Part shown: piece after piece, positions 1 through 64,000 of the stretch
How the letters are laid out: each line of letters starts with the position of its first letter
Numbering within the stretch: position 1 is the first letter of the stretch
Origin: Oxalobacteraceae bacterium OTU3CAMAD1
GTDB taxonomy: Bacteria > Pseudomonadota > Gammaproteobacteria > Burkholderiales > Burkholderiaceae_D
Direction of reading: 5' to 3'
DNA: 64,000 bases
NCBI GenBank assembly: GCA_024123915.1
Contig: CP099650.1
Location: forward strand, 4,712,001-4,776,000
Translations under genes and position numbers: made by a program
The notes under the pieces: generated by a model
What the model was told of the DNA's origin: nothing
The model's database searches: none
Seen by the model: only the letters and a program-made list of their open reading frames with translations

Positions 1-3000
1 GGAGACGGCGGCGGCCGTGATGCCGACGTCCGCCTGTGACTGTTTCAGCGTGGCGATCTGGCCGCCATCGTTGTTCAGCACGCCGGCGGCGAGCTGCATT
101 TCACCGCCGGCGACGATGCGCGCGGCGTTGGTCAGGGTGGCGGTCGCCAGGGTCGAGGTCATGGCGCCGACGCTGCTGATGATGCCGTTGTTGTCGAGTT
201 TGTCGCGCACGGCCAGTTGCAGCGCGGCGCCGGAGGAGACGGCGCCGCCGGCGTTGTTGGCCAGGGTCAGCGAGGACACGCTCAGGCTGCCGTTGGCGGC
301 GATCAGGTTGTTGTTCTGGATATACGATGCCGAGGTCACGCTTGAATCGCCGTTGCCGGCGCTGACGATGCGGCCGTCGGTGTTATCGATGGCGCCGCCG
401 CCGATGTGCATCGCGCTGGTGGCCGCCAAGGTCTCGATGATGCCGTTGCGGTTGTCGAGCAAGGCGCCGGCGCCCAGTGCCAGGTCGCGCCGGGTCTGCA
501 CCACGCCGTGCTGGTTGTCGGCCGCGCCGCTGACGGCGATGTCGCCGGCGCCGTCCGACAGGATGCGGCCGCGCTGGTTGCTCAGGCTGTCGCTCTCGAT
601 GGTGAGGTTGGCGTCCGACTTGGCCGCCGTGGCGATGTCGCCGTCGTCGTTGTTCAGCCGCCCGGCCTTGATCAGCAGGTCGCCGTTGGCGCTGACGAGT
701 CCGGTGTTCACCAATTCTGCCGTCACGCGGCTGAAGGCCAGCGTGCCGTTGCTTTGGATGGCGCCGTCGTTTTGCAGGCGGTCGCTCACGCCCAACGTCA
801 TGTCCAGGCCCGACGTCACAGCGCCGGTGGTAGTGTTGTCGAGGGTTTGCGCGTTCAGGGTCAACGCGCCGTTGCCGGCGATCAGACCGCTGTTGAAGAC
901 ACTCGTGGCGGCGGCGACGTTGGTGTCGCCGCCGCCGACGTTGACGATGCGGCCGACGGTATTGTCGATCGACAGCGCGCTGACGTCCAGTTTCCCGAGC
1001 GCGCCGAGTACTTCGATCACGCCGCCGGTGTTGTCCAGCGCGCCACCGGCGCCGATCTGCATCTCCCAACCGGCCTGCATGGTGCCGAGATTGTTGTTGA
1101 TTGTGCCGGTAAAGTTCAAGCTGGCGCTGCCGCTGGCGATGATTTTCCCGCCGCCGTTGTCCAAGGTGCCGCCCAATAATGACATCTGGGGCACGAGGGT
1201 GCCGGTGGTCGTGATCAAGCCCCGGTTGACGAGGCCGTCCGCCACCACCACCATGCCGTCGGCCGCGCTAACCTGGCCGTAGTTGATGACCTGCGCCGTC
1301 CCGCCCTGGAGCGCCAACTTGGCGCCGCCATTGATCAAGCCATAGTTGGTCAATTCCCGGGTCACCGCAACGCGCAAGTCGCTGCCGCTGGTCATCGTGC
1401 CGCTGTTCTCAATGACCGGCGCGCTCATCTCCACCTGTCCGTTGCCCGCGATCAGGCCACTGCTGACGATGCTGCTGGAGGCGTTGATGTCGGTGTCGCC
1501 CAGGCCGACGTTGACGATGCGGCCCGCGGTATTGCGGATGGCGCCGGCCTGCACGCTCAGCTTGCTGAACATGCCGGCGGCCTCGATCGCGCCGCTCTGG
1601 TTGAGCAGCGTGCCGGCCACCGTGATGGCGGCGTCGCGCTCGGCCAACATCAGGCCGGAAGAGTTGTCGAGGCCACCTTTTCCGGCGGTGACGTCGAGGT
1701 GGCGATCGGCGATCACCTTGCCGCCGCGATTGCCGATGTCCTGCGCGCTCAGCGAGACGTCGGCGCCGGAACCGGCCGCCGTGCCGATCTGGCCGGCGGC
1801 GTTATTGGCGTGCGCCACCGCGACCGTGAGGTCGTCGCCGGCGGCGATGCGGCCGGAGTTGTTCAGCGTGGCCGCGTCCTCGGTGAAGTCGAGCTTGCCA
1901 CCGCTGCTGATGTCGCCGCTGTTGTCCAGCTGCCGCTGGATGGCCAGTTCCATGCTGGTGGCCGACTGCACCGTGCCATCGTTGCGCACGGTCTGCGCGG
2001 CCAGCAGCAGCGCGCCGTTGGCGCCGATGACACCGCTGTTGAGCACATTGGTGCTGCTGGTGACGCTGGTCGCGCCGGCGCCCGCGTTGGCGATGCGGCC
2101 TTTGCTGTTGTCGATATCACTGGCCGCGACCGCCATGGTGGCCGTGCCGGCGATGGTTTCCAGCACCCCGGCGCGGTTGTCGAGCTTGCCGCTGGCCGTC
2201 AAAGCCAGTCCGGTGGACGCCTGGATGTAACCATTCTGGTTGGCGACGGCGCCGTCGGCGTTGAGCGCGACGCGGCCGGCCGCGACGATCTTGCCGCCGA
2301 CGTTGCTGATGGCGCCGCTGTTCAGCGCCAGGTTGGCGCCGGCCGACAACAGGCCGCCGTCATTGTCGAAGCCCAGCGAGCGGCCGGTGAAATTGCCGCC
2401 GACGACAATCTTGCCGCCATGGTTGTCGAACGCGCCGGTGCGCAGGCGGAAATCGTTGAGTACGCTCAATTGGCCGGCGTTGTTGCTGAAGGCGCCGCCG
2501 TCGACGTCCAGCGACGACAGGTTCAAGCGGCCGCCGGCGTTGTTCAGCGCGGTGACGGCAACGCCGATGTCGCCGCCGGACATGATCTGGCCCGCGCGGT
2601 TGGCGATGGCGCCGGCGATCCGCAGGTAGCCGTCCGGCACCGGCGCTGGCGCCACGGGGGTTACGGGTGTGTTGGTGGTTGGCGTCGGTGCTGGGGTCGC
2701 GGTCCCGGCATCGCCGCCGGCGCCCGCGCCATTGGCTGGATTGCCGGTATTGCCGCCGCCCGCGCCGCTGTCGACGCCGCCGTTACCAGGCACCGGGCCA
2801 GAGGACCCGTCAGCGGCGGCTGGCGCCGCCCCCACCTGGCCGCCGCCGCTGTTGTCCAGCAACGCGGCAGCGATGTCCAGCCGTGCCGCCCCGCTCTGCA
2901 CAATCTTGCCGGACTGGTTGACCAGGCCGCCGGCGGCGCTGCTCAGCGCTACGCTCTGCGCCTGGACAAGTCCACTACTATTGTCGATATCGCCTTGCAA

Positions 3001-4311
3001 CGACAGCGCGGCCCGGGCATCGCTGCTGAGCGTGCCACGATTCGTCAGCGTGTTGGCCGCCAGCCGCACGCCGGTCTGGCCGCTCAGCGTACCGCTGTTG
3101 GAAACGGCCGCCGGCGTATCGAGCGCCAGTGCGCCGGCCGCGAAGACGGTGCCGCTGTTGTCGATCGCGTCCGCGCCGGCCAGGGTGACATCGGCCTCGC
3201 CATACACCTTGCCGCTGTTGACGACACCGCCGCGCGCGCTCAGCTGCAGTGCCTTGCTGGCGCTGAGGCTGCCGGCGTTTTCCAGCCGCCCGGCGCTGGT
3301 CACGACCAGCTCGCCGGCGGCCGCGCCGATGCTGCCGGCGTTGCGCACGCCGACGCCGGCCTCGGTGCCGATCAAGGTGATCTTGTTGGCATACATACCG
3401 CCCAGCAGTGCGGTGTCGACGCCGTAGCGCGGCGCCTCGCCGCCACCGGCGCCGGGCGCCAGCGTGGTGGTGACCGCGCCGGTGGCGTCGGTGGACAGGG
3501 CCACCTCGTTGACGCCAGTCGTCACCTCCAGCTGCTGCGCCCACACGCCGGCGTTCAACTGCACCGAGCGCGCGATCAAGGCCGTGTAGTCGGTCAGGCG
3601 GGCGTCGAGTCCGCTGCCCTCAAGGCTGATCAGGCCGCGCTGCACGGAATAGCCGTTGAGGCCGCCATCGGCCGCGTTCATCAGCGGCGTACCGGTGGTC
3701 AAGGTCGCCCGGCTGACGTTGATGAAGCCGGCGCCATCGACCACGATGCCCGCCGGATTGGCGATCACCAGTTCGGCGCGGTTGCCGGCCACTTCCATGT
3801 AACCGCGCAGCTGGCTCGGATTATTGGAATTGACCTCGTTCAGGATCACGCGCGCCGTGCCCTGCGCCAGCCACGGATTGCCATCGATCCAGCCGCCCAG
3901 CTGGCTTTGCACCGCCGCGCGCGAATTGTTCAGCACGGCGCCGCTCTTGGGCACGTCGAAGCGGTTGTAAACGTTGCGCGACACGCCGGCCGCGCTCGGC
4001 GTCTGCACGTTGACCTGCAACACGCCGTTGGCCGTGTTCAACACCGTGGCCTGCTGCCGGCCGGGCGCGTTGGGGTCCGCGACGATCTGCGCCGCCGCCA
4101 TCTGCATCATCGCCGCCGAACCGCCCATCACCCCGAGCAGCGCCAGGGTCATGCCGCGCACGCGCGTCGTCATCGGGCCGGGCCGGGCGCCGCCGCTCGA
4201 TGCCGCGCCGCTCTGGCCACGCCCCTTGCCCTGGCTGCTGGCGTTTTCCTGGACGGCCATCAAAAGACCACGGCGTTTGTTGAAGACGATGCGATAGCAC
4301 AGCTTGTTCAT
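1..4311 (-). CDS. TpsA: filamentous haemagglutinin-like exoprotein (partial, 3' end outside window)
   Basis: This frame stays open from the ATG at 4311 to base 1 (1437 codons), so only the N-terminal part is seen. It begins with an extended signal peptide region (MNKLCYRIVFNKRRG) followed by a hydrophobic segment ending near MAAAQ. A TPS/haemagglutination domain follows, with the family pattern NEVNSNNPSQLRGYMEVAG then ANPAGI, where NPxGI stands in the usual NPNGI position. After about residue 300 it is a long array of roughly 20-residue beta-helix repeats rich in DNSG, NNAGG and NRG, interrupted near residues 490-560 by a Gly/Pro/Thr-rich linker. The family is exported by Sec and then by its TpsB partner, which is encoded 42 bp upstream, and acts as adhesin, haemolysin or contact-dependent toxin carrier. 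Which of these applies depends on the missing C-terminus. Confidence 0.9.
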   Translation of the reverse strand, partial: MNKLCYRIVFNKRRGLLMAVQENASSQGKGRGQSGAASSGGARPGPMTTRVRGMTLALLGVMGGSAAMMQMAAAQIVADPNAPGRQQATVLNTANGVLQVNVQTPSAAGVSRNVYNRFDVPKSGAVLNNSRAAVQSQLGGWIDGNPWLAQGTARVILNEVNSNNPSQLRGYMEVAGNRAELVIANPAGIVVDGAGFINVSRATLTTGTPLMNAADGGLNGYSVQRGLISLEGSGLDARLTDYTALIARSVQLNAGVWAQQLEVTTGVNEVALSTDATGAVTTTLAPGAGGGEAPRYGVDTALLGGMYANKITLIGTEAGVGVRNAGSIGAAAGELVVTSAGRLENAGSLSASKALQLSARGGVVNSGKVYGEADVTLAGADAIDNSGTVFAAGALALDTPAAVSNSGTLSGQTGVRLAANTLTNRGTLSSDARAALSLQGDIDNSSGLVQAQSVALSSAAGGLVNQSGKIVQSGAARLDIAAALLDNSGGGQVGAAPAAADGSSGPVPGNGGVDSGAGGGNTGNPANGAGAGGDAGTATPAPTPTTNTPVTPVAPAPVPDGYLRIAGAIANRAGQIMSGGDIGVAVTALNNAGGRLNLSSLDVDGGAFSNNAGQLSVLNDFRLRTGAFDNHGGKIVVGGNFTGRSLGFDNDGGLLSAGANLALNSGAISNVGGKIVAAGRVALNADGAVANQNGYIQASTGLALTASGKLDNRAGVLETIAGTATMAVAASDIDNSKGRIANAGAGATSVTSSTNVLNSGVIGANGALLLAAQTVRNDGTVQSATSMELAIQRQLDNSGDISSGGKLDFTEDAATLNNSGRIAAGDDLTVAVAHANNAAGQIGTAAGSGADVSLSAQDIGNRGGKVIADRHLDVTAGKGGLDNSSGLMLAERDAAITVAGTLLNQSGAIEAAGMFSKLSVQAGAIRNTAGRIVNVGLGDTDINASSSIVSSGLIAGNGQVEMSAPVIENSGTMTSGSDLRVAVTRELTNYGLINGGAKLALQGGTAQVINYGQVSAADGMVVVADGLVNRGLITTTGTLVPQMSLLGGTLDNGGGKIIASGSASLNFTGTINNNLGTMQAGWEMQIGAGGALDNTGGVIEVLGALGKLDVSALSIDNTVGRIVNVGGGDTNVAAATSVFNSGLIAGNGALTLNAQTLDNTTTGAVTSGLDMTLGVSDRLQNDGAIQSNGTLAFSRVTAELVNTGLVSANGDLLIKAGRLNNDDGDIATAAKSDANLTIESDSLSNQRGRILSDGAGDIAVSGAADNQHGVVQTRRDLALGAGALLDNRNGIIETLAATSAMHIGGGAIDNTDGRIVSAGNGDSSVTSASYIQNNNLIAANGSLSVSSLTLANNAGGAVSSGAALQLAVRDKLDNNGIISSVGAMTSTLATATLTNAARIVAGGEMQLAAGVLNNDGGQIATLKQSQADVGITAAAVS

Positions 4312-4353
4312 GACGGTTCTTTCTGCCGGCGGGGTTCGGGCCGGCGCTTGCGG

Positions 4354-6042
4354 TTAATACTGGTAGTTCAAACTGAAGCCGCCGGTGTTTGAGGCGGTGC
4401 GAAAACGCTCGGGCTTGCGGATCGGCCGCCCGATGAAGACATCGATCTGGGCGCCGCCAAGCTGGCTGCGCCAGCCCAGGCCGCCGCCGGTCAGGCTGGT
4501 GCCGGCCAGCAAAGCGGCGCGCTCGCCGCCGACCTCGCCGTGATCGAGGCCGAGGTAAAGCTGGTTCCGGCCGTTGACCGACCAGCTCAATTCGTTGCGC
4601 AGCAGCCAGCCGCGGTCGGCCGACAAGCTGCTCTCGCCGTCGAAGCCGCGCACGGTGTACCGTCCGCCGATGGCGAAACGGTCCTGCGGAATCAGGCGGT
4701 CGCGCGCCCACTGGCCGCGCCAGCTGGCCTGGTATTGCAGCTTGGCCGCGCCCAGCGCGAACGGCTGCGTGAAGCTGGCGTCGGCGCTGACGATGGCCGG
4801 GCGCGCGGTACCGTCGCCGAACTCCTCCTCCGGCGCCGCCAGGGTGCCGAACATATGCGTGCCGCGCTTGTAGGTCAGCGCGCCGTCGAGCGTGGCCTCG
4901 CCGACGAACTCCTTGTGCGACAGGCTCAGCTCGTAGCCGCCCATCTGGCGCCGTTGCACCTGCACTTCGGTATCGTCAATGAAGTTGTTGCTGCGGCGCT
5001 GATACAGGCGCAGCGCCGCCGTGGTCTTGCGCGCGGCGTCGCGGTACAGCACGCGGGCGGCCTTCAGGTCGACATTGCCGCTGGTGCCGCTGTAGATGTA
5101 GTTCTGATTGGCGCCGGCGATGGACTGGTAGTAACGGTAGTGGCTGGCATTGAGCGACAGCAGCCAGTAACCGGCCGGCATCGAATAATGCAGCGCGTAG
5201 TTGCGGGTGCCATGCTCCGATTCGGCGCCTCCGGCCGGCAGGTCGCGGTTGGCGCTGAAATACATCAGCTCATGCCAGCCGAGTACGTTGTCCAGCGACA
5301 CGGTGGCGCCGCCCTGGTACTTGCCGGTGGACTTGCCGCCGCTGTCGTCCGCCGACAGGCTCAAGCGCACCGGGAGTGCCTGGCGCCACTTGATCAGCAG
5401 ATCGCTCTCGCCGGGCAGGTCGCCGGGAACGATATCGATGTCCGCCTCGGCGGTCGGCACCCGCTTGAAGTTTTCCAGCGCCTGTTCGATGTCGCGCAGG
5501 TTGAGGATGTCACCCGGCGAAGCGGGCACGGCGTTGCGCCACGACGGTCCCGCCTTATCGGCTGGCGCGGCAAAACGGATGGCGCGGATGCGGCCGGGCA
5601 CCACCAGCAATTGCAACCGGCCGCCCAGCAAATCCTGTGGCGCGGCCAGCACCCGGGTGGTCACATAGCCGGCCGCGACGAGCGCGTTCTGCACCTTGCC
5701 GATGACGGTGTTAATGCCGGCGCTGCCCAGGCAGCGGCCGACCGCATCGTCCGCCGCTTTGAGCGCCCAAGCGAACCGGGCCGCGCCCTCGCCTGACAGC
5801 GTGATCTCGCGGATGGGAAAGCACGGCTTTTCGTCGGCGGGATAGGTGGCGCCGGTCACTGCGGGCGCGCGCGGCAGACGCACGTCCGGCCGCTTTTCCT
5901 CGGCCTGTTCCGACTGCGCACGCTCGCGCTGCTGCTGGCGCTGCAATTGCTGCGCGGCTAGATCGGTCGGCGACTGGGCGCGGGATGGGGTCATGCTGCA
6001 CAGCACAAATATGCCGCATGACAGCTGGAAAAACGGCTTCAT
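4354..6042 (-). CDS. TpsB: ShlB/FhaC/HecB-family outer-membrane transporter
   Basis: 562 aa. The signal peptide (MKPFFQLSCGIFVLCSMTPSRAQ) is followed by a Gln/Arg-rich linker, two POTRA-like modules (about residues 70-230) and a C-terminal 16-strand-type barrel. The Omp85-superfamily loop signature appears as VRGF in RYTVRGFDGES, and the protein ends in an aromatic residue (NYQY), as expected for insertion by the Bam complex. The product secretes the TpsA exoprotein encoded immediately downstream. The start is supported by an AGGG just upstream of the ATG. The promoter-proximal position of tpsB ahead of tpsA suggests one transcript from the AT-rich region at 6045-6240. Confidence 0.93.
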   Translation of the reverse strand: MKPFFQLSCGIFVLCSMTPSRAQSPTDLAAQQLQRQQQRERAQSEQAEEKRPDVRLPRAPAVTGATYPADEKPCFPIREITLSGEGAARFAWALKAADDAVGRCLGSAGINTVIGKVQNALVAAGYVTTRVLAAPQDLLGGRLQLLVVPGRIRAIRFAAPADKAGPSWRNAVPASPGDILNLRDIEQALENFKRVPTAEADIDIVPGDLPGESDLLIKWRQALPVRLSLSADDSGGKSTGKYQGGATVSLDNVLGWHELMYFSANRDLPAGGAESEHGTRNYALHYSMPAGYWLLSLNASHYRYYQSIAGANQNYIYSGTSGNVDLKAARVLYRDAARKTTAALRLYQRRSNNFIDDTEVQVQRRQMGGYELSLSHKEFVGEATLDGALTYKRGTHMFGTLAAPEEEFGDGTARPAIVSADASFTQPFALGAAKLQYQASWRGQWARDRLIPQDRFAIGGRYTVRGFDGESSLSADRGWLLRNELSWSVNGRNQLYLGLDHGEVGGERAALLAGTSLTGGGLGWRSQLGGAQIDVFIGRPIRKPERFRTASNTGGFSLNYQY

Positions 6043-6044
6043 TT

Positions 6045-6101
6045 GTTGCCCTGTAGAATCATTAATTGCGAATTATATAGACGCAATTTCCATAGGGCAA
6101 C
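6045..6101 (-). promoter_or_regulatory. tpsBA promoter inside a nested palindrome
   Basis: On the minus strand TTGCCC (6100-6095) and TATAAT (6077-6072) are 17 bp apart, a good sigma70 layout. ATTGCG/CGCAAT arms (6065-6070, 6082-6087) flank the -10. GTTGCCCT/AGGGCAAC arms (6045-6052, 6094-6101) cover the tpsB Shine-Dalgarno region and the -35. The symmetry suggests an operator. If transcription starts further upstream, the outer arm could instead sequester the ribosome site in RNA. Confidence 0.55.
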
Positions 6102-6241
6102 CAAAAATGTTGCATGATACAGATATATTTTAGTTAGTACAAATATAATTGTATATTATAATTTTAATTCTCACCAATTCTCACATAACATTAATTGATA
6201 TTATAACCAGCCCGAAATGTAATTAACAGTTAAGAACAAAA
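6102..6241. other. AT-rich non-coding stretch upstream of the tps operon
   Basis: About 140 bp that is strikingly AT-rich beside GC-rich neighbours, with runs such as ATATAATTGTATATTATAAT. No ORF or RNA gene is recognisable. It may contain UP elements or binding sites for an H-NS-type silencer for the tps operon, or be a remnant of the RAYT element insertion. These roles are inferred from composition only. Confidence 0.4.
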
Positions 6242-6268
6242 CCCCGGGGTCAGGTCCGACATTCGGAC
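6242..6268 (+). repeat. left REP-type inverted repeat of the RAYT element
   Basis: A 27-bp sequence starting CCCCGGGGTCAG and ending in a small hairpin, GTCCGA-CAT-TCGGAC. It is the exact reverse complement of 7174-7200. Confidence 0.9.
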
Positions 6269-6329
6269 AAAATTGAACCAAATTGAGACCGCACAGCTCG
6301 ATGTTTGGCGAAAAAGCTAACATCAGGGG

Positions 6330-7205
6330 ATGACCCGACCTCTCCGACTAGAATTTGCAGGCGCCCTCTATCATGTAACGTCCAGGGGTGACCGAAAGAC
6401 CGCGATCTTTCTGGACGATCTCGACCGCGCGCGGTGGATGTCGATCCTCGATCTCGTGTGTGCCCGCTACAACTTCTCGATCCTGGGATTTTGTCAAATG
6501 ACAAACCACTACCATCTGATCCTGGAAACGGCCGATGGCAATCTGTCATGCGGCATGCGGCATCTCAACGGCTTGTACTCGCAATATTTCAATCGTCGTC
6601 ACGGACTTGTCGGGCACCTGTTTCAAGGTCGCTACAAAGCGATTTTGGTGCAGCGCGAGAGATATCTACTGGAACTGACGCGATACGTGGTGTTGAATCC
6701 GGTGCGCGCAGGCTTCGTGACGTCCCCGGATGCCTGGCGGTGGAGCAGTCACGCTTGCGTCATGGGAACCGTCCCGGCCCGCGCCTGGCTCGACACGGCC
6801 GCCACATTGCGGCAGTTTGGAACGGAGCGGGCGTCGGCGGTGGAAGCGTATCTCCGCTTCGTCATGGAAGGAATTGGCTGCGAGAGCCCGCTTAAAAACA
6901 TCAGGCATCAATTGCTGCTTGGCGACGACGCCTTCGTGGCCGAGCCTTCGAATACCACGCCGCACGAGAAATTTCCCGCCATCGCCAAAACACAGCGCCG
7001 CGCCGTGAGCCTATCCCTGGAGGAATATCAGGTGCGCTATCCAGACCGGGATGAGGCCATGGCGCACGCCTACCACTGCACCGCTTACACGATGGAACAG
7101 ATCGCCGCCCACTTCGGTGTTTCGTCGAAGACAGTGAGCAGAGCGGTGAACGCGCTCGGACCGATCAGCTCGTGTCCGAATGTCGGACCTGACCCCGGGG
7201 GTTAG
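6330..7205 (+). CDS. REP-associated tyrosine transposase (RAYT, TnpA_REP family)
   Basis: 291 aa. The Y1/HUH nuclease core (about residues 1-150) has the metal-binding HUH motif H60-Y61-H62 in MTNHYHLILE and the candidate nucleophile Y119 in RYVVLNPVRAG, the usual RAYT signature. The C-terminal part (about residues 220-280) contains a helix-turn-helix (YTMEQIAAHFGVSSKTVSRAV). Family members nick single-stranded REP hairpins and are usually domesticated, single-copy genes. The last dozen residues are encoded by the right REP itself, and the stop codon TAG (7203-7205) overlaps the convergent livF stop. The start matches the conserved family N-terminus (MTRPLRLEFAGALYHV). All catalytic residues appear intact. 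Confidence 0.93.
   Translation: MTRPLRLEFAGALYHVTSRGDRKTAIFLDDLDRARWMSILDLVCARYNFSILGFCQMTNHYHLILETADGNLSCGMRHLNGLYSQYFNRRHGLVGHLFQGRYKAILVQRERYLLELTRYVVLNPVRAGFVTSPDAWRWSSHACVMGTVPARAWLDTAATLRQFGTERASAVEAYLRFVMEGIGCESPLKNIRHQLLLGDDAFVAEPSNTTPHEKFPAIAKTQRRAVSLSLEEYQVRYPDRDEAMAHAYHCTAYTMEQIAAHFGVSSKTVSRAVNALGPISSCPNVGPDPGG
7174..7200 (-). repeat. right REP-type inverted repeat of the RAYT element
   Basis: Exact reverse complement of 6242-6268. It doubles as coding sequence for the RAYT C-terminus and ends one base before the livF stop codon, so it may also act as a transcript-end hairpin for both convergent genes. Confidence 0.9.
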
Positions 7206-7924
7206 TGGCCGCCGCCGAGGTAGGCAGCGATCACCTTGGGATCCGTTTTCAGGCTCTCGGCCGGGCCGTGGACGGAGATGCTGCCGTTTTCCAGCACGTA
7301 GCCGTAGTCGGCCACGTTCAGCGCGGCGGCGGCGAATTGCTCGACCAGCAGCATCGTCACGCCCTCGGACTTCAGCCGCATAATGATGCGGAAGACCTCC
7401 TCGACCAATATCGGCGCCAATCCCATCGACGGCTCGTCGAGCAGCACCACGTCCGGGTTGAGCATGATGGCGCGCGCCATCGCCAGCATTTGCTGCTCGC
7501 CGCCGGACAGGGTGCCGGCCAGCTGCCCTTGCCGCTCCTTCAGGCGCGGGAACAGCTCCAGCGCCTTTTCCAGGTCATGTTTGATGAAGCCCTTGGGCCG
7601 GGCGCCGGTGAAGCGAGGGAAGGCGCCGAGCAGCAGGTTGTCCGTCACCGTCATCGAGGCGAACACGCGCCGCCCCTCCGGCGAATGCGCCAGGCCGGCG
7701 CGGGCGATCCGGTGCGAGTCGAAACCGGTGATGTCCTTGCCGTCCAGCGTGACCTTGCCGCCCTTCGGTTTGATCATGCCGGAGATGGCGCGCATGGTGG
7801 TGGTTTTGCCGGCGCCGTTGGAGCCGATCAGGGTCACCAGCTTGCCCTTGGGGACGTCCAGCGAGATGCCGTGCAGGACTTCGACTTTGCCGTAGGCGGC
7901 GTGCAGATTGGAGATCGATAGCAT
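7202..7924 (-). CDS. livF: branched-chain amino acid ABC transporter ATP-binding protein LivF
   Basis: 240 aa, the normal LivF length. It has Walker A GSNGAGKTT (about residues 34-42), signature LSGGEQQMLAMARAI, Walker B VVLLDEPSMGL and the family ending EAYLGGGH-like (IAAYLGGGH). It is one of two cytoplasmic ATPases energising uptake of leucine, isoleucine, valine or related amino acids and amides. It is the last gene of livK-H-MG-F, 12 bp after the fused livMG gene. Exact substrate cannot be read from the ATPase. Confidence 0.95.
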   Translation of the reverse strand: MLSISNLHAAYGKVEVLHGISLDVPKGKLVTLIGSNGAGKTTTMRAISGMIKPKGGKVTLDGKDITGFDSHRIARAGLAHSPEGRRVFASMTVTDNLLLGAFPRFTGARPKGFIKHDLEKALELFPRLKERQGQLAGTLSGGEQQMLAMARAIMLNPDVVLLDEPSMGLAPILVEEVFRIIMRLKSEGVTMLLVEQFAAAALNVADYGYVLENGSISVHGPAESLKTDPKVIAAYLGGGH

Positions 7925-7936
7925 GTCTGTCCTCGA

Positions 7937-9895
7937 TTAGTGTACGACCGGTGCCGCCGGCGCCGCCGTGCCGCCGTGTTCTTCGCTGCTGCCGCCCAGG
8001 TAGGCCTCGATCACTTTCGGATCGCTTTGCACCGCCGCCGGCGCGCCCTCGGCGATCTTCTGGCCGAAGTCCAGCACCGTGACGGTGTCGGACAGCGCCA
8101 TCACCACGTCCATGTGGTGCTCGATCAGAATGATGGTGATGCCGTGGTCGCGGATCTTGCGGATGATCGCCATCAGCTCCTTGATGTCCGGCGCGGTCAG
8201 GCCGGCGGCCGGTTCGTCCAGCAGCAGCAGGCGCGGACTGAGTCCGAGCGCGCGGCCGATCTCCAGCAGCCGCTGTTTGCCGTAAGGGAGGTTGCGCGCT
8301 TCCTCGTTGGCCATCGGCGTCAGGCCGACAAACTCCAATATGCTGGCGGCGCGGTCGCGCGCGGCGCGCTCCTCGCGCTTGTAGCGCGGCGTTTGCAGCA
8401 TCACATCCAGCACATTCGACTTGAAGGTGTTGTGCAGCCCTACCAGCACGTTCTCGGTGGCCGTCATCTCGCCGAACAGCTGCACGTTCTGGAAGGTGCG
8501 CGCGACCCCGCCCAGTGCGATCTGCGACGGCGTGCGGCCCGAGATCACCGCGCCGGAGAACTTCACCTGCCCGGCGGTCGGCTTGTAGATCCCGGTCAGC
8601 ACGTTCATCATCGTGCTCTTGCCCGAGCCATTGGGGCCGATCAAGCCGTGCACCGAGCCCTGGATCACATGCATGTCGACCTGGTTGAGCGCTTTGAGGC
8701 CGCCGAACTGCATCAGGATCTGATTCACGTCGAGCAGCGTTTCGCCGGCGTTGCCGCCCTTGGCGCGCGCGAACGCTTCCGCGCCGCTGGCCTCCACCGC
8801 CTTGGCGTGCACCGCTCCCCTGCCCAGCAAGCTTTTGAGGAAGCCGACGATGCCGTCCTGCAGATAGTAGACGACGAACAGCGTCATCAAGCCGAAGATG
8901 GTCAGGCGCCAGTCGACGATGTTCTCCAGTTTGAACGAGAAGGCGGCCATGCCGATCGTCGCCACCAGCGGCACCAGCACGCCGCGCAGGGTGGCACGCT
9001 TCTTCGCCAGCATGAACGCCGAACCGATCACCCCCAGCACGGCGGCGATGACGGCGATCTTGCGGAACAATTCGATGTCCGCCAAAAGGCTGGGCAGCAT
9101 GACGACGATCAGCGCGCCGATCAGCGCCCCCGAGCGGGTCTTGCGGCCGCCCATGATCACGGCCAGCAGGAACAGGATGGTCAGTTCGAAGTTGTAGGTA
9201 TTGGGCGAGATGTACTCCTCCGAGTACGCGTACAGGCTGCCCGCCAGCCCTGCGAATCCGGCGCTGATGATGAAGGCGTAGACCTTGTAGCGGTAGACCG
9301 AAACGCCCATGCAGTCCGAGGCGATCGGGCTGTCGCGCAGCGCTTCGAAGGCGCGGCCAAGGTTGGACTTCAATATCCGGTGCACGACGATCAGCGAGAC
9401 CACCATCAGCGCGGCGCACATGTAGTAATACTCGACTTCATCCAGCTTGTGGCCGAAGATCTCAGGCTTGGACAGCTTTAGTCCCATGGGCCCTTCGGTC
9501 AGGAAGGTCATCTCGTTGATCAGGATCTGGATGATGGTGCCGAAGGCCAGCGTCACCATCGCCAGATAAGGTCCCGTCACGCGCAAGGCCGGCAGCGCCA
9601 GCACGGCGCCGAACAGCGCCGCTCCCAGCACGCTGGCGGGAATCGCGATCCAGAACGGCGCGCCCAGTTTGAACACCAGCACCCCGGTGACATAGGAGCC
9701 GATGCCGAACAAGCCGGCGTGGCCGAGCGACACCTGCCCGGTGTAGCCGACCACGATATCGAGCCCGAACAGCAGGATCGCGTAAATCAAAATGGTTTCA
9801 AACAGATGGATGTAGTACGGGTTGGGGATCAGCACCGGATACAGCGCCAGCACCGCCAGACCCACCACGCTTGCCGCGACGATCGTCTTGTTCAT
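7937..9895 (-). CDS. fused branched-chain amino acid permease/ATPase (LivM-LivG)
   Basis: 652 aa, about the sum of LivM and LivG. Residues 1-345 are a LivM-type permease with many hydrophobic helices and the GHAGLFGIGSYVTG motif. After a hydrophilic linker (about 350-385) comes a LivG ATPase with Walker A GPNGSGKS near residue 420, a YGKQ-type signature (NLPYGKQRLLEIGRAL), Walker B LLLLDEPAAGL and an H-loop in IEHHMD. No stop or frameshift separates the halves, so it is a real fusion, tethering one ATPase to one permease. It sits 3 bp downstream of livH. Confidence 0.93.
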   Translation of the reverse strand: MNKTIVAASVVGLAVLALYPVLIPNPYYIHLFETILIYAILLFGLDIVVGYTGQVSLGHAGLFGIGSYVTGVLVFKLGAPFWIAIPASVLGAALFGAVLALPALRVTGPYLAMVTLAFGTIIQILINEMTFLTEGPMGLKLSKPEIFGHKLDEVEYYYMCAALMVVSLIVVHRILKSNLGRAFEALRDSPIASDCMGVSVYRYKVYAFIISAGFAGLAGSLYAYSEEYISPNTYNFELTILFLLAVIMGGRKTRSGALIGALIVVMLPSLLADIELFRKIAVIAAVLGVIGSAFMLAKKRATLRGVLVPLVATIGMAAFSFKLENIVDWRLTIFGLMTLFVVYYLQDGIVGFLKSLLGRGAVHAKAVEASGAEAFARAKGGNAGETLLDVNQILMQFGGLKALNQVDMHVIQGSVHGLIGPNGSGKSTMMNVLTGIYKPTAGQVKFSGAVISGRTPSQIALGGVARTFQNVQLFGEMTATENVLVGLHNTFKSNVLDVMLQTPRYKREERAARDRAASILEFVGLTPMANEEARNLPYGKQRLLEIGRALGLSPRLLLLDEPAAGLTAPDIKELMAIIRKIRDHGITIILIEHHMDVVMALSDTVTVLDFGQKIAEGAPAAVQSDPKVIEAYLGGSSEEHGGTAAPAAPVVH

Positions 9896-9898
9896 GGG

Positions 9899-10789
9899 TC
9901 AGACCTTTTTAATGGCGGCTTTGCCGAACAGGCCGGACGGCTTGATCGCGAGTACAAGGAGCAGCAGCAGCAATCCCGGCACGTCCTTGTAGCCGGTCGA
10001 GATGTAGTAGCCGGCCGTCGTTTCCGTGATACCCAACAGGAGGCCGCCGACGATGGCGCCGACACCGGAGGTCAGCCCGCCGATGATGGCGACGGCGAAG
10101 GCCTTGAGGCCGAGCGAGGCGCCCATGGTGGCGCCGGTCAGGGTCAGCGGCGCCACCAGCACGCCGGCGAAGGCGGCGGTGGCCGACGACAGCGCGTACG
10201 AGAAGGTGATCACCATGCTGGTGTTGATGCCCATCAGCCCGGCCGCGTCGCGGTCGTTGGAGGTGGCGACGACGGCTTTGCCGTAGATCGATTTGCGGTT
10301 GAAGATTTCGACCGCCGCCATGATGGCCAGCGCGCCGACGATCACCGCCACCTGCATCGGCTGCACGTTGGCGCCGAAGATCTGGAACGGTGTGGAGCTG
10401 AGCGGCGACGGGAACGTGAGGTCGTCCTTGCCCCAGATGTTCTCCGCGACGTTCTTGAAGATGATGGCCAGCGCGATGGTCGACATGATCCAGCCGAATT
10501 CCGACTTGATCTTGATTGCCGGCCGCACGCCTATCCATTCGACGAACATGCCTTGCAGGGCGCCGAAGATGATCACCAGGGGGATCATCAGCAGATAACT
10601 CATATAAGGACCGCCGTGGATGGTGCCGACCAGGCTAAGGCCGACCAGCGCGCCGAGCATCAGCGATTCACCCTGGCCGAAGTTGAGCGTGCCGGAGGTG
10701 GCGAACGTGAGCTGGTAGCCGAACGCGATGACGGCATAGATCATGCCGAGCGCGATGCCGCTGAAGACGAGTTGTAACAGGATTTCCAT
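9899..10789 (-). CDS. livH: branched-chain amino acid ABC transporter permease LivH
   Basis: 296 aa from the ATG at 10789 (MEILLQLVFSGIALGMIYAV), which gives the canonical N-terminus. An upstream in-frame ATG at 10912 would run through the livK terminator hairpin and is rejected. The protein has about eight hydrophobic helices, the motif GQGESLMLGAL typical of LivH, and the ABC-coupling region near GLKAFAVAIIGG. It forms the membrane channel with the LivM half of the fusion protein. Expression probably depends on readthrough of the hairpin at 10821-10848 or on a promoter close to it. Confidence 0.94.
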   Translation of the reverse strand: MEILLQLVFSGIALGMIYAVIAFGYQLTFATSGTLNFGQGESLMLGALVGLSLVGTIHGGPYMSYLLMIPLVIIFGALQGMFVEWIGVRPAIKIKSEFGWIMSTIALAIIFKNVAENIWGKDDLTFPSPLSSTPFQIFGANVQPMQVAVIVGALAIMAAVEIFNRKSIYGKAVVATSNDRDAAGLMGINTSMVITFSYALSSATAAFAGVLVAPLTLTGATMGASLGLKAFAVAIIGGLTSGVGAIVGGLLLGITETTAGYYISTGYKDVPGLLLLLLVLAIKPSGLFGKAAIKKV

Positions 10790-10815
10790 GATGTCCACCA
10801 CGGTGAGAACACGAG

Positions 10816-10848
10816 AAAAAGGCCAGCCTTGAACGCTCAAGACTGGCC
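10816..10848 (-). terminator. terminator/attenuator between livK and livH
   Basis: On the minus strand an imperfect 11-bp stem (GGCCAGTCTTG...CAAGGCTGGCC, one mismatch) is followed directly by TTTTT. It lies within the livK-livH gap, so it probably lowers expression of the membrane genes relative to the binding protein. Confidence 0.8.
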
Positions 10849-10874
10849 GGTGACGATGCGTCGCCTTAATTACC

Positions 10875-12032
10875 TCACTTGACCGGAATGACTTTGCCGT
10901 CCTTGACCTCACCGAAGACGGTGATGTCGGCGGTGATGGCCTCGTGGTTATCCTTGCTGAATGGCTTGCTGTACGACGTGACGACGCCGTCGATCTTCTC
11001 GTTGAGGTTTTCCAGCGCGGCCTTGATCTTGGGTCCTTCGGTGGAATTGGCCTGCTTGATGGCGGCGGCCAGCAGGAAGATCGAATCGTAGCCCTGGGCG
11101 GCCGACACCGGCGACGGCATGCGCCCGCCCGGTGGATTGTAGGCCTTCACGTAGGCGTCGATGAAGGCTTTGCGCTTGGGCGTGGTGGCCTCCTGGATGA
11201 AGGTTTGCGGCATGCGGGTGCCGTTGCCGTTCTTGCCGGCGTTGTCGATGAAGTTCCCCATCGACAGCGTCCAGCTGCCGATCATCGGTACTTTCCAGTT
11301 CAGCTTTTCCATGCCGTTGGCGATCTGCGCCAGCTCCGGGCCGATGCCGTAGGTGAGCACCACTTCGGCGCCGGCCTGCTTGGCCTTGAGCAGCTGGGCC
11401 GTCATGTCGACGTCCTTGATATTGTATTTTTCGGTGGCGACGGCCTTCATGCCCTTTTTATCGAGCGCCTTCTCCAGATCCTCGCGGCCCAGCTGGCCGT
11501 AGTTGGTGGAGTCGGCCAGGATGGCGACCTTCTTGAACTTGCGGTTGTCGACCGCCTCCTGAATGATCATCTGCGACTGGATTTGATCGTTGGCGGCGTT
11601 GCGGAAGATGTAGTTCTCGGGCTTGTCGGCGAACTGCTTGGTGATGATCGAGCCGGTGGCGACGTTGTTCATGACCGGGATCTTGGCTTCCTGGTAGAAG
11701 CGCTGCGACGCCAGCGCCACACCGGTGTTGATGTAGCCGACGGTGGCGACCACCTTCTCCTTGTTGATCAGTTCCTGGGCGATCTGCACGCCGCGTTCCG
11801 GTTTGGCTTCGTCGTCACGCTCGACGATCTGCAACTGGCGGCCCAGCACCCCGCCCTTGGCGTTGATGTCGGCCACGGCCAGCTTGACGCCGTCGCGCAT
11901 GGAGACGCCCATCGGCGCCGAGCCGCCGGTGAACGGACCGGCCACGCCGATCTTGATGGGGTCCGCCGCCATGGCGGAAGAAGAGAAACCGAGTACCAAT
12001 GCAGCGGCCAGCAAATTCAGTTTGAAATCCAT
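10875..12032 (-). CDS. livK: branched-chain amino acid ABC transporter substrate-binding protein
   Basis: 385 aa. A Sec signal peptide (MDFKLNLLAAALVLGFSSSAMAA) precedes a Peripla_BP_6 fold starting DPIKIGVAGPFTGGSAPMG. This periplasmic receptor captures the amino acid for the LivH/LivMG/LivF machine. The start is supported by AGGAG eight bases upstream. First gene of the liv operon and separated from the rest by a terminator-like hairpin, consistent with the usual excess of binding protein. Confidence 0.95.
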   Translation of the reverse strand: MDFKLNLLAAALVLGFSSSAMAADPIKIGVAGPFTGGSAPMGVSMRDGVKLAVADINAKGGVLGRQLQIVERDDEAKPERGVQIAQELINKEKVVATVGYINTGVALASQRFYQEAKIPVMNNVATGSIITKQFADKPENYIFRNAANDQIQSQMIIQEAVDNRKFKKVAILADSTNYGQLGREDLEKALDKKGMKAVATEKYNIKDVDMTAQLLKAKQAGAEVVLTYGIGPELAQIANGMEKLNWKVPMIGSWTLSMGNFIDNAGKNGNGTRMPQTFIQEATTPKRKAFIDAYVKAYNPPGGRMPSPVSAAQGYDSIFLLAAAIKQANSTEGPKIKAALENLNEKIDGVVTSYSKPFSKDNHEAITADITVFGEVKDGKVIPVK

Positions 12033-12268
12033 TTGTCATCTCCTGTTACAACGTTTTTATAGTAGTCGTACGCTGGAAAACGGGCTGGAAAGTTGCCCCC
12101 ATCGATGAGGCATTGTAGGGGAGACAACGGGGGCCAGCAACAGATACATGTGCGGCATTGCAGCACGCGCGCCGCGATGCGCGGGGCACGCCGCGTGTAA
12201 GCAAGCAGTAAGGAAGGATGGGAAGAAGGTGACGGCGAAAAGCGATAGACAGGCCGCACCGCCGGATG

Positions 12269-12796
12269 CTACATGCCGCCGGTAGACTTCTGCTTCAAGG
12301 CGCGGTTGGCGAACCGCATCTGGGTCTCGGCCAGCGCTTCGTTACGCTCGAAGCCCATGGAGCCGTCGCGCAGGCCGATGGCCATCGCCATCACCGCGTC
12401 CGGATACTCGAGATCGGCGGCCTTTTCGATCAGACGGCGCGCGGCCTGCTCGTCGCGTTTGACGCCATCGCCACTCAGATACAGATTCGCCAGCGCGAAC
12501 ATCGCCGCCGGCATCTGGCGGTTGGCGGCGAACTGCAGCCAGTGCGCGGCGGCCTTGGCGTCGCGCGGGACGGACATGCCGTTCTGGTACATCATGCCAA
12601 GATAATAAGCGGCTTGCGGATCGCCGGCCTTGGCCGCGCCGGAGAACAGCGAGAACGCCTTCGACAGGTCGACACCGGCGCCCTGGCCGCCGCGCAGGTA
12701 CGACCGCGCCTCGTCGACCGGAGCGGCGCACGCCGGGCCCGCGCCCGCCACCAGCAAAGTCAGGACAGCACAAATTTTTCGCATGACAGGCACCAT
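12269..12796 (-). CDS. Sel1-repeat protein, secreted
   Basis: About 175 aa. A signal peptide (RKICAVLTLLVAGAGPACA) is followed by three or four Sel1/TPR-like helix pairs, with motifs such as AKAGDPQAAYYLGMMYQNG, AAHWLQFAANRQMPAAMFALANLYLSGDG and ARRLIEKAADLEYPDAVMAMA. Sel1 repeats scaffold protein interactions in the periplasm or envelope; no enzymatic motif is seen. Three in-frame starts exist. 12811 overlaps the upstream stop as ATGA, and 12796 is preceded by GGAGG and is preferred, while 12784 is the leanest. It is translationally linked to the CpdB-like gene upstream, but the functional link is unknown. Confidence 0.8.
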   Translation of the reverse strand: MVPVMRKICAVLTLLVAGAGPACAAPVDEARSYLRGGQGAGVDLSKAFSLFSGAAKAGDPQAAYYLGMMYQNGMSVPRDAKAAAHWLQFAANRQMPAAMFALANLYLSGDGVKRDEQAARRLIEKAADLEYPDAVMAMAIGLRDGSMGFERNEALAETQMRFANRALKQKSTGGM

Positions 12797-12807
12797 GGGT
12801 CCTCCGC

Positions 12808-14808
12808 TCATTTCGACAAGTCGATGGCGTACAGGGCAAAGCCCTTGCCGCCGCCATCATCCGGTTTAATCTGCGAGACCGACGTCACGCCGGCCTCCCT
12901 CGCCAATTCGATCATATTCGGCGGCGCGTGGAACACCACCGCTCCATTGGTCGCCACCGGGACGAAACGCCAGCTGCGCGTCGACCCGTTGCGCGCGCGG
13001 GTCAGGGTCTTGACCTGCTTGATATAAGAGATCAGCACATCGCGGCTGCTGTCCGGCGCCGAGATTACCGTCTTGCCGCCATCGAGGCCGGGGAAATTGC
13101 CGCCGCCGCTGGCGCGGTAGTTGTTGGTCGCGACCAGGAATTCCTGCGACGGTGCGACCGGCGCACCTTTATAGTGCAGCGCGACGATGCGCTGGCCGGC
13201 CGGCTTGGTCACGTCGATCCGGTAACTGACATCGGCGCTGGTCAGCATGTCGAAGTTAAAGCTCGAGAACGAGGAATTGACCAGCTCCTGCTGCGCGCCG
13301 CTGGCGGGATCGATGCGGTTGAAGCGCTCGGCGGCTTTCTCCAGCCATGCTTTGAGTCCCGCGCCGTCCAGCTTCACCGCGTGCAGCGCGTTCGGATACA
13401 GATACAGGTCGGCCGCGTTGTTAAGCGCCACGCCGCCCGCCTTGACGTCGGTGTAGTCGCCCACGCCCGCCGCGCCGGCCTTGAACGGCGACGCCATCGA
13501 CAGCACCGGCAAGCCCGCGTACTTTGGCATGCTGGCCTTGACGTAGTTCACCACATAATCGGTCTGCGCCTGGTTCACCAGCTCGATGGCGCTGACGTCG
13601 CCGACATCGGCGAAATAGGACGACATGCGGAAGTCGCTGGTCCCGATCGGCGCCTTCACGTAACGGATGGTGGCCTCGTGCTCGGCGGCGATCAGCGCGC
13701 CGACCGCCGGATCGGCGGCGACGTAGCTGCGGTCGGCGTTGCGCGTGCCGCGCGCTTCGACCGTGGTGCGGGTCTTATCGACGATCCAGGCCTTGCCGTC
13801 ATACTTCAACCGCAGGCCGATCACGCCCAGATGCTTGCCCCACAGGCTGGCCATCACGGCCGGCACGCCTTGCACGGTACCCGCCGCCTTGTCCACGCCG
13901 GGCAGATTGAACGAATCGGCGGTGCTGGCCGCGTCGGGGAACTGCTGGTGCGCATGGCCGATCAGCATCGCGTCGACGCCCGGCACCTGCGCCAGGTAGT
14001 AATTGGCGTTTTCCATCTCCGGCGTGTACGGCGCGCCATCAAGGCCGCCGTGCGAGATCGCCACCACCAGATCGGCGCCCTGCGCGCGCATTTGCGGAAT
14101 GTACTTCAGCGCCGTTTCGCGCACGCCTTCGGCATAGACTTTACCTTCCAGCCAATGCTGGTCCCACGACAGGATGCCCGGCGGCGCGAAGCCGATGATG
14201 CCGACCTTGATGGTGGCGGTCACCGGTTTGCCGTCCGGGCCTGTGGCGGCGATTTGGCGCGTGAGGATGCTGTACGGCGCGAACAACGGCTGTTTGGTGC
14301 GGGCGCTGTAGATATTGGCCAGCACGATCGGGAAGGCGGGACCGGCGCAGCGCGGCGCGTCGGCGGCGACACCGTCGACATCGAAATGGCTGCCGGTGAC
14401 CTGGTTCAGGTACGCCAGGCCGTAATTGAATTCGTGGTTGCCGATGCCGGCGCCGTCGACGCCCAGCAGATTCATGGCCTTGTAGATCGCCGGCGGCTGG
14501 TCGCAGCCGACCGGAGAGACCAGCGCCTGATAGTCGGCCAGCGCCGTGCCTTGCAGGGCGTCGCCGTTATCGAGCAGCAGGTTGTTGGGGAATTCGGCGC
14601 GCGCCTGCTTGATCAAGGTGGCGGTGCGCTCCAGCCCTATCGATGGATCGGCCTTGAGCTTGTAGTAATCGTAACCGAGCACGTTCGCGTGCAGGTCCGT
14701 CGTCTCCAGCAGCGCCAAAGTCGCCTCGGTGCCCGCCGGCGTCGAGCCGGAATGCGGCAGGCTGGCGCAGCCGGTCAGCAAAATGGGCAGGACGAGGGAC
14801 GCGCGCAT
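12808..14808 (-). CDS. cpdB: 2',3'-cyclic-nucleotide 2'-phosphodiesterase/3'(5')-nucleotidase, CpdB-like lipoprotein
   Basis: About 666 aa from the ATG at 14808, giving a lipoprotein signal (MRASLVLPILLTGCASL, lipobox LTGC). An in-frame ATG at 14877 would add 23 non-signal residues. The metallophosphoesterase domain shows TTDLHANVLGYDYYK, LLDNGDALQG, GNHEFNYG and IGHAHQQFPD, the metal ligands of the family. The C-terminal 5'-nucleotidase domain has LYLYPNALHAVKLDGAGLKAWLE and NFDMLTSADVSYRIDV. It would hydrolyse 2',3'-cyclic nucleotides and nucleoside monophosphates in the periplasm for phosphate and nucleoside salvage. Its stop overlaps the next gene's first possible start. Confidence 0.92.
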   Translation of the reverse strand: MRASLVLPILLTGCASLPHSGSTPAGTEATLALLETTDLHANVLGYDYYKLKADPSIGLERTATLIKQARAEFPNNLLLDNGDALQGTALADYQALVSPVGCDQPPAIYKAMNLLGVDGAGIGNHEFNYGLAYLNQVTGSHFDVDGVAADAPRCAGPAFPIVLANIYSARTKQPLFAPYSILTRQIAATGPDGKPVTATIKVGIIGFAPPGILSWDQHWLEGKVYAEGVRETALKYIPQMRAQGADLVVAISHGGLDGAPYTPEMENANYYLAQVPGVDAMLIGHAHQQFPDAASTADSFNLPGVDKAAGTVQGVPAVMASLWGKHLGVIGLRLKYDGKAWIVDKTRTTVEARGTRNADRSYVAADPAVGALIAAEHEATIRYVKAPIGTSDFRMSSYFADVGDVSAIELVNQAQTDYVVNYVKASMPKYAGLPVLSMASPFKAGAAGVGDYTDVKAGGVALNNAADLYLYPNALHAVKLDGAGLKAWLEKAAERFNRIDPASGAQQELVNSSFSSFNFDMLTSADVSYRIDVTKPAGQRIVALHYKGAPVAPSQEFLVATNNYRASGGGNFPGLDGGKTVISAPDSSRDVLISYIKQVKTLTRARNGSTRSWRFVPVATNGAVVFHAPPNMIELAREAGVTSVSQIKPDDGGGKGFALYAIDLSK

Positions 14809-15057
14809 AGATGTCAATGGTTGGACTGGCAGTGTTTTGGGCCGGAATTCGGATGCAAAGCGGGACGCGGACTGCATTTCCTTACGTCAACAAAAGCCAC
14901 CGAATGGGTGCATATTTTATACTGCCTGTGACTGAAATGTCAGTATTTTACAACTTGACCTCGACTGCCGGCATGCAAGAGCCGTGCCCACAAGCATTTT
15001 ACGAGGCGCTTTTCCGGGACGCGGACAGACAGGCGCCCGGCAACACCCCTCATCCGG

Positions 15058-15063
15058 TATAAT
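15058..15063 (+). promoter_or_regulatory. probable -10 box of prfB
   Basis: A perfect TATAAT 35 bp before the prfB start. No convincing -35 is seen at 16-18 bp. Confidence 0.45.
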
Positions 15064-15098
15064 CCAAGGTTTGATTTCAGCCTAGAAAAGAAGAAAAC

Positions 15099-16203
15099 AT
15101 GGAAGCCGAACGCATCAACGCCCTCTCCGCCCTGCTCGCCGATCTGACCACGCGCGAAGCCGAACTACGGAGGTATCTTTGACTTCGATAAAAAGTCAGA
15201 GAAACTCGAACAAGTAAACGAAGAACTGGAAGACCCGACGGTCTGGAACGACCCGAAAAAGGCCCAGGATCTCGGTAAAGAGAAAAAGTCGCTGGAGGCG
15301 ATCGTCAGCGCGCTGACCAAGGCCGACACCGACCTCAAAGACATGAGCGACCTGTTCGCCATGGCCAAGGAGGAAGGCGACGACGACACGCTCGAAGCGC
15401 TGATCGCCGACGCCGAGGACGTGCGCAAGGTCATCGAAGGCATGGAGTTCCGCCGGATGTTCAACAATCCGATGGACCCGAACAACTGCTTCATCGATAT
15501 CCAGGCCGGCGCCGGCGGCACCGAAGCCCAGGACTGGGCCTCGATGCTGCTGCGCCAGTACCTGCGCTATTCGGAACGCAAAGGCTTCAAGGTCGAAATC
15601 ATGGAGCAGTCCGACGGCGAGGTGGCCGGCATCAAGACCGCCACCATCAAGGTCGAAGGCGACTACGCCTATGGCTTCCTGCGCACCGAGACCGGCGTGC
15701 ACCGCCTGGTGCGCAAATCGCCGTTCGACTCGGCCAACGGCCGCCACACGTCGTTCACGTCCTTGTTCGTCTATCCGGAAGTGGATGACTCGATCGATAT
15801 CGAGATCAATCCGGCCGACCTGCGCATCGACACCTACCGCGCGTCCGGCGCCGGTGGTCAGCACATTAACAAGACCGATTCCGCCGTCCGTCTGACGCAC
15901 GGCCCTTCCGGTATCGTGGTGCAGTGCCAGAACGACCGCTCGCAGCACCGCAACAAGGCCGAGGCGATGGAAATGCTGAAGGCGAAGCTGTACGAGATGG
16001 AGCTGCGCAAGCGCATGAGCGAGCAGCAGAAACTGGAAGACTCCAAGACCGACGTCGGCTGGGGTCATCAGATCCGTTCCTACGTGCTCGATCAGTCGCG
16101 CATCAAGGATTTGCGCACCAACTTCGAGACCGGTAACACCAAGGGCGTGCTGGACGGCGACCTGGACGACTTCATCTCTGCTTCGCTCAAACAAGGCGTT
16201 TGA
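15099..16203 (+). CDS. prfB: peptide chain release factor 2 with programmed +1 frameshift
   Basis: The first 27 codons (15099-15179, [17 protein letters not shown]...) end at an in-frame TGA (15180-15182). A +1 shift at CTT continues in the frame starting GAC at 15181, giving 367 aa, close to the 365 aa of the E. coli protein. The shifted part has the RF2 signatures: the tripeptide SPF in [12 protein letters not shown] (stop-codon recognition) and GGQ in [13 protein letters not shown] (peptidyl-tRNA hydrolysis). RF2 releases at UGA and UAA, so the internal UGA makes synthesis autoregulated. The HAD gene starts within a few bases and lysS follows, suggesting an operon; in many relatives prfB and lysS are also adjacent. 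Confidence 0.96.
15169..15183 (+). other. RF2 programmed frameshift signal
   Basis: GGAGG, then TAT, then the slippery CTT and TGA followed by C: the classical internal Shine-Dalgarno spaced three bases from CUU-UGA-C. Confidence 0.97.
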
Positions 16204-16208
16204 ATTTA

Positions 16209-16916
16209 ATGACATCAATGACATTATCATCATCGCGCGCGTTCATCTTCGATATGGACGGCACCATCGTCGACAACATGGCCTTCCACACCAAATCGTG
16301 GCTGGCCTTCTTCGAGCGTCGCGGCCACACGCTGGACCCGGATGCGTTTTTCCGTGACACGGCCGGCCGCCAGGGCCATGAAATCATGCGCACCTACCTG
16401 GGCAACCACCTGACCAAGGAAGAAAGCGCGGCGCTCGATTTTGAGAAGGAATCGCTGTACCGCGATCTGTACGCGCCGCACCTGGCCGTGACCAAGGGTT
16501 TCGACCTGTTTATCGCCAGCGCCAAAAGCGCCGGCATCAAGCTGGCCGTGGCCACCGCCGCGCCGAACGAGAACATCGCCTTCACGCTCGACGGCCTGGA
16601 TCTGCGCAAGCAGTTCGACGCCATCGCCGGCGCGGCCGATGTCGCGCGCGGCAAACCGAATCCGGACGTGTTCCTGCTGGCCGCCGAGCGCGCAGGCGCC
16701 CTGCCCGCCAACAGCATCGTCTTCGAGGACGCGCCGCTGGGCGTGGAGGCGGCCCGCCGCGCCGGCATGCGCGCGGTGGTGCTCACCACCACCCTGCCGG
16801 CCGAAGCCTTCGCCGAATACGACAACGTCATCGCCGTGGCGCGCGACTTCAGCGAGCTCGATATCGAGGCGCTGTTCGCCTCCGAGCCGTATGTGGACAC
16901 TGCGGCCACCAACTAA
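16209..16916 (+). CDS. HAD-superfamily phosphatase, beta-phosphoglucomutase/GPP-like
   Basis: About 235 aa. HAD motif I is DMDGTIVDNMAFHTKSW with the nucleophile and acid/base Asp pair. A four-helix cap follows, then motif II around VATAAPNENIA, the lysine in RGKPNPDVFLLAAER and motif IV FEDAPLGVEAARRAGM. This layout is the beta-phosphoglucomutase/sugar-phosphatase subfamily; the substrate cannot be assigned. A TTG at 16200 is in frame, but ATG at 16209 or 16218 is more likely. It lies between prfB and lysS with gaps of 5 and 26 bp, so is probably cotranscribed. Confidence 0.88.
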   Translation: MTSMTLSSSRAFIFDMDGTIVDNMAFHTKSWLAFFERRGHTLDPDAFFRDTAGRQGHEIMRTYLGNHLTKEESAALDFEKESLYRDLYAPHLAVTKGFDLFIASAKSAGIKLAVATAAPNENIAFTLDGLDLRKQFDAIAGAADVARGKPNPDVFLLAAERAGALPANSIVFEDAPLGVEAARRAGMRAVVLTTTLPAEAFAEYDNVIAVARDFSELDIEALFASEPYVDTAATN

Positions 16917-16942
16917 TCATCACCTCAACCTAGAAACAGACC

Positions 16943-18481
16943 ATGACTACGGATCTTCAAGAACAAGCAGGATCGGCCACGCCGCCCGACGAAAACAAGA
17001 TCATCGCCGAGCGCCGCGCCAAGCTGGCCGCGCTGCGCGAACAGGGTATCGCCTTCCCGAACGACTTCAAACCCGAGCACAAGGCGGCCGACCTGCACGC
17101 CCAATACGGCGAGAAGTCGCGCGAAGAGCTGGAAGCCAATCCGGTCTCCGTCGTCCTGGCAGGCCGCATGATGCTCAAGCGCGAAGCCGGCAAGAAGGCC
17201 GCTTTCGCCACCTTGCAGGATTCGTCCGGCGCCAAGGCCGATGGCCGCATCCAGATCTACGCGACACTGGACCTGACCGGCGAAGCCGCGATGGCCGCGC
17301 TGCACCACTACGACCTGGGCGACATCCTGGGCGTGGTCGGCACGCTGTTCAAGACCAAGACCGATGAACTGACCATCAAGGTCAGCGAACTGCGTCTGAT
17401 CACCAAGTCGCTGCGTCCGCTGCCGGACAAATTCCACGGCCTGGCCGACCAGGAAACCAAGTACCGCCAGCGCTACGTCGATCTGATCATGAACGAGGAA
17501 ACGCGCCGCACCTTCAAGGCGCGCACCGCCGCGATTTCGTCGATGCGCCGCTTTATGGAAAAGAACGAATTCATGGAGGTGGAAACGCCGATGTTGCACG
17601 CCATTCCGGGCGGCGCGGCGGCCAAGCCATTCATCACCCACCACAACGCGCTGGACATGCAGATGTTCCTGCGTATCGCGCCGGAGCTGTACCTGAAGCG
17701 CCTGGTGGTGGGCGGCTTCGACCGCGTGTTCGAGATCAACCGCAACTTCCGTAACGAAGGCGTGTCGATCCGTCACAATCCTGAATTCACGATGATGGAG
17801 TTCTACGCGGCCTACACCGACTACAAGTGGATCATGAACTTCACCGAGGAGATCATTCGCCAGGCCGCCATCGACGCCCACGGCACCGCCACCCTGACCT
17901 ACGGCGGCAAGGAACTGGACTTGGCCAAGGCCTTCCACCGCCTGACCATCGTCGAAGCGATCAACAAGTACGCGCCGGGCTACACGCCGGAGCAGCTGAA
18001 GGACGCTGAGTTCATCAAGAAGGAACTGTTGAAATTCGGCGTCAAGCCGTTCGCCACCGCCGGCCTGGGCGCGCTGCAACTGGCGCTGTTCGAAGAAACC
18101 GCCGAAGCGCAGCTGTGGGAACCGACCTTCATCATCGACTACCCGGCCGAAGTATCGCCGCTGGCGCGCGCCTCCGACACGGAAGCGGGCATCACCGAGC
18201 GCTTCGAGTTGTTCATGGTTGGCCGCGAGATCGCCAACGGCTTCTCGGAGTTGAACGACGCCGAAGACCAGTCGGCCCGCTTCCTGGCCCAGGTGGCCGC
18301 CAAGGACGCCGGCGATGAAGAGGCGATGTTCTATGACGCCGACTACATCCGCGCGCTGGAATACGGCATGCCGCCGGCCGGCGGTTGCGGCATCGGCATC
18401 GATCGCTTGATGATGATCATCACCGACTCGCCGAACATCCGCGACGTGCTGCTGTTCCCGCACCTGCGCCGCGAAGAGTAA
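16943..18481 (+). CDS. lysS: lysyl-tRNA synthetase, class II
   Basis: 512 aa. An N-terminal OB-fold anticodon-binding domain (about residues 70-180, with [10 protein letters not shown]) is followed by the class II core: motif 1 around [16 protein letters not shown], motif 2 [26 protein letters not shown] and motif 3 [15 protein letters not shown]. It charges tRNA-Lys in the cytoplasm. It follows the HAD gene by 26 bp and is closed by a strong intrinsic terminator at 18491-18517. Confidence 0.97.
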
Positions 18482-18490
18482 TCGCTCCGC

Positions 18491-18517
18491 AAAAACCGCC
18501 TCCGGGCGGTTTTTTTT
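18491..18517 (+). terminator. rho-independent terminator of lysS
   Basis: AACCGCC-TCCG-GGCGGTT hairpin followed by a run of eight T. Confidence 0.95.
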
Positions 18518-18534
18518 CGCCTGCACGCTTGCGA

Positions 18535-18578
18535 AACCCGCACTGCCGGGCGGGGTCGTACCCCACGGGTACGACCCC
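18535..18578 (+). repeat. REP-like palindrome, TAC variant, copy 1
   Basis: The flank AACCCGCACTGCCGGGC is followed by the 12-bp inverted repeat GGGGTCGTACCC / GGGTACGACCCC (18552-18563, 18567-18578). The flank and core recur at 46464-46510 in the opposite orientation. Confidence 0.85.
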
Positions 18579-18720
18579 TAAAAGGTAACACACGCGTATC
18601 GCTAAAAGCCGGCGGGTTTTGCGCCATTACGTGCGGTGGGAGCGTTACTAAATGATAGGCGCGCGGCAGAAATTGCCGGGCAGGCCTAGAATGGGCCAAT
18701 ATCGTCGCAAGGAGCCCATC

Positions 18721-19518
18721 ATGCACCTCACGCTGCAAAACCAGACCGCCGTCGTCACCGGCGCCAATTCCGGACTTGGACGCGGCATCGCGCTGGCATT
18801 CGCCAAGGCCGGCGCCAACGTCGTCGTCAACTATCACAGCCACAAGGACCAGGCCGACGAAGTGGTCGCCCTGATCGCCGCAGACGGCGGACAGGCCATC
18901 GCGGTGCAGGCGGACGTCGGCGAGGAGCCGGACGTGCTGGCCCTGTTCGACGCCGCCGTCAAGCGCTTCGGCGCCGTCGATATCGTCGTGGCCAACTCCG
19001 GCCGCCAGGACGACGCGCCCAGCGCCGACATGACCTTGGCCCAATGGGAAGGCGTCCTGAAAACCAACCTGACCGGCCAGTTCCTGTGCATGCGCGAGGC
19101 GGTGCGCCTGTTCCGAAAACAGGGCCAGCGCGAGGTCTCCCGTGCGCTCGGCAAGATCATCTGCATGAGTTCAGTCCACCAGCGCATACCGTGGGCCGGC
19201 CATGTCAACTACGCGGCATCCAAGGGCGGCGTGCACCTGTTGATGGAGACGATGGCGCAGGAAGTGGCGCCCGAAAAAATCCGCATCAACGCCATCGCGC
19301 CGGGCGCCATCAAGACTCCGATCAACGCCGAGGTGACCGCCGGCGGCGGCAGCCCGGAACTGCTTAAACTGATCCCGTATGGCCGCGTGGGCAAGCCGGA
19401 GGATGTCGCCAACGCGGCGCTGTTCCTGGCCTCCGACCTGGCGGACTACGTGGTCGGCAGCACGCTGTTCGTCGACGGCGGCATGTCGCTGTACCCGGGC
19501 TTCGAGGACAACGGCTGA
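18721..19518 (+). CDS. SDR-family oxidoreductase (glucose 1-dehydrogenase-like)
   Basis: 265 aa from the ATG at 18721, which has AAGGAG seven bases upstream. The in-frame ATG at 18652 would add non-homologous residues. Classical SDR: cofactor motif TGANSGLGRG (residues 13-22), NSG in the central sheet, catalytic Ser in ICMSSVHQ, and the YxxxK motif in VNYAASKGG, near residues 160-165. The C-terminus (VVGSTLFVDGGMSLYPGF) is typical of the glucose 1-dehydrogenase subgroup, which oxidises sugars or polyols with NAD(P). Its stop codon overlaps the ATG of the GH15 gene by one base, so the two are translationally coupled and probably act on related carbohydrates. Confidence 0.93.
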   Translation: MHLTLQNQTAVVTGANSGLGRGIALAFAKAGANVVVNYHSHKDQADEVVALIAADGGQAIAVQADVGEEPDVLALFDAAVKRFGAVDIVVANSGRQDDAPSADMTLAQWEGVLKTNLTGQFLCMREAVRLFRKQGQREVSRALGKIICMSSVHQRIPWAGHVNYAASKGGVHLLMETMAQEVAPEKIRINAIAPGAIKTPINAEVTAGGGSPELLKLIPYGRVGKPEDVANAALFLASDLADYVVGSTLFVDGGMSLYPGFEDNG

Positions 19519-21374
19519 TGGCCGCCGGCGCCAAGGGCAAATCGGCCGCCAAAGTCAAACCAAAAACCAGGGAACGCGCCGAACGTGACATCGCCGACCA
19601 CGGCGTGATCGGCAACCTTGGCACCATCGCGCTGGTGGCCTGTGACGGCGCCATCGACTACATGTGCTGGCCGAACCTCGACAGTCCCAGCATCTTCGCC
19701 GCGCTGCTCGATGCGGAAAAAGGCGGCGTGTTCGAACTGACGCCGGAGATCGACGATCCGCGCATCGTGCAAATGTACCTGCCCGACACCAACGTACTGC
19801 TGACCCGCTGGATGGGCAGCGATGCCAGCGCCGAAATCACAGACCTGATGATCGACACGGCCGACGTCGGCGAGGCCCCTACCCGGCTGGTGCGGCGCGT
19901 GACCGCCACCCGTGGCACGGTCACCATCCGCATGCGCTGCGCGCCGCGCTACGACTACGCGCGCGTGGTGCCGTCGGTCGCGATCAAAAAGGGAAGCGTG
20001 ATCTTTTCGGGCAAAGGCAATCCATCGATTCGCCTGAGCGGCGACGCCGATTTCGTCAAGGGCGACGGCGAGGCCAGCGCCAACGTGGTGCTGCGCGCCG
20101 GCCAGAGCGTGACCTTCATGCTCGACGAGCCGGATGAAGACCTGGCCGACGCCGACCTAATCGGCCAGCTGATCGACGCCACCATCGTCCGCTGGCGCGC
20201 GTGGGCGGCGCAATCGACGTACAAGGGCCGCTGGCGTGACGCCGTCACCCGCTCGGCGCTGGTGCTCAAGCTATTGACCTCGCGCCGCCATGGTTCCATC
20301 GCCGCCGCAGCGACCTTCGCGCTGCCGGAGGCCAAAGGCGGTGTGCGCAACTGGGACTACCGCGCCGCGTGGATACGCGACTCGTCGTTCTCGATCTACG
20401 CGTTGATGCGGCTCGGCTATCACAACGAAGCCAAGGACTTCTACCGCTGGCTGGGCGACCGCGCGCTCCACTCCAGCAAAGGCGGGCAGCTGCAGGTGAT
20501 GTATGCGCTCGACGGCGGAGAGATCGCGCCGGAGAGGTCGCTGGATCACCTGTCCGGCTATGGCGGCGCGGCGCCGGTCCGCATCGGCAACGACGCCGTC
20601 ACCCAACTGCAGCTCGATATCTACGGCGAGTTGATGGACTCGATCTACCTCAGTAACAAGTACGGCGAAGCGATTTCGCACGACCGCTGGCTGGGTGCGT
20701 GCCGAGTGATCGACTATGTGTGCCGACACTGGAACGAGGCCGACGCTGGGATTTGGGAGGTGCGCGGCCCGCCAAGCCATCACCTGCACTCGCGCTTGAT
20801 GTGCTGGGTGGCGATCGACCGGGCGATACGGCTGGCCAGCAAACGCTCGCTGGCGGCGCCGTTCACGCGCTGGATCAAAGTGCGCAACGCGATCCACGAC
20901 GACATCTGGTCCAATTTCTGGAACGAGAAGCTCGGGCATTTCGTCGAGGAGCGCGGCGGGAAGGACTTGGACGCGGCGTTGTTGTTGATGCCTTTGGTGC
21001 GATTCGTCGGCGCCACCGATCCGCGCTGGCTGGCGACACTGGACGCGATCGGCAAGCGGCTTACCGATGACGGCATGGTCTATCGCTACAAGCGCGACGA
21101 CGGCCTGCCGGGCAAGGAAGGCGCGTTCTCGGCGTGTTCGTTCTGGTATGTGGAATGCCTGGCGCGCGCCGGGCGGATGGACGAGGCACGGATGATCTTC
21201 GAAAAGCTGCTCAAGTACGCGAATCACCTGCAGTTGTACGCGGAGGAATTCGACGAGCGCGCCAAGTTGACCGGCAATTTCCCGCAGGGGTTCACGCATC
21301 TCGCCCTGGTCAGCGCCGCGTTCTATATCGATCGCGAAATGGAGGGGCGCGGCCAACGGGATTGGCCGGCGTGA
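19518..21374 (+). CDS. glycoside hydrolase family 15 protein (glucoamylase/trehalase-like)
   Basis: 618 aa. The N-terminal beta-domain (MCWPNLDSPSIFAALLDAEKGG) is typical of bacterial GH15 enzymes related to glucoamylase, glucodextranase and trehalase. The (alpha/alpha)6 barrel carries VRNWDYRAAWIRDSSF near residue 277, the general-acid region IWEVRGPPSHHLHS near 414 and the general-base region LYAEEFDERAKLTGNFPQG near 574. There is no signal peptide, so it should act on cytoplasmic alpha-glucosides such as trehalose or maltodextrin. Coupled to the SDR gene and followed by a palindromic repeat in place of a T-rich terminator. Which sugar is cleaved cannot be read from sequence alone. Confidence 0.92.
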   Translation: MAAGAKGKSAAKVKPKTRERAERDIADHGVIGNLGTIALVACDGAIDYMCWPNLDSPSIFAALLDAEKGGVFELTPEIDDPRIVQMYLPDTNVLLTRWMGSDASAEITDLMIDTADVGEAPTRLVRRVTATRGTVTIRMRCAPRYDYARVVPSVAIKKGSVIFSGKGNPSIRLSGDADFVKGDGEASANVVLRAGQSVTFMLDEPDEDLADADLIGQLIDATIVRWRAWAAQSTYKGRWRDAVTRSALVLKLLTSRRHGSIAAAATFALPEAKGGVRNWDYRAAWIRDSSFSIYALMRLGYHNEAKDFYRWLGDRALHSSKGGQLQVMYALDGGEIAPERSLDHLSGYGGAAPVRIGNDAVTQLQLDIYGELMDSIYLSNKYGEAISHDRWLGACRVIDYVCRHWNEADAGIWEVRGPPSHHLHSRLMCWVAIDRAIRLASKRSLAAPFTRWIKVRNAIHDDIWSNFWNEKLGHFVEERGGKDLDAALLLMPLVRFVGATDPRWLATLDAIGKRLTDDGMVYRYKRDDGLPGKEGAFSACSFWYVECLARAGRMDEARMIFEKLLKYANHLQLYAEEFDERAKLTGNFPQGFTHLALVSAAFYIDREMEGRGQRDWPA

Positions 21375-21393
21375 AGAACCCCGAACCGTAAAA

Positions 21394-21423
21394 GGGGTCG
21401 TACCCCGTACGGGGTACGACCCC
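21394..21423. repeat. REP-like palindrome, TAC variant, copy 2
   Basis: A perfect 13-bp inverted repeat, GGGGTCGTACCCC-GTAC-GGGGTACGACCCC, lying between the convergent GH15 and ppnN genes. Confidence 0.85.
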
Positions 21424-21465
21424 ACCACCAGGCACACGCGACATCACGCGCGCAAGCTGTTGGGT

Positions 21466-22836
21466 TTACTGGATCACGCGATAGCACGGCGTGTAAGCCT
21501 TGCCCGCCAACTTCATCCGGCTTTGCTCGACGAATGACGCCAGCAGCGCGTCCATCGGCCCCATGATCTCCTTGTCGCCGTGGATCTCGAAGTGGCCGAA
21601 CTTTTCGATCGCGCGGATGCCTTCGTCCTTGACGTTACCCGCGACCACACCCGAAAACGCCCGGCGCAGATTCGCTGCCAGCAGATGCACTTCCTGGTTC
21701 TTGTGCAGACTCAGATTGCGCATGTTCTCGTGCGTCGGCGCGAACGGCTTCTGGAACTCGCGGTCGATCTTCAGACCCCAGTTGTAGTAATAGGCGTCGC
21801 TGCGGCTCTTGCGGAACTCGCGCACCTGCTTGATCCCGGCCTGCATCTCGCGCGCCACCAGTTCCGGATCGTCGATGATGATCTTGTAGCGCTGCTGCGC
21901 CTCCGGCCCCAAGGTATCGAGGATGAACTGGTTGATCTGCACGAAGTACTCTCGCGACGTCTCCGGTCCGGTGAACACCAGCGGGAATGGAATCTCCGCG
22001 TTATCGGGATGCAGCAGGATGCCCAGGATGTAGAGTATCTCCTCGGCGGTGCCGGCGCCGCCCGGGAACACGACGATGCCGTGACCCGTGCGCACAAACG
22101 CCTCCAGGCGCTTTTCGATGTCCGGCATGATCACCAGTTCATTGACGATCGGGTTCGGCGATTCGGCGGCGATGATGCCCGGCTCCGTGATGCCCAGGTA
22201 GCGGCCGTGGGACAGGCGCTGTTTTGCATGGCCGATGGTGGCGCCCTTCATGGGGCCTTTCATCGCGCCCGGGCCGCAGCCGGTGCAGATGTCCAGGTCG
22301 CGCAGGCCCATTTGATAGCCCACTTCCTTCGAATAGTTATACTCGGCGCGGTTGATCGAGTGTCCGCCCCAGCACACCACCAGGTTCGGATTGAGCATCG
22401 GCTTGAGGACGCCGGCGTTGCGCAGGATGTGGAAGACCGCGTCGGTGATGTCCTCGGTGCGGTTCATGTCGAACTTCTGCGTATCGGTCACCTCGTTGCT
22501 GACGAAGACGATATCGCGCAGCACCGCGAACAGGTGTTCGTGAATGCCCTTGATCATTTTGCCGTCGACGAAGGCGATCGCCGGCGCGCCCTTGATATCG
22601 AGCTTGATGCCGCGCTCGCGCTGCACGATGCTGATCGAGAAGGACTCGTAACGCTCCAGCAGCTCCTTGCCATCGTCGATGGTGCTGCCGCAATTGAGCA
22701 CGGCCAGTGCGCAGTTGCGGAAGACGTTATATAGGCCGCCCTGGCTAGTGTCGAGCAGCTTGTTCACTTCCGCCTTCGAAAGGATCTCCAGCTGTCCTTC
22801 GGGCGAAATCAAAGTATCGATAACGTCATGTTCCAT
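21466..22836 (-). CDS. ppnN: nucleotide 5'-monophosphate nucleosidase PpnN (LOG family)
   Basis: 456 aa from the ATG at 22836 (E. coli PpnN is 454). An in-frame start at 22908 would add residues not seen in the family. The N-terminal domain (ISPEGQLEILSKAEVNKLL, FRNCALAVLNCGS) and the LOG core with CWGGHSINRAEY, GCGPGAMKGPMKGATIGHA and PGGAGTAEEILY match PpnN/YgdH. The enzyme hydrolyses purine and pyrimidine monophosphates to base plus ribose 5-phosphate and in E. coli is activated by (p)ppGpp. Transcribed alone, convergent with the GH15 gene and divergent from the peptide transporter. Confidence 0.94.
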   Translation of the reverse strand: MEHDVIDTLISPEGQLEILSKAEVNKLLDTSQGGLYNVFRNCALAVLNCGSTIDDGKELLERYESFSISIVQRERGIKLDIKGAPAIAFVDGKMIKGIHEHLFAVLRDIVFVSNEVTDTQKFDMNRTEDITDAVFHILRNAGVLKPMLNPNLVVCWGGHSINRAEYNYSKEVGYQMGLRDLDICTGCGPGAMKGPMKGATIGHAKQRLSHGRYLGITEPGIIAAESPNPIVNELVIMPDIEKRLEAFVRTGHGIVVFPGGAGTAEEILYILGILLHPDNAEIPFPLVFTGPETSREYFVQINQFILDTLGPEAQQRYKIIIDDPELVAREMQAGIKQVREFRKSRSDAYYYNWGLKIDREFQKPFAPTHENMRNLSLHKNQEVHLLAANLRRAFSGVVAGNVKDEGIRAIEKFGHFEIHGDKEIMGPMDALLASFVEQSRMKLAGKAYTPCYRVIQ

Positions 22837-23103
22837 GTTGCGTAAATCCTTATTCAGATTCGATGTCACGTAGTAGGCCTGCAATGCCAATATACGACAA
22901 CTCGGCAATCTGTGGGGGCGGAGATTGTGCGCCGCATATAAACTTCGCCGTTTCGGGATTTATTATCACAAATGTCACGATCTTGCAGCGAGCGCTACAA
23001 AAAGTGCGTCACGCCGCGTTTGTAGATTAAAATGGCGCCCAATTTGGCCCCCCACAAGGGGGCTGGAGACACTTTTCATCGATCATAAATTAGGAGAAGC
23101 CGC

Positions 23104-24603
23104 ATGAGCGGTGCTACCACCACCAACACGGAAGTCGCTATTCCCGAGTTCAAACAGATCATGGGCCACCCCGCCCCGCTCTGGATGTTGTTCATGACCG
23201 AATTCTGGGAGCGTTTCGCTTTCTACGGCATCCGTTGGGCGCTCGTGCTCTACGTCGTCGCACAATTCTATAACGGCGATTCGTCCGGCGAATCGGCCGC
23301 CAATCTGGTCTACGGCTCCTACCTCGCGCTGGTCTACGCCGCCGCGCTGTTCGGCGGCTATGTCGCCGACCGCGTGCTGGGATACCAGCGTTCCATCCTG
23401 GTCGGCGCGGCCTTCATGGCCGCCGGCCTGTTCATGATCGCCTTCCCCGACGAGACGGTGTTCAAGTTCGGCCTGGCCACCATCATCGTCGGCAACGGCA
23501 TGTTCAAGCCGAACATCTCGACCATGGTCGGTAAGCTGTATTCGACCGGCGACACCCGCCGCGACTCGGGCTTCACCATTTTCTACATGGGCATCAACGC
23601 CGGCGCGATGGTCGCCCCGGTATTGACCGAGTGGCTCGCCACGGCGATCTTCGGCACCAACGGCATGCCCGCTTACAAAGTGGTGTTCATTTCGGCCGGC
23701 GCCGGCATGCTGATTAGCCTGGTGTGGTTCTTCATCGGCCGCCGCAACCTGCAGGGCATCGGCGCGCCAGATGCGCAAACCAGCGATCCGAAACGCCTGC
23801 TGTATGTGATCATCGGCTCGCTGTGCGTGATCCCGGTGGTCTACATGCTGCTCGCGGCAGGCGCCAAGAGCCTGCAGGCCGTGCTGACGGTGCTGTTCAT
23901 CCTGCTGGCGGTCATGCTGATGGTCGAAGGCATCAAAAACGGCAAGGTCGCGCGCGACCGCGTCATCGCCATGCTGCTGATCTTCTTCTTCAATATCATG
24001 TTCTGGATGTTCTTCGAACAGGCGGGCAGCTCGTTCACCTTCCTGGCCGAGAAAATCGTCGACCGCGAAATGTTCAACTGGACCTTCCCGGTGGCCTGGT
24101 TCCAGACCGTGAACTCGCTGGCGATTATCGCCTTCGCGCCGCTGATCGCCTTTATCTGGGTCGCCATGCGCAACAAGAACCCGTCGATTCCGCGCAAGTT
24201 CGGTCTGGGCCTGCTGTTCAACGGCGCCGCCTTCGGCCTGCTGATGTACGCGCTGTCGATGCTGGTCGATATCGACAACAAGATCCCGTTCTGGACCCTG
24301 TTCATGGTCTACGTGCTGCAATCGATCGGTGAGCTGTGCCTGTCGCCGATCGGCCTCTCCATGGTGACCAAGCTGGCGCCTACGCGCCTGGTCGGCCTGG
24401 GCATGGGCGGCTGGTTCCTGTCGACCGGTATCGGCAACAACCTGTCGGGCATCTTCGCGTCGGCGGTGTCCGGCGAAAGCGGCATGTCGGTGACGTCGGC
24501 GCTGTCCGGGTACACCTTCGGCTTCTACTCGCTGATGGCCGGCGGCGTGCTGCTGTTCCTGATCGCGCCGCTGATTCAAAAGCTGATGCACGGCGTGAAA
24601 TAA
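23104..24603 (+). CDS. POT/PTR-family proton-coupled peptide transporter
   Basis: 499 aa with about 14 hydrophobic helices. The family signature ExxERFxYYG appears as EFWERFAFYG (residues 33-42), with Phe for the first Tyr. The second PTR2 signature region FYMGINAGAMVAP is present near residue 160. It is an inner-membrane symporter for di- and tripeptides with H+, of the DtpA type. TAGGAGA precedes the ATG. It is monocistronic and ends in a strong terminator at 24643-24677. Confidence 0.94.
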   Translation: MSGATTTNTEVAIPEFKQIMGHPAPLWMLFMTEFWERFAFYGIRWALVLYVVAQFYNGDSSGESAANLVYGSYLALVYAAALFGGYVADRVLGYQRSILVGAAFMAAGLFMIAFPDETVFKFGLATIIVGNGMFKPNISTMVGKLYSTGDTRRDSGFTIFYMGINAGAMVAPVLTEWLATAIFGTNGMPAYKVVFISAGAGMLISLVWFFIGRRNLQGIGAPDAQTSDPKRLLYVIIGSLCVIPVVYMLLAAGAKSLQAVLTVLFILLAVMLMVEGIKNGKVARDRVIAMLLIFFFNIMFWMFFEQAGSSFTFLAEKIVDREMFNWTFPVAWFQTVNSLAIIAFAPLIAFIWVAMRNKNPSIPRKFGLGLLFNGAAFGLLMYALSMLVDIDNKIPFWTLFMVYVLQSIGELCLSPIGLSMVTKLAPTRLVGLGMGGWFLSTGIGNNLSGIFASAVSGESGMSVTSALSGYTFGFYSLMAGGVLLFLIAPLIQKLMHGVK

Positions 24604-24642
24604 GCCGCACGCCCCTTTAACCCGCTCCCGCCACGGAGCGCG

Positions 24643-24677
24643 ATGCCGCCCAGGTAACACCGGGCGGCATTTTTTTT
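24643..24677 (+). terminator. rho-independent terminator of the peptide transporter gene
   Basis: ATGCCGCCC and GGGCGGCAT form a 9-bp stem around a 10-base loop, followed by eight T. Confidence 0.95.
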
Positions 24678-24826
24678 GCTCTTCATCGTTTTTACCACGT
24701 TATTGCGCCGCGTCATGCTTTCCCCGAATAACGGTGCTACATTCCATTACCGAGCGCTTGCTTTGTTTTCGATCATGGCGCCGGCCACAGCTTCTCATTT
24801 CCTAAAAAATAACAAACGGAGACAAA

Positions 24827-25741
24827 ATGAAGAATCACTTCTGGAAATACGTATCAATCGCCCTTATCGCCATCACCGCCCTGCCCGCGCCGTCCTGGGC
24901 GGCCGGCTACACGCAGACCAAGTACCCCATCGTGCTGGTGCACGGCTTTTTGGGCTTCGAAAGCGTCGGCCCCCTTGAGTACTTTTACGGCGTCACCTCC
25001 GCCTTGCGCAGCGGCGGCGCCAATGTGTATGTGACAACCGTCTCGGCCGCCAACAGCACCGAGGTGCGCGGTGAGCAGATGCTCACCCAGGTCAAGCAAA
25101 TCCTGGCGGTGACCGGCGCCGCCAAGGTCAATCTGATCGGCCATAGCCACGGCGGCCCGACGGCGCGCTACGTCGCCTCGGTCAGGCCGGACCTGGTGGC
25201 CTCCGTGACCAGCGTGGGCGGCGTGAACAAGGGCTCGGTGGTGGCCGACGTGCTGATGGGTAATGCTCCCGGCGCCAGCACTGTGGTGCTGGGCGCGGTC
25301 GCGGAGCTGATGAGCCTCGTCTCCAATAACACCGGCAAGCCGCAGGACGCCACAGCGGCCATGATGTCGCTCACCACGGCCGGCTCGCTCGCGTTCAACA
25401 GCCGCCATCCGGAAGGCGTGCCGTTGTCGGCCTGCGGCGAAGGCGCCTACCAGGCGCGCGGCGTCTACTACTTCTCATGGAGCGGCGGCAAACAGATCAC
25501 CAATCTGCTTGATCCGCTCGATGCGCCGCTGGCGCTGACCGCGTTGGCCTTTAACGGCGAGAAGAACGATGGCTTGGTCGGCAGCTGCTCCAGCCATCTT
25601 GGCCGCGTGATCCGCGACGACTACGCGATGAACCACCTCGACGAGATCAACCAGACGGCCGGCCTCGTCAGCCTGTTCGAAACCAGTCCGGTGACGGTGT
25701 TCCGCCAGCAGGCCAACCGCCTGCAGGGCCTGGGCCTCTAG
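24827..25741 (+). CDS. secreted triacylglycerol lipase (Pseudomonas/Burkholderia type)
   Basis: 304 aa. The signal peptide (MKNHFWKYVSIALIAITALPAPSWA) leads into TKYPIVLVHGFLGFES, the oxyanion-hole HG motif. The nucleophile elbow is GHSHGGPTARY (Ser near residue 106). The catalytic Asp lies in NDGLVGSCSSHLGRVI, and a His follows in YAMNHLDEINQ. These are the marks of family I.1/I.2 lipases, which need a dedicated membrane foldase before type II secretion; the foldase gene follows 9 bp downstream. GGAG sits upstream of the ATG. Substrates are long-chain triglycerides or esters. Confidence 0.95.
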   Translation: MKNHFWKYVSIALIAITALPAPSWAAGYTQTKYPIVLVHGFLGFESVGPLEYFYGVTSALRSGGANVYVTTVSAANSTEVRGEQMLTQVKQILAVTGAAKVNLIGHSHGGPTARYVASVRPDLVASVTSVGGVNKGSVVADVLMGNAPGASTVVLGAVAELMSLVSNNTGKPQDATAAMMSLTTAGSLAFNSRHPEGVPLSACGEGAYQARGVYYFSWSGGKQITNLLDPLDAPLALTALAFNGEKNDGLVGSCSSHLGRVIRDDYAMNHLDEINQTAGLVSLFETSPVTVFRQQANRLQGLGL

Positions 25742-25750
25742 GAGCGCGGC

Positions 25751-26689
25751 ATGCACACGAACGTGAAGAGAGCCGGGCTGGCCGCCCTGCTGCTGGCCGG
25801 CTGCGCGCTGTATTTCAGCCGGGGCGCAGAGGCGCCGCCGGTGCAAATCAGCGAAAACGGTTCCGGCCCGGGCCCCGGCCACCTCGCGTTCGTGCCGTCG
25901 ATGGAAGGCACGCGCCCGGACGGCGACGTCAAGACGCTGGCCGGCGACCAGTTGGTGGTCGACGCGGAACTCGGGCATTTGTTCGACTACTATCTGGCGG
26001 GGCTGGGCGAGAAGGACCTGGACGCGATCCGAACAGAGATCGAACGGGAGCTCGATCGACGCCTCAAGCCAGGGCCGGCGCGGCAGGCCAAACAGCTGCT
26101 ATCAAGTTACCTCGCCTACAAACAGGCGCTGGCGGGCATCGAAGCGACGCTGGCGCCGTCGGGCAACGTGGCGCAATCGGCGCGCGCGCGGCTGGCGGCG
26201 ATGCGCGGTTTGCGTTCGACGTATTTCACGCCGGAGCAAAGCGCGGGTCTGTTCGGCGCGACCGATATCGCGGACGACGACGCGGTGGCGCGGCTGGAGG
26301 TGGCTGTCGACAAGACCTTGAGCGCGGAGCAGAAACAGGCCAAAGTGGCGGAGCTGGACCGGCGCGTGCCGGCGGCGTTGCGCGAGGAGCGCGAGGCGCC
26401 GGCCAGAATCATAAGGCTGGAGGAATCGGTGGCGCGGCTGCGGGCCGGCGGCGCGGGCGACAATGAAATCTACAGCGTGCGCGCGGCGGCGTTCTCGCCG
26501 GAGGCAGCCGCCCGTTTGGCCGACGTCGACCGCGACGAGGCGGCGTGGAAAGCCCGCATCGGCGCCTATCAAACTCAGCGCGCGGCGTTGACGGCGCAAC
26601 CCGCACAGCAAAAGGACGCCGCCTTAAAACAACTGCGCGACCAGAGTTTCACCGTTGAGGAGCAACGCCGCCTGGGTGCCTATGAATGA
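25751..26689 (+). CDS. lifO: lipase-specific foldase (Lif, lipase chaperone)
   Basis: 312 aa. A single N-terminal membrane anchor (residues 7-25) is followed by an Ala/Pro/Gly-rich linker. The Lif signature (R)xxFDYxLxxLGE is seen as LGHLFDYYLAGLGE near residue 77, with the usual R replaced by G. The remainder is a long helical domain rich in Arg, Ala and Glu that embraces the lipase. Anchored in the inner membrane facing the periplasm, it folds the lipase encoded just upstream. Pairing with the lipase and the helical architecture make the call firm although Lif sequences diverge widely. Confidence 0.92.
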   Translation: MHTNVKRAGLAALLLAGCALYFSRGAEAPPVQISENGSGPGPGHLAFVPSMEGTRPDGDVKTLAGDQLVVDAELGHLFDYYLAGLGEKDLDAIRTEIERELDRRLKPGPARQAKQLLSSYLAYKQALAGIEATLAPSGNVAQSARARLAAMRGLRSTYFTPEQSAGLFGATDIADDDAVARLEVAVDKTLSAEQKQAKVAELDRRVPAALREEREAPARIIRLEESVARLRAGGAGDNEIYSVRAAAFSPEAAARLADVDRDEAAWKARIGAYQTQRAALTAQPAQQKDAALKQLRDQSFTVEEQRRLGAYE

Positions 26690-26700
26690 CTAAGCGTAGC

Positions 26701-26769
26701 TCTAAATCACGTAGGGCGGATTAGCGAAGCGTAATCGGCCATGTATGCGCCGCCAGCGACGCATACATG
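26701..26769 (+). repeat. GTAGGGCGGATTA-type dispersed repeat, copy 1
   Basis: The 41 bases at 26701-26741 are identical to the minus strand at 48100-48060. An inner inverted repeat CATGTATGCG/CGCATACATG (26740-26749, 26760-26769) can form a hairpin between the convergent lifO and glpD genes. This copy lacks the right outer arm found in copy 2. Confidence 0.85.
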
Positions 26770-26770
26770 A

Positions 26771-28306
26771 TCAGGTGCGCTGCATGGGATTGGCGTTCAA
26801 CCAGTCCTGCAACTTGTCGGCGGTATCCGCCGGCAGATGCAAACCGAGTTTCGAGCGCCGCCATAGAATATCCTGTGCCGTGCGCGCCCACTCGTAACGG
26901 CGCAGGTATTCGACCTCCGTCGCGAACAACCCCGGCGCGATCTGCTCGCCCATGTCCGCCACATCGTTGCGATCGCACAGCAGCGTATGAATCCGCGTGC
27001 CATACGCGCGCGCATAGCGCAGCACCAGCAGCGGCGGCAGCCACGCATAGCGCGCCTGCATGGAGCGCACCCACGCGTCGAATTGCAGCACCGATTTGTT
27101 CTGCGGCTCGGCGCCGTACACGTCCCCTCCCGGCAGGCAGGCGTTGTGCGTCCATCCGCCGTGGCGGTTATCCAGCGACTTGGCGATCAAATCGACCGCC
27201 TCCTCGGCCAGCTTGCGGAAGGTGGTGATCTTGCCGCCGAAAACACTGAGCATCGGCGGCCCGTCGCTATCGACCTCCAGCCGGTAATCGCGCGTGACGG
27301 CCTTGGCGTCGGCGCCATCCTCCACCAACGGCCGCACGCCCGAGTAGGTCCACACCACATCGGCCGGCACGATAGGCTTGACGAAATACTGGCTGGCCAA
27401 CTCGCACAGATACGCGATTTCGTCCTCGCCGATGGCGACCTGGTTGGCGTCGCCGTGGTAATCGAGGTCGGTGGTGCCGATCAGCGTGAAATCGCGCTCA
27501 TACGGAATGGCGAAGACGATCCGCCCGTCCGGATGCTGGAAGATATAGGCATTGTCATGCTCGAAGATGCGCTTGACGACGATATGGCTGCCCTTGATCA
27601 GGCGCAGGTTGCCGCCGCCCTCCTTGGGCAGCGCCGCGTGCAGCAGGTCGGCGGTCCAGGGGCCGGCGGCGTTGACCACGTAGCGGGCGTTGACGCGGAT
27701 ATTGCCGCAACTGGGCTTGTACAGGGTCGCCTCCCAGTCGGCCGCCTTGCGCACCAGCGAATTACACACCGCCTGCGTCAGGATGGTGGCGCCCTTCTCG
27801 CAGGCGTCGATGGCGTTCAGCACCACCAGCCGCGAGTCGTCCACCCAGCCATCCGAATAGATAAACCCGCGCTGGAACTCCGGTTTGAGCGGCTTGCCGG
27901 CCGCGTGGCAGCGCAGGTTGACGCCGGACGACGCGGGCAGCAGCTCGCGCTTGGCCAGCAGGTCGTAGAGCATCAAGCCCGCCCGGATCAACAGCGCCGG
28001 ACGCTGTCCTTTCGCATGCGGCATCACGAAACGCATTGGCCACATGATGTGCGGGGCGGCGCGCAGCAGCGTTTCGCGCTCGATCAGCGCCTTGCGCACC
28101 AGGTTGAATTCGTAGTATTCCAGATAACGCAGGCCGCCGTGTATCAGCTTCGTCGACGCCGACGAAGTATGCGACGCCAGGTCGTCCTTCTCGCACAAGA
28201 CCACCGAAAGTCCCCGCCCCGCCGCGTCGCGCGCGATGCCGGCGCCATTGATGCCGCCGCCCACTATCAGGACATCGCAATCGAGTGTGTGCTGCGGTTC
28301 CGCCAT
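26771..28306 (-). CDS. glpD: aerobic glycerol-3-phosphate dehydrogenase
   Basis: 511 aa. The FAD-binding motif is VLIVGGGINGAGIARDAAGRG, followed by ASHTSSASTKLIHGGLRYLE. The DAO-type core and the C-terminal helical domain (LRYARAYGTRIHTLLCD, then EYLRRYEWARTAQDILWRRSKLGLH) are complete. It oxidises sn-glycerol 3-phosphate to dihydroxyacetone phosphate at the inner membrane, feeding electrons to quinone. It would use glycerol released from lipids by the adjacent lipase, which is a plausible reason for the neighbourhood, though the genes are convergent. No glpF or glpK is in the window. Confidence 0.96.
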   Translation of the reverse strand: MAEPQHTLDCDVLIVGGGINGAGIARDAAGRGLSVVLCEKDDLASHTSSASTKLIHGGLRYLEYYEFNLVRKALIERETLLRAAPHIMWPMRFVMPHAKGQRPALLIRAGLMLYDLLAKRELLPASSGVNLRCHAAGKPLKPEFQRGFIYSDGWVDDSRLVVLNAIDACEKGATILTQAVCNSLVRKAADWEATLYKPSCGNIRVNARYVVNAAGPWTADLLHAALPKEGGGNLRLIKGSHIVVKRIFEHDNAYIFQHPDGRIVFAIPYERDFTLIGTTDLDYHGDANQVAIGEDEIAYLCELASQYFVKPIVPADVVWTYSGVRPLVEDGADAKAVTRDYRLEVDSDGPPMLSVFGGKITTFRKLAEEAVDLIAKSLDNRHGGWTHNACLPGGDVYGAEPQNKSVLQFDAWVRSMQARYAWLPPLLVLRYARAYGTRIHTLLCDRNDVADMGEQIAPGLFATEVEYLRRYEWARTAQDILWRRSKLGLHLPADTADKLQDWLNANPMQRT

Positions 28307-28463
28307 GTCTTCCCCGGTTGTATAGCCAAATTAACGAGATACCCTCTAAGTTACTCTACGTTACGTGAAATTTGCCATTCCTCATAGGGTACGACACCCA
28401 TTCCACCCAAAAAAGCCACGTTCCGTTAAGGGAGATCAAATTCGGAGCGCAAATTTGATGGTC

Positions 28464-28469
28464 TATAAT
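28464..28469 (+). promoter_or_regulatory. probable -10 box of the PBP1A gene
   Basis: A perfect TATAAT 31 bp before the gene. The hexamer 17 bp upstream (TTCGGA) is only a weak -35. Confidence 0.45.
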
Positions 28470-28500
28470 CGGGCCAACAGTTACCTCATGAGATCAAGCT

Positions 28501-30876
28501 TTGACCGCTTCCCCTACCGCACTGCCCAAATGGATGACCCGCCGTAACGCCATCCGAGGTTTTATCGTCGCCGGCGCGGCCGCCCTGATCGCCGGCGGCC
28601 TGCTGCTGGCCTACCTGTTGCTGATCGTGGCCCCCAATCTGCCCGCGCTCGACGCCGTGACCGACTACCGGCCCAAGATCCCGCTGCGCATCTACACCGC
28701 CGATAACGCCCTGATCGGCGAATTCGGCGAGGAACACCGCGATTTCGTGCCGATCAAGGACATGCCGGAACTGATGAAGAAAGCGGTGCTGGCCATCGAG
28801 GACAAGCGTTTCTATGATCATAATGGCATCGACTGGCGCCGCGCGCTGGGCGCCGCGCGCGCCAATGTCGGTGGCGGGTCCCGCCGCCAGGGCGGCTCCA
28901 CCATCACCATGCAGGTGGCGCGGAACTTCTTCCTCACTCGCGACAAATTCTACGGCCGCAAGCTCAACGAGGTCATGCTGGCCCTGAAGATCGAGGCGGC
29001 GCTGAGCAAGGACGAGATCCTGGAACTGTACATGAACCAGATCTACCTGGGCCAGCGCTCGTATGGCTTTGGCAGCGCGGCGCAGACCTACTTCGGCAAA
29101 TCGCTCAAGGACCTCGATGTTGCAGAAATGGCCATGCTGGCCGGCCTGCCGCAAAATCCGGCCCGCCACAACCCGGCGGTCAATCCGAAACGCGCCAAAC
29201 AACGCCAGCGCGTGGTGCTCACGTCGATGCGCGACCTCGAATACATCACCGAGGACCAGTACCAGAAGGCGCTGCACCAGACCTTGCGCGTGAGTACCCG
29301 CGGCCAGCAGTTCGACACCCACGCCGAATACGTGGCCGAACTCGCGCGCCAGGCCGTCTACGCCCAGTTCAAGGAAGACTCGTACACCAAGGGCATCAGC
29401 GTCTACACCACCATTCTCAAGGCGGACCAGGACGCGGCCTATGAATCGGTGCGCCGCAATGTGCTCAACTACGACCAGCGCCACGGCTATCGCGGCCCGG
29501 AGGCCTTCATCACCTTGCCGGCCGACGAAGAGGAACGCGACGACGCCATCGAGGAAGCGCTGCAGAAGCGCCCGAGCAGCGACCGCCTGATTCCGGCCGT
29601 CGTGCTGGAGGCGGGTCCGAAGTCGGTCAAGGTGCAGAACCCCGCCGGCGAGGAAATCACCATCACCGGCGACGGCCTGCGCCTGGCCGCCAACGCCCTC
29701 ACCGACAAGGCCAAGGACGCCGTGCGCCTGCGTCCCGGCGCGGTGATCCGCATCATGCAGGGCAATAAGAGCGCCTGGTCGATCTCGCAGGTGCCGCTGG
29801 TGGCGGCGGCTTTCGTGTCCATCGACGCCGTCAGCGGCGGCTACCACGCCCTGGTGGGCGGCTTCGATTACAACCTGCAGAAGTTCAACCACGTCACGCA
29901 GGCGTGGCGCCAGCCCGGTTCCGCGATCAAGCCGTTCGTCTATTCGGCGTCGCTGGAAAAAGGCTTTTCTCCGGCCACGCTGCTGAACGACGCGCCGCTC
30001 GAACTGACCAGCGCCGAAACGGGCAACGAGCCGTGGAGCCCACGCAACGACGACGGCAAATTCGACGGCCCGATCACCATGCGCTACGCGCTGGCCGAGT
30101 CCAAGAACGTGGTGTCGGTGCGCATCCTGCGCTCGATCACGGTGCCTTACGCGCACAACTACCTGGGCAAGTTCGGTTTCGACCTGGCCAAGCATCCGAA
30201 GAACCTGACCATGGCGCTGGGTACCGGCTCGGTCACGCCGGCGCAGATGGCCGGCGCCTACTCGGTGTTCGCCAATGGCGGCTACGCGGTCGAACCGTAC
30301 CTGATCGCCAAAATCGTCGACGGCGAGGGCAAGATCATCAGCGAAACCAAGCCGCGCACCACCCTGCCCGACGACGCCCGCGTGATCGATCCGCGCAACG
30401 CCTTCGTCACCGACAGCATGATGCGCGAAGTCACGCGTACCGGCACCGGCGGCGCGGTGGCGCGCCTGGGCCGTCACGACATGGCCGGCAAGACCGGCAC
30501 CTCCAGCGAAGCGGTCGATGGCTGGTTCGCCGGCTACGGCGGCGGCATCGTGGCGGTATCGTGGATGGGTTACGACGATTCGAAATCGTTGGGCGGCAAG
30601 GAGTTCGGCGCGACTGTGGCGCTGCCGATCTGGATCGATTACATGAAGGTGGCGATGAAGGACCGTCCGGCGCAGGACCGCCCGGTCCCGGCGGGCATGA
30701 CCCAGGTCAGCGGCGAGTGGCTGTACGACGAATTCACCGGCGACGCGGCGCGCACCACGCTGGATATCGAGGAAACGCCCCCAGGCGCCGAGAACATGGT
30801 GCCGATGTCGACGGGCGCGGAGAACATCGCGCCGGTGCCGGTGCCGGTGCCAGCGCCGCCGCCGCGCGGCCAATAG
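28501..30876 (+). CDS. mrcA: penicillin-binding protein 1A (bifunctional transglycosylase/transpeptidase)
   Basis: 791 aa. One N-terminal membrane anchor (about residues 18-42) precedes a GT51 transglycosylase domain with the catalytic Glu in LAIEDKRFYDHNGIDW, then GGSTITMQVARNFFL and KLNEVMLALKIE. An OB-like insert follows, then the transpeptidase with SxxK in PGSAIKPF (about residue 473), SKN in AESKNVVS and KTG in AGKTGTSSE. It polymerises and crosslinks peptidoglycan in the periplasm. The tail is Pro/Val-rich. The start is a TTG at 28501 or an ATG at 28534; neither has a strong ribosome site. Confidence 0.95.
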   Translation: MTASPTALPKWMTRRNAIRGFIVAGAAALIAGGLLLAYLLLIVAPNLPALDAVTDYRPKIPLRIYTADNALIGEFGEEHRDFVPIKDMPELMKKAVLAIEDKRFYDHNGIDWRRALGAARANVGGGSRRQGGSTITMQVARNFFLTRDKFYGRKLNEVMLALKIEAALSKDEILELYMNQIYLGQRSYGFGSAAQTYFGKSLKDLDVAEMAMLAGLPQNPARHNPAVNPKRAKQRQRVVLTSMRDLEYITEDQYQKALHQTLRVSTRGQQFDTHAEYVAELARQAVYAQFKEDSYTKGISVYTTILKADQDAAYESVRRNVLNYDQRHGYRGPEAFITLPADEEERDDAIEEALQKRPSSDRLIPAVVLEAGPKSVKVQNPAGEEITITGDGLRLAANALTDKAKDAVRLRPGAVIRIMQGNKSAWSISQVPLVAAAFVSIDAVSGGYHALVGGFDYNLQKFNHVTQAWRQPGSAIKPFVYSASLEKGFSPATLLNDAPLELTSAETGNEPWSPRNDDGKFDGPITMRYALAESKNVVSVRILRSITVPYAHNYLGKFGFDLAKHPKNLTMALGTGSVTPAQMAGAYSVFANGGYAVEPYLIAKIVDGEGKIISETKPRTTLPDDARVIDPRNAFVTDSMMREVTRTGTGGAVARLGRHDMAGKTGTSSEAVDGWFAGYGGGIVAVSWMGYDDSKSLGGKEFGATVALPIWIDYMKVAMKDRPAQDRPVPAGMTQVSGEWLYDEFTGDAARTTLDIEETPPGAENMVPMSTGAENIAPVPVPVPAPPPRGQ

Positions 30877-30894
30877 GCCCGGCGATACGGCAGG

Positions 30895-31617
30895 TCAGGC
30901 CGACAGATAGCCGCGCATCATCCGCACGGCGCTGTCGGCGAACATGTCGGGGGTGACATTGGCTGCGCGGTACTTCCAGCGCTTGACGTACCAGTCCTGG
31001 AAGGTGGCCATGATGTGGGCCGCGACCAGGTCCGCGCTGCCCGGCGGACGGCCGGGAATGCGCGCGATGACGTCGGCGAACAGCGACTGCACGTACAGCT
31101 CCGACGCCTTGGCGGTGTGCCGGTGCTGCGCCTGCAGCACCCGCGAATCCATGAAGACGAAATAAAACCACGGCTGCAAGATCTCTGACACGTAGATCGA
31201 CGCGCGGATCAGCGCCTCGAGCTTGTCGAGCGGCTCGACCAGGTCGTCGAACAGGCGCGGCATCTCGTGGGTCGCGTGGCGCACCACGTCCTCGATCATC
31301 TCCGCCAGTTGATCCTTGTTGCTGATATAGCCATACAGGCCGCCCATCGACAGGCCCGTCTCGTGGCACAGGTCGCGCAGGTTCATCGCGCGGAAACCGA
31401 CCTCGTTGGCCAGCTTGAAGGTGGCGTTGAAGATCCGTTCGAGGTTTTCCAGCGCCGGCTTGCGGCGCTTTACCGTGATGCGCTCGGCATTGCGGTCCAG
31501 CAGATAAGACCAGATGTTGACGCCGTCGAGCGGCGTCATGCTCTGGAATTGTTCCAAGTCGAATTGTGCCCGCAAGATAGTCTCTGATGTGGTTTTATTA
31601 ATAACGTATTCGTTCAT
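30895..31617 (-). CDS. TetR/AcrR-family transcriptional regulator
   Basis: About 240 aa from the ATG at 31617, which has GGGAGG upstream; an in-frame start at 31668 is less likely. Unusually, some 50 residues precede the helix-turn-helix domain (ERIFNATFKLANEVGFRAMNLRDLCHETGLSMGGLYGYISNKDQL). The C-terminal ligand-binding region includes HIMATFQDWYVKRWKY. It is convergent with the PBP1A gene and divergent from yfiR, sharing about 120 bp of upstream DNA with it, so it may control the yfiRNB genes. Ligand unknown. Confidence 0.88.
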   Translation of the reverse strand: MNEYVINKTTSETILRAQFDLEQFQSMTPLDGVNIWSYLLDRNAERITVKRRKPALENLERIFNATFKLANEVGFRAMNLRDLCHETGLSMGGLYGYISNKDQLAEMIEDVVRHATHEMPRLFDDLVEPLDKLEALIRASIYVSEILQPWFYFVFMDSRVLQAQHRHTAKASELYVQSLFADVIARIPGRPPGSADLVAAHIMATFQDWYVKRWKYRAANVTPDMFADSAVRMMRGYLSA

Positions 31618-31738
31618 CTTAGCACAGGCCTCCCGCGCCCCCTCCCTACAAATTGCTGCTCTACCCATATTTCACTTGTTTTTCGGACACAATAACAGCA
31701 AAATTCCACCTTCACTCCACCCCGACGATCCGGCCTCC

Positions 31739-32296
31739 TTGCAACTCCTCCGCCCCCTTCCCGTCCGTCGCCTCTTGATCGCGGTCATGTCGGCGGTGCT
31801 GCCTCAACTGCCGGGGCCGGCGCTGGCGCAGAACACCGCCAACGTCGACGAGCTGGCCGATCTGGTGCTGGGCATCGTCCAATACACCCGCTGGCCGGGC
31901 GCGCCCGAACCGATCACGCTGTGCCTGGGCGACAACGACGCCGGCGCCGCCGCGCTGGCCGCGTCCTTCGCCGCCATGACGCCGGCGCCGCCGCTCAAAG
32001 TCGCCATGCGCCGCATGGAGCCGGCGCTGGCCGCCGAGCTGTTCGGCTGCCAGGCGGTGCTGTTCCCGGACATGCCCACGGCCACCCAGCAAGGACTGTT
32101 GTTAAAATTGAATAAACGCCCCATCCTGACCCTGGGCCGGGGCGAGAATTTTTGTTCCTACTCCGGCCAGATCTGCCTCATTGACGGGGCGAAGGGACTG
32201 CGCTTTCGCGCCAACCTCGACGCCATCGCCTTCAGCGGCCTGCGCCTCAATCCGCGCATGTTGCAGCTGGGTGTGCGCGACGGAGCGGCGCGATGA
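31739..32296 (+). CDS. yfiR: YfiR-family periplasmic repressor of a diguanylate cyclase
   Basis: About 185 aa from a TTG at 31739, which gives a clean signal peptide (MQLLRPLPVRRLLIAVMSA...ALAQ). The only ATG in that stretch, at 31787, would truncate it, and starts further upstream collide with the divergent tetR gene. The mature part is a YfiR/DUF4154 domain with LVLGIVQYTRWPG, conserved cysteines in LFGCQAVLF and NFCSYSGQICLI, and the closing motif FRANLDAIAFSGLRLNPRML. In Pseudomonas, YfiR binds the periplasmic part of YfiN and keeps it inactive; the Cys pairs make it redox-sensitive. Its stop overlaps the yfiN start as ATGA. Confidence 0.87.
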   Translation: MQLLRPLPVRRLLIAVMSAVLPQLPGPALAQNTANVDELADLVLGIVQYTRWPGAPEPITLCLGDNDAGAAALAASFAAMTPAPPLKVAMRRMEPALAAELFGCQAVLFPDMPTATQQGLLLKLNKRPILTLGRGENFCSYSGQICLIDGAKGLRFRANLDAIAFSGLRLNPRMLQLGVRDGAAR

Positions 32297-33549
32297 CGCC
32301 GGCACCGCAAAGCATTGCCGCGCTGGTGCGGCGCGGCCAATGGCGCAGCGTGCTGGTGGCGCTGGGCTGCGCGACCGCCCTGATGGGCGGCGTGGCGCTG
32401 TATAGCCTGCAGCAGCAGGCCACCCATGCGCTGTCGCTGGCGGCGCGCTCGCTGGCCTACGCCGGCGAGCCGGCGCTGCGTTTCAAGGACACCGACGCCC
32501 TGATGGAGCTGGTCAAACCGCTGGCCGACAGCGAGCAACTGGCCACGGTCGAGGTGCTGGACCGGCGCGGCGACGTGCTGCTGCACTACCGCCGTCCGCC
32601 GGCCGGCCAGCACGACGCGCTGGCGCGCCGGGTCGCCGCGTGGCTGCTGCCGATGTCGGTGTCGGCCCCTGTCGCCGCCGGCGCGCGGCCGCTGGGCGAG
32701 GTGCGCCTCAGTTCCGACGGCCGCGTCCTGCTCAATTCGCTGGCCGGCCTGCTGGCGGCGGTACTGTCGTCGCTGGCACTGAGCACGGTGGCGGCGTGGT
32801 GGTGGTCGCACCGGCTGGCGCGGCTGATCGTCGAACCGGTATCCGCGCTGGTGCGCCTGACCAAGGAGTTGCGCGAACACCGCCGCTTCGACTCGCGGGC
32901 CGACATCGGCACGGTGGTGGAAATCAATACGCTGGCCGAGGATTTCAACCACCTGCTGACGGAGCTGCAATCGCACCAGCACGAAATCGCCGAGCGCCAT
33001 GAGGAACTGAGCAGCGCCAACCTGCGCCTGCGCCATACCAGCCTGCATGACGGCCTGACCGGCCTGCCCAACCGCCGCTATCTGGTCGAGCACCTGCGCG
33101 AGATGCTGGCGCGCTGCCGCAGCATGGACGAACGCGCCGCCGTGCTGTTCATCGACATGGATCGCTTCAAGCAGGTCAACGATTCGATGGGTCACGCCGT
33201 CGGCGACGTCCTGCTCGAAACGCTGGCGCAGCGTCTGCGCGCCTCGGTGCGGGAAACGGACTTCGTGGCGCGCCAGGGCGGCGACGAGTTCGTCGTGCTG
33301 CTGTATCCCATCGGCCACTCGAACGACGTGCTGTCGTCGATCTCGCGCATCCGGCAATCGTTGCTGCAGCCGCTAAGGCTGGAAGACGGCCAGATCCTGC
33401 CGCTGGGCGTGACCATCGGCGGCGCCATCTACCCGGACCACGGCGACAGCATCGACGCCCTGGTCAGCTCGGCGGACTCGGCCATGTACGTGGCCAAAAG
33501 CCGCGCGCGCGGCAGCGACGCACTTTTTCAACCACAAGTTATAGATTAA
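32293..33549 (+). CDS. yfiN: YfiN/TpbB-like membrane diguanylate cyclase
   Basis: 418 aa. A transmembrane helix (about residues 18-40), a periplasmic CHASE8-type sensor (about 40-150), a second helix (about 150-175), a HAMP segment (WSHRLARLIVEPVSALVRLTKEL) and a C-terminal GGDEF domain are seen. The active site is intact (RQGGDEFVVLL), and RETD five residues upstream fits the product-inhibition I-site RxxD. It makes cyclic di-GMP in the cytoplasm when YfiR releases it. It lies between yfiR (4-bp overlap) and the YfiB-like lipoprotein gene (8-bp gap), forming the complete YfiBNR set. Confidence 0.93.
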   Translation: MTPAPQSIAALVRRGQWRSVLVALGCATALMGGVALYSLQQQATHALSLAARSLAYAGEPALRFKDTDALMELVKPLADSEQLATVEVLDRRGDVLLHYRRPPAGQHDALARRVAAWLLPMSVSAPVAAGARPLGEVRLSSDGRVLLNSLAGLLAAVLSSLALSTVAAWWWSHRLARLIVEPVSALVRLTKELREHRRFDSRADIGTVVEINTLAEDFNHLLTELQSHQHEIAERHEELSSANLRLRHTSLHDGLTGLPNRRYLVEHLREMLARCRSMDERAAVLFIDMDRFKQVNDSMGHAVGDVLLETLAQRLRASVRETDFVARQGGDEFVVLLYPIGHSNDVLSSISRIRQSLLQPLRLEDGQILPLGVTIGGAIYPDHGDSIDALVSSADSAMYVAKSRARGSDALFQPQVID

Positions 33550-33557
33550 TCGACACC

Positions 33558-34103
33558 ATGACCGCATTCCACCGCCGGGCTTCGGCAACCCTGTTCAACC
33601 TCGTGGCCGTGGCGCTCGCCGCCGGCCTGCTGGGCGCCTGCGCCACCCCCAAACCGGTTGAGCCGGCCGCGCCCGTCATCAGTGCGCGCCAGGCGGCGCT
33701 GCAGTCGCTGGGCTTCAAGCCGACCACGCGCGGCTGGGAAAAAAGCCTGAGCACCGACGGCGGCGGCGAGGTCGGCGCACGCGTCACGTTCGGCTTCGAC
33801 AGCGACAAGCTGACCGACGAGGGAATGAAGGACATCGCCGCCACGGCCGCCGTGCTGTTGTCGGTCGGCGTCAGCGAGCTCGATGTCGAAGGCCACACCG
33901 ACAACCGGGGCGCAGCAGCCTACAACAAGGCGCTGTCGGAGCGCCGCGCGGCGGCGGCCGCGCAAGTCTTCGTCACGGCGGGTTTCAAGGAAAGTAATAT
34001 CCGCCGCGTCGGCTACGGCGACGCGCGACCGATCGACGACAACGCCACCGAGGCCGGGCGCGCGCAGAACCGCCGCGTGACCATCATCGTCAGCGCGTTG
34101 TGA
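33558..34103 (+). CDS. yfiB: YfiB-like OmpA-domain outer-membrane lipoprotein
   Basis: 181 aa. The lipoprotein signal ends in the lipobox LLGAC (Cys near residue 28). After a short linker an OmpA-C peptidoglycan-binding domain begins around RVTFGFDSDKLTDEGM, with the signature VEGHTDNRGAAAYNKALSERRA and VGYGDARPIDDNATEAGRAQNRRV. In Pseudomonas, YfiB sequesters YfiR at the outer membrane, freeing YfiN. Gene order yfiR-yfiN-yfiB supports that role here. Confidence 0.9.
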   Translation: MTAFHRRASATLFNLVAVALAAGLLGACATPKPVEPAAPVISARQAALQSLGFKPTTRGWEKSLSTDGGGEVGARVTFGFDSDKLTDEGMKDIAATAAVLLSVGVSELDVEGHTDNRGAAAYNKALSERRAAAAAQVFVTAGFKESNIRRVGYGDARPIDDNATEAGRAQNRRVTIIVSAL

Positions 34104-34110
34104 TAGCTGC

Positions 34111-34503
34111 TCAATCGACGTAGCGGGCGATGAAGTAGACGCCGGTCATCAGCAGCGTGGCGAAGCCGTACAGTTTCCACATGTAGGACGCGTGCATTTT
34201 ATATAGTTCAATCCGCTGCTCGACCAACGCGTCCTTGAATTCCTCGCGCTGCTTGGCCAGCGCGATGTTGAATTCCAGCTTCTGCTCGTGGAGCAACCCC
34301 ATGATCCGCTCCGTGGATGCATGGATCTCATTGCGCAATGAAGCAACGTCCTCTTTTGTCGCAAAGCTGGTTCGTATCACCGCCACATCCACCTCCACCG
34401 CCGACATGCGTTTCTCGACCACTGCGAGACGTACTTCGACACGTCCATCATAGGCGCCACGGGACGCGTTTTCAATCGGATTTTCGTCGTTGTTGGCAGG
34501 CAT
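34111..34503 (-). CDS. small coiled-coil protein with C-terminal membrane anchor
   Basis: About 130 aa from the ATG at 34503, which has GAGGAG five bases upstream and is preferred over 34536. A charged N-terminus precedes a long predicted coiled coil (EVRLAVVEKRMSAVEVDVAVI ... LHEQKLEFNIALAKQREEF), then one hydrophobic helix near the C-terminus (YGFATLLMTGVYFIARYVD). The architecture recalls DUF1640-type or phage-tail-adjacent haemolysin XhlA-like proteins, but no family is certain. Convergent with yfiB, 7 bp apart. Function unknown. Confidence 0.7.
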   Translation of the reverse strand: MPANNDENPIENASRGAYDGRVEVRLAVVEKRMSAVEVDVAVIRTSFATKEDVASLRNEIHASTERIMGLLHEQKLEFNIALAKQREEFKDALVEQRIELYKMHASYMWKLYGFATLLMTGVYFIARYVD

Positions 34504-34578
34504 GATCGCTCCTCGTTGGGCGGGCGGAACGACCAAGTTAACACACGCTACCCGCGCTTCGATTGAGGCGCATCAGAC

Positions 34579-34603
34579 AAAAAAAAGCAGCCACGGGGGC
34601 TGC
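34579..34603 (-). terminator. rho-independent terminator on the minus strand
   Basis: GCAGCC and GGCTGC form a 6-bp stem, followed on the minus strand by eight T. It lies 145 bp beyond the GGDEF gene stop and just upstream of the small coiled-coil gene, so it probably ends the GGDEF transcript. Confidence 0.8.
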
Positions 34604-34747
34604 TTCACTGTACCGCTACGCCACGAGGTGGCTTGCTTATTGTTCGAATCACACACAATATGCGGGTCGGCGGATTGCACGTCAACAGTTATCGCACACA
34701 GTGTGGCGCGCCGGGAACAATCGCAACCGGCGCATCAGCGCGACAAG

Positions 34748-35893
34748 TTAACCGGCGGTCACGCAGTTCCGCCCCGCCCGCTTGGCCGCATACAGGGCCG
34801 CGTCCCCAGCCGAAATCAGCCGAATCAGGTCGTAACCATGCTGGTCCGAGCACGCCACGCCAAGGCTGGCGGTGAAACGCACCGTCACATCGCCCATCGA
34901 CGCCACGGTCTGCTCGATGCCGGCCCGCAAACGCTCGGCCAGCCGCAACGCGTCGGGCAGGTTCAAATCGTCCAGCACCAGAACGAACTCCTCGCCGCCG
35001 AAGCGCGCCAGCACGTCGTGCGGACGCAACTCCAGCCTCAGCAATGCCGACAGATGGCGCAACACCTCGTCGCCAACCAGATGGCCATGGCTATCGTTGA
35101 TCGCCTTGAAATGATCGACGTCGATCATCACCACCGCCAGGCTGCGTCCGCCGCGCTGGGCCCGCAGCCCCACCCGCTTGCCCTGCAACTCCAGGCCGGC
35201 GCGGTTGAGCGTGCCGGTCAAGGTGTCAAGCGTCGACAGCCTGCGCAGGCGCTCGGCGTAGCGCCACATCACCATCACGATGAGCCCGAACGAGATGCAG
35301 ATTTGCGCCAGCGGAATCACCAATGCCGTCACGCCCATCATCAGCGCGTTGGCCGGATCGGACAAATCGGTATCGAGCAGCATGCGCGTGCCGCGCAGCA
35401 GCAGCGCGCCCCCGAGCGCGATGAACCCGGTCACGCCGATGCAAGTGCCTGTTCCGTTGCGGCGCCATCCGCCATGCCGCGCGATGGCGGCGGCGCACCA
35501 CAAATTGAGCACGCCGAAATAGAAACCGCTGAACACCAGCCGCGCGCCACGGCTGGGCTCGACCAGGGTGTAGTAACAAGGAACCAGCAGCGCGATGCCG
35601 GTGATCACCGCGATCATCGGCCACGACAAGGTGGCAGCGCCATACACACGCAGGCCGCGCAGCACCAACGCCAGCCCGAAGGCGACGATGCCGTAGCCGG
35701 CGACGCTGGTGAGCAACGGCGGCAAGGTCTCCACCAGGGTCATGACCACGCCCGCCGACACGCAGACATTGCCCACCGCCCACCAGCGCAGTTCGGGCGG
35801 GCTGTCCGCGTAGTTCGCGGACGCGGCCACGAGCGCCGTGGTCAGCAGGGTCACGCACAAGTGAACCAGTAACAGGGTTTCGAGATGGAGCAC
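34748..35893 (-). CDS. membrane-bound diguanylate cyclase (GGDEF)
   Basis: About 381 aa if the GTG at 35893 is used (MLHLETLLLVHLCVTLL). The only ATG in frame, at 36067, would overlap the divergent nucleotidase gene. Six or more hydrophobic helices (about residues 1-200) form a membrane sensor with no named domain. The C-terminal GGDEF domain has DTLTGTLNRAG, VVMIDVDHFKAINDSHGHLVGD and an intact active site RFGGEEFVLVL. RPHD immediately before it fits an I-site (RxxD). It would produce cyclic di-GMP. The start is uncertain. Confidence 0.87.
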   Translation of the reverse strand: MLHLETLLLVHLCVTLLTTALVAASANYADSPPELRWWAVGNVCVSAGVVMTLVETLPPLLTSVAGYGIVAFGLALVLRGLRVYGAATLSWPMIAVITGIALLVPCYYTLVEPSRGARLVFSGFYFGVLNLWCAAAIARHGGWRRNGTGTCIGVTGFIALGGALLLRGTRMLLDTDLSDPANALMMGVTALVIPLAQICISFGLIVMVMWRYAERLRRLSTLDTLTGTLNRAGLELQGKRVGLRAQRGGRSLAVVMIDVDHFKAINDSHGHLVGDEVLRHLSALLRLELRPHDVLARFGGEEFVLVLDDLNLPDALRLAERLRAGIEQTVASMGDVTVRFTASLGVACSDQHGYDLIRLISAGDAALYAAKRAGRNCVTAG

Positions 35894-36054
35894 GCCGGAT
35901 GTCCGCGATGAGCGCGGGTTGGTCAAAAACAGCGCAGTATAGAACCAATCGACAGTTGCTGCGATGAAATTTCTGATAGGTCCGCCGTTGACCGCATGAA
36001 TCGGGTAGAGTGGCAGTTCTAGCAACCCGGCACAGCAACCTTTCCACTGTAACC

Positions 36055-36996
36055 ATGGCTTACCCAATTGAGCACAAACTGGTCATCGGCATCGCGTCCA
36101 GCGCGCTGTTCGACCTGACCGAATCCCACAAGATCTACCTGGAAGGCGGCGCCGAGGAATACCGAAAGTATCAGGAGCAGCATATCGACGTGATACTGGG
36201 CAAGGGTGTGGCTTTTCCGTTCATCCGCCGCTTCCTCGGCATCAACAAGCACTACGCGCAATCGTCGCCGGTCGAGGTGGTGCTGCTATCGCGCAACTCG
36301 CCCGAAACCGGCCTGCGCGTGATGAATTCGATCGCCCACTATAACCTCGACATCTCGCGCGCCTGCTTCGTCACCGGCAAGTCCCCATACACCTACCTGC
36401 CCGCCTTCAATACCTCACTGTTTCTTAGCGCCAACGAGGAAGACGTGCGCAACGCGCTCGATGCCAATTATCCAGCTGGCCTGGTGCTGCCCTCGCGCAC
36501 CGAGGACGACGATGACGACACCGAGCTGCGCGTGGCCTTCGACTTCGACGGCGTGATCGCCGACGACGAATCCGAAACCGTCTTCAAGCGCAACAACGAC
36601 GTCGACGAATTCCACGCCCACGAACGCGAACGGGTGGCGATCCCGCACCAGCCAGGGCCGCTGGCCGACCTGTTCCAGAAGCTGTCGCTGATGCAGCGGC
36701 TGGAGGAGCGCGCGCAGCGGCGCGACCCGGGCTACAAAAAGATCCTGCGCATCGCCATCATCACGGCGCGCAGCGCGCCCTCGCACGAGCGCGTCGTCAC
36801 CACGCTCAAAAGCTGGGGCGTGTCCGCCAACGAGACGTTTTTTCTGGGCGGTATGGAGAAATCGCGGGTGCTGGCCATCTTCAAGCCGCACATCTTCTTC
36901 GACGACCAGCTTAGTCATTTGAAGTCGGTCGGCGGTAACATCCCGATGGTGCACGTGCCGTTCGGCGTGGCCAACCGGCCGCTGATCCCGGCTTGA
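36055..36996 (+). CDS. cytosolic 5'-nucleotidase (5_nucleotid/cN-I-like family)
   Basis: 313 aa from the ATG at 36055. The family pattern is clear: GIASSALFDLTESHKIY, KGVAFPFIRRFLGIN, VEVVLLSRNSPETGLRV, SRACFVTGKSPYTYL and AFDFDGVIADDESE, the last carrying a HAD-like DxD nucleophile pair, then the closing FFDDQLSHL. It is expected to dephosphorylate nucleoside 5'-monophosphates in the cytoplasm. It is divergent from the GGDEF gene and monocistronic; its stop runs directly into a palindromic repeat. Confidence 0.88.
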   Translation: MAYPIEHKLVIGIASSALFDLTESHKIYLEGGAEEYRKYQEQHIDVILGKGVAFPFIRRFLGINKHYAQSSPVEVVLLSRNSPETGLRVMNSIAHYNLDISRACFVTGKSPYTYLPAFNTSLFLSANEEDVRNALDANYPAGLVLPSRTEDDDDDTELRVAFDFDGVIADDESETVFKRNNDVDEFHAHERERVAIPHQPGPLADLFQKLSLMQRLEERAQRRDPGYKKILRIAIITARSAPSHERVVTTLKSWGVSANETFFLGGMEKSRVLAIFKPHIFFDDQLSHLKSVGGNIPMVHVPFGVANRPLIPA

Positions 36997-37060
36997 ACCC
37001 GCACGGCGGCATGCCGGGGTCGGACCCCAGCGGGGTCCGACCCCATTGGGTGCGGGTTGG
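36997..37060. repeat. REP-like palindrome, GAC variant, copy 4, with both flanks
   Basis: GGGGTCGGACCCC (37016-37028) and GGGGTCCGACCCC (37032-37044) form a 13-bp stem with a 3-base loop. The outer arms ACCCGCAC and GTGCGGGT make a second, longer stem around it. It lies between the nucleotidase and mfd. Confidence 0.85.
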
Positions 37061-37106
37061 GGGCTTGCGCTCAGTCGAGCGCCCCACCGCCCTGCGACGC
37101 ATCGTC

Positions 37107-37112
37107 TATAAT
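37107..37112 (+). promoter_or_regulatory. probable -10 box of mfd
   Basis: A perfect TATAAT in CGTCTATAATGTCGG, 81 bp before the mfd start; no clear -35. Confidence 0.4.
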
Positions 37113-37193
37113 GTCGGCATCGGCGTTGCCACGGCGGCGCCCTCTGACCGTTGACTAACCACCCGTAACCGTTAAATCTGCGTCGCCCCTATT

Positions 37194-40100
37194 GTGCCCT
37201 TAGTCTTAGCCAAATCGATTCCCAAACCAGGTAACCGCTTCGCCCTGCCCACCTTGCACGGCTCGTCGGATGCCTACGCGCTCGCGCTCACCGCGCTCGA
37301 ACTGAAGTCGCAGGGCCAGATGCTGGCCGTGATCGTCGCCAACGCCAGCGACGCCCAACGCCTGCTCGACGAGATTCCATGGTTCGGCGGCGACAAGCTG
37401 CGCTGCCACCTGCTGCCGGACTGGGAAACGCTGCCCTACGACGCCTTCTCGCCGCACCAGGACCTGGTGTCCGAGCGCCTGGCCACCTTGCACGAAATCT
37501 CCAGCGGCCAGTGCGACGTGATGCTGGTGCCGGCCACCACGGCGCTGGTGCGCATGGCGCCGCCGTCGTTCCTGGCGGGGTACACCTTCTTCTTCAAAAA
37601 AGGCGAGTCGCTCGACGAGGGGCGCCTCAAGTCGCAACTGACCCTGGCCGGCTACACCCACGTGACGCAGGTGATGTCGCCCGGCGAATACTCGGTGCGC
37701 GGCGGCCTGATCGACCTGTTCCCGATGGGATCGGCGCTGCCGTACCGCCTCGACCTGTTCGGCGACACCATCGAAACCATCCGCACCTTCGACGCCGACA
37801 CCCAGCGCTCGCTGTACCCGGTCAACGAGGTGCGCCTGCTGCCGGGCCGCGAGTTCCCGATGGACGAAGCGGCGCGCACCACCTTCCGCAGCCGCTGGCG
37901 CGAACAGTTCGAGGGCGATCCTTCGCGCTCGGTGGTCTACAAGGACATCAGCAGCGGCATCGCCTCGGCCGGCATCGAATATTATCTGCCGCTGTTTTTC
38001 GAAGACACGGCCACCTTGTTCGACTACCTGCCGCAAGGCGCCGCGCTGGCACTGGTGGGCGACATCGACGCCGCCATCAAGCGCTTCTGGACCGACACCG
38101 GCTCGCGCTACCGTTTCCTGAAGGCCGACCGCGAACGCCCGATCCTGTCGCCGGAGGCACTGTTCCTGTCGGACGAGCAGTTCTTCACCCTGGCCAAGCC
38201 ATATGCGCGGCTGGCGATCTCCAAAGATGCGGACAGCGGCGCCTCCGAGCTGTCGGCGCCGGTGCCCAACATCGCCGTCAACCGCCACAGCGACGACCCG
38301 CTGACCAACCTGCGCGCCTACCTGCTGCAAGCGGGCCGCCGCGTGATGATTTGCGCCGAATCGAACGGCCGCCGCGAAACGCTGCAGCAGTACTTCACCG
38401 AATACGACCTGGCGTTGACGCCCGTCGAGGGCTTCGAGGGCTTCGCCACCTCGGACGCCAAACTGGCCCTGGGCGTGGCGCCGTTGCACGCCGGCTTCGA
38501 GCTGTCGACGCCGAACGAGAATTTGATCTTCATCACCGAGACCGAGCTGTATGCGGGCTCGGGCCGCCGCGTCGGCAAGAAGAAGCAGGAAGCCGTCACC
38601 CAGGTCGAGTCGATGGTGCGCGACCTGTCGGAGCTGAAAATCGGCGATCCGGTGGTCCACATCAACCACGGCATCGGGCGCTACATGGGCCTGACCAGCA
38701 TGGACCTGGGCGAAGGCGAAACCGAATTCCTGCACCTGGAATACGCCAAGGACACCAAGCTGTATGTGCCGGTGTCGCAGCTGCACGTGATCTCGCGCTA
38801 CTCCGGCGCCTCGCCGGAGGACGCGCCGCTGCATTCGCTCGGCTCGGGCCAATGGGAAAAGGCCAAGCGCAAGGCCGCCGAGCAGGTGCGCGACACCGCC
38901 GCCGAGCTATTGAACCTGTACGCCCGCCGCGCGCTGCGCGAAGGCCACGCGTTCGAATATTCCGCGCACGACTACGAGCGCTTCGCCGACAGCTTCGGCT
39001 TCGACGAAACGCCGGACCAGCAGGAAGCGATCAACAACGTCATCAAGGATATGACGTCGGGCAAGCCGATGGACCGGCTGGTGTGCGGCGACGTCGGCTT
39101 CGGCAAGACCGAGGTCGCCCTGCGCGCCGCCTTCATCGCCGTCATGGGCGGCCGGCAGGTCGCCATCCTGGCGCCGACCACGCTGCTGGCGGAACAGCAC
39201 GCGCAAACCTTCGCCGACCGCTTCGCCGACTGGCCGGTGCGCATCGCCGAAATGTCGCGCTTCCGCACCGGCAAGGAGATCACGCAGGCGATCAAGGGCA
39301 TGGCCGACGGCACGCTGGACATCGTCATCGGCACCCACAAGCTGCTGTCGGACGACGTCAAGTTCACCCGACTGGGCCTGGTCATCATCGACGAGGAGCA
39401 CCGCTTCGGCGTGCGTCAGAAGGAGGCGCTCAAGTCCTTGCGCGCCGAGGTCGACGTGCTGACCCTGACCGCGACGCCGATTCCGCGCACCCTGGGCATG
39501 GCGCTCGAAGGCCTGCGCGACTTCTCGGTCATCGCCACGGCGCCGCAAAAGCGGCTGGCGATCAAGACCTTCGTGCGCAGCGAGGGCGAGTCGATCATCC
39601 GCGAAGCCTGCCTGCGCGAACTGAAACGCGGCGGCCAGGTGTACTTCCTGCACAACGAGGTCGAGACCATCCAGAACCGCATGGCGATGCTCACCGAACT
39701 GCTGCCGGAGGCCCGCATCGCCGTCGCCCACGGCCAGATGCACGAACGCGACCTGGAAAAGGTCATGCGCGACTTCGTGGCCCAGCGCTTCAACATCCTG
39801 CTGTGCACCACGATTATCGAAACCGGTATCGACGTGCCGACCGCGAACACCATCATCATGCACCGCGCCGACAAGTTCGGCCTGGCGCAGCTGCACCAAC
39901 TGCGCGGGCGCGTGGGCCGTTCGCACCACCAGGCGTACGCCTACCTGCTGGTGACGGACGTGCAGTCGCTGACCAAACAGGCGCAGCGCCGCCTCGACGC
40001 CATCCAGCAGATGGAAGAACTGGGCAGCGGCTTCTATCTTGCGATGCACGACTTGGAGATCCGCGGCGCCGGCGAGGTGCTGGGCGACAGCCAGTCCGGC

Positions 40101-40637
40101 GAGATGACCGAGATCGGCTTCCAGCTGTATTCGGACATGCTCAACGAAGCGGTGCGCTCGCTCAAGGCCGGCAAGGAGCCCGACCTGGCCGCGCCGCTGG
40201 CCACCACCACCGAGATCAACCTGCACGTGCCGGCGCTGCTGCCGGCCGGCTTCTGTGGCGACGTGCACGAACGCTTGTCCATTTATAAGCGCATGGCCAA
40301 CTGTAACGTGCAGGAGAAGATCGACGACATGCAGGAAGAGATGATCGACCGCTTCGGCAAGCTGCCGGACGCCGTCAAGGCGCTGATCGAAACGCACCGC
40401 CTGCGCATCGCCGCCAAGACGGTGGGCATCATCAAGATCGACGCGCATGGCGAGGCGGCCACCCTGCAGTTCATGGCCAAGCCGCCGATCGATCCAATGC
40501 GCATCATCGAGCTGATACAAAAAAACCGCCAGATCAAGCTCAATGGCCAGGACAAACTCAAGATCACCGCCAACATGCCGGATCTCGCCGCGCGCGTGGC
40601 TCAGATCAAAGGCGCCATCAAACAGTTGACCGCCTGA
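37194..40637 (+). CDS. mfd: transcription-repair coupling factor
   Basis: 1147 aa, the usual Mfd length, from a GTG at 37194. The UvrB-homology region (about residues 15-340) recruits UvrA. The RNA-polymerase-interacting domain lies around IGDPVVHINHGIGRYMGL (about 480-560). The translocase has Walker A GDVGFGKTEVALRA near residue 630 and the DEEH box IIDEEHRFGVRQKE near 731, then LTATPIPRTLGMAL and QLRGRVGRSHHQAYAYL. Mfd removes RNA polymerase stalled at lesions and recruits nucleotide excision repair. Complete, with no unusual residues seen. Followed by serB after about 70 bp. Confidence 0.97.
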   Translation: MPLVLAKSIPKPGNRFALPTLHGSSDAYALALTALELKSQGQMLAVIVANASDAQRLLDEIPWFGGDKLRCHLLPDWETLPYDAFSPHQDLVSERLATLHEISSGQCDVMLVPATTALVRMAPPSFLAGYTFFFKKGESLDEGRLKSQLTLAGYTHVTQVMSPGEYSVRGGLIDLFPMGSALPYRLDLFGDTIETIRTFDADTQRSLYPVNEVRLLPGREFPMDEAARTTFRSRWREQFEGDPSRSVVYKDISSGIASAGIEYYLPLFFEDTATLFDYLPQGAALALVGDIDAAIKRFWTDTGSRYRFLKADRERPILSPEALFLSDEQFFTLAKPYARLAISKDADSGASELSAPVPNIAVNRHSDDPLTNLRAYLLQAGRRVMICAESNGRRETLQQYFTEYDLALTPVEGFEGFATSDAKLALGVAPLHAGFELSTPNENLIFITETELYAGSGRRVGKKKQEAVTQVESMVRDLSELKIGDPVVHINHGIGRYMGLTSMDLGEGETEFLHLEYAKDTKLYVPVSQLHVISRYSGASPEDAPLHSLGSGQWEKAKRKAAEQVRDTAAELLNLYARRALREGHAFEYSAHDYERFADSFGFDETPDQQEAINNVIKDMTSGKPMDRLVCGDVGFGKTEVALRAAFIAVMGGRQVAILAPTTLLAEQHAQTFADRFADWPVRIAEMSRFRTGKEITQAIKGMADGTLDIVIGTHKLLSDDVKFTRLGLVIIDEEHRFGVRQKEALKSLRAEVDVLTLTATPIPRTLGMALEGLRDFSVIATAPQKRLAIKTFVRSEGESIIREACLRELKRGGQVYFLHNEVETIQNRMAMLTELLPEARIAVAHGQMHERDLEKVMRDFVAQRFNILLCTTIIETGIDVPTANTIIMHRADKFGLAQLHQLRGRVGRSHHQAYAYLLVTDVQSLTKQAQRRLDAIQQMEELGSGFYLAMHDLEIRGAGEVLGDSQSGEMTEIGFQLYSDMLNEAVRSLKAGKEPDLAAPLATTTEINLHVPALLPAGFCGDVHERLSIYKRMANCNVQEKIDDMQEEMIDRFGKLPDAVKALIETHRLRIAAKTVGIIKIDAHGEAATLQFMAKPPIDPMRIIELIQKNRQIKLNGQDKLKITANMPDLAARVAQIKGAIKQLTA

Positions 40638-40709
40638 GGCAGGCATCGTACCTTTGATGCATTAGCCCAAACAACGCTAAATTTTATGAAAAACGCAAAA
40701 GACACCATG

Positions 40710-41549
40710 AACCTGGTTTTACAGGGGCTCGACGATTGTAAAGCCCGACTCGAACGCATCGCCGCCCTCACCGCACCGAAAACCGTCACCTGGATCAACG
40801 AGCGCGCGCTGCGCTGCGAAGGCATCACCTTTTCGCCGGCGCTGCGCCAGACCATCGAGGTGGCCGCCCAGGCAGCGCAACTCGACGCCACGTACTCGAT
40901 CGGCATGCACAAGATGAGCGACTTCAAACTGGTCGCCATGGATATGGATTCGACGTTGATCACCATCGAGTGCATCGACGAAATCGCCGACATGCAGGGT
41001 TTAAAGCCGCAAGTGTCCGAGATCACCGAGGCGGCCATGCGCGGCGAACTCGATTTCGCCGAAAGCCTCAAGCGCCGCGTCGCGCTGCTCGAAGGGCTGG
41101 ACGCGTCGGCGCTGGAGCGCGTCTACGACGAACGGCTGCAATTGTCGCCTGGCGCGGAAAACATGCTCGCGACGGTGCGGCAGGCCGGCCTGAAAACGTT
41201 GCTGGTGTCGGGCGGTTTCACCTTCTTCACCGAACGCCTGAAAACGCGCCTGGGCCTCGACTACACCAACGCCAACGAACTGGAAGTGGCCGACGGCAGG
41301 CTGACCGGCAAAGTACTCGGCACCATCGTAGACGCCGAGGAAAAGAAGCGCACCGTGGAACGCGTCTGCGCGGAACTGGGCATCACGCCGTCGCAGGCGA
41401 TCGTTATGGGCGACGGCGCCAACGACCTGAAAATGATGGGCATCTCGGGCATGTCGGTGGCGTTCCGCGCCAAGCCGGTGGTGCGCGAGCAAGCCAACGT
41501 CGCGCTCAACTTCGTCGGCCTGGACGGCATCCTGCCCCTGTTAACCTGA
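40710..41549 (+). CDS. serB: phosphoserine phosphatase
   Basis: About 279 aa from the ATG at 40710 (MNLVLQGLDDCKARLERIA); an ATG at 40686 is also in frame, and neither has a clear ribosome site. The HAD motifs are complete: motif I DMDSTLITIECIDEIADMQG, motif II LLVSGGFTFFTERL, lysine in EEKKRTVERV and motif IV MGDGANDLKMM. It catalyses the last step of serine synthesis. The stop codon overlaps the convergent thioredoxin-reductase-like gene by 9 bp. Confidence 0.95.
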   Translation, partial: NLVLQGLDDCKARLERIAALTAPKTVTWINERALRCEGITFSPALRQTIEVAAQAAQLDATYSIGMHKMSDFKLVAMDMDSTLITIECIDEIADMQGLKPQVSEITEAAMRGELDFAESLKRRVALLEGLDASALERVYDERLQLSPGAENMLATVRQAGLKTLLVSGGFTFFTERLKTRLGLDYTNANELEVADGRLTGKVLGTIVDAEEKKRTVERVCAELGITPSQAIVMGDGANDLKMMGISGMSVAFRAKPVVREQANVALNFVGLDGILPLLT

Positions 41550-42527
41550 CTGTTGGCACGCCGCCCCGGCATCCCCCGGGGCGGCGCGCCAATGCGGTGC
41601 CAAATTAGCGTGGATGTTGGTCGCCGCCACCGCGCCCTGCCCCATCGCCACGCTAATCTGGTTCAATCCCTTGACCACGTCGCCGACCGCGTACAGCCCC
41701 GGCACGCTGGTGCGCTGATATTCATCGACCAGCAACTCGCCGCATTCCGGCTCCATTTGCGCGCCCAATGCCGTCGCCAGCTCCGAGCGCGCCGCCTCGC
41801 CCAGCATCGGATACAGAACATCGAAGTGATGCTCGGCGCCGTCGCCGGTGTGCAGCACGGGCGTCATCCGCGCCGTCATACCCACCCCTTTGACCGGCGC
41901 CTGCACATAGCGCACGCCCGCCTGCTGCAGGCGAATACGCTGCTCGGCGTCCAGCGGCGTGGCGTCGTCTCGCTCGAACAACGTCACATCGGCCGAGAAG
42001 GTCCGCATGAAAACAGCATGGCCGACCGGATTGGCGGGCGACGTGATCACCGCGATCTTCTTGTCCAACACGTCGTAGCCATCGCAAACGGGACATAGAC
42101 GCACAGCGCCGCTGCGCACCGCCTCGCGCCAGTTTTCTATTGGCAGGCCGGCGTCGGCCACGCCGGTGGCCAGGATCACCATGCGCGCGTGCACCCGCGT
42201 GTCGTTGAAATCGGCGGCAAAGCCCTCACCATCGTTCGCGAGGCGGGTCACCTCGCCCGAGGTCACGTGGGTATCGTAGCGCGCCAGTTGATCGCGCAAA
42301 CGCTGCTGCAACTGGTGTCCCGGTATGCCTTCCGGGAAGCCGCCGTAGTTGTGCGTGACCGGGATCAGCGACAGGCGGCTGTGGCCCTTATCGATAATCA
42401 CGACGTTACGCTGGAAGCGACGCAGGTAGATCGCGGCCTGAAGCCCGCCAGGGCCGCCGCCGACAATCAGGACATCGCAGGAAAATGGGCCGCCGGGGCT
42501 GATCGCATTCATGGTGACAGTATCCAA
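41541..42527 (-). CDS. thioredoxin-reductase-like FAD/NAD(P) oxidoreductase
   Basis: 328 aa. The FAD motif is DVLIVGGGPGGLQAAIYLRR (residues 18-37), and the redox-active CxxC is CPVCDG near residue 145. The C-terminal FAD motif is GLYAVGDVVKGLNQISVAMGQGAVAA. The segment that should carry the NAD(P)-binding GxGxxA reads VITSPANPVGHAV and lacks those glycines, so cofactor use may differ from true TrxB. It may reduce a thioredoxin-like partner or act as a ferredoxin-NADP-type flavoprotein. Its last codons, with a hairpin-forming CGCCGCCCC/GGGGCGGCG, overlap the serB end. Confidence 0.85.
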   Translation of the reverse strand: MDTVTMNAISPGGPFSCDVLIVGGGPGGLQAAIYLRRFQRNVVIIDKGHSRLSLIPVTHNYGGFPEGIPGHQLQQRLRDQLARYDTHVTSGEVTRLANDGEGFAADFNDTRVHARMVILATGVADAGLPIENWREAVRSGAVRLCPVCDGYDVLDKKIAVITSPANPVGHAVFMRTFSADVTLFERDDATPLDAEQRIRLQQAGVRYVQAPVKGVGMTARMTPVLHTGDGAEHHFDVLYPMLGEAARSELATALGAQMEPECGELLVDEYQRTSVPGLYAVGDVVKGLNQISVAMGQGAVAATNIHANLAPHWRAAPGDAGAACQQSG

Positions 42528-42586
42528 CGGACAGGCCGGGCGTCAAATCGGAGCGCGGCCCACATCGGCGTGGGATTTAACCGACA

Positions 42587-43120
42587 TCACGCCGGCAGCA
42601 ACGAATACATCGCCGCCGGTATCGCCACGCCGCGTATGACCAGGCGGTTGTGCAGGATGCCTTCGAAGCGCGCGCCTGCCTTCTCGGCCACCTTGCGGCT
42701 GCGCTCATTTTGCTCGGCGGCGACGATCTCCAGCCGTGTCAGGCCAAGTTTGGAGAAACCATAGGCGGCCATCAGGCGCGCCGCGCGCGGCGCGATCCTC
42801 TCGCCCTGGCGCGATTGCCGCACCCAGAAACCCAGGTTGGCAAAATCATGTTCGCGATTGATATGGTTGATGCCGATGCCGCCGAGGTAATCGCCGCCAT
42901 CGGCGTCGAAGATCCCCACGCTGAAGGCGCTGCCCTCGGCGCGATCGGCGTCGCAGGTTTGCACCCAGTGCTCGGCGTCTTCGAGCTTGAAGGAAGCGTC
43001 GCACCACGGCAGCCAGACGCCGACGGTCGCCACCGATTCCAGCGCGGCCCGCGTCAACGCCGGCGCGTCCGCCAGCAGCAGCGGACGCAGACAAAGGCCG
43101 TCGCCGGTCAGCACCGCCAT
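42587..43120 (-). CDS. GNAT-family N-acetyltransferase, RimJ/RimL-like
   Basis: 177 aa. The Acetyltransf_3 pattern is LRPLLLADAPALTRAA at the N-terminus, GGIGINHINREHDFANLGFWV in the middle, an acetyl-CoA loop (SRQGERIAPRAARLMAAYGF) and LTRLEIVAAEQNERSRKVAEKAGARFEGIL near the end. The family acetylates N-terminal or side-chain amines, for example of ribosomal proteins or small molecules; the target here is unknown. It begins one base after the stop of the phosphatase gene, so the two are probably cotranscribed. Confidence 0.9.
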   Translation of the reverse strand: MAVLTGDGLCLRPLLLADAPALTRAALESVATVGVWLPWCDASFKLEDAEHWVQTCDADRAEGSAFSVGIFDADGGDYLGGIGINHINREHDFANLGFWVRQSRQGERIAPRAARLMAAYGFSKLGLTRLEIVAAEQNERSRKVAEKAGARFEGILHNRLVIRGVAIPAAMYSLLPA

Positions 43121-43121
43121 G

Positions 43122-43598
43122 CTACTTCGCCCGCAGCAGTGCGATCAGGCCGTCCGAGGCGTCCTCGATATAGTCGAGCACCAGATCGAAACCGCGCCCG
43201 CCGCCGTAGTAGGGATCGGGGACGACATCCGATCCGCTGCGGCTGGCGTGCGCCATGAACAGCCCCAGTTTATGCCGGTGTTGCGGCGGGCAGGCCGCCT
43301 CCAGCAAGCGCAGATTGTCGTGGTCCATCGCCAGCACATGGTCGAAGGCCTCGAAATCCGCAGCCGCCACCTTGCGCGACCGCTGGGCCGACAAGTCGTA
43401 GCCGCGCTTGGCGGCGAACTCCATCGAGCGCGTGTCCGGCGGTTCGCCGACGTGGTAGCCGTGGGTGCCGGCGGAGTCGATGACGAACCGCCCGCCCAGG
43501 CCGGCGGCCTCCACGCGATGACGGAACACGCCTTCCGCCGTGGGCGAACGGCAGATATTACCCATGCAAACGAACAGCACCGAAACAGCTTTACTCAT
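43122..43598 (-). CDS. low-molecular-weight protein tyrosine phosphatase
   Basis: 158 aa, normal family length. The P-loop is VCMGNICRSPTAEGVF (C-x5-R-S near residues 11-18), and the general-acid Asp lies in VVPDPYYGGGRGFD near residue 127. It dephosphorylates tyrosine in proteins, or arginine in some relatives. It lacks polysaccharide-export neighbours, so a general rather than exopolysaccharide role is likely. Upstream gene of a pair with the GNAT gene. Confidence 0.94.
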   Translation of the reverse strand: MSKAVSVLFVCMGNICRSPTAEGVFRHRVEAAGLGGRFVIDSAGTHGYHVGEPPDTRSMEFAAKRGYDLSAQRSRKVAAADFEAFDHVLAMDHDNLRLLEAACPPQHRHKLGLFMAHASRSGSDVVPDPYYGGGRGFDLVLDYIEDASDGLIALLRAK

Positions 43599-43665
43599 GA
43601 CGACACTCGGAAAAAACCACAGAAGCGGCTACTTTACGCCAGCCGCGAAGGGAATGCCATCGCAT

Positions 43666-43674
43666 TGCTATAAT
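43666..43674 (+). promoter_or_regulatory. extended -10 promoter of the AraC-family gene, possibly leaderless
   Basis: TGCTATAAT matches the extended -10 consensus TGNTATAAT. It ends only 6 bp before the ATG at 43681, so transcription would start at or next to the start codon. No Shine-Dalgarno is seen before this ATG. Confidence 0.5.
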
Positions 43675-43680
43675 TAACAT

Positions 43681-44664
43681 ATGACCAACACTTCCCCTCC
43701 CTCGCCGCGCGCCGAATACACGCGGCGCATGAACCGCGTGCTCAACTATATTGACCAACACTTGGACCAGCCGCTCGACCTGCGGCATCTGGCCGAGGTG
43801 GCGAACTTCTCGCCCTACCATTTTCACCGCGTGTTCGCCGCGTGGATGGGCGAAACCCTGGGCGACTACGCGCGCCGCCGGCGGCTGGAGAAGGCGGCCT
43901 TTCAGCTCAGCTGCAAGCCGGCCGTATCGGTGCTGGAAACGGCGCTGGCCACCGGCTTCGGCTCGGGCGAAGCGTTCTCGCGCGCCTTCAAGCTCAAGTT
44001 CGGCTGCACGCCGACCGAATGGCGCGTGGACACGCGCCAACGCCTGGCGGCGCAGGCGCTGCCGACCGGCGGCGGCCCTGCGGACAGCAATCTGGATCAG
44101 GTCCTCCGCAAGTTCGATCAGACACCGCAAGGCCGCATCGACGACGATGACGTCTCCAGCAACGACCAAGGAGATTTCCACATGAACTCGCAGATGAACG
44201 TGAACGTCATCGACCTGCCCGCCGCGCGTGTGGCCTACCATCGCTACATCGGCCCATACGGGCCCGGCATCGGCACGTTCTGGCGTGCCACGGTTGCGCC
44301 ATGGATACAGTCGCACGGCATGGGACAGCAGACCTGCTACGGTGTCGGCCTCGACGATCCCAGCATCACGCCGCCCGACAAGTGCCGTTACGACGCCTGT
44401 GTTGTGGTGCCGGACAACTTCGCCGCCGCAGGCTCGGCCGACATCGCCACCCTGCCCGGCGGCCGGTACGCCGTTGCCCGCTTCGAAGGCCCGCCGACCG
44501 GCATCGCCGACGCCTGGACTTGGCTCACGCGCAACTGGCTGCCCGAAAGCGGCCTGCAATGCGACGACCGGCCATGCTTCGAAATGTTCAGGCAAGACAC
44601 CGTGACCAATCCTCAAAACGGCCGGATGGTGTGCGATATCTGCATCCCGGTACGGCCCCTGTAA
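43681..44664 (+). CDS. AraC-family regulator with C-terminal GyrI-like ligand domain
   Basis: 327 aa. Two helix-turn-helix motifs lie at the N-terminus (residues 15-120): LDLRHLAEVANFSPYHFHRVF and SVLETALATGFGSGEAFSRAFKLKFG. After a polar linker comes a GyrI-like/AraC effector-binding domain (about 160-327), with VNVIDLPAARVAYHRYIGPYG and ATLPGGRYAVARFEG. Order and size match SoxS/Rob-like and SbmC-fused regulators that sense hydrophobic or cationic drugs. No obvious target gene adjoins except the small membrane protein downstream. Ligand unknown. Confidence 0.92.
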   Translation: MTNTSPPSPRAEYTRRMNRVLNYIDQHLDQPLDLRHLAEVANFSPYHFHRVFAAWMGETLGDYARRRRLEKAAFQLSCKPAVSVLETALATGFGSGEAFSRAFKLKFGCTPTEWRVDTRQRLAAQALPTGGGPADSNLDQVLRKFDQTPQGRIDDDDVSSNDQGDFHMNSQMNVNVIDLPAARVAYHRYIGPYGPGIGTFWRATVAPWIQSHGMGQQTCYGVGLDDPSITPPDKCRYDACVVVPDNFAAAGSADIATLPGGRYAVARFEGPPTGIADAWTWLTRNWLPESGLQCDDRPCFEMFRQDTVTNPQNGRMVCDICIPVRPL

Positions 44665-44760
44665 CCCCCGGGACACCGGCCGGCAAGTGTGCGGCGCCGC
44701 ACGTTTGCCGGCTTCGCCGGGACTTTTCACGTAATTTCTACGCCCAAGCCGAAATCACGT

Positions 44761-44783
44761 TGCTATACTCTGTATCAGATACA
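44761..44783 (+). promoter_or_regulatory. promoter with overlapping palindromic operator
   Basis: TGCTATACT is an extended -10 (TATACT 44764-44769). The palindrome TGTATCAGATACA (44771-44783) covers the expected transcription start, a position typical of a repressor site. AAGGAAAT then precedes the ATG at 44804. Confidence 0.5.
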
Positions 44784-44803
44784 TCAACTTTAAAGGAAAT
44801 ACC

Positions 44804-45166
44804 ATGTCGCAGGAATTGGTTCTGGATAGCCGGGTCGGCTCCGCTAAGACCACCGCATGGTGGCTCTACGTGGTCCATGCCGTGAGCTTCGTCTTTTCGC
44901 TGGGCTTGTTCTCCGTGATCCCGCTGATCATTAACTACGTGCAACGTCCGGGCACCGAGGGCACCTTCGTGCACAGTCACCACACGTGGATGATCCGCTC
45001 GTTCTGGTGGTACGCGGTCTGGATGGCCTTTGGGTGGCTGCTCATGGTCACCATCATCGGTATTCCGATCGCCTGGCTGGTTTTGATCGGCGCCTGGGTC
45101 TGGAAAGCCTACCGTCTGATCATCGGCTTCATCCGCCTGAACGAAAACTCGGCGGCGCCGATCTAG
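44804..45166 (+). CDS. small membrane protein, DUF4870-like
   Basis: 120 aa with three hydrophobic helices (about residues 19-45, 65-85 and 85-108), separated by the segment QRPGTEGTFVHSHHTWMIRSF. The pattern of helix, polar HxxW(M)IRSFW loop and paired helices matches bacterial DUF4870/YccF-like small inner-membrane proteins of unknown function. The ribosome site AAGGAAA is good. The stop TAG sits in the palindrome CTAG, which on the other strand is the stop of the convergent udgX gene. Confidence 0.8.
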   Translation: MSQELVLDSRVGSAKTTAWWLYVVHAVSFVFSLGLFSVIPLIINYVQRPGTEGTFVHSHHTWMIRSFWWYAVWMAFGWLLMVTIIGIPIAWLVLIGAWVWKAYRLIIGFIRLNENSAAPI

Positions 45167-46668
45167 TCTTCCAGCAGGCGCTTCGCCTGCCGCAGGCCTT
45201 CGACGATCACCTCGTAGGCCTGCTTGCGCGTGGCCTCGTCCGGCGCGCGCAGCACATACGACGGATGGTACACCGTCACCACCCAACGGCCGTCGTGCTG
45301 AACCGGCGCGTCCATCACCGACTTCATCGTTACGCTGCCGTCCTGCAGCACCGACTTCAGCGCCGTGCTGCCGAGCGCCACCACCACCTCCGGGCGCACG
45401 CGCGCCAGCTCTTCCTCCAGCCACAGATGGCAAGCGGAGATTTCCTTTTGCGCCGGCGTCTTGTGCAGGCGGCGTTTGCCGCGCAGCTCCCATTTGAAGT
45501 GTTTGACCGCGTTGGTCAGGTAGATACTGTCGCGCTCCATGCCAGCCTGCGCCATGGCTTTTTCCAGCACCGCCCCGGCCGGGCCGACGAACGGCAAGCC
45601 CTGCAAATCCTCCTGGTCGCCCGGCTGCTCGCCGACCAGCATGATGCGCGCCCGCTTGGGCCCGACACCGGGCACCGCCTGCGTGGCGTTTTCCCACAGG
45701 TCGCAGCGGCGGCATTGGTCGAGCGTGGTCGGCTGCTCGCGCTGCGGTTGCGCGCGTTCCGGCGCGATCGGGATCGTGGTCGCGCCGCCGCGCCGGCCCA
45801 CGGCGCCGGTCTGGCCGGTGCGCCGCTCGCCATTGGCCGCCGCGCTGACCATCGCCGGCACGATCGCCCCTTCAGGCAGATTCTTCCAGAAACGCGACGG
45901 GATATGGCTGCGCAGCAGATCGGCGTTCAGGCGCGCCGGGTTGAAGATGCTGCGGTAGTATGTCAGCCACAAGGCCTCGCCGGCGTCCTCGATATCGGCG
46001 GCGCTGCGCATCAGCGACGGCGCCTCGTGCAGGTGCTCGCCGTCCCACAGCACGGCGGCTGCCGGCGTGGCGATCATCCACGTGACGTTGCCCATGCGCC
46101 GGGCGAAATGCCGCGCGACCTGCGGCAGCACCTCGTGGGTGGGTTCGAACCAGGCGACAAAGCGCGGCGCGCCATCCTCCTCCTTGCGCTCGCGAAAACG
46201 TACGTATGCGTGCATGTCATGCTCCTCCCGATGAACAGCCTTGACCATCCCGTGCAGCCGCGCGCCATCCGGATCGGCCGGCGAGATCACATCGCGCTCG
46301 CCCAGGTGCCAGCGCCACACCACCTTGTGCAGAAAGGACCAGCGGTCCGGGGCGCTGAAACAGGCTGCGCTGACGAGTAGCTCCATCAACTGGCGCGGCA
46401 GCCGAAGGGGACTTGTCAGCTTGACCCCGTCTACCTTTGCCGGAACGCAAGTGCCACCGCTTAGGGGTCGTACCCCTTCCGGGGTACGACCCCGCCCGGC
46501 CATGCGGGTTGGCGGCATGCAATCCTCATCCACCGGTGCGGTGGAGAATAAATCACCACCCCCGGGCTGCGATAACCATTCTACGAATTCAGGCGCGACG
46601 TGGCGCGCGATTAGCTCGCGTGCCGCGTCGCGCCACTCGTCGAACGACCGGACCACCCGCCGCATCAT
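45163..46668 (-). CDS. DUF4130 (TIGR03915)-UdgX fusion, uracil-DNA-binding repair protein
   Basis: 501 aa from the ATG at 46668, which overlaps the radical SAM stop (ATGATG/TGA). Residues 1-260 form the DUF4130 domain (MMRRVVRSFDEWRDAARELI; HAYVRFRERKEEDGAPRFVAWFEP; WLTYYRSIFNPARL). Residues 315-501 form a family-4-like uracil-DNA glycosylase of the UdgX type: CRRCDLW, GEQPGDQED (346-354) and the KRRxH loop seen as KRRLH (398-402), whose His in characterised UdgX becomes covalently linked to uracil-DNA. HPSYVLR follows near 468. Residues about 50-87 are a non-conserved insert encoded by a REP-like palindrome. It is cotranscribed with the upstream gene under a LexA box. Confidence 0.9.
   Translation of the reverse strand: MMRRVVRSFDEWRDAARELIARHVAPEFVEWLSQPGGGDLFSTAPVDEDCMPPTRMAGRGRTPEGVRPLSGGTCVPAKVDGVKLTSPLRLPRQLMELLVSAACFSAPDRWSFLHKVVWRWHLGERDVISPADPDGARLHGMVKAVHREEHDMHAYVRFRERKEEDGAPRFVAWFEPTHEVLPQVARHFARRMGNVTWMIATPAAAVLWDGEHLHEAPSLMRSAADIEDAGEALWLTYYRSIFNPARLNADLLRSHIPSRFWKNLPEGAIVPAMVSAAANGERRTGQTGAVGRRGGATTIPIAPERAQPQREQPTTLDQCRRCDLWENATQAVPGVGPKRARIMLVGEQPGDQEDLQGLPFVGPAGAVLEKAMAQAGMERDSIYLTNAVKHFKWELRGKRRLHKTPAQKEISACHLWLEEELARVRPEVVVALGSTALKSVLQDGSVTMKSVMDAPVQHDGRWVVTVYHPSYVLRAPDEATRKQAYEVIVEGLRQAKRLLED
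46464..46493. repeat. REP-like palindrome, TAC variant, copy 3, inside a coding sequence
   Basis: GGGGTCGTACCCC-TTCC-GGGGTACGACCCC, a perfect 13-bp stem, followed by the flank GCCCGGCCATGCGGGTTGG, similar to copy 1 reversed. It is read through in frame as about residues 59-69 of the DUF4130-UdgX protein. Confidence 0.9.
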
Positions 46669-47894
46669 GCCGCCTGCAACTCCGGCCACAAATTCATCTG
46701 CTGGGGCGCGTCGGCCATGGCGCGGCGCAGGTGCTCGGACGGGCCGGCGTCGTTGGACGGAAAATAGTCGGCCGTGATGATAAAGGGCGAAATCTTCTTC
46801 ATACTGCAGCGCAGCCGCGACAGATCGGCGTAGCGGATTTGCCGCAGCCGCCGCAGATCGATCAGCCGCTGCGCGTTGCGCAAGCCGATGCCCGGGATGC
46901 GCGCGATCATATGCGGCTCCGCGCGGTTCAAGTCCATCGGAAAATGCTCGCGATGCTCGAGCGCCCACGCCAGCTTGGGATCGATGTCGAGCGCCAGGTT
47001 GCCGGTCGCCGGCAGCAGCTCCTTGACCTGGAAGCCGTAACTGCGCAGCAGGAAATCGGCCTGGTACAAACGATGCTCGCGCAGCATCGGCGGCGGCGCC
47101 AACGGCACGCTTTTCGGGCTTTGCGGAATCGGGCTGAAGGCCGAGTAGTACACGCGTTTGAGCTTGTAGCTGCCGTACAGCGTCTCGGCCGTGGTCAATA
47201 TCTGCTGGTCGTCGCTGGCGTCGGCGCCGACGATCATCTGCGTGCTTTGCCCGGCCGGCGCGAAGCGCGGCGACTTCGGCTCCTCGGCCTTTTCATCGAG
47301 CTTGCGGCGGATGGAACCCATCGCCAGCTTGATCGTGTGAACGCTTTTTTCCGGCGCCAGCTTCTGCACACTGTCCTGCGTCGGCAGCTCGATATTGACG
47401 CTCAAGCGGTCGGCATAGCGGCCGGCCGCGGCGATCAACGCCGGGTCGGCGTCCGGGATGGTCTTCAGATGGATATAGCCGCGAAACTGGTGCACCTCGC
47501 GCAGTTCGCGCGCCACCTGCACCAACTGTTCCATAGTGTAGTCGGCCGACTGGATGATGCCGGAACTGAGAAACAGCCCGTCGATGTAATTGCGAAGGTA
47601 GAAATCGGTGGTCAGTTTGACCACCTCGGCGACCGTGAAACGGGCACGCGGCACGTTCGAGGTGCGGCGGTTGACGCAGTACTGGCAGTCGTACAGACAG
47701 TAATTGGTCAGCAGAACCTTCAGCAGCGACACGCAGCGACCATCCGGCGTATAGCTGTGGCAGATGCCCATGCCGGTGGTCGCGCCGAAACCATCCTTGC
47801 CGATCGAGTTGCGCTTCGGCGCCCCGCTGCTGGCGCAGGAGGCGTCGTACTTGGCCGCATCGGCCAGGATCTCCAGCTTATCCGTCAACTCCAT
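46665..47894 (-). CDS. putative DNA modification/repair radical SAM protein (TIGR03916)
   Basis: 409 aa from the ATG at 47894 (GAGG five bases upstream); an in-frame ATG at 47939 lies across the LexA box and is rejected. The radical SAM cluster motif CxxxCxxC is CLYDCQYC (C66, C70, C73). The middle has FLSSGIIQSADYTMEQLVQVARELR and GYIHLKTIPDADPALI, as in the family. A C-terminal helix-hairpin-helix (IARIPGIGLRNAQRLIDLRR, near residues 328-347) would bind DNA. The family is tightly linked with DUF4130/UdgX genes; the chemistry is unproven. First gene of the pair, with a LexA box 20 bp upstream. Confidence 0.92.
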   Translation of the reverse strand: MELTDKLEILADAAKYDASCASSGAPKRNSIGKDGFGATTGMGICHSYTPDGRCVSLLKVLLTNYCLYDCQYCVNRRTSNVPRARFTVAEVVKLTTDFYLRNYIDGLFLSSGIIQSADYTMEQLVQVARELREVHQFRGYIHLKTIPDADPALIAAAGRYADRLSVNIELPTQDSVQKLAPEKSVHTIKLAMGSIRRKLDEKAEEPKSPRFAPAGQSTQMIVGADASDDQQILTTAETLYGSYKLKRVYYSAFSPIPQSPKSVPLAPPPMLREHRLYQADFLLRSYGFQVKELLPATGNLALDIDPKLAWALEHREHFPMDLNRAEPHMIARIPGIGLRNAQRLIDLRRLRQIRYADLSRLRCSMKKISPFIITADYFPSNDAGPSEHLRRAMADAPQQMNLWPELQAA

Positions 47895-47913
47895 GCTTGC
47901 CTCGATCTGTCGA

Positions 47914-47933
47914 TGCTGTATAAAAACACAGTA
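47914..47933 (-). promoter_or_regulatory. LexA (SOS) box of the radical SAM-udgX operon
   Basis: TGCTGTATAAAAACACAGTA (given on the plus strand) fits CTGT-N8-ACAG exactly and the full E. coli-type 20-bp consensus closely. It lies 20-39 bp upstream of the start at 47894 and overlaps the minus-strand TATACT that could be the -10. Confidence 0.85.
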
Positions 47934-47995
47934 TAACAATGATCGAGGTCAAAAGGGGCTTGCGTGCGCGCTTGTCCAAACTTTGACCCGGTATT

Positions 47996-48100
47996 TACGT
48001 AGGGCGGATTAGGCGGAACGCCGTAATCGGCCATCGATGCGCCGCCGACGGCGCACGCGTGGCCGATTACGCTTCGCTAATCCGCCCTACGTGATTTAGA
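47996..48100. repeat. GTAGGGCGGATTA-type palindromic repeat, copy 2 (complete)
   Basis: The outer arms ACGTAGGGCGGATTA / TAATCCGCCCTACGT (47997-48011, 48078-48092) enclose inner arms TAATCGGCCA / TGGCCGATTA (48024-48033, 48060-48069). 41 bp of the right half match 26701-26741 exactly. It includes the hisC stop codon and probably acts as a transcript-end structure between hisC and the radical SAM gene. Confidence 0.88.
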
Positions 48101-49154
48101 AAACTATCGCTTTTAACGCATCAATCAGCGCCGCACACTCCTCGTCGGTGCCGATTGAAATCCGCAGGAACTGGTCGATGCGCGGCTGTTTAAAATGCCG
48201 CACCAGGATGGCCCGCTCGCGCAGCGCCGCCGCGATGGCCGCGCCGTCGTGTCCCGGATGACGGGCGAAGACGAAGTTGGCATGCGACGGCAGCACCTCG
48301 AACCCCAGCTCCACCATGCGCGCCGTCAACCAGGCGCGCGTGGCGATGATGGCTTGCGACGTCTGCTCCATATACGCGGTGTCCTCGATCGCCGCCACCG
48401 CGCCGGCCTGCGCCACCTGGCCCAGCGGATAACAGTTAAAACTGTTCTTCACCCGCTCAAGCCCGGCGATCAGGTCCGGATGGCCGACCGCGAAGCCGAC
48501 CCGCAGCCCCGCCAGCGAACGGGATTTGGACAAGGTCTGCACCACCAGCAGATTGTCGTAGCGGTCCAGCAGCGCGATCGCGCTGTCGGCGCCGAAGTCC
48601 ACATAGGCTTCGTCGATCACGACCACCTGGTCCGGATGCGCGGCCAGCAGCGCATCGATCCGGTCCAGCGGCAACGCGATGCCGGTCGGCGCGTTCGGAT
48701 TGGCGATGATGATCGCGCCGCACGGCTGCGCGTAGTCGGCGACGTCGATCTGGAATTGCGCGTTCAGCGGCACCTGGCGCGCTTCGATGCCGTACAGGCT
48801 GCAATAGGTCGGATAAAAACTGTAGCTGATGTCCGGGCAAAGCAGCGGCTTGTCGTGCTTGAGCAGCGCGTGGAAGGTATGCGCCAGCACCTCGTCCGAG
48901 CTGTTGCCGACGAAGACGTGCGCGCGCGTCATGCCGAAGCGCTTGGCCACGGCATCCTTGACCGCCGTGCTGGCGGGATCGGAATACAGCCGCAGCGAGT
49001 CGCCCACGGCCGCCTGCATCGCCGCCACCGCCTTTGGCGACGGACCGTAGGGATTCTCGTTGGTGTTCAATTTAATCAGGTTGGGCATGCGAACCTGCTC
49101 GCCCGGCGTGTACGGCGTCAGTTCATGAACGATGTCACTCCAAAAACGGCTCAC
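48096..49154 (-). CDS. hisC: histidinol-phosphate aminotransferase
   Basis: 352 aa from a GTG at 49154. It is a fold-type I PLP enzyme with [17 protein letters not shown] at the N-terminus, [33 protein letters not shown] and the PLP lysine in [18 protein letters not shown] near residue 207. It transaminates imidazole acetol phosphate in histidine synthesis. The GTGA overlap with the upstream metC stop implies translational coupling; no other his genes are near. The stop codon lies inside a palindromic repeat. Confidence 0.94.
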
Positions 49155-50320
49155 AGCATTGCTCCCATCGCGCGTTCGATATCCGCGATCAAATCGTTGA
49201 CGTCTTCGAGGCCGACGTTGAAGCGCACAAGAATACCCCGGTCGTTCCAGTCCTTGCGCATGTGTTGTATTCGATACGGCATCACCAGGCTGTTGGCGCC
49301 GCCCCAGCTGTAACCGATCTTGAACAGTTCCAGCGCATCGACGAAGCGGTCGGTCTGTTCTTCCGTGAAGCGAGGATCGAACAACACCGAGAACAAGCCG
49401 CCCGCTCCGCTGAAATCGCGCTTCCAGATGTCATGGCCCGGGCAGTCGGTGAAGGCCGGATGCAGCACCTTGGTGATCTCGGGACGCGCCTGCAGCCACG
49501 CCGCCAGCTTGCGCGCGGCCGCGTCGTGGGCGTCGAAGCGCAGGCGCATCGTCGGCAGGCCGCGCAGCACGAGATAGGCGTCGTCCGCGCCCACGCCCAT
49601 GCCGAGCCGCATGTGCGCCAGGCTCAAACGCTCGCTGAGCGCGGCGTCGCGCGTGATGACGGCGCCCATCAGCACATCCGAGCCGCCGGACTGGTACTTG
49701 GTCAGCGCCTGCATGATGATGTCGACGCCCAGGTCGAAACCGCGCAGCGCCAGGCCGGCCGACCAGGTATTGTCCAGCGCGACCAGCACGCCGCGCGCAT
49801 GCGCCGCCGCGCAAATGGCCGGCAGGTCCGGCACCTCCATCGACACCGATCCCGGCGCCTCGGTCCAGATCAGCTTTGTGTTGGGCTGGATCAGCGCGGC
49901 GATGCCGGCGCCGATCAGCGGATCGTAGTAGCGCGCGGTGATGCCGAAATCGGCCGACAGCCAGCGTCCCAGTTCCCGATTCGGGTTGTAGACGTTATCG
50001 GGCAGCAGCACATCGTCGCCCGCCTTGAGCAGCGCGAAATCGACCATCGCGATGGCCGCCAGGCCGCTCGGCGCCAGCAGGCAATGCGTGCCGTCTTCGA
50101 TTTCAGCCAGCCGCGCCTCCAGGGTGAAGGTGGTCGGCGTGCCATGCAGGCCGTAGGTATAGGCGTTCTTCTCTTTCCAGTCGCCGGAGCGCATGGCGGC
50201 GACATTCTCGAACAGCACCGTCGACGCGTGATGGATCGCGCTGGGGAACGCGGCGAAACCTTCCGGCGCCTGGTAGTCGGAGTGGATCAATGCCGTTTGC
50301 GGGGATTTTTTTGTGGCCAT
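49151..50320 (-). CDS. metC: cystathionine beta-lyase
   Basis: 389 aa. Cys/Met-metabolism PLP family: [45 protein letters not shown], the PLP lysine in [13 protein letters not shown] near residue 205, and [22 protein letters not shown]. The [13 protein letters not shown] pattern and proteobacterial length favour cystathionine beta-lyase (cystathionine to homocysteine) over gamma-synthase. It is in an operon with hisC downstream. Upstream lie a REP-like palindrome and the rimO terminator. Confidence 0.9.
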
Positions 50321-50348
50321 CGTTGTAAGCTAACTTTCTGCGTGCCGC

Positions 50349-50397
50349 CAACCCGCACTGCGGCCAAATGGGGTCGGACCCCTTGGGGTCCGACCCC
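50349..50397. repeat. REP-like palindrome, GAC variant, copy 5
   Basis: The flank AACCCGCACTGCGGCCAAAT is followed by GGGGTCGGACCCC-TT-GGGGTCCGACCCC (50370-50382, 50385-50397), a perfect 13-bp stem. It is located between metC and rimO. Confidence 0.85.
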
Positions 50398-50426
50398 GGC
50401 GTCCGGGTTGCGGTTAACGCTCAATA

Positions 50427-50457
50427 AAAAAAAGGCGGACCACAGCGGGTCCGCCTT
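50427..50457 (-). terminator. rho-independent terminator of rimO
   Basis: AGGCGGACC and GGTCCGCCT form a 9-bp stem with a 6-base loop, followed on the minus strand by eight T, 9 bp after the rimO stop. Confidence 0.95.
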
Positions 50458-50465
50458 CATGCTGA

Positions 50466-51875
50466 TTACTGCGCCTCGCCCCACAGGTCGTGGGCGTCGG
50501 AGGTGGTGATCTTGACGTCGATGAACTGGCCGACCACCAGTTTCTTGTGTGGCTCGTACGGCGGTTTGACGTAGACGACGCCGTCGATTTCCGGCGCGTC
50601 GGCGCTGGAGCGGCCGATGCCGCCACTGCGGTTGACTTCATCGATCAACACGCGCACCGTCTTGCCGACCTTGGCCTTCAGGCGGTTCTTCGAAATCTCT
50701 TCCTGCAGCAGCATCACGCGGCCACGGCGCTCTTCGCGCAGTTCTTCGGGCACCGGGTTGGCCAGTTGGTTGGCGGTGGCGCCTTCGACCGGCGAGTAGG
50801 CGAAGCACCCCAGGCGGTCGATCTGCGCTTCCTTGAGGAAGTCCAGCAGGTACTCGAATTCGGCGTCGGTCTCGCCCGGGAAGCCGGCGATGAAGGTCGA
50901 GCGGATCGTCAGGTCCGGATTCATCTTGCGCCATGCCTGGATGCGGTCGAGGTTTTTCTCGCCGCTGGCCGGACGCTTCATGCGCTTCAACACGTCTGGA
51001 TGCGCGTGCTGCATCGGGATATCCAGGTAAGGCAGGATATGGCCGTCGCCCATCATCGGAATGACCTGGTCGACGTGCGGGTAAGGATAGACGTAGTGCA
51101 AACGCACCCAGGCGCCGTACGACTTGGCCAGCTCGCCCAACGCTTCGGTCAGTTGCGTCATGTGCGTTTTGAGCGGACGGCCGTTCCAGAAGCCGGTGCG
51201 GAACTTGACGTCGACGCCGTAGGCCGAGGTGTCCTGCGAGATGACCAGCAGTTCCTTCACGCCCGACTTGAACAGGTTTTCCGCCTCCAGCATCAGGTCC
51301 GCGATGGGACGCGACACCAGGTCGCCGCGCATCGAAGGGATGATGCAGAAGCTGCAGCGGTGGTTGCAGCCTTCCGAGATTTTCAGGTAGGCGTAGTGCT
51401 TCGGCGTCAGCTTGATGCCCTGCGCCGGCACCAGGTCGATGAACGGCTCGTGCGGCTTGGGCAGGTGGAAGTGGACCGAGTCCATCACCTCGGCCAGCGC
51501 GTGCGGGCCGGTCACGGCCAGCACCTTCGGGTGCACCTTCATGATGATGTCGTCGCCGGCGGCGTCTTTTTTCGCGCCCAGGCAGCCGGTGACGATCACC
51601 CGGCCGTTTTCGGCCAGCGCTTCGCCGATGGCGTCGAGCGATTCCTGCACGGCGGCGTCGATGAAGCCGCAGGTGTTGACGATCACCAGATCGGCGCCAT
51701 CATACGACTTGGCCGTCTCGTAGCCTTCGGCACGCAGCTGGGTGAGGATCTGTTCGGAGTCGACCAGCGCCTTGGGGCAGCCGAGCGAGACGAAGCCGAC
51801 CTTCGGTGCGGCACCCGTCACGGAGGTGCTGGCGGCGGCGGGCTTGGTGATGCGGGAGAGTGGTTGCGATTGCAT
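50466..51875 (-). CDS. rimO: ribosomal protein S12 methylthiotransferase
   Basis: 469 aa. The N-terminal methylthiotransferase domain has three cluster cysteines, in [26 protein letters not shown] and VTGCLGAKK. The radical SAM cluster is CNHRCSFC near residue 170, followed by [16 protein letters not shown] domain ends the protein ([28 protein letters not shown]). It adds a methylthio group to an aspartate of ribosomal protein S12. The family signature [14 protein letters not shown] and DAPEIDG separate it from MiaB. Monocistronic, with its own terminator. Confidence 0.96.
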
Positions 51876-52006
51876 GATAGGTTGCCTGGGGTTGCTAAAT
51901 GCGCCATGAAAATTACGAGCAATCGACGATTATACCCTATTCTCATAGGGAGATCATGCTAGGATAGCGCTTCACCAATATACATTGACTAAGCTCGGGA
52001 GAACAC

Positions 52007-53032
52007 GTGGCAACGCTGAAAGACGTCGCAATGCTGGCCGGTGTGGGCATGTCGACGGCATCGCGCGCCATTTCGGGCGCCGGTCCGGTGTCCGCCGAGT
52101 CGATGAAGAAGGTCCAGGCGGCGATCGAGCAGCTCAACTTTCGCCCCTCCTCCATCGGCCGCTCGCTGTCTGCGCAGTCGCTGGGCATCATCGGCATCTA
52201 CGTGCCGTCGTTCTTCGGCGCGTACTACGGCACCATCCTCAAACAGACCGACATCGAACTGCGCGCCGTGCGCCGCCACGTGGTGGTGGCCACCGGCTGC
52301 GGCGACGGCACGCCGCGCGACGAGGCGATCGAAGCGGTCAAGTTCCTGATCGGCCGCGATTGCGACGGCATCGTCGTGCTGGGGCACGACCTGCACGACG
52401 AGGACATGCTGGCGTTGCGCAAAATGCATCCCAAGCTGGCTTTCCTCAACCGCCACAACGCGCAGCTGGAGGAAGCCTCGTTCTGTCCCGACCACCGCCA
52501 CGGCGGCGCGCTGGCGGCGCGCACCCTGTTCGACGCCGGGCACCGCCAACTGGCTGTGATCTCCGGCCCGGCCGGCACTTCGGACAACCAGGCCCGCATC
52601 GAGGGCTTCTTCGAAGAGCTGGAGCGCCATGGCATCGGGCGCTTCGCTGTGCAACTGATCGAATCGGATTTCTCCCGTGAAGGCGGTTTCAGCGCCACGC
52701 GTCGCCTGATCGAGGCGCGCCGCGCCGGCGAGGAAAGCCATCGGTTCACCGGCCTGTTCTGCGCCAACGACGAGATGGCGGTCGGCGCGATGGCGGCCTT
52801 CCACCGCGCCGGCATCAACGTCCCGGACGAGGTCTCCATCGTCGGCTACGATGACGACTATTCGGCCGAATACTCGTCGCCCGGCTTGACGTCGGTGCAC
52901 ATACCGATGCAGCAGCTGACCCAGAACGCCGTGCGCTGGCTACTCAATCAATGCTACGGCACCAAGCACGCCATCGCGCGCGATTTTCCTGTCACCGTGT
53001 CGAAGCGCGGCTCGGTCGCCAACCGCGCCTGA
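52007..53032 (+). CDS. LacI-family transcriptional regulator
   Basis: 341 aa from a GTG at 52007 with GGGAG upstream. The helix-turn-helix is [22 protein letters not shown] with the hinge helix [13 protein letters not shown], then a periplasmic-binding-like sensor domain ([71 protein letters not shown]). It would bind a sugar or related effector. No catabolic gene adjoins. Its last 79 bp overlap, on the opposite strand, the end of ugd. Confidence 0.93.
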
Positions 53033-54399
53033 ACCTTGGCGAGCCGGGAGCCGCGCCCGATGCCGTGGTACTCGAATCCGTACGCGTCCATCGCCTCCGG
53101 CTCGAACAGATTGCGCCCATCGAAGATGACCGGCTGTTTCAGCGCCGCCTTGATCTTGCCGAAATCGGGGCTTCGAAACGCCTTCCACTCGGTGACGATC
53201 GCCAGCGCGTCGGCGCCGGCCAGGGCGTCGAGCGGCGCGGCGGCGAAGCGTACCCGTGCCAGTTCATCGGCGCGCAGATCCAGCGCCAACGTCCGCGCGG
53301 CCTCGGCCATCGCGACCGGGTCGTACACGGCCACGGTCGCGCCCGCGCGCAGCAACTGGCGCAGCAGCACGCGCGCCGGCGCCTCCCGCATGTCGTCGGT
53401 GTTCGGTTTGAACGCCAGTCCCCACACCGCGAAATGCATGCCGTCCAGATCGTCGCCGTAGCACCCGAGGATCTTGCGGCCCAGCAGCTGCTGCTGGTGC
53501 TCATTGACCGCCTCCACCGCGCGCAGGATCAACAGCTCCTGGCCGAAGCGCCCGGCGGTGCGCGCGAGCGCCCGCACGTCCTTGGGAAAGCACGAGCCGC
53601 CGTAGCCGGCGCCGGCGTACAGGAAGCCGTGGCCGATACGCGGATCGGAGCCGATGCCGCGCCGCACCGCCTCGATATCGACGCCGACGCAATCGGCCAG
53701 GTTGGCCAGTTCGTTCATCAACGAGATGCGCGTGGCCAGCATGGCGTTGGCGGCATATTTGGTGAACTCCGCCGAGCGCACATCCATCCAGTGGGTGCGT
53801 TCGTGATTGCGGTTGAAAGGCTTGTAGAGCGCGCGCAGCAGGTCACGCGCGCGCTCGCCGTCGGGCGTGCCGTCGCAGCCGATGACGATGCGGTCGGGCC
53901 GCATGAAATCCTCGACCGCCGCGCCCTCCTTGAGGAACTCGGGGTTGGAGACGACCGAGAAAGCGGCATCGGACGCGCGCCTGCCCAGCTCCTCGCGCAG
54001 CACGGCGGCCACGCGCTCGCCGGTGCCGACCGGCACGGTCGACTTGTCGACCACCACCTTGAAGCCGCGCATGTGGCGACCGATCGCGCGCGCGGCGGCC
54101 AGCACGTGCCGCAGGTCGGCGGCGCCGTCCTCGTCGCCCGGCGTGCCTACCGCGATGAACTGCAAGTCGCCGTGCTCCACGGCGGCGGCGACGTCGGTAC
54201 TAAAGTGCAGCCGTCCGGCGTCGCGGTTGCGTTCGACGATCTCTTCCAGCCCCGGTTCGTGGATCGGCATGCCGCCGCCGTTGAGCAGCGCGATCTTGCC
54301 CGCGTCGAGGTCCAGGCAGACGACATCGTTGCCCAGTTCGGCCAGGCAGGCGCCCGTCACCAGGCCGACGTAGCCCGTTCCGATGATGGTGATTTTCAT
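52954..54399 (-). CDS. ugd: UDP-glucose 6-dehydrogenase
   Basis: 481 aa. NAD motif [18 protein letters not shown] (residues 6-23), catalytic lysine region [13 protein letters not shown], nucleophilic Cys in [14 protein letters not shown] near residue 270, and the C-terminal UDP-binding domain with FDGRNLFEP. It oxidises UDP-glucose to UDP-glucuronate, the precursor for ArnA dehydrogenase, so it supplies the arn operon encoded directly upstream (81-bp gap). The last 26 codons (from about [14 protein letters not shown]) are antisense to the end of the lacI-type gene. Confidence 0.95.
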
Positions 54400-54480
54400 G
54401 CCGGCGCCCCGCTTGGTTGGAACGAATCGAGAAATTGCGACATTGGATACTCCTCAAAATAAACGGAAGGAAAGGCCACG

Positions 54481-55443
54481 CTACGGCGCCCCGTCCTGCA
54501 TGATCACGCGCCCGGACCGTCCGGGCAGCTCGCCCCAGCCCAGCGGCGACGTCGGCAGCGGCCCGTGCCGGACTTTTTCGTAGTAGTCGGCCATTGCGCC
54601 GAACCGGTAGCCCTGCGCGCGCCAGCCGAGCAGCAACTGCTCGAACACCGGCGCCAGCTTTTGTCCCTCCAATTCGGCGTGCAGCGTGTAGACATGGTCG
54701 CGCGGGGCGCCTGCGGTCAGCGACAACAGGTGCGCCGCGACGTTGTCCGCCGTGATCGTCCTGCCGTCGATCGCGCGCCCGAGCAGTTCGTCGAGCGTGG
54801 GCAGCGTCGTGGGCAACTGGACGCAGTCGATCAAACGGGCGCCGTCCACCACCCGGTGCGGTCCGCTGGCCGGGTCGCGCAGCGCGCCCCGGTCGTCCAG
54901 CGCCGCGCGCCCGTCCGAGACGTAGCGGTAGCCGGCCGCCTCGTGTTCGGCGAAGGCGGCGGCGTTCATCTGCCAGCCGGCCGCGCCGTGCGTGCGCGTG
55001 GCCACGCCGAACACGTCGACATAGCGGCGCGCGGCCTTGCGCATCATCTCGCGCGTCCAGTCGGCGCCGCGCGCGGCCACGTTGTCCTGCCAGCGCACGT
55101 GGTCCCAGGTGTGGATGCCGCATTCGAAACCGGCGTCGCGCACCGCGCGCAGCTGCGCCGCGCAGCGCCGGCCGATGTCGGGACCGGGCAGCAAGGTGCC
55201 GTACATCAGCGTCTTCAAGCCGTAGTGCTCCACCACCGACGTGCGCGCGACCTTGTTGAAAAAACCGGGTCGCAGCGCACGCCGCAGCGCCCAGCCGGTA
55301 TGATCCGGGCCAAGCGAAAACAGGAAGGTGGCCTTGGCCCCGTGTGCGCGCAGCATACGCACCAGGTTACCCACGCCCAGACGGGTGCCGCGATAAGTGT
55401 CGACGTCAATCTTGAGCGTCAACAGCGGTGGAATGGCCGCCAT
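54481..55443 (-). CDS. arnD: ArnD: undecaprenyl-phosphate formamido-arabinose deformylase
   Basis: 320 aa from the ATG at 55443, which overlaps the preceding stop by one base (TGATG). A NodB-type polysaccharide deacetylase with LKIDVDTYRGTRLGV, the HTWDH metal motif in FECGIHTWDHVRWQDN, and RTHGAAGWQMN, as in ArnD. It removes the formyl group from undecaprenyl-phosphate 4-deoxy-4-formamido-L-arabinose before transfer to lipid A. Extensions of the frame upstream to 56070 lie within the neighbouring gene and are not real. Confidence 0.93.
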   Translation of the reverse strand: MAAIPPLLTLKIDVDTYRGTRLGVGNLVRMLRAHGAKATFLFSLGPDHTGWALRRALRPGFFNKVARTSVVEHYGLKTLMYGTLLPGPDIGRRCAAQLRAVRDAGFECGIHTWDHVRWQDNVAARGADWTREMMRKAARRYVDVFGVATRTHGAAGWQMNAAAFAEHEAAGYRYVSDGRAALDDRGALRDPASGPHRVVDGARLIDCVQLPTTLPTLDELLGRAIDGRTITADNVAAHLLSLTAGAPRDHVYTLHAELEGQKLAPVFEQLLLGWRAQGYRFGAMADYYEKVRHGPLPTSPLGWGELPGRSGRVIMQDGAP

Positions 55444-56495
55444 CAGTCGATCAACGCCTGCGCCTGCGCGACCTGGCCGCGATAGGCGTCGAAGATGCGC
55501 CGCAGCGCGTCGGCCATGCCGGTGACCGGCTTCCAGCCCAGGTCCGCGCTGGTGTTGGTGATCTTCGGCACGCGGTTCTGCACGTCCTGGTAACCCTCGC
55601 CGTAGTAGGCGCCGGACGTGGTCTCGACGATCTTCACGCGCCGCGCCGCTTCCGCGTACTCCGGATAGTCGGCGGCCAGCGCCATCATCATGTGGGCCAG
55701 CTCCCGGATCGAATAATTGTTGACCGGATTGCCGATGTTGTAGATTTTTCCACTGGCGACGCCGTCGACGTTGGCGATGATGCGCACCAGTGCGTCGATG
55801 CCATCGTCGATGTAGGTGAAGGCGCGTTTCTGCGCGCCGCCGTCGACCAGCGAGATGGCCTCGCCGCGCACGATGTGGCCGAAGAACTGCGTCACCACCC
55901 GCGACGAGCCCTCCTTGGCGGTGTGGATCGAATCGAGTCCCGCGCCGATCCAGTTGAAGGGCCGGAACAGCGTGAAGTTCAGGCCCTCCATGCCGTAGCC
56001 CCAGATCACCCGGTCCATCAGCTGCTTGGCGTTGGAATAGATCCAGCGCGGCTTGTTGATCGGGCCGCACACCAGTTCGGAGTGTTCAGGATCGAATTCC
56101 TCGTCGTGACACATGCCGTACACCTCCGACGTCGACGGGAACACCAGGTGCTTGCCGTATTTGGCGGCCGAGCGCACGATCGGCAGGTTGGCCTCGAAAT
56201 CGAGTTCGAACACGCGCAAGGGTTCCTTGACGTACGTCGACGGCGTGGCGATGGCCACCAGCGGCACGATCACGTCGCATTTCTTGACGTGGTATTCGAT
56301 CCACTCCTTGTTGATCGTGATGTCACCCTCGTAGAAATGCATGCGCGACTTGTAGGCCGGGTTCTCCAGCAATGCCGTGATGCGGTCGGTGTGCATGTCC
56401 ATGCCGAACACCTCCCAGTCGGTGGTTTCGAGGATGCGCTTGGACAGGTGATGGCCGATAAAGCCGTTGACGCCAAGGATGAGGACTTTTTTCAT
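55443..56495 (-). CDS. ArnA dehydrogenase half: UDP-glucuronate decarboxylase (stand-alone)
   Basis: 350 aa from the ATG at 56495, overlapping the previous stop as ATGA. It matches the C-terminal domain of E. coli ArnA: VLILGVNGFIGHHLSKRIL, PSTSEVYGM with the catalytic Ser/Glu and Tyr, IYSNAKQLMDRVIWGYG (lysine in the YxxxK position) and FRPFNWIGAGLDSI. It would oxidatively decarboxylate UDP-glucuronate to the UDP-4-keto-pentose. E. coli carries this domain fused after the formyltransferase; here the two are separate genes in tandem. Confidence 0.93.
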   Translation of the reverse strand: MKKVLILGVNGFIGHHLSKRILETTDWEVFGMDMHTDRITALLENPAYKSRMHFYEGDITINKEWIEYHVKKCDVIVPLVAIATPSTYVKEPLRVFELDFEANLPIVRSAAKYGKHLVFPSTSEVYGMCHDEEFDPEHSELVCGPINKPRWIYSNAKQLMDRVIWGYGMEGLNFTLFRPFNWIGAGLDSIHTAKEGSSRVVTQFFGHIVRGEAISLVDGGAQKRAFTYIDDGIDALVRIIANVDGVASGKIYNIGNPVNNYSIRELAHMMMALAADYPEYAEAARRVKIVETTSGAYYGEGYQDVQNRVPKITNTSADLGWKPVTGMADALRRIFDAYRGQVAQAQALID

Positions 56496-57430
56496 GGTTT
56501 TACTCGGGTGATGTCGATCTGCGCCGCCGAACTGGCCAGCATGGTTTGTAACTGTTGTGGCGATACTTCGGCCGCGCCGTCCAGCAAGGAGGAGATGGCG
56601 AGCATGCGGCCGTCGCCGCACACGCCGACGATCCCGCCGTCGAGCACTGCCAGGCCGGAGGCCATACCGGACGTTAGACCTCCCGGCAGCAAGCGCGCCC
56701 GCGCCAGTGTCAGGCACACGCCGCCCACCTCCGTGTGGGCGCCGGGATAAGGCGGCGCCACAGCGCGGTACAGGTTGTAGACGGTTTGCGCGTCGGCGCG
56801 CCAGTCGATGCGGCCGTCGGCCGCCGTGCGCGCGCCGAAGTAGCTGCCCTGCCGCAGGTCGTTGCGGCGGCGCGGCGCATCGCCCGCCAGCAGCGCCGGC
56901 AGCACGCCCCACAAAGTCTGCTCGGCCGCCACGGTGACCTTGGCGAACACTTCGAACGCGGTGTCGTCGGGCAGGATGGGCACCGCCGTCTGCGCCACGA
57001 TGGCGCCGGCGTCAGGCTTGACGGTCATCTCGTGCAAGGTGGCGCCGGTGCGGTCGGCGCCATGCAGCACGGCCCAGTTGACCGGCGCGCGGCCGCGAAA
57101 CTTCGGCAGCAGCGAGCCATGCATGTTGTAGGCCGGCGCCACCGCCAGCACGGCGGCCGGCAGCATATGGCGGTAGTAAAAACTGAACAGGAAATCCGGC
57201 CGGGCCGCGCGCACGGCGGCCAGCAGCGCCGGATCGGCGGGATCGGCGTGTACTGCGGTAGCGATGCCGTGTTCGCGGCACACCGCCCGCACCGAGCCGT
57301 ACCAAATGTTCTCGGCCGGATCGTCGTCGTGCGTAACCACGAGCGCGACGTCCACGCCGCCGGCCAGCAGCACCCGCAGGCAGCGCACGCCGACCTCGTG
57401 GTAGGCGAACACCACGGCGCGCGCCGTCAC
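56492..57430 (-). CDS. ArnA formyltransferase half (stand-alone)
   Basis: 312 aa from a GTG at 57430 overlapping the arnC stop (GTGA). The formyltransferase fold has the catalytic Asn and His in YNMHGSLLPKFRGRAPVNWA and Asp in VKPDAGAIVAQ, followed by the C-terminal domain (RIDWRADAQTVYNLYRAVAPPYPGA). It uses 10-formyl-tetrahydrofolate to formylate UDP-4-amino-4-deoxy-L-arabinose. It equals the N-terminal domain of ArnA. The next gene is the dehydrogenase half, overlapping by 4 bp, so the two are likely made in equal amounts. Confidence 0.93.
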   Translation of the reverse strand: MTARAVVFAYHEVGVRCLRVLLAGGVDVALVVTHDDDPAENIWYGSVRAVCREHGIATAVHADPADPALLAAVRAARPDFLFSFYYRHMLPAAVLAVAPAYNMHGSLLPKFRGRAPVNWAVLHGADRTGATLHEMTVKPDAGAIVAQTAVPILPDDTAFEVFAKVTVAAEQTLWGVLPALLAGDAPRRRNDLRQGSYFGARTAADGRIDWRADAQTVYNLYRAVAPPYPGAHTEVGGVCLTLARARLLPGGLTSGMASGLAVLDGGIVGVCGDGRMLAISSLLDGAAEVSPQQLQTMLASSAAQIDITRVKP

Positions 57431-58464
57431 CGCCCCACCCCGCGCTTTTCCGGCGGCGCGGCGTCCGCCGCCGGCTGCTCGTCGAACGCGGAAGGCTCCT
57501 GCAGAATCGTTTGCACCACGTAGCGCGGCCGCGCGCGCACCTGCTGGTAGATGCGGCCGATGTACTCGCCCAGCAGGCCAATGCCGAACAGGATCACCCC
57601 CATCAGAAAAAACACCAGCGCGAACAGGGTGAACACGCCTTCGGCTTCGGCCCCCAGCAGCACGCGGCGCCCCACCAGCCCGAGCACCAGCAGGCCGGAC
57701 GCGCCGGACAACGCCATGCCCAGCATCGAAAACATCTGCAGCGGAATCAGCGAGAAGCCGGTCACCAGGTCGAAATTGAGCCGGATCAGGCTATAGAGCG
57801 AATACTTGGATTCGCCGGCCGCGCGCTCCTCGTGCTCGACCACCACCTCGGTCGGATTGCGCGAGAAGGTGTAGGCCAGCGCCGGCACGAAGGTATTGAC
57901 CTCGGCGCACTGGTTGATCAGGTCGATGAGATTGCGGCCGTAAGCGCGCAGCATATTGCCCTGGTCGGTGATGCGCACGTGCGTGATGCGCTCGCGCAGA
58001 CGGTTCATCGCCTTCGACGCCAGGGTGCGCCAGGCCGTGTCGCGGCGCACGCGCCGGATCGAGCCGACGTAGTCGTGTCCTTCGCGGATCTTGTCGACCA
58101 GCTTGCCGATTTCCTCGGGCGGGTTTTGCAGGTCGGCGTCGAGCGTGACCATGATCTGCCCGCGCGAGGACTGGAAGCCGGCCAGGATGGCCATATGCTG
58201 GCCGTAATTGCCGTTGAATAGCACCACCCGCGTGACTTCCGGACGCCGGCGGAACTGGTCGGCCAGCAGCGCCACCGACGCGTCGCGGCTGCCGTCGTTG
58301 ACGAACACGATCTCGTAACTGCTGCCGAGCGCGTCGAGCGCCGGATACAGGCGTTCGAACAGGCGCGGCAAAGCCTCTTGCTCGTTATACACCGGTATCA
58401 CGATCGACAATTCGGGGCGCGCCGCCGCGCCGGCGGACAACGGTAAAACACTGGAGACACTCAT
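57427..58464 (-). CDS. arnC: ArnC: undecaprenyl-phosphate 4-deoxy-4-formamido-L-arabinose transferase
   Basis: 345 aa from the ATG at 58464, overlapping the arnT stop as ATGA. A GT2 domain has SIVIPVYNEQEALPRLFERL, the DxD motif in VTLDADLQNPPEEI and RITDQGNMLRAYGRNLI. Two C-terminal membrane helices (VTGFSLIPLQMFSMLGMALS and FALVFFLMGVILFGIGLLGEY) anchor it. It moves the formamido-arabinose onto undecaprenyl phosphate at the inner membrane's cytoplasmic face. Confidence 0.94.
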   Translation of the reverse strand: MSVSSVLPLSAGAAARPELSIVIPVYNEQEALPRLFERLYPALDALGSSYEIVFVNDGSRDASVALLADQFRRRPEVTRVVLFNGNYGQHMAILAGFQSSRGQIMVTLDADLQNPPEEIGKLVDKIREGHDYVGSIRRVRRDTAWRTLASKAMNRLRERITHVRITDQGNMLRAYGRNLIDLINQCAEVNTFVPALAYTFSRNPTEVVVEHEERAAGESKYSLYSLIRLNFDLVTGFSLIPLQMFSMLGMALSGASGLLVLGLVGRRVLLGAEAEGVFTLFALVFFLMGVILFGIGLLGEYIGRIYQQVRARPRYVVQTILQEPSAFDEQPAADAAPPEKRGVGR

Positions 58465-60200
58465 GGCCTTCCCTTCGACAACTGGTTGGATATCACTAGC
58501 CGGCGCCGGTCTTGCGCCACCACGCGCATCGGCACGCCGCGCGCCAGCAGCCCGGCATACGGCAGCGGGCCGATGATGGCCATGGCCGGCACGTCGGCGG
58601 TGGCGTCGCGCCGCCATTGGGCGACGAAATCATCGACATGGCGCAGCGCCAGTCCCGGCTCCTGCGCCAGGCCGAACGTGAACTCGTCGGCGTAGTCGAC
58701 CAGCGTCACCGGCCGTTCAAGATAAAAGGTCAGCGATTGCTCGTAGCCGCCGACCGAGTACAGCCTGGTTTGCGGAGTGAGCTCGGCGCGCATCGCCGGC
58801 AGCACGCCGGTGCCGGCGCGCTCCTTGCCATAGACCTCGAAGCCGGCGACGACCAGATGGGTAGCGACGAAACCCGCGACGGCCATCGCCAACACCGCCA
58901 GGTCGCGCCGCGAGGTCCATGCGGCGCGCCAGGCGGCCGCGCCACCGGCCAGCAGGATGGCGCCGGCGCACAACAGCCATGGCTGGTATTCGCGCAACTG
59001 GGCGCCGCCGTGTCCCTTTGCCACGGCGACCGCCACGCCGACCAGCAGCAGCGCCCCCAGCAGGGCTGGCAGGCCGGCCGCCCACAGCAGCGAACGGCGC
59101 CCCGCAGCCTCCAGATGGACCGCCATGAGCAGCGCCAGCGCCGGGAACACCGGGACGATGTAGCCGGGCAGCTTGGAGCTCGAACTGCTGAAAAAAACGA
59201 AGATGAACACCACCCAGATCAGCAGCAGCAAACGTGGCTGGAACCGGCCCGGCCGGCGTTTGACACCGGCCGCCAGACCTTGGGGCAACAGCCCCAGCCA
59301 AGGCAGCACACCCGGCAGCAGCAGCGGAACGAAGTACCACCAGGCGCCCTCGCGCCGATGGCCGGTGGTCAGGAAGCGCTCGAAATGTTCGTGGATGAAG
59401 AAAAAGTGCGGCTGCTCCGGGTTGCGCAGGCCGACCAGGATGAACCACGGCGCGGCGATCGCGAAAAACACCACCAACCCTTTGCCGGTGTGCAGACGGC
59501 GCCAGATGGCGAGGTCGCGCGCAGCCACGCTGTAGAGCACCAGCACCGCGCCGGGCAGGACGATGCCGACCAGTCCCTTGGCCAGCACCGCCAGCGCCAT
59601 GGCGGCCCAGGCGGCCAGCATCCAGGCGCGCCGTTCGGCGTCGCCGGCGGCGTCGCGCTGGGCGATGAGTACGCTGGCCAGGCTCAGGGTCATCATGCCG
59701 GCCAGGCTCATGTCGAGCGAATTGATCTGGCCCGCCGCCAGCCAGAACAGGCTCGACGCCAGCACCAGGCCCGCGTACACGCCGACGCGGCGCGAAAACA
59801 CCACGCTTCCGGCCCTGGCGGTCATGACCACGCCGAGGATGCCGCACAAGCCGGTCCACAAGCGGGCCTGCCATTCGCCCAGGCCGAACGCGGTGAACGT
59901 CAGCGCGTTGAACCATGCCTGCAGCGGGGGCTTCTCAAAGTACTTGATGCCGTTCAAACGGGTGGTGATCCAGTCGCCGCTGGCGAACATTTCGCGTCCG
60001 ATTTCCGCGTAGCGGCCCTCGTCGGGCGGCACCAGGGTGCGCACACCGAGCGCGTATAAGGTGGCCAGGATGAAGCCGGCCAGCAGCAGCCAATGCAGCA
60101 GCCTCGATTCGTGCCACGGCTCGGCGGCGTGCGCCGGCGTTTGCCGTGCCAGCGCCTCGTCCAGCCTCGCGTCTCCGCCCGCCAAGCGCTCCGGCGTCAT
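58461..60200 (-). CDS. arnT: ArnT: lipid A 4-amino-4-deoxy-L-arabinose transferase
   Basis: 579 aa from the ATG at 60200 (4-bp overlap with arnB). GT83 integral membrane protein with about 12 helices. The periplasmic catalytic loop is LVPPDEGRYAEIGREMF, followed by WITTRLNGIKYFEKPPLQAW, both characteristic. A soluble C-terminal domain follows. It transfers aminoarabinose from its undecaprenyl carrier to lipid A phosphates, lowering the negative charge and giving resistance to polymyxin and cationic peptides. Here it comes second in the operon, whereas E. coli has it after arnD. Confidence 0.94.
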   Translation of the reverse strand: MTPERLAGGDARLDEALARQTPAHAAEPWHESRLLHWLLLAGFILATLYALGVRTLVPPDEGRYAEIGREMFASGDWITTRLNGIKYFEKPPLQAWFNALTFTAFGLGEWQARLWTGLCGILGVVMTARAGSVVFSRRVGVYAGLVLASSLFWLAAGQINSLDMSLAGMMTLSLASVLIAQRDAAGDAERRAWMLAAWAAMALAVLAKGLVGIVLPGAVLVLYSVAARDLAIWRRLHTGKGLVVFFAIAAPWFILVGLRNPEQPHFFFIHEHFERFLTTGHRREGAWWYFVPLLLPGVLPWLGLLPQGLAAGVKRRPGRFQPRLLLLIWVVFIFVFFSSSSSKLPGYIVPVFPALALLMAVHLEAAGRRSLLWAAGLPALLGALLLVGVAVAVAKGHGGAQLREYQPWLLCAGAILLAGGAAAWRAAWTSRRDLAVLAMAVAGFVATHLVVAGFEVYGKERAGTGVLPAMRAELTPQTRLYSVGGYEQSLTFYLERPVTLVDYADEFTFGLAQEPGLALRHVDDFVAQWRRDATADVPAMAIIGPLPYAGLLARGVPMRVVAQDRRRLVISNQLSKGRP

Positions 60201-61375
60201 CGGGCGAACTCCGGTCGGGCCAGGATCGCGTTGACGGCGGCGACCACGCGTTCGACATCGCCGCTCGTCATCGCATAAAACATCGGCAGGGTCACGGTCA
60301 GGCGGCCGATCCGCTCGGCGACCGGAAACATCCCCTCGGCGAAGCCGCGCGCGCGATACAGGCTGAATAAATGAATCGGCGCGTAGTGGAAGCCGGTGCC
60401 GATCCCGCGCCGCGCCATCGCCTCCATGAAGTCGGCGCGGGTGGACGGTCCCCGGTCCGGCAGGATGATCTGGAACAGATGCCAATTACTGTGGTCGAAA
60501 TCGGCCAGCGGCAGGCGCGCGCCGGTGGCCGCCTCGAAGCCGTCGCCGAAGCTGTCGAAGTAATGGCGCGCCAGCGCGCGCCGGTGCGCGGTAACGGCCT
60601 CAATGTTGGCGAACTGGCCCAGGCCGATGGCCGCCATGATGTCGCTCATATTATATTTGCCGCCAAGGACATCGACATCGATGCCATCGACGCCGCTGCG
60701 CATGACGCCCTGCAAGCGGTACTTCGCGGCCAGCGCCGCCTCGGCGGCGTCGTTGAGCACCAGGCAACCGCCCTCGCCCGTCGTCAGGTTTTTGTTGGCT
60801 TGAAAACTGAACGACACCAGGTCGCCGAAGGCGCCGATCCGCCTGCCATGCCAGGTCGAGCCGAAGGCTTGCGCCGCGTCCTCCACCACACGCAGCCCAT
60901 GGCGCGCGGCGATGGCGTGCAGGCGCTCCATGTCCACCGGCAGGCCGGATAAATGCACCGGGATCAGCGCGCGCGTGCGCGGCGTGATGGCGGCTTCAAG
61001 TCGATCGAGATCGATGTTGCGGGTGGCCGGATCGATGTCGGCGAACACCGGCGTCGCGCCCACGGCGAGGATGACGTTGGCGGTGGCCGGCCACGAGATC
61101 GGCGTGGTGATCACTTCGTCGCCGGGGCCGACGCCGGCCACGCGCAGGGCGATCTCCATGGTGCAGGTGCCGGAGTTGAAGGTCAATACGGGCCGACCGC
61201 CAAAATATGCGGACAGGCGCTCCTCGAACTCGCGTACTTTGGGGCCGCTGGTGATCCAGCCGGAACGCAGTACCTCGCCGACGGCGGCGATGGTGGCCTC
61301 GTCGATCGTCGGTCGCGAGAAGGGCAGGAACGTCGGCGCGGCGCCAGGCGGTGAAAGGGTTTCTGTGGAGGCCAC
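60197..61375 (-). CDS. arnB: ArnB: UDP-4-amino-4-deoxy-L-arabinose aminotransferase
   Basis: About 392 aa from a GTG at 61375. An in-frame ATG at 61504 would place the start inside the receptor gene's terminator and is rejected. The DegT/DnrJ/EryC1 pattern is LPFSRPTIDEATIAAVGEVLRSGW, TFNSGTCTMEIALR, VVEDAAQAFG and the PLP lysine in QANKNLTTGEGG near residue 193; then KYNMSDIMAAIGLGQ. It converts the UDP-4-keto-pentose to UDP-aminoarabinose using glutamate. First gene of a seven-gene run on the minus strand, all but the last joined by overlaps of 1-4 bp. Confidence 0.94.
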   Translation of the reverse strand: MASTETLSPPGAAPTFLPFSRPTIDEATIAAVGEVLRSGWITSGPKVREFEERLSAYFGGRPVLTFNSGTCTMEIALRVAGVGPGDEVITTPISWPATANVILAVGATPVFADIDPATRNIDLDRLEAAITPRTRALIPVHLSGLPVDMERLHAIAARHGLRVVEDAAQAFGSTWHGRRIGAFGDLVSFSFQANKNLTTGEGGCLVLNDAAEAALAAKYRLQGVMRSGVDGIDVDVLGGKYNMSDIMAAIGLGQFANIEAVTAHRRALARHYFDSFGDGFEAATGARLPLADFDHSNWHLFQIILPDRGPSTRADFMEAMARRGIGTGFHYAPIHLFSLYRARGFAEGMFPVAERIGRLTVTLPMFYAMTSGDVERVVAAVNAILARPEFAR

Positions 61376-61502
61376 GCTGGTCTTCGGAGTGGAAAACCCG
61401 GAGTCTACTGAAGCCGTCGTTAAGGAAACGTTAAATGCTTCAGGAAAACCCCTTGCCACGGCAGGCGGTTGGACAGTTTTATGTAACGATGCGTAACAGC
61501 GC

Positions 61503-61529
61503 AAAAAAAGGCCGGCATCGCTGCCGGCC
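61503..61529 (-). terminator. rho-independent terminator of the TonB-dependent receptor gene
   Basis: GGCCGGCA-GCGA-TGCCGGCC on the minus strand followed by seven T, 39 bp after the receptor stop. It separates that transcript from the arn operon, whose promoter should lie between here and 61376. Confidence 0.93.
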
Positions 61530-61567
61530 CAAGACCACGGAGACTCCCCTGTGTTAAATCACCTGCG

Positions 61568-64000
61568 TTAGAACTTCATCGACACCCGCGCGCCTATCGT
61601 GCGCGGGTTGTTGTAGTACGCCGCCCAGATTTGCTGCGTTGGCTGGCACGGCGCGCCGACTTGGGTGCAAACTTCCACCGCGTCGTATTTGACTTCCTTG
61701 TCGGTGGCGTTGTTGACGAACAGCTCGGCCGTGTAAGCCTTGTCGCGCGGCTCGAAGCGCAAGCTCAGATCCAGGGTGGTGTAAGCCTGCTGCTGCTTGA
61801 CGCCGGGATGGCCCGGCACATCGTTGTTGAAGGCGCCGGAACCGACGAACGACTCGGTCTCGTAGTGGGCCGACACACGCGGCGTGAGGCGTCCCTTGCC
61901 GATGTCGAAATCGCGCTCGTACATCAAGGTGGTGGCGAAGGTCGGCGCGTGTTTCAGCACGCTGCCGCCGACGTTGACGGTGGGCGCGGTGGTGCCGCAG
62001 GACTGGCCATTGGCGCGCGCGGCGTCGACGTCGCACGACAGGAAGTCGTCGTAGCGCGCCTTGAGCCAGGTGGCGTTGCCGCTGAAGCGATCGACGCTGG
62101 TCGGACGGAAGTTCCACTCCGCCTCGACGCCCTTGACCGAGGCCCCGGCCGCGTTGAAGTTCTGCAGCGTGTTGTTGACCACCTGCGATTCCAGCTTGTC
62201 CTTGTAGGTCATCCAGAACGCGTCCAGGTTAAGCGTCAGCTTGCGGTCGAACAGGTCGGACTTGAAGCCGATCTCGTAGCTGGTCAGCTTTTCCGGCTTG
62301 GTGGTGGCGCCGCCGTCGCCGATGGCCGGCGAATGGAAGCCGGTCGTCACCGAGGCGAAGGTCAGGATGTCCTTGGTGACCTTGTATTCCACGCGGCCCA
62401 GCCACGTGGCTTGGCCGTACGCCAGGTCGGCCGTGTTGTCGCCGTAGGTGTTGCCGCAGGTGGACTGGTTGACCACCCCGCCCGGCCCGATGTTGTGGGT
62501 GTTGATGGTACCCGTGCCCGGCGTGACCAATTGCGCGATCTGGCCCGGCGTCAGGTTGACGGTGCCGCGCGGCGGGTTGTCCGGCCAGTTCGGACAGGCC
62601 CAATTCTGGCCGCCGATATCGTACTTATGGTCCTTGGTGTAACGCGCGCCGGCGGTCAGCTTCCACAGCGGATCGATGTCGTAGCTGGCCTGTGCGAAGG
62701 CGGCCTTCGAATGCAGCTGGCGGTCGCCCTGAATGAAGGACATGGCCGACGCGTACTGGCCCACGGTCGGCTGCACGAAAATCACGTTGCCGCTGGCGAT
62801 GTCCTGCTCCAGCATCGCCTGCGAAATCTGGCTGCGGTCGATGTCGAAGCGGATCTTGTTCTTCTCCTTGAAGAAGAACAGGCCGCCCACCCATTGCAGC
62901 GCGGACTCCGAATCGGAACGCACCTGCAGCTCGTTCGACAGGCTGTCGAACTGGCCCCATTCGGTGCGGTTCTCGGCCTTGAAGCCCGGGTAGAAGCCGG
63001 CATCGGCGTCGCTGGCGTTGGTGCGCTTCAAACGGCTCCAGGAACCCAGGTACTGCGTCTCGACGCCGTCGAACGGCCGCCACTGCACCTTGGCCTTGCC
63101 GGTGATGATCGATTGATCGAGCGCGCCGGGGGTGTCGATCAGCGCGGAGCGCAGGTCCTGCCCGGGCGCCGGTTCTGCCGCCAGATAGATGTTGCCGGCG
63201 CCGGTGTCGCTGTAGTAGTCGGCGATGAAGGTCGCCTTCAGGTCCGGCGTGAAGCGCCACAGCAGCGAGGCGCGCGCGCCCTTCTGGTCGCCGGCGCCGT
63301 ATTTGCGCGTGCCCGGCGCCACGTTGGAGCCCTTGCGGAAATCGACGTAGCCGTCGCGCCGGTCCTGGATGGCGGCGATGCGCAGCGCGATATCGTCGCT
63401 CAGCGGAATGTTGATCATGCCCTGGGTCTGGATGCGGTGATAGTCGCCCACCGTGATGCTGGCCGAGCCGAACATCTTGTTCGGATTTGGCGCGCCGGAG
63501 ATAAGGTTGACGGCACCGGCGGTCGAATTGCGGCCATTGAGCGTGCCTTGCGGTCCGCGCGCCACCTCGACGTGGCTCAGGTCATACATCAGCGCCGTCG
63601 CGCCCTGCGGACGCGCCACGTAGATGCCATCCACATAGAACGCCACCGCCGGGTCGCCCAGCTCCGTGTGGTTGGCCGAGCCGACCCCGCGCATGTACAC
63701 GTGCACGCCGCCCGAGTCGCTGTGCGGTTCGACGACGAGGCTCGGCACCATCGCCGTCATCGACGCCAAGTCCTTGACCTGGTTGTTGGCCAGCGTGTCC
63801 TGGGTGTAGGCGGTGATGGCCAGCGGCGTGTCCTGCACCAGGGTGTCGCGGCGGGTCGCGGTGACGATGATTTTCTCCATATCGCCGCCGTTGGCCGCCC
63901 CAGGTTGTGCCGTGGACGCGGCCTGCTGCGCCATCGCCGCGCCGCCGGTCAGCGCCAGTTGCGCTATTTGCGCGATGCTCAGCGCCAGTATCGTTTTCTT
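61568..64000 (-). CDS. TonB-dependent outer-membrane receptor (5' end just outside window)
   Basis: 810 residues are visible. The frame is open to the window edge and reads KKTILALSIAQIAQ...AMAQQA, a signal peptide missing only its start codon, so the internal Met at 63934 is not the start. The plug domain has the TonB box-like region MEKIIVTATRRDTLVQDTPLAITAYT, VYMRGVGSANHTELGDPAVAFYVDGIYV and VEVARGPQGTLNGRNSTAGAVNLIS. The barrel ends in ARVSMKF with terminal Phe. This subfamily (iron complex, sugar or aromatic uptake) is diverse and the substrate is not known. It ends in its own terminator, so it is not cotranscribed with arn. Confidence 0.93.
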   Translation of the reverse strand, partial: KKTILALSIAQIAQLALTGGAAMAQQAASTAQPGAANGGDMEKIIVTATRRDTLVQDTPLAITAYTQDTLANNQVKDLASMTAMVPSLVVEPHSDSGGVHVYMRGVGSANHTELGDPAVAFYVDGIYVARPQGATALMYDLSHVEVARGPQGTLNGRNSTAGAVNLISGAPNPNKMFGSASITVGDYHRIQTQGMINIPLSDDIALRIAAIQDRRDGYVDFRKGSNVAPGTRKYGAGDQKGARASLLWRFTPDLKATFIADYYSDTGAGNIYLAAEPAPGQDLRSALIDTPGALDQSIITGKAKVQWRPFDGVETQYLGSWSRLKRTNASDADAGFYPGFKAENRTEWGQFDSLSNELQVRSDSESALQWVGGLFFFKEKNKIRFDIDRSQISQAMLEQDIASGNVIFVQPTVGQYASAMSFIQGDRQLHSKAAFAQASYDIDPLWKLTAGARYTKDHKYDIGGQNWACPNWPDNPPRGTVNLTPGQIAQLVTPGTGTINTHNIGPGGVVNQSTCGNTYGDNTADLAYGQATWLGRVEYKVTKDILTFASVTTGFHSPAIGDGGATTKPEKLTSYEIGFKSDLFDRKLTLNLDAFWMTYKDKLESQVVNNTLQNFNAAGASVKGVEAEWNFRPTSVDRFSGNATWLKARYDDFLSCDVDAARANGQSCGTTAPTVNVGGSVLKHAPTFATTLMYERDFDIGKGRLTPRVSAHYETESFVGSGAFNNDVPGHPGVKQQQAYTTLDLSLRFEPRDKAYTAELFVNNATDKEVKYDAVEVCTQVGAPCQPTQQIWAAYYNNPRTIGARVSMKF

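Follow-up and report, generated by a model that had tools for sequence, protein, structure and literature searches.

We found that a two-gene operon of Oxalobacteraceae bacterium OTU3CAMAD1, encoding a radical SAM protein and a DUF4130-UdgX fusion protein, lies behind a predicted LexA operator that sequence comparison showed to be kept across many relatives and rewritten in step with LexA specificity. LexA control of the operon is strongly supported. The operon core is the radical SAM gene with DUF4130, and UdgX is an optional add-on module. We propose, with a probability of roughly 0.5, an SOS operon in which the radical SAM protein and DUF4130 would process lesions and UdgX would serve as a trap for uracil or abasic sites. 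Positions refer to the window, the whole 64-kb stretch of DNA that was analysed, in which the operon has the following features.

47914..47933, minus strand: predicted LexA operator (20-mer), from matrix score and conservation in named relatives
46665..47894, minus strand: TIGR03916-family radical SAM protein, 409 aa, carrying a C-terminal helix-hairpin-helix (HhH) (TIGR03916, 545 bits)
47733..47837, minus strand: extra cysteines C20, C45 and C54 (with H46), predicted to ligate a second Fe-S cluster, invariant in 65/65 aligned sequences
47676..47699, minus strand: radical SAM cluster motif C66-x3-C70-x2-C73, invariant in 65/65 aligned sequences
46845..46985, minus strand: HhH region, residues 304-350, predicted DNA contact, from sub-cut-off Pfam HHH_5/HHH_3 matches
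46665..46668, minus strand: 4-bp ATGA stop/start overlap, identical in 84/137 loci
45163..46668, minus strand: DUF4130-UdgX fusion protein, 501 aa (TIGR03915, 190 bits; TIGR03914, 250 bits)
46424..46510, no strand assigned: one copy of a palindromic element dispersed in the genome, in frame within the linker preceding DUF4130
45871..46347, minus strand: DUF4130 domain, residues 108-266 (Pfam PF13566, 124.1 bits; cut-off 27)
45187..45762, minus strand: UdgX domain, residues 303-494
45607..45633, minus strand: UdgX motif A, GEQPGDQED, from residue 346, intact
45463..45477, minus strand: UdgX R-loop, KRRLH, from residue 398, intact; presumed cross-linking His is His402

In agreement with the original prediction of a near-perfect LexA box just 5' of the TIGR03916 gene, the operator core CTGT-N8-ACAG occupies 47916-47931 (gene-strand reading, 47931-47916, CTGTGTTTTTATACAG), with 21 bp between its end and the radical SAM ATG. 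Scored on a matrix made from the lexA, recA, imuA, dnaE2 and dinB sites of the same genome, the operator reached 27.4 bits, where the six reference LexA sites score 24.8-32.4 bits and the runner-up site within the 64-kb window 6.1 bits. The bare core alone is not significant: allowing at most one mismatch, the window contains 13 matches against 13.3 expected, and about one exact core per 64-kb window is expected from base count. Despite this, matrix score and conservation footprint ruled out a chance box, and we consider the operator real because of its score against that of the runner-up, its promoter position and its conservation at named orthologous loci (80/80).

With that last count LexA control survives one of the refuting conditions named in the original prediction, absence of the box upstream of orthologous operons. 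The count comes from a matrix scan controlled at each locus by one shuffle and one stretch within the gene, and a large part of the 80 named loci is closely related. The distance from core start to start codon is 29-32 nt in 68/80 loci and 37 nt in the OTU3CAMAD1 window. In the footprint over the named loci the core carries ~2 bits per position and the flank, 5 to 60 bp upstream of the core, is near-random (mean 0.12, maximum 0.43 of 2 bits); by scan and footprint, operator conservation exceeds that of neutral flanks. In 57 further genomes, the search of homologous operons that had been suggested gave a LexA-type operator recognised by canonical motifs in 52 and, in two more, as the palindrome of the genome's own divergent LexA. 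Outside the window's class the operator was GTTC-N7-GTTC (35/35 genomes), and in a family with a divergent LexA the operon's operator is that LexA's own palindrome. Canonical-motif and palindrome scans found no recognisable operator before the operon in G058 and G291, both of which have LexA.

The operon is joined to imuA-imuB-dnaE2 in two families, through a shared promoter or operon. In the OTU3CAMAD1 genome the operon and this mutasome have LexA-type boxes in common, those of the mutasome lying before imuA and dnaE2, but the operon is a separate locus and does not encode a polymerase; at the 80 named loci, no mutasome genes were found within ~4 kb of it. We take COG4277 to be the TIGR03916 group. 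A two-gene COG1573-COG4277 operon belongs to the Bacteroidetes SOS network in PMC8565304, where Verrucomicrobia and Alphaproteobacteria are also cited; LexA control of the two-gene operon is already published for other phyla, and this kind of regulation was known before. The type of gene pair and the predicted SOS network are the same as in that paper, and different here are the Burkholderiales and Pseudomonas operons with CTGT-N8-ACAG, DUF4130 as constant partner and the mapped dnaE2 link. The names of models TIGR03916 and TIGR03915 (rSAM_link_UDG, SAM_7_link_chp) already record the association, and both score over their curated cut-offs here (545.1 bits against 343.5 and 190 bits against 112.25, respectively). 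SplB is described as SOS-regulated in several species (PMC8565304), and a 'radical SAM protein' under LexA control, its family not given, is named for Gram-positives and Balneolaeota (PMC7739468) and for Streptomyces (PMC9380542). The radical SAM/DUF4130 pair is a good target because LexA control has outlasted several operator rewritings, yet the literature found assigns it no chemistry.

The radical SAM gene runs from an ATG at 47894 to a stop ending at 46665, and a longer ORF from a TTG at 47939 is an upstream extension of the same frame. Pfam Radical_SAM matched at 29.3 bits, just under its cut-off of 29.5, and the cysteine motifs were found in 137/137 loci, with some genomes counted twice. 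The three invariant extra cysteines predict a second Fe-S cluster; in the AF2 model (pLDDT 84.5) residues 21-44, between these cysteines, are poorly modelled (pLDDT < 50) and a profile comparison with lipoyl synthase showed no similarity, so the cluster is a sequence-based prediction only. Pfam HHH_5 scored 20.7 bits (cut-off 27), and the profile of the HhH region matched ComEA-related and RuvA HhH chains in the PDB (E 0.004-0.1).

A radical SAM protein with an HhH region and predicted SOS control could also act by direct reversal and clean-up, splitting a pyrimidine photoproduct as spore photoproduct (SP) lyase does, while UdgX removes the uracil that arises once a deaminated cytosine is freed from a dimer. 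PMC3765255 places SplB-like radical SAM photolyases, possibly thymine-modifying, beside DUF4130 and UDGs. We consider this explanation unlikely: the 50 fold matches listed for the model include HydE, lipoyl synthase and biotin synthase and lack SP lyase, no SplB model is among the 11 NCBIfam matches listed, hhalign against 11 PA0069-family (SplB-like) sequences gave a probability of 4% with both profiles shallow, and the genome has a separate PA0069-family protein. The radical SAM class is common to the TIGR03916 protein and SplB/spore photoproduct lyase-like proteins (COG1533, PA0069 family), but the HhH region and extra cysteines are on the TIGR03916 side, no similarity was detected between the shallow profiles, and the SplB label finds no support in the listed fold neighbours or the hhalign result. 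Somewhat less likely again is a sulfur- or methylthio-type base modification via a sacrificial auxiliary cluster, following the logic of lipoyl synthase and MiaB, with DUF4130-UdgX reading or editing the base; the TIGR03916 protein shares a second set of three conserved cysteines with lipoyl synthase-like auxiliary-cluster enzymes, and the profile comparison was the blank one given above.

The DUF4130-UdgX gene starts with an ATG at 46668 and its stop ends at 45163; a longer ORF from a GTG at 46968 extends this frame upstream. The TIGR03914 (UdgX) model scored 249.8 bits (curated cut-off 189.95) and the Pfam UDG match 121 bits. Both the fusion and its two intact motifs were as originally predicted. 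The covalent hold on uracil sites through the KRRxH His, given there as known for UdgX-type proteins, agrees with the covalent capture of uracil-DNA described for M. smegmatis UdgX in PMC10359453. The fusion protein has the motifs of a domain that probably locks onto uracil in DNA. A looser pattern recovered the R-loop His in 108/109 loci with motif A (sole exception, L106), a count outside which lies L127, whose UdgX half is frameshifted. Common loss of the cross-linking His, the impression given by the strict KRRxH pattern, was rejected, as the aligned R-loop keeps the His and only its neighbours are changed. Unlike Mycobacterium smegmatis UdgX (TIGR03914), whose PDB chains are single domains of 205-229 aa, OTU3CAMAD1 UdgX sits behind DUF4130 and inside a LexA operon. 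In fold searches with the DUF4130-UdgX model, the matches were all taken up by the UdgX domain.

The two genes overlap by 4 bp as expected, but a dedicated radical SAM and UdgX pair was not supported, and a useful correction is that the constant partner is DUF4130, not UdgX. Radical SAM and DUF4130 occurred together in 53/53 genomes; in a set of 299 genomes of Pseudomonadota, every radical SAM gene was accompanied by DUF4130, and DUF4130 was without the radical SAM gene in only three genomes of one genus. Of the 53, 13 lacked UdgX or had it below cut-off, and 12 genomes had UdgX over cut-off without a radical SAM gene, some being decayed fusions. These same genomes argue against a role of the radical SAM/DUF4130 pair in resolving the covalent adduct that the fused UdgX domain would form with DNA, a reading we regard as improbable even though the adduct-forming domain is fused to and co-regulated with the pair. 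Adjacency failed at 9/137 loci, G368 (adjacent on other evidence), L095 and L077 (contig end reached) among them; because the sets overlap (G119 and L109 are apparently the same contig), these are not 137 independent genomes. At least 0.6 kb separates the two genes in G222, G418 and G430, and the intergenic gaps are 114 and 128 nt in G171 and G338 (in the order reported) and ~230 nt in G058. G073 was left out of the order-set count because its gene is split over two frames.

The operon is dispensable, since it was patchy even within the genus (37/60 genomes), and copies occurred on 158 plasmid records. Such a distribution, and the reported ability of DNA glycosylases to act in defence (PMC11078745), would suit, in place of repair, a defence against phages whose DNA contains uracil or modified bases, a reading to which we give a similarly slim chance: mutasome linkage and conserved LexA control fit repair, eight of the 10 'phage' records are unannotated gut scaffolds, and the Acinetobacter record examined (L161) contains glyS/glyQ and is evidently bacterial. 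No match came from a viral_contigs scan, which used one protein and so reaches no further than close relatives, and phage origin was left with no support.

For the proposed SOS operon of lesion processing and uracil trapping, damage would lead to LexA cleavage, and the operon would be expressed at the same time as ImuA-ImuB-DnaE2. Together with its obligate partner DUF4130, the HhH radical SAM protein would direct 5'-deoxyadenosyl-radical chemistry at a damaged DNA base, with the three invariant N-terminal cysteines holding the second Fe-S cluster. The fused UdgX domain would excise uracil in single-stranded DNA and remain bound through His402; in replication gaps this would protect uracil or abasic sites from strand breakage during filling by the mutasome. 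More tentatively, and at well below even odds, TIGR03916 may be a radical SAM enzyme that acts on DNA by an unassigned chemistry, has an auxiliary Fe-S cluster near its N-terminus and is not an SplB photolyase; with DUF4130 it would form an ancient damage-induced mutasome repair enzyme, which in Pseudomonadota later gained a covalent uracil trap by fusion. The proposal would make testable a further kind of bacterial radical SAM DNA-repair enzyme, and covalent uracil capture as protection of gaps while ImuB/DnaE2 fill them with errors.

The palindromic element in the linker has perfect arms of 13 nt each (46464-46476 and 46481-46493). It has at least 58 strand-wise matches in its own genome, at no fewer than ~40 places (40 of 169 candidates scored). 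The OTU3CAMAD1 copy differs from the TIGR03916/TIGR03915 families in having this in-frame element in its linker; by eye, a similar linker insert was seen in 1/41 aligned relatives (Duganella sp. 1411).

The radical SAM/DUF4130-UdgX operon is, judged from its sequence and its relatives, a real and well-conserved SOS operon of a kind already known, in which the radical SAM and DUF4130 genes are the core, UdgX is an option and the mutasome (imuA-imuB-dnaE2) is a setting. The original prediction described two genes behind a LexA box, and their coordinates, the ATGA overlap that joins them and their family scores agree with that description:

47894-46665, minus strand, radical SAM gene (409 aa)
46668-45163, minus strand, DUF4130-UdgX gene (501 aa)

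The radical SAM protein scored 545 bits against TIGR03916, and the DUF4130-UdgX protein scored 190 bits against TIGR03915 (DUF4130) and 250 bits against TIGR03914 (UdgX), all above the curated cut-offs. The window corresponds to 4712001-4776000 of one 7.48-Mb contig, and the closest named relative among the matches listed was Duganella sp. 1411, whose best segment matched at 100%. A dispersed palindromic element lies in frame within the DUF4130-UdgX gene (46424-46510), in the linker ahead of DUF4130, and has 58 strand-wise matches at ~40 places in its own genome (40 of 169 candidates scored). By eye, Duganella sp. 1411 alone among 41 aligned relatives carries a similar insert. The element resembles the coding palindromic elements of Rickettsia.

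By base arithmetic, about one bare CTGT-N8-ACAG core is expected per 64 kb, and one-mismatch cores numbered 13 in the window versus 13.3 expected. Since the bare core is not rare at this length, scoring used genome-wide ACTGT-N8-ACAG sites (33 strand-wise matches versus 7 with the reversed pattern); the 19 stretches retrieved cover all such sites except the window's own. A matrix was built from six sites, upstream of lexA (two), recA, imuA and dnaE2 and beside dinB. Profile matches identified the reference genes (LexA, 233 bits; RecA, Pol IV and ImuA, above cut-off; a dnaE2 piece truncated where its stretch stops, which matched error-prone polymerase at 650 bits), and imuB was named from gene position alone. 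The window box scored 27.4 bits, within the 24.8-32.4 of the reference sites, versus 6.1 for the second-best site anywhere in the window. In the same genome, LexA-type palindromes accompany a Cap4-nuclease gene (L003; box at 1624, at the 5′ end) and a DncV-like nucleotidyltransferase gene (L015; box at 1589, upstream), a sign of possible SOS control of these CBASS-type defence genes. A FAN1-type nuclease gene (L011:1583-3101; FAN1_HTH, 127 bits) also lies behind a LexA-type box.

LexA boxes upstream of homologous operons were present in 80/80 named loci (the best 80 of at least 572; Oxalobacteraceae, Burkholderiaceae, Pseudomonas and some MAGs), where the best site within 300 nt reached at least 9.0 bits. 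At an 8-bit threshold, sites were found in 0/80 shuffled upstream stretches and 0/80 intragenic stretches. Among these 80, the core was exact in 77 and had one mismatch in 3, and it began upstream of the start codon by 26-48 nt in 79 loci and by 77 nt in the remaining one. Conservation was 1.7-2 bits in the core and averaged 0.12 bits over the positions 60-5 bp ahead of the core.

Beyond these loci, 57 further genomes were above cut-off (53 of 299 from a phylum draw and 4 from an order draw, with one split gene left out), and a canonical operator lay within 250 nt in 52 of them, versus 6 with a scrambled motif. Outside the window's class, exact GTTC-N7-GTTC, the type given for Caulobacter in PMC9578287, occurred on either strand in 35/35 genomes, presumably Alphaproteobacteria; in a named copy from a Leisingera plasmid, GAACATTATAAGAAC begins 17 nt upstream of the gene. 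Inside the class, CTGT-N8-ACAG with at most one mismatch occurred in 17/22. The operator sequence follows LexA across genomes.

Five of the 57 lacked a canonical site. Two, G025 and G116, belong to the same family as G072, whose one-mismatch site is odd in the same way, and all three carry a divergent LexA (98-100 bits, none above cut-off) with TGTACATTCGTACAGTA or TGTACGTTCGTACATTA in its own promoter. Their radical SAM promoters hold this palindrome with 1, 2 and 4 mismatches, equalled in 0, 0 and 3 of 1000 shuffles. G272 had no LexA above cut-off, a short S24 match only (63 bits) and no operator site, and G058 and G291 are true exceptions, having LexA and no recognisable operator site. In three genomes of a Burkholderiales family (L171, L172, L173), a divergent LexA has the palindrome TGTAC(A/G)TTCGTACA in its own promoter, perhaps a separate LexA operator type. 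Two GAAC-N4-GTTC sites, each with one mismatch, lie at -47 and -23 in a gut contig that gives the impression of being clostridium-like. In another gut contig (L163:303-3143) no site of that type lies upstream, and an HTH-S24 repressor gene (70 bits to the LexA model, under cut-off) immediately precedes radical SAM and DUF4130, which suggests a local damage-sensing repressor. In the record 'Acinetobacter phage MD-2021a' (L161), the stretch shown includes glyS, glyQ and further cellular genes, and the entry seems to be a bacterial contig under a phage name.

We take COG4277 to be the TIGR03916 group. PMC8565304 places a COG1573-COG4277 operon within a predicted Bacteroidetes SOS network, interprets it as base excision repair, and mentions a UDG-based system reported earlier in Verrucomicrobia and Alphaproteobacteria. 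PMC10359453 describes cross-linking of UdgX H109 to AP-DNA and proposes AP-site protection under stress, PMC10776899 notes scattered bacterial occurrence of udgx genes, Caballeronia included, and PMC7739468 and PMC9380542 mention LexA-controlled radical SAM proteins, family unstated, in other bacteria. A literature search, with most subscription papers outside it, found neither a biochemical study of TIGR03916 or DUF4130 nor a report of the operator in Burkholderiales.

Across 299 Pseudomonadota genomes, TIGR03916 was above cut-off in 53, TIGR03915 in 56 and TIGR03914 in 52. The radical SAM-UdgX pairing originally proposed holds at the window locus, but UdgX is optional (above cut-off in 40 of the 53 radical SAM genomes and not in 13) and DUF4130 is the constant partner (53/53). 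DUF4130 occurred without the radical SAM gene in three genomes of one genus (G392, G407, G472), and UdgX did so in 12. UdgX is a separable module, because a tree of 53 chosen domains (40 fused, 13 single) needs five fused/single changes, of which well-supported branches make at least four unavoidable, and because a match to the end of DUF4130 persists in three single UdgX genes from one genus. SOS control appears to go with the radical SAM and DUF4130 core, since the three DUF4130 loci lacking the radical SAM gene have retained GTTC-N7-GTTC at 160-219 nt upstream and six single UdgX loci have no exact site within 500 nt. The radical SAM gene is accessory in the genus, as it is present in 37 of 60 genomes. 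In Pseudomonas sp. PDM16 (L106), the radical SAM gene is intact and the UdgX half has GDQPGD without the R-loop His; this UdgX trap looks to be decaying.

Mutasome genes were found in none of the 80 named loci (best 80 of at least 572; flanks of at most 4 kb) and beside the operon in 8 of 40 loci examined with wide flanks. In one family (f82), dnaE2 directly follows DUF4130-UdgX in 4/9 genomes, with imuA-like and imuB genes ~3-4 kb upstream in the three whose contigs reach far enough. In another (f85), 4/5 genomes have an imuA-imuB-dnaE2 cluster that runs divergently from the operon, with a single GTTC-N7-GTTC site between the two. For ImuA, L209 gave a weak match (29 bits, under cut-off); elsewhere the assignment comes from similarity and place. 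At two loci (L208, L209), the error-prone polymerase was confirmed, and ImuB was assigned by Y-family polymerase matches.
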